A stretch of 36,966 nucleotides of DNA from Acrasis kona (taxonomy: Eukaryota; Heterolobosea; Eutetramitea; Acrasida; Acrasidae). Position 1 is the first letter of the stretch; each line of letters begins with the position of its first letter. The position numbers and the translations under genes are program-made. The stretch covers positions 1 through 36,966 of the forward strand of contig JAOPGA020001480.1 in assembly GCA_026419775.2 (NCBI GenBank), given 5' to 3'. Shown here piece by piece: positions 1-36,966 of this stretch. The notes beneath the pieces are model-generated. The model was not told where the DNA came from. It saw only the letters and a list, made by a program, of their open reading frames with translations, and searched no databases.

Positions 1-1099
1 TAGCACGTAACCTGTTTTAGTATTGTCTTCGGCGCCAGATACTCTGCTATTCTTTATTGCTCTTAAAGCGTCTAAAAACGAACTCCTATCCTCGTCCCGC
101 CAAGTGCACAGAGCATCCAATTCGTCAATGATTAAAACGACTTTTGATTCACGAAAGTGCTTGCTACCGTTACCGAATAACTTGCGAAAAGTATCCATGT
201 TCAATTCTTTTTCATCTTTAACCTCGAATTCTGCACAATCCAATAGTACCTTAAGTGTACTTACTAAACCAGCTTCCCCTTGCACAGCTGAGATCATGAT
301 CAATTCAAATTCCGACCGTAAACTTTCTATTAACGCTTTGGCCCTTGTAGACTAGAAAAGTTGAAACCAAAACAATGTGTTGAATTACCTTTCCGCTTTG
401 ACTTGGTGCAACGAGGGTGGTGAACGCCATACGCTCGATTCTTCCTCTCAGGTTTAATTCATTCCATGGAGAGGGATCAACATAGTAGTGATACGCCGGG
501 ATCAAATCACCATTTGCAGCGAATACTTTTGTATGTCCCCTAGACTTTGCAACGATTTCTCCTGTATCATCACCTCCTTCATCTTTTGCATCTTCATGCT
601 TGCGCTTTAGTGATGGTCCTTAAAAATGAGTGAACAGTATACCAAATGAATTACTTTTGTCTTCAATGGATGCTTTCTTAGTCGAAAATGATTTGCTTGA
701 ACGTAACGCACTTTCGGTTGATTTTTTTGCTGTCTTTTCATCAGCTGCTGACTTAGTGGTCGTTGTCGTTTTTTGTTTCTTGATCGGTGGTCCCTTTGTT
801 TCTTCATCAATTTCTGATTTGTTCTCCTCTGATTCGGATTCTTCAGCATTCGTTAAGTTCTTTCTTTTCGCCTTTCTCTTCTTGGTGGTAGTGTGTTTTG
901 TTTTTAATTTAGTTTCTTGAACAACAACATTTTCTTCGTCCTGTCCACTCTTTATGGATTTCTTTTCAGATGCTACTTTTGGTGTGATCTTTGATCCTTT
1001 TGATGCGGCAGTGAATTTTTTTGTTTTTTCATCCATTTCAACGTGTGCTGTGGGGTCTTGGATGTCAGTGTTTGTGAATAAGTTTGTAAGAGCTTTCAA
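1..1099 (-). CDS. P-loop (AAA-like) ATPase with basic N-terminal region, partial at the window edge
   Basis: Three exons read in one frame: 1099-655, 618-389 and 351-1, with introns 352-388 (37 nt) and 619-654 (36 nt). Both introns have GT-AG ends, and the phases fit. Exon 1 is rich in Lys, Ser, Thr and Glu, with nuclear-localisation-like clusters (KKRKAKRK, PIKKQK). The next exon gives YYVDPSPWNEL and a Walker A built across intron 2 (APSQSGKST). About 75 residues later comes a Walker B (VVLIIDELDALC). The protein runs off the left edge, so the C-terminus is unseen. The ATG is not certain: there is none in frame before an upstream stop, and 1099 is a TTG. A short ATG ORF at 1255-1183, coding MCGVVTIKVVILSGDFDG, looks like a ubiquitin-like header of the Crinkler type and may be the true first exon. 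I infer a Crinkler-type or orphan AAA ATPase. The ATPase motifs are seen; the family name is a guess. Confidence 0.6.
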
Positions 1100-1317
1100 G
1101 AAATTGGTTGAAAGTATGCATTTTGGTGAACTGGCCAGGGAAAGTTATGACAAGGTTTCAAAGCAGGAAAGTTGGTCACCAATCTAGAAGAGTAGATAAA
1201 CTCCATCAAAGTCACCGCTGAGGATGACGACCTTAATAGTCACAACACCACACATTCTTTTGAATAAAAGAAAATGTACCAAATTGATGAGCAGCAATTT
1301 ACATATATAATAAAGAG

Positions 1318-1485
1318 ATGATGAAACTTAATGTCCCCAAAACACTCATAGAAGTGCGGTCGATATTAACTGACAACTACAACATACTTTCCATAAATGA
1401 AAATCAGAAGAAGAAGTGTTCAAACATTTTAAAATGTATCGGTGATAATCTCACCAAACCTGAATACATACTAGATTGGTTTTAA
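1318..1485 (+). CDS. small orphan ORF, 55 aa
   Basis: An ATG-initiated ORF (tandem ATG ATG) runs to TAA and encodes a Leu/Ile/Asn/Lys-rich peptide starting MMKLNVPKTLIEVRS and ending EYILDWF. It sits between two minus-strand genes, 40 bp from the end of the next one (1526). I recognise no family. Its composition resembles an alpha-helical protein more than random AT-rich sequence. It could be a complete small gene, a fragment of a larger one, or chance. Confidence 0.3.
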   Translation: MMKLNVPKTLIEVRSILTDNYNILSINENQKKKCSNILKCIGDNLTKPEYILDWF

Positions 1486-1525
1486 CGACGTTTTTTATTA
1501 TTCTTCATTTTGTTGGTGTCTCTGA

Positions 1526-2032
1526 TTAGAGCATATTTCTCATTGCTGGAAGTGATCGATAAGAGACTGAACAATCATAATTTTCCATTTTGTTTTTACC
1601 AAAAAACCATCGGCCAGCAGTCAAAGTGAGTCTGTCGTTTACAAGATGACGGCTAATGTTTTCTTCAAACTTTAAACAAAAAACGACCAATACGAACTGC
1701 ATTTGGTTATTGACCTGAATTATAATTCTGCTTTTTTCAATCTCTTCCCTAACGGTAGACAAGGTTGTTATTTCATCAAACTTGACTGCATTACCGATGG
1801 TCACAAGTTCCGCTGCCTTCACGAAACCATCACAGGAGCCTGATTTTTTGGCTGGTATTCCAATGTATCCAGGAGGCAACAATAAATCAAATATCTGGAC
1901 GAATGCGAACTTTTGAACAATGTGGTTCCAACCATGGGATTGAATATTCTGTACCATCTGACGTGACATGTGAGAGTCACCTTGTTTTGATACCTTTCCT
2001 GACGGGTTTAAATTCTGCAGAAGAAGTATCAT
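1526..2032 (-). CDS. hypothetical protein, 168 aa
   Basis: A single ATG-to-TAA ORF contains a coherent stretch including FDLLLPPGYIGIPAKKSG and, near the C-terminus, LTLTAGRWFFGKNK. It has no signal peptide and no obvious membrane segment. I do not recognise the family. An in-frame stretch at 1569-1601 (gtaaaaac...ttcag, 33 nt) could be an intron without changing the frame. An upstream ATG at 2061 begins a different frame (MASGEFTDIHD). It would need an intron plus a further frame change to join, so the simple ORF is preferred. Confidence 0.45.
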   Translation of the reverse strand: MILLLQNLNPSGKVSKQGDSHMSRQMVQNIQSHGWNHIVQKFAFVQIFDLLLPPGYIGIPAKKSGSCDGFVKAAELVTIGNAVKFDEITTLSTVREEIEKSRIIIQVNNQMQFVLVVFCLKFEENISRHLVNDRLTLTAGRWFFGKNKMENYDCSVSYRSLPAMRNML

Positions 2033-2468
2033 GAATATCAGTGAATTCGCCAGACGCCATTTTCAAATTCGAATCATACAAATCAGCACTCTTGTAAAGG
2101 AGACAACAAGAGAGATATAACCATCGTAAGGAAAAATCAGCTACTATATATCAACACTTCTCGAAGGGCAACAGCGTGATCTACGTCACCAGTCACCACC
2201 ATCACATTACAAGTACGATTTAGAACTATGTAACAGACACATTACAATCGGAAAATCTACTCAAACTACCACCAATACGAGTCAACAAATCGTATCGGAT
2301 CGATACATGATTGAAATGCGAATCAAAATAGAGTAAAAACATTTACCTTCAATAGAATTGAATCAACATTCCAATCGAACAAGGAGAGGAGACAACNTAA
2401 AAAGCTGATTCAAGCCCAGCAAATTTTTCTTTTAATTGTTACAAAAGATTGACAATCATTGTTGCATG
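2033..2468. other. intergenic region, nothing recognised
   Basis: AT-rich sequence between two minus-strand ORFs, with an undetermined base at 2397. I see no tRNA, repeat or convincing exon. It probably contains the promoter of the 1526-2032 gene and the 3' end of the 2469-2855 gene. Confidence 0.5.
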
Positions 2469-2855
2469 TTAGTCCACATGATATCCTATAGCTTTTACTT
2501 CGATTCTTTCCTTAAACTCTCCGGCAACTGCTTTGAAAGTATCTTCATTAGCAATTGTGCCTGTACGTCCGTTCGCTTTCAGGTATTCAACTTGTTCCAC
2601 CTCATATCCAACTTGATTTTTCAAAACTTCCAATAATTTTGAGAAAGATGTCGCGTCGACGTCACGATCACGATCATTCACCACAACACACACTTTGAGA
2701 GTATGTTGCTGACTACTCTGACCACTCACAGATGCGGGTGGCATCATCGCATTGTTTGTGGCAAATTCTCTGCAGAGGTCTTGGAACGGGTATGTTTCAT
2801 TTCGCCTTGAACGTAATAGAGCATCATAATTGACGCTTCCTAGGAACTTACGCAT
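2469..2855 (-). CDS. hypothetical protein, 128 aa
   Basis: The ORF is ATG-initiated (MRKFLGSVNYDALL) and ends TAA. The N-terminal third is polar. The C-terminal half has an alternating pattern (LKVCVVVNDRDRDVDA, then LLEVLKNQVGYEVEQVEYLKA, ending VKAIGYHVD) that suggests a small alpha/beta fold. No family was recognised. It lies 43 bp downstream of the 2899-3585 ORF on the same strand, so the two could belong to one unit. The intervening bases include in-frame stops. A good GTAAG donor (gtaagttcc) lies at its start codon, so the first exon may differ. Confidence 0.45.
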   Translation of the reverse strand: MRKFLGSVNYDALLRSRRNETYPFQDLCREFATNNAMMPPASVSGQSSQQHTLKVCVVVNDRDRDVDATSFSKLLEVLKNQVGYEVEQVEYLKANGRTGTIANEDTFKAVAGEFKERIEVKAIGYHVD

Positions 2856-2898
2856 TGAAACATCGTCACAAATGTGTCACTGTTGAATGTAAAATATT

Positions 2899-3585
2899 TT
2901 ATTTCATTAATAGAGATGCAACCAATGCAATTGATTTGTCTACCTCCTCTTTGTTGTTCAGATCAAGCCAATTTGTCACTTTATTGGTAATAGTCTCTGA
3001 TACACTTATAGGTTGCGAGTTGTTATTGTTTTCAACTCGCTTGGCATGCGCTTTTGCATTTCTAATGTATCGTTTTGTCTCATCACCATCAACTGTTGCA
3101 ATGTTTTGATTAGTAGATTTACAAATACTTGCTACAGGCACATCATAGAAGCACAATCTTGTAAACAGGGCTTGTGTTGTTTCCTTGCCTTCTTGTTGAA
3201 AATAAACTTTTATAGGAAAGGCAAGTGAGGTAATACATGTTCGTTCTTCATTGCTGGAAATGTCCTCAGAAAGTATTCCAAATACAGACTTAAATTGTTG
3301 TTCGTCAAGCTTGTAGCATGATTGCCTATCTCCTTTGTACAGTCTTTGGCCTTTACGCGGTACAAATTTCGTGGCTGTCTTGTNATTAAAAAGTAGTTGG
3401 TACTGCTCNTTAGTCATGTCCACCGTCTTTTTCATTCCTGGGTACCTTTTTCTTTTTACTAATTTCTTTAACACCGAACCAACATTAGATAACATCTTAT
3501 GCTTTCCATCATCAGTCTTCACTGGAGAGAAATGTGTAATGCCATTATCTTGTGTGTCTGGATAATCCAAAGTGTACGTCACCAT
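2899..3585 (-). CDS. hypothetical protein, 228 aa, with two undetermined bases
   Basis: An ATG ORF starts MVTYTLDYPDTQDNGITHF and ends ALVASLLMK. It is rich in Lys and Thr, with a basic segment (KKLVKRKRYPGMKK), a central segment with IKVYFQQEGKETTQ, and a C-terminal polar tail (ENNNNSQPIS). Two Ns (3384 and 3409) fall inside it, giving two unknown residues without breaking the frame. No recognised domain, signal peptide or membrane segment. Its function is unknown. Confidence 0.45.
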   Translation of the reverse strand: MVTYTLDYPDTQDNGITHFSPVKTDDGKHKMLSNVGSVLKKLVKRKRYPGMKKTVDMTXEQYQLLFNXKTATKFVPRKGQRLYKGDRQSCYKLDEQQFKSVFGILSEDISSNEERTCITSLAFPIKVYFQQEGKETTQALFTRLCFYDVPVASICKSTNQNIATVDGDETKRYIRNAKAHAKRVENNNNSQPISVSETITNKVTNWLDLNNKEEVDKSIALVASLLMK

Positions 3586-3767
3586 TATTGCGTTGTTGTT
3601 GTATTATCCTCCATTGTGTTCGTTGCCAGACCTTGCACGATGTGATTCGAGCTGTATTTATCTTCCAATTATCGAATTAGGAGAATAGGAAATTAAAAAA
3701 AGTACATTGCTACAACACTTTTTTTACTACTTATTTTGAAAATCTGCGAGTTAAAACTAGACTAACT

Positions 3768-3929
3768 TAGAGCTCATAAGTTCCCACGGGGGTGTTGCAC
3801 ACCATGAAACCTTTACCTCCATTTTGAGATACCAATTGATGGATTCTATCTTCTATTTTGTGCGTGTGGGCCTGTTGGGCAGCTGAGATTGTAATTATTG
3901 TGTTTGTTGCCGATGCACAGACTGACAGA
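3768..3929 (-). other. possible roadblock/LC7-like exon or fragment
   Basis: A minus-strand open frame of 54 codons without its own start. After a plausible acceptor (aatctcag) it reads AQQAHTHKIEDRIHQLVSQN followed by GGKGFMVCNT. This resembles the opening of a roadblock/LC7 dynein light chain, where a helix is followed by KGxxGxxVxNTEG. The rest of an LC7 domain does not follow: the frame stops after PVGTYEL. A donor at 3920s (gtaaatt) would allow a preceding exon. It may be a decayed gene, an exon with unseen partners, or chance. Confidence 0.2.
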
Positions 3930-3997
3930 GTAATTTACCTTGGCTATTAGAGCAATAAAGGATCTTTAAAGAAAGTAAGTTTGCTGATTATAGTGGT

Positions 3998-4126
3998 ATG
4001 AAATCATCCAATTCAACCATCATGGAGAGTCAAACAGAAACATGGACATTACTGCATTTTCTATCCGGATATCACCCAACAGATCTGGATAAGGATCTCA
4101 CAATCTTCGCTACGAATGACTTGTAA
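3998..4126 (+). CDS. small ORF, 42 aa, weak
   Basis: An ATG ORF encodes MKSSNSTIMESQTETWTLLH and continues to FATNDL before TAA. A second ATG lies at 4022. The composition is ordinary. No homology is recognised, and there is no obvious splice to the next gene at 4249. It overlaps the upstream side of the LC7-like minus-strand frame. Treat it as a possibility only. Confidence 0.2.
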   Translation: MKSSNSTIMESQTETWTLLHFLSGYHPTDLDKDLTIFATNDL

Positions 4127-4248
4127 TAAGTAGTATTCAATCAACCTTTTTGATATTATGCCCAATAAGCGTCAAATTAGTCTAAAAGTTTTGGGACCAA
4201 TTGTTATGTTGACGTTGATGGTTGATGGTTTCTTTCATTTCAAAAAAA

Positions 4249-4647
4249 ATGTCTAAGAAGTTACATGTCAAGGAATTAGCTGAACGCATTGAGGACGAAG
4301 ACGATACACTAACAAAACTAGAACTTCAATCGCTTTCGATCGATGAGAACGATCTCACAACGCTTCTTGAGCCCCTAAAGAACAGCAAAATCGTTAAAGA
4401 ATTAAATTTGAGCAATAACGAGAGTTTAGATGACCATTCGGTTGGTGTGCTTTGCGATATTATTTCATCATGCAAATCGCTCAACAAGATCTATTTAGAA
4501 GGAACGTTATACACAAAGATATCAACCATATTACATGCTATCAAAATTACAGAAAGCATCGAAGATGCAACACTACCAGAAGCCGCAACAGAGGATGAAT
4601 TAGACTTATTGGACGCCATTCTGGAAGAAAGAGAGAGGAAGGATTAA
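4249..4647 (+). CDS. small leucine-rich-repeat protein (tropomodulin/RNI-like), about 132 aa
   Basis: The ORF starts MSKKLHVKELAERIEDEDD after an A-rich leader. An in-frame ATG also exists at 4225. The middle has the LRR rhythm of the RNase-inhibitor/tropomodulin type: KLELQSLSIDENDLTTLLEP followed by KELNLSNNESLDDHSVGVLC and LNKIYLEGT. The C-terminus is acidic (TEDELDLLDAILEERERKD). About three repeats are visible, so it is much shorter than typical LRR proteins. Such proteins act as protein-binding scaffolds, and no specific partner can be inferred. Confidence 0.6.
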   Translation: MSKKLHVKELAERIEDEDDTLTKLELQSLSIDENDLTTLLEPLKNSKIVKELNLSNNESLDDHSVGVLCDIISSCKSLNKIYLEGTLYTKISTILHAIKITESIEDATLPEAATEDELDLLDAILEERERKD

Positions 4648-5196
4648 CACATCGTATTCTTAGTAAATAAACGTTATCAATTCTTGATAAAATTGTTTGA
4701 ATTACTACCACGAAAATCCCATCATAATTTCCGACGTTATTGTTGATGAATTTGTATTAAGTAAACGACATGATTAACTCTCTTCAATCTTATAAAAGTT
4801 ATGTTTATTACGTCTTACGAAATCTCAACATTACAGATTTGTTAACGTTACATTCGCGTTCTAAAAATGTATCTGCTCGATGTGATCACGTTGTGAAAAT
4901 TTCCATCTTCTGAATTTGATTAAAGAATACATCTGCTATATATCACGTTTGTAATCTATTAGGAACATGTTCACTTTGCTAAAGGTGGATAATAGTAAAG
5001 CAACAGTGGTGCACGCTTCTTTTGGCTGGTTATGTAGATGATTAAACTTTGTCAACGTTATTTATAAGTGAAAGAGGACATTGAATTTTCAACAACTATT
5101 TTTCCGTTGGCCAATCAGTGCCGTGTTAAATAAACCCCGTAGCACAAATACTTCTTATTCTCAACCGTTTTGTCTCGTGAAAAACAACAACACACA
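4648..5196. promoter_or_regulatory. upstream region of the ADP/ATP carrier gene
   Basis: No gene is recognised in this roughly 550 bp AT-rich stretch. A CCAAT box (5111-5115, within GGCCAATCAG) lies about 85 bp before the carrier start codon, and the leader just before the ATG is A/C-rich (acaacacacaATG). The strong codon bias of the following gene suggests high expression, so this should be an active promoter. The core elements are inferred only. Confidence 0.35.
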
Positions 5197-6219
5197 ATGT
5201 CAGCACCATCCGGTAACCCAAGCGAAGTCAAGAACGCCTCAAACGTTGTTGTCCCAGCCAAGACAGCCCCAGTTGCAGTCGTCCAAAAGGATTCAACCGT
5301 CGTTGGTTTCCTAAAGGATTTCGTTATTGGAGGTGCCTCAGGTGCCGTTGCCAAGACCATTACTGCACCAATTGAACGTGTCAAGATTATCATCCAAACT
5401 CAAGACGCCAACCCACGTATCATCTCAGGTGAAGTCCCAAGATACACTGGTATCGTCAACTGCTTCTCACGTGTAAGATCCGAGCAAGGTTTCGGTGCCT
5501 TCTGGCGTGGAAACATGACCAACGTCATCCGTTACTTCCCAACTCAAGCCTTCAACTTTGCATTCAAGGACTCCATCAAGAAGATGTTCCCCAAATACAG
5601 CCCCAAGACTGAGTTCGGCAAGTTCTTCTTGGTCCAATTGGCATCAGGAGGTTTGGCAGGAGCTGGTTCATTGTGCATCGTCTACCCTCTAGATTACGCC
5701 CGTACTCGTTTGGCCTCAGACGTCGGTGCCAAGCGTGATTTCAACGGATTGTGGGATTGCTTGTCAAAGACCGCCAGAGGACCATCAGGTATCCTTGGTT
5801 TATACAATGGTTTCGGTGTATCCGTCATGGGTATCATTCCATACCGTGGTGTCTACTTCGGTCTATACGATACTCTACGTGAGTTGAACCCATACAAGTC
5901 TGACTTGTCACCAATTGGTTTCGCCGCCAGATTCGCTGTCGCCCAAACCACCGCCATCGCTGCAGGTTATGCCTCATACCCATTCGACACTGTCCGTCGT
6001 CGTCTACAAATGCAATCCGAGAAGCCAAAGGAACAATGGGTATACAAGGGTGCTGCTCACTGCTTAAACAAGGTTATCAAGGACGAGGGTGTCAATGCTT
6101 TGTTCAAGGGAGCTGGTGCCAACGCACTAAGAACCGTTGGTTCAGCCTTAGTTTTGGTATTGTACGATTCACTCCAAACATTCCTTGGTGTAAACATTGG
6201 AGCTGGAGGAGCCGAATAA
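5197..6219 (+). CDS. mitochondrial ADP/ATP carrier (adenine nucleotide translocase), 340 aa
   Basis: This mitochondrial carrier of the inner membrane would exchange matrix ATP for cytosolic ADP. Three tandem repeats carry the Px(D/E)xx(K/R) signatures: APIERVKIIIQ, YPLDYARTRLA and YPFDTVRRRLQ. The first repeat has the carrier-like RYFPTQAFNFAFKD segment, and the second has GFGVSVMGIIPYRGVYFG; both are typical of ADP/ATP carriers. The N-terminal ~45 residues form an extension before the first helix. The start is the first ATG in frame. Codons are strongly biased to C-ending forms (ATC, GTC, AAG, GGT), unlike its neighbours, as expected for high expression. There are no introns. One oddity: the nucleotide-carrier hexapeptide is RRRLQM instead of the usual RRRMMM. 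Confidence 0.93.
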   Translation: MSAPSGNPSEVKNASNVVVPAKTAPVAVVQKDSTVVGFLKDFVIGGASGAVAKTITAPIERVKIIIQTQDANPRIISGEVPRYTGIVNCFSRVRSEQGFGAFWRGNMTNVIRYFPTQAFNFAFKDSIKKMFPKYSPKTEFGKFFLVQLASGGLAGAGSLCIVYPLDYARTRLASDVGAKRDFNGLWDCLSKTARGPSGILGLYNGFGVSVMGIIPYRGVYFGLYDTLRELNPYKSDLSPIGFAARFAVAQTTAIAAGYASYPFDTVRRRLQMQSEKPKEQWVYKGAAHCLNKVIKDEGVNALFKGAGANALRTVGSALVLVLYDSLQTFLGVNIGAGGAE

Positions 6220-6247
6220 ATTTTCAAATGAATTTCAAAATTTTTTT

Positions 6248-6775
6248 TTATTCTTCTTGTCTTTTCATTAACAAGTATATACTGCTATCTGGTTCGATTT
6301 TCTTGAGAGGCTTGGGACTGGCACTGAGTTTCATAATTAAACCACCAAAACTAATGAGGACGCTCCTTTTAAAGGTTAAAAATCGTTTGGCGTGCAAAAC
6401 ACTCACATCTTTTCGACATCTTTTTCGGGTACGAATTTGAATACTCTTCCAAACATGACGTAATCAAAGTCGTCCATGAGATTTGTGTCTATTGGAAGTG
6501 ATGATGATAATGTGAATCAAATGTATGATGCGAACCTCCATCTTGTATTGTTTTTGCCAAGGCAACTTTTAAATGTTCGCCCTTTCGTACTTTGTATAAA
6601 TCCTCGTTAATGTCCAACACCAAATCCATGTCTTCGTCGAGGCTCTTGCATATTAATCTGGCCACTAACCACCGTGTTATTCTGTTATTCGAATCGTAGT
6701 CTCACCTTTATCAAACTTTTTGCCTTCAGGATCTACTTGCTCCACATTAAAGACATCTTGGACAATGAACGACAT
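6248..6775 (-). CDS. RPB8: RNA polymerases I/II/III shared subunit RPABC3 (RPB8), 132 aa
   Basis: This small OB-fold subunit is shared by all three nuclear RNA polymerases. Four exons (6775-6706, 6664-6536, 6488-6407, 6365-6248) are separated by GT-AG introns of 41, 47 and 41 nt. They give exactly 133 codons. The spliced protein starts MSFIVQDVFNVEQVDPEGKK and continues with DEDMDLVLDINEDLYKV. It then has LMDDFDYVMFGRVFK, the family's central motif, followed by SFGGLIMKL and the C-terminal IYLLMKR. Length and motif order match the family. No single unspliced ORF covers it, so it is easy to miss. It is convergent with the ADP/ATP carrier, only 28 bp apart. Confidence 0.93.
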
Positions 6776-6805
6776 TTGTGTTAAAATTGAAGTTGATTGT
6801 AAATT

Positions 6806-9800
6806 TTATTTTGAAAAGAACAAGTAAAATAAATCCGCAAACTCACTCGTGTGTGCACGTAACACGTCCTTGGCACTCTGCATGTACATTTGGACATCAC
6901 ATTCGATAGGAAAAGTCCTCTTGGCACCGTCCTCACTATATTCCTCCTCTTTGGGCGGATAATTACTAACAAAATGAAACACACTCATGCACACGCTAAC
7001 AATCTCTTCGGACGTTAACCTATCTATCAAATTTACAACGTAACATAAGGGAGCAGGAACCCACTGAGCATTCACTGCATAACTAACAATCAGATGTGTA
7101 TGTTGGACAAGATTCGGAGGTAATTGCTTGTTACCGTGCCAAGTACCAATACAATTCACCATCATGCTCAACCAAACAGGATAAAAAGACAAGAATAAAA
7201 CAGGTTCTTTTTGAGAAATCAAAGACAAGACATGATACAAAATTGGAAAATCATGAAACATTTGATCTATAAATACATCTCTCTCCGTAATGGGCTTCCT
7301 AGGCAATACTTGACAGTATTGCTCATAAGTAGCACATTGACCAAATGCACAATTCAATCTCCTCTTTATTTGTTTTACTAATTGTGGAATGTGTCCACAT
7401 TCAGACAATAACAACATCATTAGTGTCGTATTGTTTTTTACAACATTTGATTGTTGTAATTGACTCGCAGTGAGTGGTTGACTCTTTTTCTTTTTTCTTA
7501 ATTGAACCCTTCCGCTCATTACAACAGCCTGTTGTTCTTGGCCTTGTTTGGAAGCATCTTGTTTGATAATTAGTAAATTTAATAAATTTACATCTTGTTT
7601 GGATGTTGAATTTAATTTTGGTAATTTTGTAAAGGACGCAAATGAGTCACCAAAGTGAATCCTGGTCAATTCCATTCTACGGTCTGTGGAAATGGATTGA
7701 TGAGAGAGAGGGTTTATTAAGTACTGGTTCATTAGTTGCACCAATGTATCATAACCATGTAGTGGAAATCCAATCAAGTGATTTAATTTTGATTTTGATT
7801 GAAAATCAAAATGAGTATTTAATTTAGAATGTAACATTCCACAGGTCATTAATTCTAACCAATAATTAATGACACCATCTGCACATTTTTGATTCAAATT
7901 ACAAAGTGATTTGATTAAATTACCCATCATATAAATGCATTCCAGAGGGTCAATTCCATTCAATATATGAAAATGATATAGTATATTAGAAGAATCTAAT
8001 TCAGGATTACTAATCATGATTTGATGGATCAAATCTTGATTGCAATTTACAAGGGTTGGTTTCATAAAAAAAACAAAACAAGTAGTAAAGGCCATTGCAC
8101 AAGAAACAACATGATTTTCGAATCCTTTTACATTAGAATCACATTTTAAAAAGGAATGATTTAACATTTTTAAAATTAATAATTTCAAATCAAAATTAAT
8201 AACATGAATAAAAGAATTAAATAAAATGTTCCACTCCAAAGTAGAAACAATTTGGATCCCATATTGGTCCATAAATAATTCTTGTAAAAAATAAATATTT
8301 TTCATAACCAATTCAAATTGTTCATCTTCATGATTAACATGATTCAACAATTCAACAATTACATTTTTAATCAATTTGAAATTTTTTTTGAAAGACAATT
8401 AAAATTGACAAGTAACATTCTTTTTGAATGGATTGGAATGTGAGGATGTGATTTATAATTTTCATACATATATGTAATCCTTCAATCAACCCGATACATT
8501 CAACCAAGTATTGTGATGTTAAATCAGATTCACAATCTGTAATCAAATCAATCACATTCATTGATAATTCATGAACAAATGATTTGGTTCTTTTTGAGTT
8601 TTTTAAACACATGCATTGGTTTTGTAATTTGGAAATAATTCCTTCGATTAGAGTCATACACCATTGATTTTGGTTCTTGTTACAAAAAAGCATTGTAAAT
8701 AAAGAGTTTTGGCGGGAAGAGAATTCGTCGATTTTTGTAATGAAAGCGTCACTTAGATCGGTCATGAGTTCATCTACAATGTGATTGTGTTCCAAAGTAG
8801 TTGTTGGAGATGATAAAGTGGAAATGACTTGGTACCATTCCGATTGATGGATTTGGATCATGTGATGAGAGTTTTTGATGAGTGCAATCATGAACTGCCA
8901 GACGGTAACGTGTGATTTTGTCAAAGTGTTGAAGTTACAATCGGTAATGTATGTGTCGAATAAATGATGTAATGTGTAAAGGACTACTGATGGATCGTGT
9001 TTGAGAGAATGTGAAATTAATTGTGCGTGTGGAATGGATTGTCGACGGATGCCGGTGTTGTGTGATTGTACAAGTAGTTGTGATAGAACGTATGGTATGA
9101 TTGTGTTTGGGTAATGATCCGTCAAGTATACTTGTAACCACTCATAACGTGTCATCTACAAAGTTAGAAGAAACAAGATCAAGATTCGTTACGTCGAAGA
9201 GTTTGAGCAGGAAATGATTGTTCTCTTTGAATGAAGCATGATTGGTCATCATGACTTGGTCAACTTGGATGGCACGATCTGCATGAATGGGCCTATGAAT
9301 GTGTTAGAATGAAGTAAAACGTCTCGTTACAATATTTGTAGTTGAATTTGTTCTTGTGGTTTGATGGGGGATAGGAACCTATGGGAGTGTCAGATGGTTT
9401 GGTGCTGAGATTACGTACTTGACAAGTGCGTTAAGTAGGAATGTGATTAGAGAATTATCCTTGATTAAAAGTAAAGTTTCATCAATGCTTTTATCTGTTT
9501 TGTTGAGTAGATCATCATTTAACTTTTGCTTCTTTGCCGGTGGTGGGTTGTTGGATGATGGATTGCTAAACAAATATCTCTCATAATGTTCTCCAATTGA
9601 CTTTTCTACCATCTTGTTTGTTAAGAAATGTTAGTGTCATTAGGTGCTTACTTCAATTAAAGACCATTTAAATGTTTGATCGGATTGGTTGAAAGCTTTT
9701 AGTAACTCTGCTTCGCAGACATCAATTATTGATGTTAATAGCTCCTCAACTTTTTTATACTCATTTTCGCATTTAACCATTTTGTTTCGGTAAAAGTTAA

Positions 9801-10116
9801 GGTTACCAAGCTGGTGTTGTATAATTGCGTTGTTTTGTTGTCTTTTAATGTTTGACAAGAATGTTTCGTAAATGTCTAAGCACCGTGCTAAACTCTTTTC
9901 CATTGCAGTATAAACGTTTTTAATTGCTGTTTGGTTTTGATCGGCGACAAGGTAACAATTTTGTAGCGTGCGGGCTAGCCGCGAAATGTCGACCACTTCA
10001 ATCACCGATTCAAAACTCATTTTCGGAGCAGATTGTTGTTGCTGCTGGGACATTGGAAATCGAAATATTTCTTCCAATTGTCTATGAACACCCACACCCT
10101 TCTTGCTGTGGTCCAT
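6806..10116 (-). CDS. INTS5: Integrator complex subunit 5-like protein, about 1050 aa, one frameshift
   Basis: Integrator is the nuclear complex that cleaves nascent snRNA and mRNA transcripts. INTS5 is a helical-repeat scaffold. Exons are 10116-9652, 9612-9419, 9378-9331, 9292-9193 and 9155-6806, with introns of 39, 40, 38 and 37 nt. Two local segments recall animal INTS5: YEWLQVYLTDHYPNTIIPYV near the middle, and ITERDVFIDQMFHDFPILYH followed by LSMMVNCIGTW near the C-terminus. Length is close to the animal protein (about 1000 aa). The rest is alpha-helical and low in recognisable motifs. The N-terminal exon has a Gln run (SQQQQQ) and a helical domain. The frame is broken once at an A8 run (8382-8389); removing one A restores it. 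The first two exons could be a separate gene, but the donor (gtaagc) and phase support one gene. The family call comes from recalled similarity only. Confidence 0.65.
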
Positions 10117-10282
10117 CTTATATTGTTTGATTTGTAAAGGTAAACTTATTACAATCCACAAACAATATCCCAATTACAGACCCTTCTTATTATTTACCAA
10201 ATGAAACAAAAGCCGAGCGTATTATTAACTCTATTTTTATTTACATTCTACGTTTATATACAATCAAAATTTCACTACATTT

Positions 10283-10750
10283 TTACATTTTATAAATCTT
10301 ATTGATTCCTTTAGTTTTACTCTTGGATACGATCTTTTGCCTTCTTCTCTCATATAGTGTTAGTGATATTTGTATTTTACTTGAAGAATTTCTTTTTAAA
10401 ATCTTTTTGGTAGTTGGTGCGTAGAATGGCTCTATTTTGATATCATCATCAAGTTCACTGCACTCAAAGTATTCATTTGTATCATATTCTTCAAGTGGTG
10501 GAAGTTCCACAAGAAATTCAGTGCCATGTTTGGCAAGGTCGTACGATTCTTTCAATGATGCAGATGGTGTTATACAGTTTGATTTAAAAGTGTCGGTTTC
10601 TGTTGATACCATGTCATTTAACAACTTGAAAACGTCATCTTCTTGTATAGTTGTTGGAGATGATATTGATTGTATGCATTTGTTTACTGCTTGGTCGGTA
10701 ACTGTGAAGTCACTGAAGTTAAGATCAATTGGTGTGTAACTCTCTAGCAT
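10283..10750 (-). CDS. hypothetical protein, 155 aa
   Basis: An ATG ORF starts MLESYTPIDLNFSDFTVTDQ. It has an acidic centre (LPPLEEYDTNEYFECSELDD) and a basic C-terminus including FYAPTTKKILKR and LYERRRQKIVSKSKTK. No family is recognised. It looks largely disordered, with a basic, possibly nucleic-acid-binding tail. An upstream in-frame stop fixes the ATG as the earliest one. Part of its C-terminal coding sequence is repeated in inverted orientation at about 11229-11315. Confidence 0.5.
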   Translation of the reverse strand: MLESYTPIDLNFSDFTVTDQAVNKCIQSISSPTTIQEDDVFKLLNDMVSTETDTFKSNCITPSASLKESYDLAKHGTEFLVELPPLEEYDTNEYFECSELDDDIKIEPFYAPTTKKILKRNSSSKIQISLTLYERRRQKIVSKSKTKGINKIYKM

Positions 10751-11022
10751 TCTCCGTGTAGGCAATCTTTCTTCCGAAAAAATTCATAAATAGTGTTTTT
10801 GGCACTACCGAAATAGAAATTTACAATACAGCCATGCTGTTATTGGACGCCTAAATACACGGTTAAAAATTCCAATAGCCATAACTCCTTTTTAACTTAC
10901 AACGAAATAGCTGTTACACTGAACAATGAATATTTTTATTCATTTATGCCATTTGAATGCTTACTTATATGCTGGTTCTTACTTAACCTCCACCAAGTAG
11001 TTTGGCGAACTAAATTGTAATA

Positions 11023-11169
11023 ATGGGAGTCAGAAATTTCACAGTATGTGACGCAACACCTAGCTCTTCTTCATCGCCTGCAATGCCCACATTAAATTTA
11101 AAGAAGAGCACCCCAAATAGAAAATTTACACATCCACAACCTAAGATATCTTTGATGAAGAAGAAATAA
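11023..11169 (+). CDS. small Ser/Lys-rich ORF, 48 aa
   Basis: An ATG ORF codes MGVRNFTVCDATPSSSSSPA and ends KISLMKKK before TAA. It lies just upstream of the inverted duplicate of the 10283-10750 gene and may be part of the same decayed paralogue. FTV at its start recalls DFTVTDQ of that gene, but the match is too short to prove it. No other similarity is recognised. Confidence 0.25.
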   Translation: MGVRNFTVCDATPSSSSSPAMPTLNLKKSTPNRKFTHPQPKISLMKKK

Positions 11170-11180
11170 ACAGCAAGCGT

Positions 11181-11381
11181 ATGTCGCACGCTTGGACTTT
11201 AAAGTATAAGAAGAAAGTAGTGTCATTCTACGCACCAACTACCAAAAGATTAAAATACAAATATCACACATTATATGAGAGAAGAAGGCAAAAGATTGTA
11301 TCTAAGAGTAATCTCACATGTCATAGATACTCGAACCACAATGGTACCATACAAACTAAGATTGCTTCCAAAACAAATTGA
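11181..11381 (+). pseudogene. inverted partial duplicate of the 10283-10750 gene
   Basis: On the plus strand this frame encodes FYAPTTKRLKYKYHTLYERR followed by RQKIVSKSN. This is nearly identical to the C-terminal part of the minus-strand gene next door (FYAPTTKK...LYERRRQKIVSKSK). The DNA also matches: a block coding FYAPTTK and a second block coding LYERRRQKIVSKS are nearly base-identical, with a short stretch lost between them. The first ~15 residues (MSHAWTLKYKKKVVS) have no counterpart. It is either a truncated copy or a recombined small gene. A 36-aa ORF at 11341-11451 (MVPYKLRLLPKQIEFTLKE) overlaps its end, and its status is unknown. Confidence 0.55.
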
Positions 11382-11595
11382 ATTCACCCTAAAAGAGAAA
11401 CCTTTTCAATTTGTTCACCTGTACTCCACTCACCTCACCAACATCCTCTAGCGACAAAAATCGAACCACTTGCTGTTCAAAATTATCAATACCAATAGGA
11501 TATTAATAAACTCTTTTTCATCACACTTCTTTGGCAGAATTTCTTTCATTGTATACTACTCCTATGTAGTAAATCCCCGAAGGATATTGGGCTAG

Positions 11596-13067
11596 ATGCA
11601 CAACACAACAATTCACGTTCAACCGTGTCATTTTTGGTATTTGTTACAAAATTTTATGAAGAAATATTTATTTCAACAGCACAAACTACCTCATGTCTTT
11701 TCAAAGGGAGCACGCAAGCAATATTTGGCTGTTATCGGAAGAGCCCTTATACTAAATCTTGTAATTGTAGCTTTGACATGTGTGATTGTTGGATTTTATG
11801 TTGGAAGCACTTGGAGTCCTACCTCATATCTTCGAAATTTAACAATACTATTAATCAACAAAGATGGAGGGACATTCGGAAATCAATTAGAGTCGTCCTT
11901 TTTATCAATACAGACTTTTGGGTGGCAGAGATCGAACACTACTGACTATACAACCCAATTAGTGGAGTATCATGCATGGGCAGCTCTGATTATTCCCGAA
12001 GGATTTACACAAAAATTAGAGAATAGCATTTTCAACAACGCCCCTTATCAAAATAATTCATTAATGTTATTTTATGAACAAGGAAGGTCCTACTCGGGCA
12101 GCAGGTTCTTAACCTCTGCAATTAGTTCTTCGTTGTATGCACTCAACTCTAGGTTCCAACAATTGCTCTTCAATAACTATTCACAGTATTTGACTGGATG
12201 TGATCCGAATCTGATTGCGCTTCCAATACCGCTTTCAACGACTGCGGTTAATCCAGTTCGGCTTTATGGTGAATTTGTAGCATCTGCTTTTACAATTCTT
12301 TTAATCATTACATTGTCTAGTTCATCTACACAAAACACTATACGTATTTATTCTCAAATGATTAATAAAGTAAATATACACCAATTGTTAGCTTGGAGAT
12401 TTTGTCACGCTTTATTTAATAATTTTATTTTATCTCTTGGTATTGCTTTGGTTGTGCTCTGGTATGGTACAAGTTTTACGAAGGGATGGTTCTGGTAAGA
12501 AGCTTGTTTTGCATCATTTCTGACAATTCATTAAGGTATTGGATGATTTTGTGGCTCACAATGGCGGCTTATGGAAGTTGTGTCGCGTTTCTAAATGTAT
12601 TGTGTGGTGTATATACGAACATGGCTTTTCCTGCATTTTTAATAATAAGTTACGCTGGCAGCGGCTCTGCAATTCCTTTAGAGCTTGCTGCTGGCTTCTT
12701 TAGATATGGTATTGTTCTTCCCATGTATCACTCTATATCTGGTTTTCGATATGTGATATTTGGAAGCGGTACACAGATTGGTTTGAATGTTGGTGTTTTG
12801 TTCTTGTATCTTGTAATTGGTCAACTTCTCACATACGGACTGGTTTTGTTGAAGCTATGGAATCGTGAAAGATTGAAACTAAAAAGCCAGGATAAAAAAA
12901 AGAAGACATATGTAAATTTATCAAATAAAGACGACCAAGAACTTGAGAAGACGAAGGTAAACAATGTTGGATTGAAAGAAAAATTTGGAGCGAGCGATAA
13001 AGACCCACAACATGAACACAATGTAGCGTTCAATAACATGACTGACGAACACATTAAAGAACATTAA
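11596..13067 (+). CDS. SNG1/DUF3533-like multi-pass membrane protein, 476 aa
   Basis: Two exons (11596-12494 and 12536-13067) join across a 41-nt GT-AG intron in phase. The layout is that of the DUF3533/SNG1 family, related to ABC-2 and YhgE/Pip membrane proteins. A first membrane helix (LILNLVIVALTCVIVGFYVG) is followed by a large non-cytosolic domain. That domain carries several Asn-X-Ser/Thr sites and the family-like phrase LLINKDGG. Then come about five more hydrophobic helices, including YGSCVAFLNVLCG and a C-terminal LFLYLVIGQLLTYGLVLL. A charged cytosolic tail of about 75 residues ends the protein. Yeast SNG1 is linked to drug resistance and lipid asymmetry; that role is not shown here. 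The start could also be the internal ATG at 11656. Confidence 0.75.
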
Positions 13068-13228
13068 TTTACTTTTGAAAACATTTTCTTACATTTCTCA
13101 TCGATGCAATGAACCATTTTTGTTATAACTGCATTGAATATGAATGAGTTTGATTAATACTTTCGACCAGCATGCATTCGTTCGTTGTAATATACTTCAA
13201 ACATAGTCATGAAAGTTGGCGATCAACC

Positions 13229-16152
13229 ATGAACCTTCTACCCTTTCATAACAAGATTATCGATGAGTTTATCACAGAGGATGGTCTAATGATTATATCA
13301 ACAGGCTTGGGCCTAGAAAAAATAATTGCGTCTATTATCGCTCCATACTGCGACCCACATCAACTCGTTTTCGTGCTCAATCCTGAGGGAAGCTCAGAGA
13401 ATTACCTTGATGAACTTTTAATAGAGAAAGGTGTCACGCAGAATCTTCTTCCGAAAAAGATCACGAATGAATTCAGCCACTCGGACAGATCTGAGATTTA
13501 CTTACAAGGAGGGGTTATGTTCGCTACAAGTAGAATTTTAATTGTTGACATGCTGCAAGACAGGCTCCCTATGCATTTAATTTCCGGCATCATTGTTACG
13601 CACGCAGAGAGATTAACAGAGACTTGTAGCGAAGCATTCATACTTCGTTTGTATCGCTTAGCCAATCAGGTATAGTGCACTTTGTTTATAATCTAATCAT
13701 CATTCAGAAAGGATTTGTTAAAGCATTTTCAGAAGAAGCAAATGACTTTGTAAGAGGGTTTGCGCACGTTGAGTCTGTTATGAAATTGTTGTTTGTTGAA
13801 AAATTATTCTTGTGGCCAAGATTTCATACTTTTGTTGGTAAAGATCTAGACTCTAGGGTAGTGGAGTGCATTGATGTGTTTGCAAAAATGTCTCCTAGCC
13901 AAAAAGGCATTGAAAATGCAATCATCGACATTATCAAAGAAACATTAAATGAAATAAAGAGGTGTAGTCCAGGAGTAAGTTCATGTTCAACGAAAACACT
14001 CTAACTGTTGAAAGATGGATCTGTCCGACTTTACAGTAGAAAACAGTTACCATAAAAGTTTCGATCGCATCATCACTAACCAACTCAAACCAATATGGAA
14101 CACCATTACTAGAAAAACAAAAACACTCATAGAAGACTTACGAACCATGCGAAAACTTTTATTGTAAGTATTGTTTCATTATTCAATCCCAATATTTTGT
14201 AGTTACCTTCAGCGCTATGACTGCGTGACCTTTTACAATTTCCTACAAACGTTAAAACTTTCGGAAGGACAATTTGGCATACCAAAATCAAACTGGATAT
14301 TGACTGACCAAGGAGATGACATTTTTGAACTTTCAAAGAATAGAGTTTATCAATTAATCACCCGACAAATACAAACACCTCCCAAGAAGCAAAAAACTTT
14401 GACACAAATGGCAACTAACAGACAGTCACCGAATACAGAAACAGTCGAAGATCTTTATATGGTACTAGAAGAAAATCCAAAGTGGCAGAGACTTGACGAA
14501 ATACTTGATGAGATCAACGAAGAGATCACAACAACCAACGACAAGAGCGTTAGCGGAAAAGTCCTGGTAATGTGCGGAGATGACAAGACAACCAACCAAG
14601 TACAAGATTACCTTAGAGTTGGCGCAAGGTCAATGTTGCTTAATTTGGTTCACAGGTTAATTGGCGCACAAGTAAGAAGACAGAATGAAAGCTTGGAAAA
14701 AAGTATGTTTTTGTTTTTTTTAAAAGTCTAACATTTTTTAAGATACTGCTACAAAAACAAGTGTAAGACCACAATCAGCACAATATACTAGAGGAAGAGG
14801 ATCATCATCAACAACTCCAAAAGCAACAAGAGGTAGGAAAAGAAATTCCTCAGGAACAACACCTTCGCCTGGTTCAAAAAAAGATAAGGAAGTCAGATTA
14901 TTATCAGCAGAACTGTAACTACATTTATTTCGAAAACACATTAATCATGAAACATTGTAGAAATGCATCCAAAAAGTACACACAAAAGCTTTTGGCTCCC
15001 CTTCAAGCGGTTCAACGTCTACAAACATCGCAAACATCACAAACATCACAAACACCCGTGACTGCTAGTGAGGACAATGTCATTTCACACTTTGAAATCA
15101 TTCCACATCCTATTAATAATAAACAAATGCAAGTTATTGTATCTTCTTTGAATGACGTCACGACTTTGTTGGATCGTCAAAGACCTAGTTTTGTTGTTTT
15201 GTTTGACCACAACCTTTCCTTGATTCGGAAATTAGAAGTTTACAAGAATTCTAATCCTGGATCTGCCTTTCGTGTATACCTAATCATCTATGATCGGGAG
15301 AGTGTTGAGTTTAAGCAGTACCTGAGTGTTCTGAGCAGAGAACAAGAGAGCTTTAAACAATTAATCTCAATCAAGTCAAGACTGCAAATTCCTAGCATGG
15401 AGAGCTTGTTAACGCTTGTCAAAGATGTAAATATGCGCTTGGTAGGAGAGCAGTTTGTGAATCTAGAAAATACTGTTGTAGTTGATATGAGAGAGTTCAG
15501 AAGCAGTCTTCCTAGTTTGTTAAATTTGTCTGGCATGAAAGTCATTCCCATCCAATTACGTGTCGGAGATTATGTTGTGACCCGCGACTTGTGCGTTGAA
15601 AGAAAGAGCACTGTTGATCTGTGGCAAAGTTTAACGGGCGGTAGATTGTTCACACAGTGTGAAAGCATGTTAAGACATTACAAACACGCAGCTCTCTTGA
15701 TTGAATTTGATGCCAGGCAAGCATTCACTCTCATGGAGGTTTGGGAATTCCAAAGCGAAGTATCAGGGTCGCACATTATTAGCAAACTGGCTCTCCTTAC
15801 CATGCATTTTCCAAGATTAAAAATCTTTTGGACAAGAACAGCCTCCATGACTGCAAAGTTGTTTAAAGAGTTGAAGAATGATGCCGGAACAACAGCAGAA
15901 CCAGATCCTGCCGCAGCCCAAAACTTTGGAACAGGAGAAGGAGATGACGACAATGATGCAAACATGCAAGCTATTGAGTTCTTGAAGAGATTACCTGGTG
16001 TCGACGAAAGTAACGTTTACAAGATTATATCAAGAGTTGCTACATTGTATGACTTGTCTCAATTGAGTTTGCCACAGCTGACATCTATTATTGGGGAGGC
16101 GAGTGCGAAGAAATTGTATACATTTTTAAATGAAAGCAATAATCTTGGTTAA
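13229..16152 (+). CDS. XPF: XPF/ERCC4 structure-specific endonuclease, 906 aa
   Basis: XPF is the catalytic partner of ERCC1. It cuts 5' of bulky lesions in nucleotide excision repair and acts on crosslinks and branched DNA. Six exons are joined by introns 13670-13707, 13975-14014, 14164-14202, 14703-14742 and 14915-14960 (38-46 nt), giving exactly 907 codons. The N-terminus is the degenerate helicase-like region, with LQGGVMFATSRILIVDMLQD, AFILRLYRLANQ and KLFLWPRFH. LRTMRKLLFYLQRYDCVTFY follows. A low-complexity linker (repeated QTSQTS) precedes the nuclease, whose GDY...ERKSTVD active-site motif is intact at about residues 712-729. A C-terminal helix-hairpin-helix domain (LKRLPGVDESNVYKI) ends the protein. 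An in-frame ATG at 13172 would add 19 residues; the later one fits the family better. Confidence 0.95.
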
Positions 16153-16176
16153 ATCAACTGTATTGTACATTTTTAT

Positions 16177-16530
16177 TTAAACATTATTCATAATTGCTCC
16201 TACTAGCACGAAAAAGAACAGTACTAGTGATATAGCGACTCTTCCTGAACTATTTCCTTCCGCATAATGTTGTTGTTGTTGTGGGTATTGATTGTTGTTG
16301 CCTTTGAATACGAAGGGCTTTCCGGATTGCCATGTTATTCCTGTCACGTTGTCTTTATTATAGTGAATGTGTGACATCATTCCGGATGTGAACGTTGCGT
16401 TACCGTCTACATAACAGACTGGGCCAGAGTTTGAAATTAAAACTGGGAAATCTACAGCAGCTCCTGCATGAGCGCACTTGAGAAAAACTACCACTAGTCC
16501 TAAGACAATGAATACGTTGAATCTTGACAT
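16177..16530 (-). CDS. small secreted, probably GPI- or membrane-anchored protein, 117 aa
   Basis: The ORF starts MSRFNVFIVLGLVVVFLKCA, a clear signal peptide with cleavage likely after HAG or nearby. A short ectodomain follows, with two Cys, three Asn-X-Ser/Thr sites (NAT, NVT, NSS) and a Gln/Asn-rich patch (QYPQQQQHY). The C-terminus is a hydrophobic stretch (AISLVLFFFVLVGAIM) with only NNV after it. That is typical of GPI-attachment signals or a tail anchor. No family recognised. It is convergent with XPF, 24 bp away. Confidence 0.6.
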   Translation of the reverse strand: MSRFNVFIVLGLVVVFLKCAHAGAAVDFPVLISNSGPVCYVDGNATFTSGMMSHIHYNKDNVTGITWQSGKPFVFKGNNNQYPQQQQHYAEGNSSGRVAISLVLFFFVLVGAIMNNV

Positions 16531-16713
16531 TGTCTATGTGGTGTTTGGTCTGCTGTTGTTGTGTTCTGTATTTGATGCCTCCAACAACGATAACTGAAAT
16601 TATTTATACATCTACAATATACATAATAGTACATATTGAAATCTCCTATTTAAGAGTTGATAATAATAAGATTTATTTACATTTTAATAAATTGATAATT
16701 TACAAATATTACT

Positions 16714-17427
16714 TTATTCTTCTGGCTCAACAATCTCGCTAGTTGATTCGACGGACGGTTTGTTTGGATTGTTTTCTAATAACCAGTATGCCAGCCATTT
16801 CTCATATATTAAAAACAATCATTGGAAAGAACAACTTACCAGAGGTTCCTGTGGTTTTTCCTTTGCAAGCTTTGTGAGACCCTGAATTAGTACAGCATTT
16901 AGTTCTTGCTGAATATATTCTTTAGATTCTTGATTACTCAACGATGGTTCCACACTTAGTTTGGGGAAGAAGAATTTTAGTTCTCTCCTAGCGCTAGTTA
17001 AACTATCACTACCGTGCACTGCGTTGTTTGTCATATTTTTTCCGTAAATGGCCCTTAGTGAAGTGGGATGATTCTTCCTAGCATCGTCAACGTTGGTAGG
17101 ACCCATTAGCTTTCTCCACTCTTTTACTGCATCATGCTTGCATAGCGCCATTACAACTATGGGTCCACTACAGGTTTGTTATGATTATAAGTAAAATTTA
17201 TACCTTGTCATGTATTCTATCAATTTTTCGTAAAAGGATTTACCTTCATGTTCTTTGTAGAATTCTCCTGCTCTTTCCCTACTTAGTTGCATTGTTTCAT
17301 GACGAATTATCGTGAATCCTTCGTCAATAATCCTCTCGAATATATCCTCTTTTTTGTGCGATGCATCTGGTTTGATAATTCCGAATGTTTTTTGTATATC
17401 TCGTGTGGTATCGAACTCGACGGACAT
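16714..17427 (-). CDS. NME5: NME5-type nucleoside diphosphate kinase homologue with DPY30-like tail, 212 aa
   Basis: Three exons (17427-17204, 17167-16840, 16800-16714) with introns of 36 and 39 nt give 213 codons, close to the animal NME5 length. The NDK fold begins TFGIIKPDASHKK. It continues with the GPIVVMALCKHDAVKEWRKL strand-helix and contains NNAVHGSDS, which keeps the catalytic-type His. After the kinase domain come YIQQELNAVLIQGLTKLAKE and then KWLAYWLLENNPNKP, a DPY30-type dimerisation motif. This combination is characteristic of NME5, a radial-spoke/axonemal protein (RSP23 family). It therefore points to flagellar capacity. The last 28 residues lie in a separate small exon not visible as an ORF. 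The C-terminus is acidic (EIVEPEE). Confidence 0.88.
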
Positions 17428-17651
17428 GGCTTCGTAGTATTTTGTTGTAACAGCTTTATTGGCGCCATTAGATAATCAGTTGATAAGCAATCATCAGTTT
17501 ATTTCAAAGTCTAAACATATTATAACTATCGGATTTAACCAATACATGTCCCGTTTATTTGTGTTAACACTTTAAGACTCTAGTATTCGTTGGACTTATT
17601 ATGTAAATTACTTCATTGAAGCTTCTGAATTTTAGTTAGGTCAACTTAAAA

Positions 17652-18260
17652 ATGGCACAAGACGCACGAAGCAATTTATATGTGGGTAGGATACCCCAAG
17701 AGTGGTCTAGGGAAACTCTAATGGATTTGTTTTCTGGTTTCGGTCCTATATCATCTCTTACTAAACTTCCCTTTAGGGACTATGGGTAATTGTCTTCACA
17801 TTACATGTCTGTTAATAAATGAGCTAGATTGATTAGGTACGCTTCTTATATCTCTGCAGACAAGGCAATTAAAGCAATGAATGGGCGTGAATTTGAAGAT
17901 AAAAAGATTATAGTAAAAGTTGCTGACAATCCTGCGAAGGATGCACAAAGAAATTATAATAACAATTATAATCAAGATGCGTACAATCTTGATAGCTATT
18001 CACACAATTCTTCTCTAGAGAACAAAAGGGACTCTCCTTATTTAGATTCAAGAGAATATAGACTAAAACTAAAGGATTTACGTTCAAAGGAAATAGATGG
18101 GCGTAGGAGTCCCATCGATGTTGTTGAGAATGCATTTTTTGCCGAGTTACAAAAACAAAAAACTGACGCTAATCCACAAGTCCAGGAAAATAACTTGTCC
18201 GATGACTTTGGTAGTAGCTATATTAATGCAGTTCTTGATGATTATATCTCACTAAAATAG
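17652..18260 (+). CDS. single-RRM RNA-binding protein, 185 aa
   Basis: Two exons (17652-17785 and 17837-18260) with a 51-nt intron give 186 codons. The N-terminal ~75 residues form one RNA-recognition motif. RNP2 is NLYVGR and RNP1 is degenerate but placed correctly, with DYGYASYIS formed across the splice. KAIKAMNGREFEDKKIIVKV ends the fold. The tail is Asn/Tyr-rich, with a repeated NNYN-type stretch, then a charged region with several Arg/Asp/Ser clusters. This resembles SR-like or hnRNP-like splicing regulators. No paralogue-specific name can be given. The intron removes no protein; it joins DYG to YAS. Confidence 0.85.
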
Positions 18261-18464
18261 GGTAGTAGTTTAGAATTCTTGCTCTTCTCAGATGTCCTAA
18301 ATGATTCTTCCACCCCTTGATAGTACATCTTTTGTCTGGAATAAATATAAATTTATTAGTAGTCTGTTGCCTTTTGTTTGATATCAAGGATTGTTGGCCA
18401 GTCTGTATTGGTCAACCTTTGTTGCAAATGGTCTTGGGACCCAAAACTTTGAACTTGCAAAGGG

Positions 18465-19211
18465 ATGAGCGACAACGAACATTTATTCGGTGACGATACT
18501 TTTGAAGATACTGCTAAACAATATCCTACTCACGAACATCCAGAGACAATCCACGAAGAGATTGATGAGGATAAAATAAAGTGGGGCATCAAGGGAGAAA
18601 AGGAAATGTACATTGAAAAGCTGGAAGAAAAGATGAATAAGGCAAGAGAAAAGCAAAAAAGTTTACCTGTTCCCGTTCCTAAAAACCAGGAGCCAATTAA
18701 AGAGGATCCAGTTAATCAATCACTTTTGGAAGATTCACAAAAAGAGGAGCATGATGACTTGACAATATATCAAGATGAATCAGAGACGTCCGTAATAGAG
18801 AAGGGCATTGTAAAGAGGAGATTCTACGATCCAAAGAGTGGCGAACTTACTAAGCCTCAAGATGTTAGTACCAATGCATGCCGCTACGTTCATGTTTACG
18901 TTCCTGAACTAAACAAAACAATTTTCATTCTAACTTGTGATCATGAACCTCAGTGCACACCTCCACGTACTGCCAGGAAAGCTACAATAGTCCGCGACCA
19001 AATACCAATATCATTAATCTCACCAGACCAAGATCAAGATGACTCTGATGCTGAATTATCCACAACCAGCTCAGAAAAGTCACAACAGTCGGAAGAACAA
19101 GAAGAAGAAGAAGAAGAAGAGTCATCAGAGGAAGAAGAAGCACAGCAAGAATATGATACATTCCAAGATGAACAAGACGATTTTGCATGTGACTTCCCAG
19201 ATGAAGATTAA
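18465..19211 (+). CDS. acidic, largely disordered protein, 248 aa
   Basis: The ORF starts MSDNEHLFGDDTFEDTAKQY and ends DFACDFPDED. It has a predicted coiled-coil segment (EKEMYIEKLEEKMNKAREKQ) near residue 50. A more ordered centre around residues 120-180 includes KRRFYDPKSGELTKPQD and KTIFILTCDHEPQCTPPRT. A long Glu/Ser run at the C-terminus (QEEEEEEESSEEEE) follows. The central PKSGELTKP...T.ACRYVHVYVPEL region may be a small conserved domain, but I do not recognise it. Nothing indicates secretion. Such acidic tails are common in chromatin or nucleolar proteins; that role is a guess. Confidence 0.5.
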   Translation: MSDNEHLFGDDTFEDTAKQYPTHEHPETIHEEIDEDKIKWGIKGEKEMYIEKLEEKMNKAREKQKSLPVPVPKNQEPIKEDPVNQSLLEDSQKEEHDDLTIYQDESETSVIEKGIVKRRFYDPKSGELTKPQDVSTNACRYVHVYVPELNKTIFILTCDHEPQCTPPRTARKATIVRDQIPISLISPDQDQDDSDAELSTTSSEKSQQSEEQEEEEEEESSEEEEAQQEYDTFQDEQDDFACDFPDED

Positions 19212-19387
19212 ATACTTTTTGCACTTTATTCACTACATTTTTGATATCGATGTCAAACAGCTCAAGGCGATCTAACAAAATACAGACAGAATAAATTAAA
19301 CGTTGTTTTGTCTAGAAATTTTGTATTGTTTTTATTTTTATTTAGTTTTATGTTACAGGTTGTCGGCGTGGTGACCTTTTTTGTGTT

Positions 19388-19591
19388 TTACGTGTTGTAC
19401 ATGTAAGCTTCTTCAGGTTGGTTCCAAGAGCTAACTCCAACTTCATAGTATATTATGTCTCCGAATATTGTTGGTTTGATGAACTTGCACGAGTCCTTCT
19501 TTAGTGTCTTTGTCTGTTTGATGGTTTGGGTCTTTTGGGCTTGAGCTGCAATGGTTGCGAATGACTTTACTGGTGTTGCGTAGTGTACCAT
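19388..19591 (-). CDS. small hypothetical protein, 67 aa
   Basis: An ATG ORF starts MVHYATPVKSFATIAAQAQK. It has a Lys/Thr repeat-like patch (KTQTIKQTKTLKK) and a C-terminal half (KPTIFGDIIYYEVGVSSWNQ) that looks folded rather than random. It ends EEAYMYNT. The Ala-rich amphipathic N-terminus could be a mitochondrial presequence. No family recognised. It is probably a real small gene, standing alone between the acidic protein and the secreted orphan. Confidence 0.4.
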   Translation of the reverse strand: MVHYATPVKSFATIAAQAQKTQTIKQTKTLKKDSCKFIKPTIFGDIIYYEVGVSSWNQPEEAYMYNT

Positions 19592-19926
19592 GTTATCTTT
19601 GTGCTTTTGTTTGATTTGAAATTGATGAAGGAAAAATTCAATTTAAACCTGGAGGGTCTTGAAGTTCAATACATGCATTGAAATGTTGAACTTCAAGCTT
19701 TTGTAACAGAGTCCAAGAAACTTGAATACATAATTCAACGGTATAAATTAATTTGGTTAGACCCACCCCACTCCGATGAAAACAATATAATACTATAGGC
19801 AGCATACAGATGGAAAGTATGATCAAGCATAGACCTTTAAATGCTGCCTCAATGTACTCAATCTACATTCTCAATTCCAATTTTTAAAGTACGTTGGAGG
19901 TGATGGATTACAAGTCCAGATCAAAA
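19592..19926. other. intergenic region with two inverted repeats
   Basis: There is no convincing ORF. Arms CTTGAAGTTCAA (19658-19669) and TTGAACTTCAAG (19686-19697) are perfect complements around a 16-nt loop. A second pair, AGGCAGCAT (19797-19805) and ATGCTGCCT (19841-19849), has a 35-nt loop. The stretch could hold an unannotated structured RNA or just the shared 3' ends of the flanking genes. I could not match it to U1-U6, SRP or snoRNA motifs. Confidence 0.4.
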
Positions 19927-21399
19927 TTAAATACTTTCTGATACTTTATTCACTACATTTTCGTAAAACTTTTTATCAAGTCCCTCAACTTCCACATCAG
20001 GTTTTTCTTCCACTCCATATCCCTCAATAATGTTCCTTGCATCAAGAGTACTTTTGTAAAGTTCTTGACCTCTCTCAAAAGGTATACTTTTTAGAGCCCT
20101 CTCTCTCATACTCTTGTTCCTGACTCTATCGTCTGGCATTCTTCTTAATGCGTCCTCAATCAAAGTAATTTCTTCTGTGACTTTTCCAAACTGCTTCCTC
20201 TTCTCAATCTCTTCTAAAAGTAATTCCTTGTTCATGATTAATGGATACACATCGACTTCATTTTGAACAATCATTTGCATGACCGCAACGGCATCGTTAC
20301 ATAATCCCAAAACTGCGTACCCAAAGTCATAGAGCGAATGTTCGCTCGCGACATGGTTGGCAAGTGACGCGTAGTGAGAGGCGTAGTTAAGGAGTTCACA
20401 TGCTTTTTTATTATCTGTTACTTTTGTGAATTTCTGATGACCTGCCCATTCTTTAGCGGGCCATTGCCAACCAAAAGTTGTTCCACGAATTCCTGATCCT
20501 GTGAAAAAGCAAAAGGAAGAGTTTAATGTTTGGTTGTTGACGGTCCAGCACAATTCTGCATGTCCTGAAGCTAATGTTGCATTTCCAAATCCAGTCCTGA
20601 TAAAGATTGATGCTGGTACATCAGAAATTAATCCAGTCTCTTCGTCTCTTACGACGGCCAACATGACAAGAGAGATGCGTTGTTGTACGGAAGCTTTGAA
20701 TGTGAAGCCCAATTGTGTGAGCATTCCTAAAAAGTCAGGGACAGAGCTGACGGCGGTGGTTGTTCCATCCTGACCATCAAAAAGAACACTAAATGTAGTT
20801 GACTCATTGTGAGAAGACAAGTTCTCAACCAACCTGTTAAGGATGATTGAGATGGCTCTGGCAAATCTACTATTTTTATTATTAGCTTCTTTTGGGAGAA
20901 TCCATCCCTGCATTAATGTATACTTTGATGTGGATAGGATGGGGGTGTATGGAGAATCTGGTTCCGTTACATTTTCCATCAGTGCTTGTAGGTCGTTGTT
21001 AAAGTGGAAAGTCTGCCCTGGAATGAAATCAGTGGCTGGTTGTGATTGTATAACATTCTCTATTCCACTCAAGCCCTTCCCCCAATTTTTGTTTCTTGTC
21101 TCGGCGACGACTGCCATCATGTCCGGACTTATTTGTAGTAAATTCATTGCAGAGATGCCGAGAACATCATTCAACTTTTGTATCTTACCGGCAATCTCGA
21201 ATTGTGCATCTGTTGTGTGGACGCTTATCTCTTTTAATATCTCGCTGATGTTATAGTATTGAAGTGCGTCTTGAATAACAGTGCTTAAAGACGTGACATT
21301 GGGGTATTTATCCTCGTAAACATCAAATATCGTCTCGTAACTCTGACATCTTGCCACCACGCAAAAACATAATAGGACCAGATATATTGTTGTTTTCAT
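19927..21399 (-). CDS. large secreted orphan protein, 490 aa
   Basis: The ORF starts MKTTIYLVLLCFCVVARCQS, a classic signal peptide. The mature part has about eight Asn-X-Ser/Thr sites (NVT, NIS, NES, NAT, NSS among others). There is a beta-rich central section around FSVLFDGQDGTTTAVSS and LCWTVNNQTLNSSFCFFTG. The C-terminus is helical and charged (LLLEEIEKRKQFGKVTEEIT, then DALRRMPDDRVRNKS). Two Cys in that section may pair. There is no C-terminal membrane segment, so it is probably secreted or lysosomal. It has no recognised family. It has no introns despite its length, unlike most neighbours. Confidence 0.6.
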   Translation of the reverse strand: MKTTIYLVLLCFCVVARCQSYETIFDVYEDKYPNVTSLSTVIQDALQYYNISEILKEISVHTTDAQFEIAGKIQKLNDVLGISAMNLLQISPDMMAVVAETRNKNWGKGLSGIENVIQSQPATDFIPGQTFHFNNDLQALMENVTEPDSPYTPILSTSKYTLMQGWILPKEANNKNSRFARAISIILNRLVENLSSHNESTTFSVLFDGQDGTTTAVSSVPDFLGMLTQLGFTFKASVQQRISLVMLAVVRDEETGLISDVPASIFIRTGFGNATLASGHAELCWTVNNQTLNSSFCFFTGSGIRGTTFGWQWPAKEWAGHQKFTKVTDNKKACELLNYASHYASLANHVASEHSLYDFGYAVLGLCNDAVAVMQMIVQNEVDVYPLIMNKELLLEEIEKRKQFGKVTEEITLIEDALRRMPDDRVRNKSMRERALKSIPFERGQELYKSTLDARNIIEGYGVEEKPDVEVEGLDKKFYENVVNKVSESI

Positions 21400-21717
21400 T
21401 ATTCTACTCTTTTATATGCAGAGGTCTTCTGGGAAAATTGACCAGATGGTAGTGTATTTCAACTAGTTTTCTGTTCTTGCAAAGGACAACCATCGTGAAC
21501 TATTTATAAATATTGAAGACAACAAACAAAATAGAGAGAAGCTGAAAAACAGAGTAAATATCATACAACGATAGTTGGTAATAATTAACGTGGGCATTCG
21601 AGATTGTGTTGGTCTCTGATTTTCTCTTTCTCAAGTTTCTCGAAAATTAAATCAATTTTTAGTTATGTCGTCAATTTAACTTAAGTTGAGTAAGAAGAGG
21701 TGTAATAAAACATCAAT
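21400..21717. other. intergenic region, nothing recognised
   Basis: AT-rich sequence between two minus-strand genes. It contains the 5' flank of the secreted orphan and the 3' end of the membrane protein. No tRNA, repeat or exon was seen. The consensus is too loose to name a promoter. Confidence 0.4.
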
Positions 21718-22711
21718 TTAATAGGTTGTTGCACACGATCTTACATCCCCCTTAACAGACATGATTGTTGATCTAATTTGTGTGATGGTGCTGTTGGCAA
21801 AGTATGCTGTCTGTGTCCTAGAGTTATCTCTTGTGCTGTAGTGCAATTGTACTTTAGTCTTCTTTTCTTTGGCATAGTATGGATAATAACACATACTTAC
21901 AAAGTACAGCACAATTGTTAGTAGATTCCAAAACAAAAATAGGGTTCCATTCTTAACTAAATCTGTACCACCCGTAGCATATCCAAAGATGAAGCAACTC
22001 ATCGCGCTGACCCATGCCAAAAAGTTGTAACCGAAGAACAGAATTGTCCTAACAAACTCCACCCTTCTTCTGTGAGTTCTCATGTTGTGAATCAGAATTA
22101 TGACCACAGAAAGAAACACCAAAGGTTGAATGGCCGCCGCGCTAATTGTCACTGGTATGGCTGCGATTGCAGCTTCAGTTATCGTGTAACCTAAAATAAT
22201 ACTGGCGATAGCTGCCAAGTATGGCAGTAAGATAAAAAGTCTGTAGAGTCTGACAAAGAACTTTGTCTTGAACTTGCGAGGCACTAGTTTATGATATAGT
22301 GGCTTCTCTTTTGCTCCTTCAGTGGTGGTGATTCCTTGCAGGTTTTGAAGCCATTCATTCGATACTTTGGTTTGGTGAGCCACATCAGTAATGATTTCGT
22401 TTGATATAACGGAGACTCTTCTATCTGATATGTTGAGGGTATACTGCATAGCGGGTAAGTTAATTCAATAAAACAAAAATACGTACAGTGACCATTGGGT
22501 GCACCCATCTGCAAAATAGGAAAATTCTAACGAATAATTGGAAAGCGCTCTCTGGCTTTTTCTTAACCGCTGTATATGAGGCTACCAACCTCTCGTCTCT
22601 CATCTCTTGCGTGAAGGAAGGGTGGGTAACACCTGTTGTAGCTGGTTGTGCGTAGTTGTCTTGTCTCATCGTCAACTCTACATCGTCATGCGGCACCAAT
22701 CCGTCAGACAT
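21718..22711 (-). CDS. multi-pass membrane protein of unknown family, 316 aa
   Basis: Two exons (22711-22487 and 22443-21718) are joined by a 43-nt intron. The start is MSDGLVPHDDVELTMRQDNY. A soluble, charged N-terminal ~120 residues is followed by about four to five membrane helices. They include LFILLPYLAAIASIILGYTI, IQPLVFLSVVIILIHNM, a helix around YNFLAWVSAMSCFIFGYAT, and FWNLLTIVLYFVSMCYY. An arginine-rich loop (RTHRRRVEF) lies between helices. There is no signal peptide. It could be a transporter-like or tetraspanning regulator; I cannot place it. Confidence 0.65.
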
Positions 22712-22852
22712 TTTTTAGCTATCTATGCAACGTTACAGATTTTCCGCAATACCTAGTCAACCAATGAGATATTGTAACCTAATTGCAACAGCAACATCGA
22801 TGCATGACCAATTAGAACCGGAACACAAACAATGCGGATTCATAAATTAATT

Positions 22853-24448
22853 TTATTTCGAATATTGAGACACTAGTTTCGCGAGTCTCGGCTCCAACTT
22901 TGGATTCCCCTGCAGAATTTCACTAATCAAACTCTTAACCCTTCTTTTCTTTCCTCCCTTAATATAATATTCTAACATGATTGTCGAAGCAGCATAATCA
23001 ATTTTTCTGGAATAAGAATTATTAATGTATGTGAACAATTTCTCTGCACCCTGGTCATCTCCCAATGCAAGAAAAGATTTCAAGCACATCAAGGAGACGT
23101 TTCTTGGAGCCCTTTTATCAGAGTTTATTAAACCTTCAAAATAAAAAATAACATTTTGAAATTGCTCCTTTTGAAAAGCATGTTCCGCCATTATACTGAA
23201 ACCATCAATATCTTTATTCAAATATTTGTTAAAAAACTTTCCGGCCATGTCTTCGTTCCCAATCTTTAACAAGAGTGAAAGATAATAAGTGTTCAATTCA
23301 GGAGTGTTCACTTCTACTTTGTACCTATCCGGTGCTATATCATAAAGATTTATAGCCTCTTGCATCATGTCGCACTTTACATAACATTTCATAATATTTT
23401 TAATCATTCTGCAAGTGATCGGAACATGATTGATTACCATTTCTGATAACAAATTAGTCCCAAATCTTATTTTTTTTCTTGAAAATAAACTATAAAGAAC
23501 AGTTTCATAAACTTCAGGATGTCTCATATTGATAGGAAGAGATTGAAACATTTGCCAAGCTTTCTCGAATTCACCTAATTTGTAATGTAGACCAATAACA
23601 CAAGCAGCAGCAATTGATTTTGTTTGTTCACTACAATTTTGAAACAAAGCAGAACACACGGATAGAGTTTCATTAGTTCCGTACGTCCGTTGGATGGCAC
23701 CAATAATCTTTTCATATGTAGCCTTTTCTAATTCAATATTATCTCTTCTGCTCTTTTGTACACACCCTAAAATCTCCATAAATTCTTCTTTGGTAGAGAT
23801 TTTATTAGACACTTCGGACAAGAAATAATTGTAAAGTTCAGGAGTCAAAACATGATTATCAAATCCTTTAAACACTTTAAACACAACATCTGTACCAAGA
23901 TTTATTAATGTATATTTTGTAACAATTAAGGCGGTCTGATCGTCGGCTTTTATTTTCTCAACAAGGTTTAATGCACTTGTTAACTTTTCGGAGTCGTTGG
24001 CCATAGCGTAAGACTTTAATAAGACATTTACAACATCAACCTCAATCGGCATGTTTAATTTCTTCATTTCATTCACAATCGCCTCAATATGTTTAATGTT
24101 ATTAAATCTTGACAAGTACCTGACGACCGTGTTGCAAGTATCTAGAGTTAAATTCTCTGTGTTTATCCTTTTGAATAATTTTATGGCGTCGGCTGAATTT
24201 CCACTGAAAATTAACTTTTTCAGTAATTTTTGGCATTCAAACTGTCTAGATTCCAATGACGGGATTAACTTAATATGTTGTAACTCTTCCATTGCATTCT
24301 CAAAGTTGAATGTTTTAAAGTCGATGTTGCCGTTTTCCACTGCAACGCTAGTTTCGTATTTTCGATTATATATGTACCCCAGTGTGCACAGATATGGGCG
24401 ATAAGTCCTTGCGAGACGATGTGTCGGCAACAGATGAAGTGCATTCAT
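22853..24448 (-). CDS. mitochondrial pentatricopeptide-repeat (PPR) protein, 531 aa
   Basis: A single ORF starts MNALHLLPTHRLARTYRPYL, an Arg-rich, acid-free N-terminus fitting a mitochondrial presequence. The rest is helical-pair repeats of about 35 residues. Examples are LKKLIFSGNSADAIKLFKRI, CNTVVRYLSRFNNIKHIEAI, VLLKSYAMANDSEKLTSALN and IKNIMKCYVKCDMMQEAINL. PPR proteins bind organellar RNA in a sequence-specific way, acting in stability, processing or translation. No catalytic DYW or PRORP domain is visible. It has no introns. A target transcript cannot be inferred. Confidence 0.85.
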   Translation of the reverse strand: MNALHLLPTHRLARTYRPYLCTLGYIYNRKYETSVAVENGNIDFKTFNFENAMEELQHIKLIPSLESRQFECQKLLKKLIFSGNSADAIKLFKRINTENLTLDTCNTVVRYLSRFNNIKHIEAIVNEMKKLNMPIEVDVVNVLLKSYAMANDSEKLTSALNLVEKIKADDQTALIVTKYTLINLGTDVVFKVFKGFDNHVLTPELYNYFLSEVSNKISTKEEFMEILGCVQKSRRDNIELEKATYEKIIGAIQRTYGTNETLSVCSALFQNCSEQTKSIAAACVIGLHYKLGEFEKAWQMFQSLPINMRHPEVYETVLYSLFSRKKIRFGTNLLSEMVINHVPITCRMIKNIMKCYVKCDMMQEAINLYDIAPDRYKVEVNTPELNTYYLSLLLKIGNEDMAGKFFNKYLNKDIDGFSIMAEHAFQKEQFQNVIFYFEGLINSDKRAPRNVSLMCLKSFLALGDDQGAEKLFTYINNSYSRKIDYAASTIMLEYYIKGGKKRRVKSLISEILQGNPKLEPRLAKLVSQYSK

Positions 24449-24733
24449 TTCTTACAAACAAAGTGGTTGACCAACTTTAAATTGAATTTTTCCCAAGACT
24501 CCTAGGAATTTGCTTGTTATGCAAAGCATCATCAACAGAGAAAATACTAAAATTGTCAAGTAATTTGTATTGTTCAACGAGTGTTTATTTAACAGTTGAC
24601 AAATGATTACAAAAATGTTCCTTACCACATAGTGGACATTGTATCTTTCGCAGCTCTTGGCATGTTGTTGTGACTTGAAAAATTTAAAGAATTACAATCA
24701 AAAAATATAAAATAGGTTTAACGAAAAAAGATT
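24449..24733. other. spacer between the PPR gene and the interrupted tRNA gene
   Basis: AT-rich, with no ORF. It contains the 5' flank of the PPR gene and, at its distal end, the T-run downstream of the tRNA. Nothing else was recognised. Confidence 0.4.
24724..24729 (-). terminator. RNA polymerase III terminator of the tRNA-Glu gene
   Basis: Six consecutive T on the minus strand begin five bases after the tRNA acceptor end. This is the standard Pol III stop and supports a genuine tRNA gene rather than a chance match. Confidence 0.6.
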
Positions 24734-24828
24734 CTTCGATACCGGGAGTTCCGTAAGCAATTTTATCGAACCCGGGTCTAGAGAGTGAGAGTCTCTCATC
24801 CTACATGGCTAGTGAAAACCACTGGACT
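24734..24828 (-). tRNA. tRNA-Glu(CTC), 3' part of a gene interrupted by a 5.4 kb element
   Basis: Read on the minus strand: D-stem GTCC (24827-24824) with GGAT (24801-24798), then anticodon arm AGAGA/TCTCT around loop CTCTCAC. That loop gives anticodon CTC at 24789-24787, for glutamate. T-stem CCGGG and loop TTCGATA follow (24775-24764), then T-stem CCCGG (24746-24742), acceptor TATCGAA (24741-24735) and discriminator G. The CCCGGGTTCGAT and CTCTCAC motifs are typical of tRNA-Glu. No partner for the acceptor lies just upstream. It is found at 30248-30254, beyond the element. Two extra insertions are present: the D-loop is 22 nt instead of about 8, and 17 extra nt (24747-24763) separate the T-loop from its 3' stem. 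They may be unusual introns or decay. The gene is probably non-functional as it stands. Confidence 0.6.
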
Positions 24829-24923
24829 TGTGGTAGAGTGTTATGAATATGTAATATCATGGTAATCTAATAGTCATGAGTTCGATTTTAATCATATCTG
24901 TCAACCTGGTTTGAAATTGTTGA

Positions 24924-24967
24924 ATGGTCGTACCATATCTTCAATAAAAATACAACAGTCGTACTGT
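24924..24967. repeat. outer left pair of 13-bp palindromes
   Basis: ATGGTCGTACCAT (24924-24936) and ACAGTCGTACTGT (24955-24967) are dyads with a common CGT centre and different, self-complementary arms. Starts are 31 bp apart, about three helical turns. They recur at 25031-25043 and 25061-25073, and in opposite orientation at the right end. Confidence 0.85.
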
Positions 24968-25030
24968 ATGTATTGTATAACAGAAAAAGTGGGCACGTCG
25001 CTCCGCCATAGGCGTCGACTCCTCTATGTA

Positions 25031-25073
25031 ATGGTCGTACCATATATATACATATGTATCACAGTCGTACTGT
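25031..25073. repeat. inner left pair of 13-bp palindromes
   Basis: ATGGTCGTACCAT (25031-25043) and ACAGTCGTACTGT (25061-25073), start-to-start 30 bp, repeat the outer pair in the same order and orientation. Likely protein-binding sites or terminal recognition sites of the element; their function is inferred. Confidence 0.85.
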
Positions 25074-25407
25074 GTACAATAATACATCTGAATCCTCGTA
25101 GGATACAGGTCACATCGAAATCTTCCTAGGATACGTTACACCTCAAACAATTACTCACAGTCACTCAAATGAAACCAAAAAGTTAAGGTTTGACATTTCA
25201 CATGAAAAAGTAATCGGTAAAACATATATAGCATTTCACATGGACTTTACTATAAAGTACATTTCAGTATACATCTCACATTACAGAAAAAATGATTACA
25301 GGTTAGAAAGTCACATTTCACACTACAATACACTTGAGCTGTAACAAAAAAGTAGGCACGTCGAACGGCGTCACTCTTTTATCTTGAACCGATGTACTAT
25401 ACTCCAC

Positions 25408-25493
25408 CGAACATGCATTCAACTCATTCTACTATACACAAAACGTTAGCCGAACATGCGTTCAACTCATTCTACTATACACAAAACATTACC
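25408..25493 (+). repeat. two direct 43-bp repeats
   Basis: Units 25408-25450 and 25451-25493 begin CGAACATGCATTCAACTC and CGAACATGCGTTCAACTC and differ at only a few bases. The tail of the unit (ATACACAAAACATTA) appears once more near 25534. A recent tandem duplication within the element. Confidence 0.85.
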
Positions 25494-25535
25494 TCGTATC
25501 CTTTCTGTCGATAAGAGAATAAAAGCAATTTTATA
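25494..25535 (+). repeat. left copy of an internal direct repeat
   Basis: Contains CTGTCGATAAGAGAATAAAA. It matches 29498-29537 in the same orientation, with CTGTCGATAAGGGAGTAAAA there, and both are preceded by TCGTATC. The copies bracket all element genes and so resemble the split direct repeats of DIRS/PAT/Ngaro elements. Confidence 0.7.
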
Positions 25536-25655
25536 CACAAAACATTAACTGACCAAAAATTCATGTACATTAATAAAAAGCCTTAGTTCCCCTTTCAAGA
25601 AGGAACGGCCATATTGGTCAATAACTTGTAAATCATTTACTTTAAAAAGAAACAT

Positions 25656-26632
25656 TTATTCACAAGGAATGTTACCACACATCTCTACAAACTTCCTTAA
25701 TTGAACCTCTTGAGCTGAATACATTATTCTGTATTTACGTAAAATTGAGAGTTCACTACGAATCAAAACCCACAAATCCTTACGTGGTACACCAGAATTA
25801 AAGACTCCAGTCAATTTACTCAGCAACTCATCCGTTAATTCAACTCCGACGCAGTTATTAATCGCATCATACATTTTGGTAATCAATGATGGCTTAATGT
25901 AAACAGAGTGACTATCCATGTTCAATTTGAATCTCAAGTACTCAACTTCTTTAACTGGAGTTAAAACCGACTTTGCATGATTAACGGGCAATCCCCATTC
26001 CTTCAAGACCTTCAATAACTCATTGAGCCGATTTAAACAATCCTCATAAGTAACTCCAACTACCAAAAAGTCATCATAAAATACAAGAATACCTGAATCA
26101 ACTAAATCAGCTATGTTCCTAGTAACAAGTTGGCATACAAAACCTGAGACTCCAACCCCTTGGGGACATTTAGCCCACCTATAGTACTTACCACGGAAAT
26201 AAACACCTAAATATTTACGATGTGATACATGAATTGGAATACAAAAATACGCATCACTTAAATCGACCTTAGTAACATAATTACCAATCAAAACAGTTCG
26301 AACAACATCACTCTGACTTGGAAGGTCAATGTTAAATTTTTCCAACATTTGTGATAACACATATCCATTAACAATCACACGTGGTCTATCAGGTTCGCCT
26401 ATTCTCTCACGGGCATTAAGTGGTAGAAAAATATCAATATCTTCTAAAGAACACTCTTCGAGAATCTTCCGGTCAATCAAACTAATTAACTGTCGGAAAA
26501 CTGCATCCTCTAAATGTTTGGGTATAATATTACGCGGCAAATTATTGTCAACTGGAATTACATCTTCGGGTATTTTAAAAATTAACTTTGCACCGTTTCG
26601 CATGATTTCAAAAGCAGAAAATGGATATTCCC
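25656..26632 (-). CDS. DIRS-type reverse transcriptase (exon 2 of Gag-RT)
   Basis: The fingers/palm are intact. The first catalytic block is KVDLSDAYFCIPIHVSHRKY, the catalytic pair is in FYDDFLVVG, and the thumb-side block is NHAKSVLTPVKEVEYLRF. The DLxDAYF...HRKYL and KSVLTP patterns are those of DIRS-like rather than Ty1, LINE or Penelope RTs. The usual LG before the last strand is LR here. The frame stops about 40 residues after the RT connection region, so RNase H is absent. An ORF starting at the internal ATG 26603 would give 315 aa. A 60-nt intron (26633-26692) instead joins it in frame to the upstream Gag-like ORF, giving exactly 578 codons. Confidence 0.8.
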
Positions 26633-26663
26633 CTAAACATTAAAATTTTATTATTATTGTTAA

Positions 26664-27449
26664 TTAAACATAATACGAATCATCATACGCACCTCTATTG
26701 GGTGGACTCCTTAGTTTGTTAGACATTCCTCCTTGTCTTGGCCTATAGTAGGGATCATAAGGCATGGAATACCTTGCTTGCTGCATCATCATCATTGGTA
26801 CAGTCATTTGTGGGATTACGATAGGATCTTTCGAGGAAAAATCCGGGATACTTGAGTCATAACTATCATCAACCAACGAAATGGTATCGTCAGTTGTGTT
26901 CCATTGTTGAGAAGCTTTAAGATAACTAGCACAATCCTTAACGCATGTTTTATTGTTGAGGAAATATAGAGGGTGAATGGGGTTAGTGTCTCGGTAGTGA
27001 TGACAAAAACTCAAAAACCTGGCAAGCCCAAAATGATTAATAAGAGCTGTCTTTCTCGCTCTCCAAATGTTCAACTTGAAACACCATTGTGGTGCGAGAT
27101 TATGTCTGGATTCATTTGCAACTTTGATCATTTCGTCTAGTTTCAGTTTAGGGTCAAACCATTCGAGGTTTCTTAACACTTCACGATCGACTAATTTGGT
27201 CAGTTTTTCATCGACATCTTGAACAGCCTTATCAATGGTAGCATGTAACTGTAGCAGATTGATCACATCACCTTGTAGGGAAGTGATATTCTCACGGACA
27301 CTCTCGATCGTAGCTGGGGTAACGACTCCTTGTTGGAGCGTATTAATGTCTGAACGTAGACCAGTCAGTTGTTCACGAATAGCAGCGAAGGGGCTAGTAA
27401 GTTGGGACATATCAATGTCAGTATCTTCAAAGATTAGCTCTTGAGACAT
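26664..27449 (-). CDS. Gag-like protein of the element, 261 aa when unspliced
   Basis: The ORF starts MSQELIFEDTDIDMSQLTSP. Residues 20-95 form a coiled coil (heptads in LRSDINTLQQGVVTPATIES and LLQLHATIDKAVQDVDEKLT). Then comes a central globular part with RARKTALINHFGLARFLSFC and a Tyr/Pro/Arg-rich tail (YDPYYRPRQGG). This layout fits Gag-like ORF1 proteins of DIRS elements; no zinc knuckle is seen. A donor at 26692 (GTGCGT) lets the last nine codons be replaced by the RT exon. Intron retention would therefore give Gag alone, and splicing would give Gag-RT. Confidence 0.6.
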   Translation of the reverse strand: MSQELIFEDTDIDMSQLTSPFAAIREQLTGLRSDINTLQQGVVTPATIESVRENITSLQGDVINLLQLHATIDKAVQDVDEKLTKLVDREVLRNLEWFDPKLKLDEMIKVANESRHNLAPQWCFKLNIWRARKTALINHFGLARFLSFCHHYRDTNPIHPLYFLNNKTCVKDCASYLKASQQWNTTDDTISLVDDSYDSSIPDFSSKDPIVIPQMTVPMMMMQQARYSMPYDPYYRPRQGGMSNKLRSPPNRGAYDDSYYV

Positions 27450-27771
27450 GGTTTTGTTTCTAGAAGAATGAATGTATGTTCATTATACAATAGCTTTTTA
27501 TACAGAAGCGGAGATCAATCGAGATTTAACGAACATTACTGAATGGATAAAATTGTATAGTAGATAACGAGCTAAAAATTGTAGAATTCATACATAGTCA
27601 CTAGATTAAAAATTTTTTCGTAAAACACTTGATCACACACAAATATAGCAAGTCTAATATTGTAAAATGGAAAACACTATTATTGTAACACAAATATAGC
27701 AAGTCTAAAACAAGTTAGTAGGTTATTACTTGTTATAAACGATTGAATTTGATCACCAATAAAAATAAATA
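27450..27771. promoter_or_regulatory. divergent promoter region inside the element, with a direct repeat
   Basis: This 322-bp spacer separates the divergent Gag and GIY-YIG-like A genes, so it must hold promoters for both. CAAATATAGCAAGTCTAA occurs twice exactly (27640-27657 and 27691-27708), spaced 51 bp, and nearer the plus-strand gene. The repeats are good candidates for transcription-factor sites. No ORF was found. Confidence 0.5.
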
Positions 27772-28431
27772 ATGAGTCTGCACTTCTGTGATTTGACTGA
27801 TAATAATCACCTTGACGAAGATATGAGTAGGAGAAGACATTTTGTCAGAAAAAGTGTTAATCATATTTCGAACTTGTGTATGGAACATTTATCGGATGAT
27901 GGAAATTTCCCACTTCAAAGATTTCAAACCTCAAGATTATATTATATTGATGGAGATTATTTAAAGTATCAAGAGTTTGATGGTAAAGAATTTTCGGACC
28001 CAGTCGTAGAAAAGAGTGCTTTCATTACAGATATGTATTGTGAACTACCATATTTGTGGGAAATTCTAGAATGCTACGAAGTAGAAGAATTTTATTCTGT
28101 TGATACCATAAAGCCATATTTATATGCGTTTGTGGAACATTTGACTGATGGTTCCTTAGCTATTTATGTCGGATCTAGTGGTAAGATCAATAGAGTCTAT
28201 AATAGATTTTCATTATTAAAATCCAAACCGGATGACGGTGGACTACTAGTTTTTGCTGCAGGTTCAGTTTCTAAGTATTTTGTACCTGGGGTTTTAATTC
28301 TCGGACAATTTGATACTATCGAGGAAGCCAAAGAGGCAGAAATGGAATATGTCAATTACATTATCGATCACTTTTCTGAAGAAAAAGGACATGATTCGTA
28401 TCATATCGTGAATAAAACTTTGAGTTATTAA
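27772..28431 (+). CDS. GIY-YIG-like nuclease ORF A, 219 aa
   Basis: The ORF starts MSLHFCDLTDNNHLDEDMSR and is acidic at first. The C-terminal half reads LYAFVEHLTDGSLAIYVGSS followed by GKINRVYNRF. This matches the GIY-YIG pattern: (G/A)(I/V/F)Y-x10-YVG, then a catalytic-type Arg. A Glu-bearing helix (EEAKEAEMEYVNYI) then sits about where the family's metal-binding Glu is expected. The first half is unassigned. If active, it could be the DNA-cutting enzyme of the element. Plus strand, opposite to Gag-RT, and convergent with ORF B (49 bp apart). The call is by motif only. Confidence 0.5.
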   Translation: MSLHFCDLTDNNHLDEDMSRRRHFVRKSVNHISNLCMEHLSDDGNFPLQRFQTSRLYYIDGDYLKYQEFDGKEFSDPVVEKSAFITDMYCELPYLWEILECYEVEEFYSVDTIKPYLYAFVEHLTDGSLAIYVGSSGKINRVYNRFSLLKSKPDDGGLLVFAAGSVSKYFVPGVLILGQFDTIEEAKEAEMEYVNYIIDHFSEEKGHDSYHIVNKTLSY

Positions 28432-28480
28432 TTACTTGAGATTAATTAATTAAATGTTGTAGTGGTAACAAAAAATTCTT

Positions 28481-29350
28481 TTATTTTTTAATGTTGGTAA
28501 AGTACATCGTGTCTTTCCACTGATTATGCTTTTCAGCACATTTATTCATGTACATTGATTCGTTCATCTTTTTGTCCAAAATGTTTTTGTATGTTTTAAT
28601 TAAGAATGCTCCGTTAATCATATTATTTTTGTTACGGTTAGCTGCTACAACATTTATGAGGTATCCACCAGTATGTTTGATGTCGTCCATTTTCTTGAAA
28701 TGATCCATGAATCTGTCAAGGCTTCCCTCGCCGATATACGTGGCGTACATTCCGTCTCCTAACGGTTGAATAATGGCGTATACGCAATATTTATGTTCGT
28801 CTAGTTGTTTTTGAGAAATCTTCTCAAGACCCACCAATTTTTGTAATAATTGTTCACATGTTTCGATCGGGCCATTTCTGTCAACATTTTTTGTTGAGAC
28901 AATGTTTCCATTAGTATTACGGTAAAATAATGTTAACATTCTTCCTTTGAACTTTGGTTCTTGGAGTGTTTGGTCCACAATGTATTTCTTATGGAATTGT
29001 GCTGAAGAATCTCTTATTGGGCAGAACTTTGCGTTTTGTTTCACTTGTTTTGTGAAAGATCTTCCAATCCAATTCTTTTGTGGTTTGTAGACGTAGCTGT
29101 AGTCGAATTTTCCATTTGTGATTGGAATACCCATGTAGTAGTCCCCACTTGGTTTTGGGACTTCCTGTCTTGTTTTCTTGTCATATATAGACAAGACTAG
29201 TTTCCTCCAATACGATTTGTAATCGTCGGTGTCTAATTTTGGGGGCACCTGCCATTTTTTGTTTTGGTGAGTTCTTAGTAAAACATTCATGTGTTTATCA
29301 TTAAATCTCTCGTATATATGTTCATCAGAATGGTATCTGCTAGGAGGCAT
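28481..29350 (-). CDS. GIY-YIG-like ORF B, 289 aa, possibly catalytically degenerate
   Basis: The ORF starts MPPSRYHSDEHIYERFNDKH with a basic, Lys-rich N-terminal half. Near residue 190 it reads YCVYAIIQPLGDGMYATYIG and then EGSLDRFMDHFKK. It aligns with ORF A in spacing and sequence (VYAIIQPL-DG--ATYIGEG-R against LYAFVEHLTDGSLAIYVGSS-R). GGYLINVVAA follows, matching GGLLVFAAGS of ORF A. The Glu helix of ORF A has no clear equivalent here (GAFLIKTYKNIL), so activity may be lost. The two proteins are thus diverged relatives with different N-terminal halves, one per strand. Confidence 0.45.
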   Translation of the reverse strand: MPPSRYHSDEHIYERFNDKHMNVLLRTHQNKKWQVPPKLDTDDYKSYWRKLVLSIYDKKTRQEVPKPSGDYYMGIPITNGKFDYSYVYKPQKNWIGRSFTKQVKQNAKFCPIRDSSAQFHKKYIVDQTLQEPKFKGRMLTLFYRNTNGNIVSTKNVDRNGPIETCEQLLQKLVGLEKISQKQLDEHKYCVYAIIQPLGDGMYATYIGEGSLDRFMDHFKKMDDIKHTGGYLINVVAANRNKNNMINGAFLIKTYKNILDKKMNESMYMNKCAEKHNQWKDTMYFTNIKK

Positions 29351-29497
29351 TTGTGTTTGTGTGTAATTAGTACTCGTAAAATATTTCTCTTACTTTTTAA
29401 ATAAGGAAATAATCAACCGTAGGTCTTTTCAACTGTAGTTTTTAATGAATTACTATTTTAAGATAAATTAAGATATTAATTGACCACATGGCCACTC

Positions 29498-29537
29498 TCG
29501 TATCGTTCTGTCGATAAGGGAGTAAAAGCATTTTATT
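29498..29537 (+). repeat. right copy of the internal direct repeat
   Basis: TCGTATCG then CTGTCGATAAGGGAGTAAAA, matching 25494-25535 in the same orientation with a few differences. About 4.0 kb separates the two copies. Confidence 0.7.
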
Positions 29538-29779
29538 AATGTACAAATTTTAAAGTGGTCATATAACTGAAATCAACGTTTTTTCAATAAAATTACAATT
29601 CACTGTAAAATGTTCTTCATTCTTGATGATTTACCAATTCATCCTAATTACTCTCTAATTTTGATTGAAATGATTTCGGTTTATTTTCTTGTATCAAATG
29701 TCTAAATTGTTTTTTCTGTGTAATGTTCCTTAACATTCGATGGTCGATGTCGGCGTAGCGGACATCTACCTGAGCGCAG

Positions 29780-29986
29780 GGCTTGTCCCTGCAATTAAAG
29801 TGGATTAGTTATTCACGCATGGCTTGTCCCTGCAATTAAAGTGGATTAGTTATTCACGCATGGCTTGTCCTTGCAATTAAAGTGGATTAGTTATTCTCGC
29901 ACGGCTTGTCCCTGCAATTAAAGTGGATTAGTTATTCACGCATGGCTTGTCCTTGCAATAAAAGCAATTGTTCAGCTATTCACGCA
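29780..29986 (+). repeat. 41-bp tandem repeat array, about five units
   Basis: Units start at 29780, 29821, 29862, 29903 and 29944, each opening GGCTTGTCC(C/T)TGCAA and containing AGTGGATTAGTTATTC. Units 1-4 are nearly identical and exactly 41 bp. Unit 5 is diverged, and a further GGCTTGTCTG fragment begins at 29995. The repeats are head to tail without spacers, so this is not a CRISPR-like array. Confidence 0.9.
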
Positions 29987-30031
29987 TTTAATGAGGCTTG
30001 TCTGTGATAATAAAGTGGTTTAATTTAGTAT

Positions 30032-30110
30032 ACAGTACGACTGTATAACAGTTAGTTTATAGATATAATGGTACGACCATTTATAATATTATTATTAACA
30101 GTACGACTGT
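30032..30110. repeat. three right-end 13-bp palindromes in inverted orientation
   Basis: ACAGTACGACTGT (30032-30044), ATGGTACGACCAT (30068-30080) and ACAGTACGACTGT (30098-30110). The centre reads ACG instead of CGT, so the set faces the left set. Start-to-start distances are 36 and 30 bp. Confidence 0.85.
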
Positions 30111-30240
30111 TCAATGTATATATGTATGTATACAAACCTTAAGCCGTCCCGTTTGGGCCGGCGCCTTCCTGTTGTCAGATAGACTTATGTTATGATACTG
30201 CTAGACACACGAGTCTACAGTTGGTCAACCTGATTCCATT

Positions 30241-30254
30241 TGGACTATATCGAA
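30241..30254 (-). tRNA. tRNA-Glu 5' end: acceptor strand and start of D-stem
   Basis: On the minus strand TTCGATA (30254-30248), TA (positions 8-9) and GTCC (D-stem) follow each other exactly as a tRNA needs. TTCGATA pairs at all seven positions with TATCGAA of the 3' part at 24735-24741. The last six bases, TGGACT on the plus strand, are the duplicated target site. The next base inward belongs to the element. Confidence 0.6.
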
Positions 30255-30291
30255 GTGATGTTAATTTTTTTTCATAAAGAAGTGTTTATAT

Positions 30292-31056
30292 TTAATTACT
30301 GTTCTTATAAAAATTTATTGATGACTCTTTATGTGTCAAGAGGCTTGGTAATTTGTTGTTTTTATCACTTGACCAATAAATAGTACCCAATACCTCGCCG
30401 CTTGATGGAGAAATGTAAACTGTGACCTTGCTCTTTTTATTGACGCCTCTTACAATAAGTTGGACAACCTCATCATTAAGATGATCAAAACTAATGAAGT
30501 ATGGTGCATCGGCGCTGTGAAGAGGATAAGAGCGGTGGGGATAATTGACTGTGTTTATAAAAACGTTTGTTTTAGCGGGTGCAGATACTGAAACGAAGAC
30601 ACGACCAAGTGACTGCTCCTTGGCTAATAGCAATTCGGTTACGCGACTTCCGACTGCTTTAAAAGTATGATTTGTTCATTTGGTCTTGGATTGGTTAAAG
30701 AACTATACAATATAATACACGGTTAGATCAACATCGTCTTGTTGGACAACATTAAGGACAACATTTCTTTCATGCTCCAAGAAACGGTGTCAGGATGGGT
30801 GGTGCCTGGAAGGCAACTAGTTTTTCTATTTGTTGGCTTTGCACAAAATGTACACGATGACATGTTCTTCTCTGGGGCATAACTGTTAAACTCACATAGT
30901 AATCTAACCTTTCCGTCTGGGCAGTAGAAGCCAAAAGGACTGGATGTTTAGTTGGTGTATTGATTTTAATCTTACCAGACTGCACATGGATGGTAACCGA
31001 TTTGCGCTGGTCATAACTTCCTATTGGGCAAGAACCAGCGCAAATCGTGGAAAGTC
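30292..31056 (-). pseudogene. broken gene for a beta-rich repeat-domain protein
   Basis: Several open stretches in changing frames look like pieces of one protein. The piece at 31056-30880 contains KSVTIHVQSGKIKINTPTKH and ERLDYYVSLTVMP. A second near 30860 contains EEHVIVYILCKANK, and a third near 30740 contains NVVLNVVQQDDVDLTVYYIV. A last one (30633-30292) contains GRVFVSVSAPAKTNVFINTV and VVQLIVRGVNKKSKVTVYIS. The first and last pieces look like two copies of one beta-sandwich-like domain. One extra C in a CCCC run would explain one shift; other shifts and stops remain, and no good start codon is seen. Either a pseudogene or a poorly sequenced gene. Confidence 0.4.
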
Positions 31057-31107
31057 CTACTCAAACAACATGGAGTTCTTCTGAGTTTTTGTTTGAGTAG
31101 GACTTTC
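30998..31107. repeat. two adjacent perfect inverted repeats with equal 22-nt loops
   Basis: IR1: CGATTTGCGCTGGT (30998-31011) and ACCAGCGCAAATCG (31034-31047). IR2: GAAAGTCCTACTCAAACA (31050-31067) and TGTTTGAGTAGGACTTTC (31090-31107). Two bases separate them, and each loop is 22 nt. The right arm of IR2 lies inside the coding end of the 31057-31515 gene, whose stop codon lies in the left arm. Confidence 0.9.
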
Positions 31108-31515
31108 ATCAAAAAATTTGAGTTCTGTTTTATTGTGTTGTAGAGGAGAAATTGGCAAGTCCTTCGGAGTTTGATCAATGATCAGTGTTGGACTAGATGG
31201 TGTTACAAGTGAGTCAGTTGTACCAACTGTACTTGTGAGCTTCATTTTCTCATCAATAGTAAGCTCTGATACAGGTTTGGTCCATGGTATTCCAAAGTAC
31301 TTGCGAGCGTGATGCTCCGCTTTTGATCTATTTTGAAACTGCTGACTGCATGTTCTGCAGAAGAATTTTTCTTGTATGCGTTTCTTCTCCTTTGGGCTGT
31401 ACGGATTCATTTTGAATGGCATACTTCTCTTCAAAATATTCGTTTGTATTGGTGCTAGATTCTCTTTGTTTGATACATCAGATAATGTAGCGCGTTGCGA
31501 TAGATTTTTGCTCAT
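31057..31515 (-). CDS. small zinc-finger-like protein, 152 aa
   Basis: The ORF starts MSKNLSQRATLSDVSNKENL. A basic segment (PYSPKEKKRIQEKFF) leads into CRTCSQQFQNRSKAEHHARK, a Cys-x2-Cys...His-His pattern resembling a single C2H2/U1-type zinc finger. The C-terminal half is Thr/Ser/Pro-rich and acidic (STVGTTDSLVTPSSPTLIID). KEN (in SNKENLAP) is a possible APC/C degron. It may be a nuclear, cell-cycle-regulated protein. The last codons and stop lie in a perfect inverted repeat, so the natural C-terminus could have been altered. Confidence 0.5.
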   Translation of the reverse strand: MSKNLSQRATLSDVSNKENLAPIQTNILKRSMPFKMNPYSPKEKKRIQEKFFCRTCSQQFQNRSKAEHHARKYFGIPWTKPVSELTIDEKMKLTSTVGTTDSLVTPSSPTLIIDQTPKDLPISPLQHNKTELKFFDESPTQTKTQKNSMLFE

Positions 31516-31709
31516 AGTGATGTTGGCGAGGAGTATTTTGTTCTGACGGCATTGTAATTGTCAAAAATTATTAGTGGGAGTTATTGACGTTACAGGAGAA
31601 TCAAATCGGACCGATATGTTGAATTAATAGCAAATGAGCATGACAAGTCACGCACATGCATTGGGAGAGGTCATAAAGGTCAATTACAAAGTCACAATAA
31701 AATAAGACA

Positions 31710-33336
31710 TTATAGTTTACTAACTTGACTGGTCCTGAGCAATCTCCTTAGTATTTTTCCGGTTGCACTTTTCGGTATGCTGTCAATAAACTGGACCATC
31801 CTTATTTTTTTTTGTGGATTGACGTGCTGGGCAATATAACTTATCACCTGCTCTTCGTTCAAGTCGTGTCCTTGTTTTTTGACCACAAAAGCCTTCGGTA
31901 ATTCGCCTGCAGCTTCATCAGGTACACCAACAACGGCACAATCTTGGATACATTCATGCTTTAAAAGTAGACCTTCCAACTCTGCTGGTGGAACTTGAAA
32001 GCCTTTATACTTTATTAATTCTTTAACACGGTCAACAACATATACATAGCCATCCTTATCAATGTAACCAATATCACCAGTATGTAACCAACCGTCTACA
32101 ATTGTGCTCTGAGTTGCTTCTTCATTATTCAAATAACCCAACATTGCACTAGGTGTTTTAAAAGCCAGTTCTCCTTCTTTATTGTATCCCTCCACATCAC
32201 TACCAGTCAAGTCAATAATTTTCATTTGCACATTAGGCATCAAGATTCCTGCACTTCCATCACGTGCCTTGTGAGATTCAGCGCAAGTAACTGCTGTCGC
32301 TAATTCAGTCATGCCGTAGGCCTGCACAATATCTACACCAGGAAGTCGTTGATGAACAATGGAAGTTAATTCACCACTAAGAGGTGCTGCACCACAGAAT
32401 AAACGTTTCAATGAAGACAAGTTGTAATGATCAAGGTTTGGATGTTTGGCAAATTGTAGCATGACAGGAGGAACTATTTTTGCATGAGTTATTTTATACT
32501 TTTCAATCAATTTCAAAAAAACATCAAAATCAAATTTCTCCACATTTACAATGGTTGCTCCAGAGTACAGTGACTGAAGCATGATAAGAACTAAAAAACA
32601 ACATTCAGAATGATATTATAAAGACAATCTTACTTTGTCCGTAAATGTGAAAATAAGGAAGAAATCCAATCATTACGTCCTTGTCAGTGACTTGACCGTA
32701 AACTTCTGCTTGGCACAAATTGGAAATAATGTTGTAGTGAGAGATGAGAACACCTTTATTAACACCAGTGGTGCCGCTTGAAAAAGGAATACAAACAATG
32801 TGTTTTTTTGGATTTTTGACATTTTTTGGTAGCAGGTGAGTGACGTTTATATCTTTTAGTAGGGAACTTATAGGCAGAGTGTTTTTGCTAGAGTCGCCTC
32901 CTATTACAAAGACTTTTTCGACACTAGTGCCAGTTATTGACTTTAGCACCTTCTCCTGATTTGCAGTGTTTGTGACAATAAATCTGGCGTTTGAAGTAAT
33001 CAATTGTTTTTTGATTTCTTCGTCAGTATAAAGTGGGTTGATAGTCGAGCTCGCGCCTCCGCTGCGGGCAATACCTAAATATAAGATTGGATATAGCGTT
33101 ACGTTAGGTAAAAGTATTGCCATGACCTGTCCACATCCAAATTCATGCTCATTTATTAGGTTAAAAACGACATTATGAATGAGTTGTCTTGTTTCTCCAA
33201 AAGTAATCACACTCCCATCGGCTGAATCTATCATGAAAGGCTTATCTCGATGACGGTGCACCTTAGATAATACGAAATCTGTCAAGGACACATCGTCGGG
33301 TATATTTACGCTATCAAATCTACTTTGATGTATCAT
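31710..33336 (-). CDS. 4-coumarate-CoA ligase-like acyl-CoA synthetase, peroxisomal, 527 aa
   Basis: This ANL-superfamily adenylate-forming enzyme activates a carboxylic acid with ATP and joins it to CoA. Two exons (33336-32634 and 32590-31710) with a 43-nt intron give 528 codons. The AMP-binding P-loop is CIPFSSGTTGVNKGVLISH. YFHIYGQ leads into the intron. Motif GAAPLSGELTS follows, then QAYGMTELATAV and GWLHTGDIGYIDKDGYVYVV, and the hinge DRVKELIKYKGFQVPPAELE. The catalytic Lys motif is PKSATGKILRRLLR. The C-terminus is SKL, a type 1 peroxisomal signal. The nearest relatives are 4CL-like fatty-acyl or phenylpropanoid-type ligases; the substrate is unknown. The true ATG is 33336, since the upstream TTG frame has none. 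Confidence 0.9.
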
Positions 33337-33436
33337 TTGATATTGATTTTGAAACGTCTTCAAGTTGATCGACCTCCTCTCTCTACTATTATAGTAAACT
33401 GGACCATAAGTACGTCAATAAAAAAACACAATACAT

Positions 33437-36245
33437 TCAATACATTTTATTACTTTGTTCTATCAACATTTTAAGAGATATTTTTTTAGGTGTTTTCAAT
33501 GGTGTTGTTGTGGGAGTTGGTGCAGAGGACACTTCAGGAATGTATTTATCAACAAGATTAACTTTAGGAGAAGAGCGTTTCTTTGGTGTCACCATTGCAT
33601 TCTCAACAAGTTGTACATCATCATCATCATCATCATCCTCAATACTATAAACAACCTTCTTTTTTTCTTCTATTGGTTTTTCTTCTTTTAATTTTGTTTG
33701 CTCCTTAACATGGACTTCCATCTCATGCTGTTGTTGACTATCTTGTTGAAGATTCATAATCTCATCAAAACTATCTACATTAGAGATTTTTTGTTTCTTC
33801 TTTGGAGATGGAGATGTTTTTCGTCTATTAAAGAACAGATCCGACAATGAGTCATCTTCATCGTCGTTATCTTCGATAAGAGGAAATGATGATACAGATT
33901 GTTCCTCTCGCAAACGCTTAGGAGATTGTTTTATTATTACAGGTTCATCTTTCACAAAAACATCATGACACAATGGTGATGACTCATCATTATTAAAAGA
34001 CATGAAGGCAATTCCTTCGTCTTGTACATTTTTATTAAATCTTGACTCAAATATTTCTTCAATGTTCTTTGGTTGGTCGACTTGAGGTTTGGTGTCAAGT
34101 GGAACTTGGGACATTAAATTGTCTTGGCCAACATTTGAAATTTTTTCTCTAAGATGGATTTCATATACTGATTCAGTGCCACTCGGTGCTCTTGTCTTAT
34201 CGTCCGTATTTTTGTTTGGATTAGGGATGTTTAAATGTGCACGAGATATATTGTATATTTTATTAATGGTAAAAGTATCATAAAACTCATCAACAGATTC
34301 ATTAAACATGACAACCCTGATGTGATTAATTTCATTCTTGTTCGCTGATTCATCTCGTAGTAAAACTGTAGCAACGGTTCCACTTCCTCGTTCGTTAGAC
34401 CAGTTCCTAACTGCAGATTTATTGATAACTCGGCCTTTGATGCACCAGTTACTATTGATGGGATCAAGTTGATGAAAGGCAACAAGTGGTGGAGGACCCT
34501 TATTCTTTTGGTTAGGTTGACCATATGAATCACCCACCATGTAGGCAAGCAGTTGTGCACAAACATGTTTACACATTCCACCACTACCAATAGGACAAGT
34601 ACAAGCGGCTTTCAACAATTTACCATTTTTAAAAAGACTTTCTTCTTGATAAGGTTCTTCAATCGAACCCTTACAAGTCGAATAAAGTTTGAACACCAAA
34701 CAAGAAGGCTGTAATGGTTTTATTCTAAGTTTATCGATACGCAAATCATCTTTATAATCTCTACCACGTTGAAAGTAAGTGACGCCAAAATGGTTCATCA
34801 CATCACTAACAGTCATCTTTATTACAGCCAACGGCTCCTTATTAAGATACCTGCTTCTAGTCTCCTCTACACTTTCTTTGGAGGAAGGAGCCGTTCCCAT
34901 AACAACAGCCTGTGTGGACTCTACTTCAAAGTCGTCAATAAACCTTCTAGGCAAGAACACACCATGAAGTCTACCAAAAACATTTATTTCAAAATGATCT
35001 TCGTCGGTAATGTAATCCGAAGTAGTGAGTTGGTACAAGAGAGCATATTTAGGCACTTGAGGTAACGTTTCATTCTTGAGGGTGGATAAATGTTCAATGT
35101 TTGATAAAAATGAAAACTTTTCTTGGTCGGCTTCTTGACTTGCATACTCCGATACTTCATCAATCTGTTCTCTCATTTGTAGATGAATGGATTCCGTATC
35201 AACTTGTTCCGTTGGGTCCAATTGTTGGCTATGATGGTCTTGAAATTGACTGGTCAGGTCCAAAAGGTCTTCGCGTTTCAAATGACGTAGAATGTGTTTG
35301 GGAGGTAAAGCCGCACTGTTGTCGTCTTCATGTAGGTAAATTGATTTTTGTAAACTCAACCCATGTGTATATTGTAAAAAACCTACATCATACCAATCCC
35401 TAAATAACGTGTAATAGATGGGGAACGGAATGTCAAGCGCTCGTAGCGCATTTTTCAAGTAAGGTAATGTAGATCGGTCGCGATGGATGATGATTAATCT
35501 GGCATCATGATAAATGGAATACCATGACATGATTAAACTTCTCGCTTGGTTCTCATCATCAATGCTCAGTTTTTTCTTGTTTTTCAAAATGCAACTCGAG
35601 TCGATGAATAATCCAACATTAACTGCTGCTAAACGTAGAGGTCGGTTGATGAATAAATTTTTCGAGGTGACGATTAATTTATTTGCATCATCCTGTTGAG
35701 GAGGGCTTGTAATGTTGTCGAAATAGTACTCGAGTCTTTCTGATGTGTTTTGTTCGGGTTTTATAAAGTACGTATCGGTGTTATCAAAAGTTAGACATCT
35801 TTCTAAGCATGGGGTGAATAAAAATAATGTTATAAGGTACGATAATACCTGCAAGAGAAAATTCTGCAGCCCATGTGCATTGTTCTTTACCTCCGACAGG
35901 ACGCACTTCGTGCACTGTAATTTCGAGGTCTTTGATGGACTTTAATAGCTTTTCAATCATTTTTTTTCTTGCAATCTCGAAAATGTTAAATTGCTCATCG
36001 TCGAGAACGACGTTGTTGCCTGATTCGAGGGATTTGAATAAAGTGTCAAGAGTATCGTTGACATTATCTTCATCCTCTGATTGTTGAATAAAAACTCTGG
36101 AATACCCCTTTGGTTCATACTGCTGGGTATATAAAGATGTTTTCCCCTAGAATTATTTTAATAACGGTAATATTATTCTTCTTACGCTGCATGGTGGTCC
36201 AACTAATATAACGAGATGTGATAATGCCTTGAGTCTTGACTGCAT
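33437..36245 (-). CDS. P-loop kinase-like/SWIM zinc-finger/RPA-like OB-fold protein, 907 aa
   Basis: Three exons (36245-36187, 36147-35849, 35802-33437), introns 39 and 46 nt, give 908 codons. The first intron splits the P-loop, so no single ORF shows it. Order of parts: residues ~10-30 Walker A LVGPPCSGKTS; about 70 a strand with NNVVLDDEQFNIFEIARKK, as in polynucleotide-kinase-like P-loop proteins. Then a large unassigned region with LFIDSSCILKN and LIIIHRD. Residues ~450 hold a SWIM zinc finger, CTCPIGSGGMCKHVCAQLL (CxC...CxH). Just after is an OB fold like RPA1 DBD-A (WCIKGRVINKSAVRNWSNER, VVMFNESVDEFYDTFTINKI). The tail is acidic with NLS clusters (PKRLREE, PKKKQK). I infer a DNA-end or ssDNA processing enzyme in the nucleus. 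Confidence 0.75.
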
Positions 36246-36358
36246 TATATTGCTTTGTGCATCAGTAGAGGTTTGATTTTTATTTGGAAAGGTTTCAATC
36301 AAACAAGTGAATACTTTTACAAAAACAAAGACATCAATAATAGTAAAAAAGAAAAGAA

Positions 36359-36966
36359 TTATGTACAAATGTAAAAATTTATTTCTTGCTGAATTTCTTC
36401 TTCATCTTGAGTCGTAACAGTTTGCATAATGACCGACGGTAATGTTATCGGGTCGGGATCATATTCATCGTTTCTAAAATTAAATAAAATTTTTTGTAAT
36501 TGAAAGATTGTCAAGTTCGGACAGGTATCGGATCTTGTTTGAGGGTCATCAAGGCACGTCTTGTTCATCATCATGACCATACAAGAATCGTTAATTCCGC
36601 TGAAACAATTTCTACAGCTTCGTACATATTAATGCTTCTGAGGAAATCGTCAATTGCGCTCATGTTGATTTTAATGTTGAAGGAGGTACCCATCGTAACG
36701 TGTTTGCAATTATCGCTCATCAAATGTTGCATCACTAATTGATTAATGTATGTACATGTGTCCTTCATTAACCATTGGTAGACGGTCGGATTAATGTGTT
36801 GATATAATTCCACAGTTTCACGAAGTGACCTGATTAGATCCTTAACATCTCCTCTCCCGCGCTTGTCGACTAGTGACAAAATGCATCTCACACACTCTGA
36901 TTTGACTTTTTCTCTTAACGTCTGCGCTTAGAAAGCGATATACGTGGTCGCACAATCTCACCATTT
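36359..36966 (-). CDS. dilute (DIL) domain protein C-terminus, partial, one frameshift
   Basis: DIL domains form the cargo-binding tails of class V myosins and related proteins. An intron 36922-36961 (40 nt) precedes RCILSLVDKRGRGDVKDLIR. Then come WLMKDTCTYINQLVMQHLM and TSFNIKINMSAIDDFLRSIN. MVMMMNKTCLDDPQTRSDTC and PNLTIFQLQKILFNFRNDEY follow, matching the DIL pattern of QxLxxxK...LDD...CPxLxxxQlxxIL. The frame changes near 36596-36600: one missing G in the GCGG run of minus-strand GCGGAATT would repair it. The upstream part, including any motor, is off the right edge, so myosin identity is not established. Confidence 0.65.

Follow-up and report, generated by a model that had tools for sequence, protein, structure and literature searches.

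The window analysed here, a stretch of 36,966 nucleotides, holds two pieces of a tRNA-Glu gene separated by several kilobases of other DNA. This raises the question of what divides the gene and how it came to lie there.

An element inside a tRNA-Glu gene

A preliminary description had proposed that an element targeted to tRNA-Glu genes sits inside the gene, flanked by a 6-bp target duplication. Direct reading confirmed the insertion to the base. The gene, a tRNA-Glu(CTC) on the minus strand, is split by the insert, and the duplicated bases, TGGACT on the forward strand, are read at both junctions (Table 1). The displaced 5' acceptor strand pairs with the 3' acceptor strand at 7 of 7 positions, and the Pol III T6 run is present on the minus strand, both as first described. 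The position within the tRNA was corrected: the duplicated 6 bp are nucleotides 9-14 of the tRNA, in the A box. The reverse transcriptase (RT) gene of the element is read from the minus strand, in the same direction as the tRNA.

Table 1. Features of the split tRNA-Glu gene and of the inserted element, in window positions.
Feature	Position	Strand	Basis
5' acceptor strand of tRNA-Glu, TTCGATA, nt 1-7	30248-30254	-	direct reading and census
tRNA nucleotide T8	30247	-	direct reading
Target duplication copy 1, AGTCCA, tRNA nt 9-14	30241-30246	-	direct reading
Inserted element, 5412 bp	24829-30240	-	junction reading, copies, empty site
Target duplication copy 2, AGTCCA	24823-24828	-	direct reading
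Remainder of tRNA-Glu(CTC), nt 9-73	24734-24828	-	direct reading
Extra nucleotides, tRNA-Glu D loop	about 24803-24816	-	comparison of tRNA-Glu genes
Extra nucleotides, tRNA-Glu T loop	about 24748-24764	-	comparison of tRNA-Glu genes
3' acceptor strand (base 73 at 24734)	24735-24741	-	direct reading
T6, Pol III terminator-like run past tRNA 3' end	24724-24729	-	direct reading
ORF A, 302 aa stop to stop	28484-29389	-	ORF list and profile comparison
ORF A C-terminal GIY-YIG-type nuclease domain (putative)	28484-28792	-	alignment signature
ORF B, 220 aa stop to stop, convergent with A	27769-28428	+	ORF list
ORF B C-terminal GIY-YIG-type nuclease domain (putative)	28111-28428	+	alignment signature
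ORF C, 271 aa stop to stop, Gag-position protein	26667-27479	-	named by position only
RT, 327 aa reverse transcriptase	25659-26639	-	PF00078, E 1.8e-17
Subterminal inverted repeats, RT side (partners at 30021-30127)	24923-25084	.	repeat search
Subterminal inverted repeats, A side	30021-30127	.	repeat search
41-bp tandem repeats	29775-29979	+	repeat search
56-nt motif, common to other RT-bearing repeats of the genome	29737-29792	+	genome search

The tRNA-Glu gene carries about 14 extra nucleotides in its D loop and about 17 in its T loop, intact copies included. Outside these two inserts the gene is invariant across 15 genes, four interrupted ones among them, and the T-loop inserts differ from one filled gene to another. 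ARAGORN reported no tRNA gene in the window and called none of the 11 intact tRNA-Glu loci, which we attribute to the extra loop nucleotides. The joined halves from the window gave no call with the inserts kept, and were called as tRNA-Glu(CTC) once both inserts were removed, at 2815 of 15360 boundary choices and with no other tRNA at any of them. Shuffled sequences (n=5) gave 0 calls.

Target specificity across the genome

The first 14 nucleotides of the tRNA, TTCGATATAGTCCA, occur as an exact pattern at 16 places in the genome (reversed-pattern control, 0). Eleven are uninterrupted, providing the intact tRNA-Glu genes that the joined halves should resemble, and five run into the A-side end of the element at the identical base. 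That end, GTCCAAATGGAATCAGGTTGACC, was found at six places in a search that permitted two mismatches and needed none (reversed-pattern control, 0); five of them abut TTCGATATAGTCCA directly, and the sixth belongs to an older copy adjoining a degenerate target (7/9 match). The pattern AGTCCAGTGGTTTTC occurs at 16 places, namely the 11 uninterrupted genes, four interrupted genes and a decayed fragment, C556 (reversed control, 2). The tRNA resumes with AGTCCA at all four readable RT-side ends, and this 6-bp repeat of nucleotides 9-14 is present at both junctions in each of the four sites that are readable on either side. The targeting of the element to tRNA-Glu genes is therefore supported: its other copies lie at this tRNA-Glu position and share the 6-bp repeat, rather than occupying unrelated sites without one.

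Four shorter copies lack the middle of the element (C812, C834, C351 and C247, the last cut by a contig start), with overlaps of 2-14 nt at the four internal deletion joints. RT-side ends are 98.9-99.6% identical among copies, and the window element and its tRNA-Glu copies are young. Only one full-length copy of the window family was found in the genome.

Gene content of the element

Two of the four ORFs, A and B, are probably GIY-YIG-type nucleases, an assignment whose strength we grade as modest. In 11 aligned A/B domains from five families, Y5, Y19-x-G21, E77 and N101 are invariant and R28 nearly so; with I-TevI, YhbQ and UvrC added to the alignment, Y19, G21 and E77 are still invariant and Y5 nearly. 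In I-TevI and UvrC we read the catalytic R as displaced by one column, and the N of I-TevI does not co-align. Comparison by hhalign gave P 9e-5 for I-TevI versus 0.6 for an HNH control. Against the Pfam models for GIY-YIG, matches came from 2 and 1 of the 11 domains (best E 0.024 and 0.005), and unrelated families scored 0.04-0.08. A genome scan with Pfam GIY-YIG listed three places, the A/B genes not among them. Window ORF B alone had no match in Pfam, the ORF B alignment none in the protein collection at the thresholds used, and the A1 profile none among solved structures at E<=10. ORF A matched spore photoproduct lyase below threshold (E 0.001), and a single-sequence structure of ORF B (pLDDT 36) was unusable for fold search. 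The dN/dS of B, 0.22-0.25 for C9/C317 and 0.38-0.41 for window/C58, is counted as support for B being under selection; values from pairs with few changes scattered from 0.25 to 3.3.

Among solved structures, the relatives of RT at E<=0.1 are retroviral RTs by molecule name in 18 of 18 cases; a weak match to group II intron RT (E 5e-4) fell far below the cut-off. Neither the RT sequence nor its alignment matched the protein collection at the thresholds used, and 37 and 174 pattern matches of the alignment in viral and prokaryotic contigs yielded 0 confirmed. ORF C showed no domain above that domain's own cut-off. No RNase H was recognised and no integrase matched in the element's ORFs; in the four ORFs there was likewise no match to a tyrosine recombinase, nor to a DDE transposase among the models of Pfam and NCBIfam.

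Between the element's ends no long direct repeat was found (the longest such pair is 29 nt), and in this, as in having no integrase match, it differs from LTR retrotransposons. The core of the 56-nt motif (29746-29764) occurs at 41 places in the genome; its two main variants fold differently, and Rfam offered no convincing family (best E 0.83). A tRNA-like stretch was also noted at the RT-side end (24824-24900, plus strand; 12.3 bits, E 5).

Diverged relatives

The order A, B (convergent), C, RT is shared by the window element, C666, C132, C9 and, in broken form, C38. In C497, A adjoins RT, with B and C absent between them. Families with other ends also carry the four-gene cassette, and one relative, C402, has lost its RT and shows terminal inverted repeats of ~540 bp with a 9-bp target duplication, the direct repeat GTTGTAACG. 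Because the A/B half and the C/RT half recombine, A and B could be passengers.

Proposed mechanism and alternatives

Taken together, we consider it rather probable that the insert is a site-specific, RT-encoding mobile element that enters tRNA-Glu(CTC) genes in the A box by the following route. A and B would serve as targeting nucleases, together making two nicks 6 nt apart in the A box. RT would copy the element in full length into DNA, and this copy would be joined to the cut, with fill-in of the stagger leaving AGTCCA on both sides. Copies without genes would have moved in trans, and insertion into multicopy tRNA-Glu genes may be tolerable, an argument already made for Dada. Known GIY-YIG enzymes leave short staggers, not 6 nt. 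A wider proposal is more tentative, and we hold it possible but somewhat short of probable: the element would represent a new superfamily of retroelements whose RT lies on the retroviral side, in which neither RNase H nor integrase is recognisable, and which integrate by means of a dedicated pair of GIY-YIG nucleases, A and B, with each of the two nicking one strand of a target specific to the family. The length of the duplication, 6 bp in tRNA-Glu and 9 bp in the C402 family, would then follow from the distance between the nicks. A/B would act as an exchangeable cassette for targeting, coupled to a C/RT cassette for replication.

Target and footprint are already known, since Dada DNA transposons hit nearly the same position with 6-bp duplications. 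As described in PMC3706591 and PMC8869645, Dada elements encode a DDE transposase, insert inside tRNA genes at nucleotides 8-13 with 6-bp duplications (6-7 bp inside multicopy small-RNA genes), leave internally deleted copies at the same target and, in Dada-U1, carry subterminal inverted repeats; hosts include the protist Perkinsus marinus, and neither paper uses the term tRNA-Glu in its main text (0 occurrences). Insertion near the A box thus has a precedent, which qualifies the earlier view of the D-stem site as unusual. What is unusual is the gene content, a point that the preliminary description did not raise: an RT with two probable GIY-YIG-type nucleases and no recognised transposase. 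The element might nonetheless move by Dada-like DNA transposition, with a DDE transposase from another locus acting on its ends and its RT and nuclease genes carried as cargo. We regard this as unlikely, even though the kind of target, the 6-bp duplication, the deleted copies and the subterminal inverted repeats are all shared. The duplication is offset by one nucleotide from Dada's position, and where Dada has its DDE transposase the element has RT, a Gag-position protein and two GIY-YIG-type proteins, none with a DDE-like match. Moreover, all six A-side ends belong to the window copy, to its short derivatives or to C58, which holds remains of the same genes, and the cassette also travels with other ends.

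Penelope-like elements carry RT and GIY-YIG in one protein (PMC1564403), and the combination recurs here. Their RT is related to that of telomerase. Target-primed reverse transcription of that type, in which a GIY-YIG enzyme nicks the target and RT copies RNA into the site, is nevertheless improbable in our estimate: RT and GIY-YIG lie in separate genes with A and B convergent, the solved relatives of RT up to E 0.1 are retroviral by name, and the C402 relative combines inverted repeats with a 9-bp duplication. Target-primed copying often loses the other end, whereas all four copies located via the tRNA-joined RT-side end also keep the A-side end; one-ended fragments do exist (C58, C224 and C36), although decay or contig ends explain them equally well. 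A DIRS-type retroelement with its tyrosine recombinase lost or hidden is a very unlikely source. It would account for the retroviral-side RT, for a Gag-position gene separate from RT and for the inverted repeats of C402, but neither a tyrosine recombinase nor RNase H is recognised in the ORFs, and target duplications are not expected of DIRS elements, where here 6 and 9 bp are seen. Finally, we give almost no credence to a single untargeted insertion into one tRNA gene, spread together with that gene by block duplication. Some tRNA-Glu genes do sit in inverted-repeat blocks, and some loci are themselves duplicated, but the 60 nt upstream differ at each of five filled sites and the filled genes carry different T-loop inserts. 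In addition, the C351 site has an empty counterpart (648 of 721 aligned columns identical) and the best match to the sequence upstream of C812 is an empty site (98.8% over 1156 bp), so these two look separately hit.

Relation to known systems

By their descriptions and the ORF searches, the machinery of the element differs from that of Dada, Penelope and DIRS. Dictyostelium TRE and yeast Ty1/Ty3 are likewise retroelements that land at tRNA genes, but adjoining rather than inside them, and with a different integration apparatus. Among the literature matches listed, mostly titles and starts of abstracts and with Repbase and most subscription papers outside the scope, there was no element inside tRNA genes that combines RT with free-standing GIY-YIG genes. 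If the proposed route is right, strict insertion within tRNA genes, apparently without Dada's DDE transposase, would represent a convergent solution for landing safely. Whether GIY-YIG nucleases can integrate a retroelement would become directly testable, and a compact nuclease pair with a fixed tRNA-Glu A-box target would interest builders of site-specific integration tools.

Elsewhere in the window there are features that we read as those of a eukaryote: mitochondrial carrier and Integrator subunit domains were seen, and a GT..AG intron of ~43 nt (about 32591-32633, minus strand) lies between two parts of an AMP-binding gene.

Insertion of the element into tRNA-Glu genes

The coordinates proposed in the preliminary description for the split tRNA-Glu gene and its element proved exact on direct reading. 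The element lies directly after a first AGTCCA, a hexamer that spans the start of the D-arm and forms part of the Pol III A box, and the gene resumes with a second AGTCCA.

Features of the interrupted tRNA-Glu gene and its element in the window
Feature	Position	Strand	Remark
tRNA-Glu(CTC) gene, 5' start	30254	minus	begins with TTCGATA
T8	30247	minus	
First AGTCCA	30246-30241	minus	tRNA nt 9-14
Element	30240-24829	minus	5412 bp; A-side end at 30240, RT-side end at 24829
ORF A		minus	
ORF B		plus	convergent with A
ORF C		minus	Gag position
Reverse transcriptase (RT) ORF		minus	
56-nt motif	29737-29792		
Weak tRNA-like stretch	24824-24900	plus	RT-side end; box A/B-like sequences; 12.3 bits, E 5
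Second AGTCCA	24828-24823	minus	gene resumes
tRNA-Glu gene, 3' end	24734	minus	T6 next

The first 14 nt of the gene occur in 16 exact copies in the 37.35-Mb genome, which contains the window, and the reversed pattern in none. Eleven of these gene starts are uninterrupted, providing the intact tRNA-Glu(CTC) that the preliminary description had called for; the other five (contigs C247, C351, C770, which is the window, C812, and C834) continue directly into the element. The targeting of the element to tRNA-Glu genes proposed there is likewise supported, with five of the six A-side ends in the genome lying directly on the target and all four RT-side ends with a readable flank reading AGTCCAGTGG. 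The sixth A-side end, on contig C58, belongs to an older copy (~90% identical) and adjoins TTCAATATC, with 7/9 matches to the target (P about 0.003). Three fragments are incomplete: C58 lacks the RT side, C224 is missing 28 bp at the end of the A side, and C36, whose contig stops there, is missing 113 bp at the start of the RT side.

For the filled C351 site, contig C825 has an empty equivalent, identical in 648/721 aligned columns with the flanks joined and with AGTCCA present once. The empty site nearest to C812, on C254, shares 98.8% identity with it across 1156 upstream bp, yet the two differ in sequence around the gene (429/832 columns), so they form no clean allele pair. A decayed tRNA-Glu fragment at C556:15818 (L120) has lost two bases of its 5' part, and no element adjoins it in the 261 bp read.

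The target gene carries loop inserts

We aligned 15 tRNA-Glu copies, namely the 11 intact genes and the four filled genes with both halves; C247 was excluded because its contig starts within the element. All 15, L105-L115 among them, have additional nucleotides in both the D loop and the T loop. Outside these inserts nt 1-73 are invariant at every column. The interrupted genes share this invariance, suggesting young insertions. Variation within the gene is confined to the inserts, the pattern that introns at unusual positions would give; the red alga Cyanidioschyzon merolae is reported to have atypical introns in the D and T arms of its tRNAs (PMC9602550). Because of the inserts, tRNA finders miss the gene: ARAGORN called none of the 11 intact loci, and a comparison of two intact loci with Rfam detected no tRNA. 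Once both inserts were removed from the joined halves, ARAGORN called 2815 of 15360 boundary choices, all as tRNA-Glu(CTC), and none in five shuffles. D-loop inserts are also present in 7 of 20 other tRNA loci fetched, six tRNA-Lys-like (L073, L075, L076, L077, L090, L091) and one tRNA-Arg-like (L074), with anticodons read by eye.

Five of 15 tRNA-Glu loci examined (L049, L051, L105, L108, L109) are flanked by inverted pieces of the terminal repeat of a C666-type element (reference L069:4198-4883), with outer ends facing outward. L106 and L107 have such a piece upstream only, and in no single locus is the outermost end reached on both sides. Some tRNA-Glu genes thus seem to sit inside another mobile element.

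Proteins of the element

The middle of the element is occupied by its four largest ORFs, of 220-327 aa. RT matches PF00078 (1.8e-17). Judged by molecule name, each of the 18 solved structures related to it at E<=0.1 is a retroviral RT, and in NCBIfam it has a weak match to group II intron RTs (E 5e-4).

A and B have a C-terminal domain in common. Eleven such domains from five families all agree at Y5, Y19-x-G21, E77, and N101, and R28 is almost invariant. When I-TevI, YhbQ, and UvrC are added to the alignment, Y19, G21, and E77 are still invariant and Y5 nearly so; read by eye, the R of I-TevI and UvrC falls one column away from that of A/B, and the N of I-TevI does not co-align. Profile support for a GIY-YIG assignment is modest: hhalign gave P 9.3e-5 against I-TevI (HNH control, 0.6) and P 0.001 against a three-member GIY-YIG set, Pfam GIY-YIG touched 2/11 members (0.024), and LEM-3 GIY-YIG 1/11 (0.005), with unrelated families scoring 0.04-0.08. 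No solved structure matched the domain at E<=10, and the three places listed by a Pfam GIY-YIG scan of the genome do not include the A/B genes. A and B are likely diverged GIY-YIG nucleases. ORF B looks to be under selection: two scripts put dN/dS at 0.25 or 0.22 in the C9/C317 comparison and at 0.38 or 0.41 in window/C58; pairs with few changes range from 0.25 to 3.3.

Copies without genes and the proposed mechanism

Three copies keep both ends and lack the middle: C812 is 1072 bp long with one duplication counted, C834 is 1733 bp, and C351 is 983 bp. In C247 the A side is present and the contig start truncates the copy near its other end. Sequence overlap at the four deletion joints amounts to 8, 2, 12, and 14 nt.

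For the observed site, 6-bp repeat, ends, gene set, and recurrence, we consider the following scheme, taken as a whole, reasonably probable. A and B would nick the tRNA-Glu A box at two points separated by 6 nt, RT would supply a DNA copy for joining there, repair would duplicate AGTCCA, and copies without genes would be moved in trans. Penelope-like elements are nearest in enzymes, combining RT and GIY-YIG in one protein (PMC1564403), whereas here the genes are separate. Target-primed copying of the Penelope type is unlikely. Each of the four copies located by an RT-side end joined to the tRNA, one of them the window copy, carries the A-side end as well; integration of a double-stranded copy fits this somewhat better than one-ended target-primed reverse transcription, although template switching as the RT copies is another possible source of the deletion joints.

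Dada DNA transposons are nearest in behavior: they enter the tRNA A box (nt 8-13) with 6-7 bp duplications and, as here, have internally deleted copies (PMC3706591, PMC8869645). They carry a DDE transposase, however, and none was recognised in this element, which is therefore Dada-like at its target but not classed as Dada; a Dada-type transposase acting on it in trans is improbable. A hidden tyrosine recombinase is less likely again. Least credible is a single insertion event followed by duplication, since the 60 nt upstream differ among the five filled sites. Among literature listings, we found no paper combining a Dada-like target, RT, and separate GIY-YIG genes, and searches of viral, prokaryotic, and protein collections, with eukaryotic repeat libraries outside their scope, gave no relative. 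That the element represents a new superfamily of mobile elements is a tentative possibility.

Related elements in the genome

The genome contains at least 124 matches to RT, 22 to A, and 15 to B. Among the loci read, the order and orientation A, B (convergent), C, RT are the same in the window, C666, C132, and C9; C38 has this order in broken form, and in C497 A lies beside RT, without B and C. C9 and C317 are 96-100% identical over C and RT (17 blocks of 100 bp) and 58-82% over B and the end of A (the preceding 10 blocks). This switch is sharp, near position 2900 of the C9 locus L071 between B and C, and by this comparison A/B and C/RT are two halves that recombine.

C402 no longer has RT; its inverted repeats, 93% identical over 539 columns, have direct copies of GTTGTAACG immediately outside them (L072 521-529 and 3741-3749). 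Integration in this family thus appears to create a 9-bp duplication. In C497 this 9-bp sequence adjoins the A-side end within different flanks, so the site may be preferred there too.

The 56-nt motif also occurs in RT repeats encoding proteins with 33-44% identity to that of the window. Its core, GATGTCGGCGTAGCGGACA, occurs in 41 places (34 exact, 7 with one mismatch; reversed control, 0), and Rfam gave no convincing match. The RT genes of C843 and C671 have the motif in inverted arrangement on either side. The RT-bearing locus L027 (C843:1-2974) contains inverted repeats of 450 bp with 99.8% identity, located at 1-450 and 1885-2333, the first arm beginning at the contig start.
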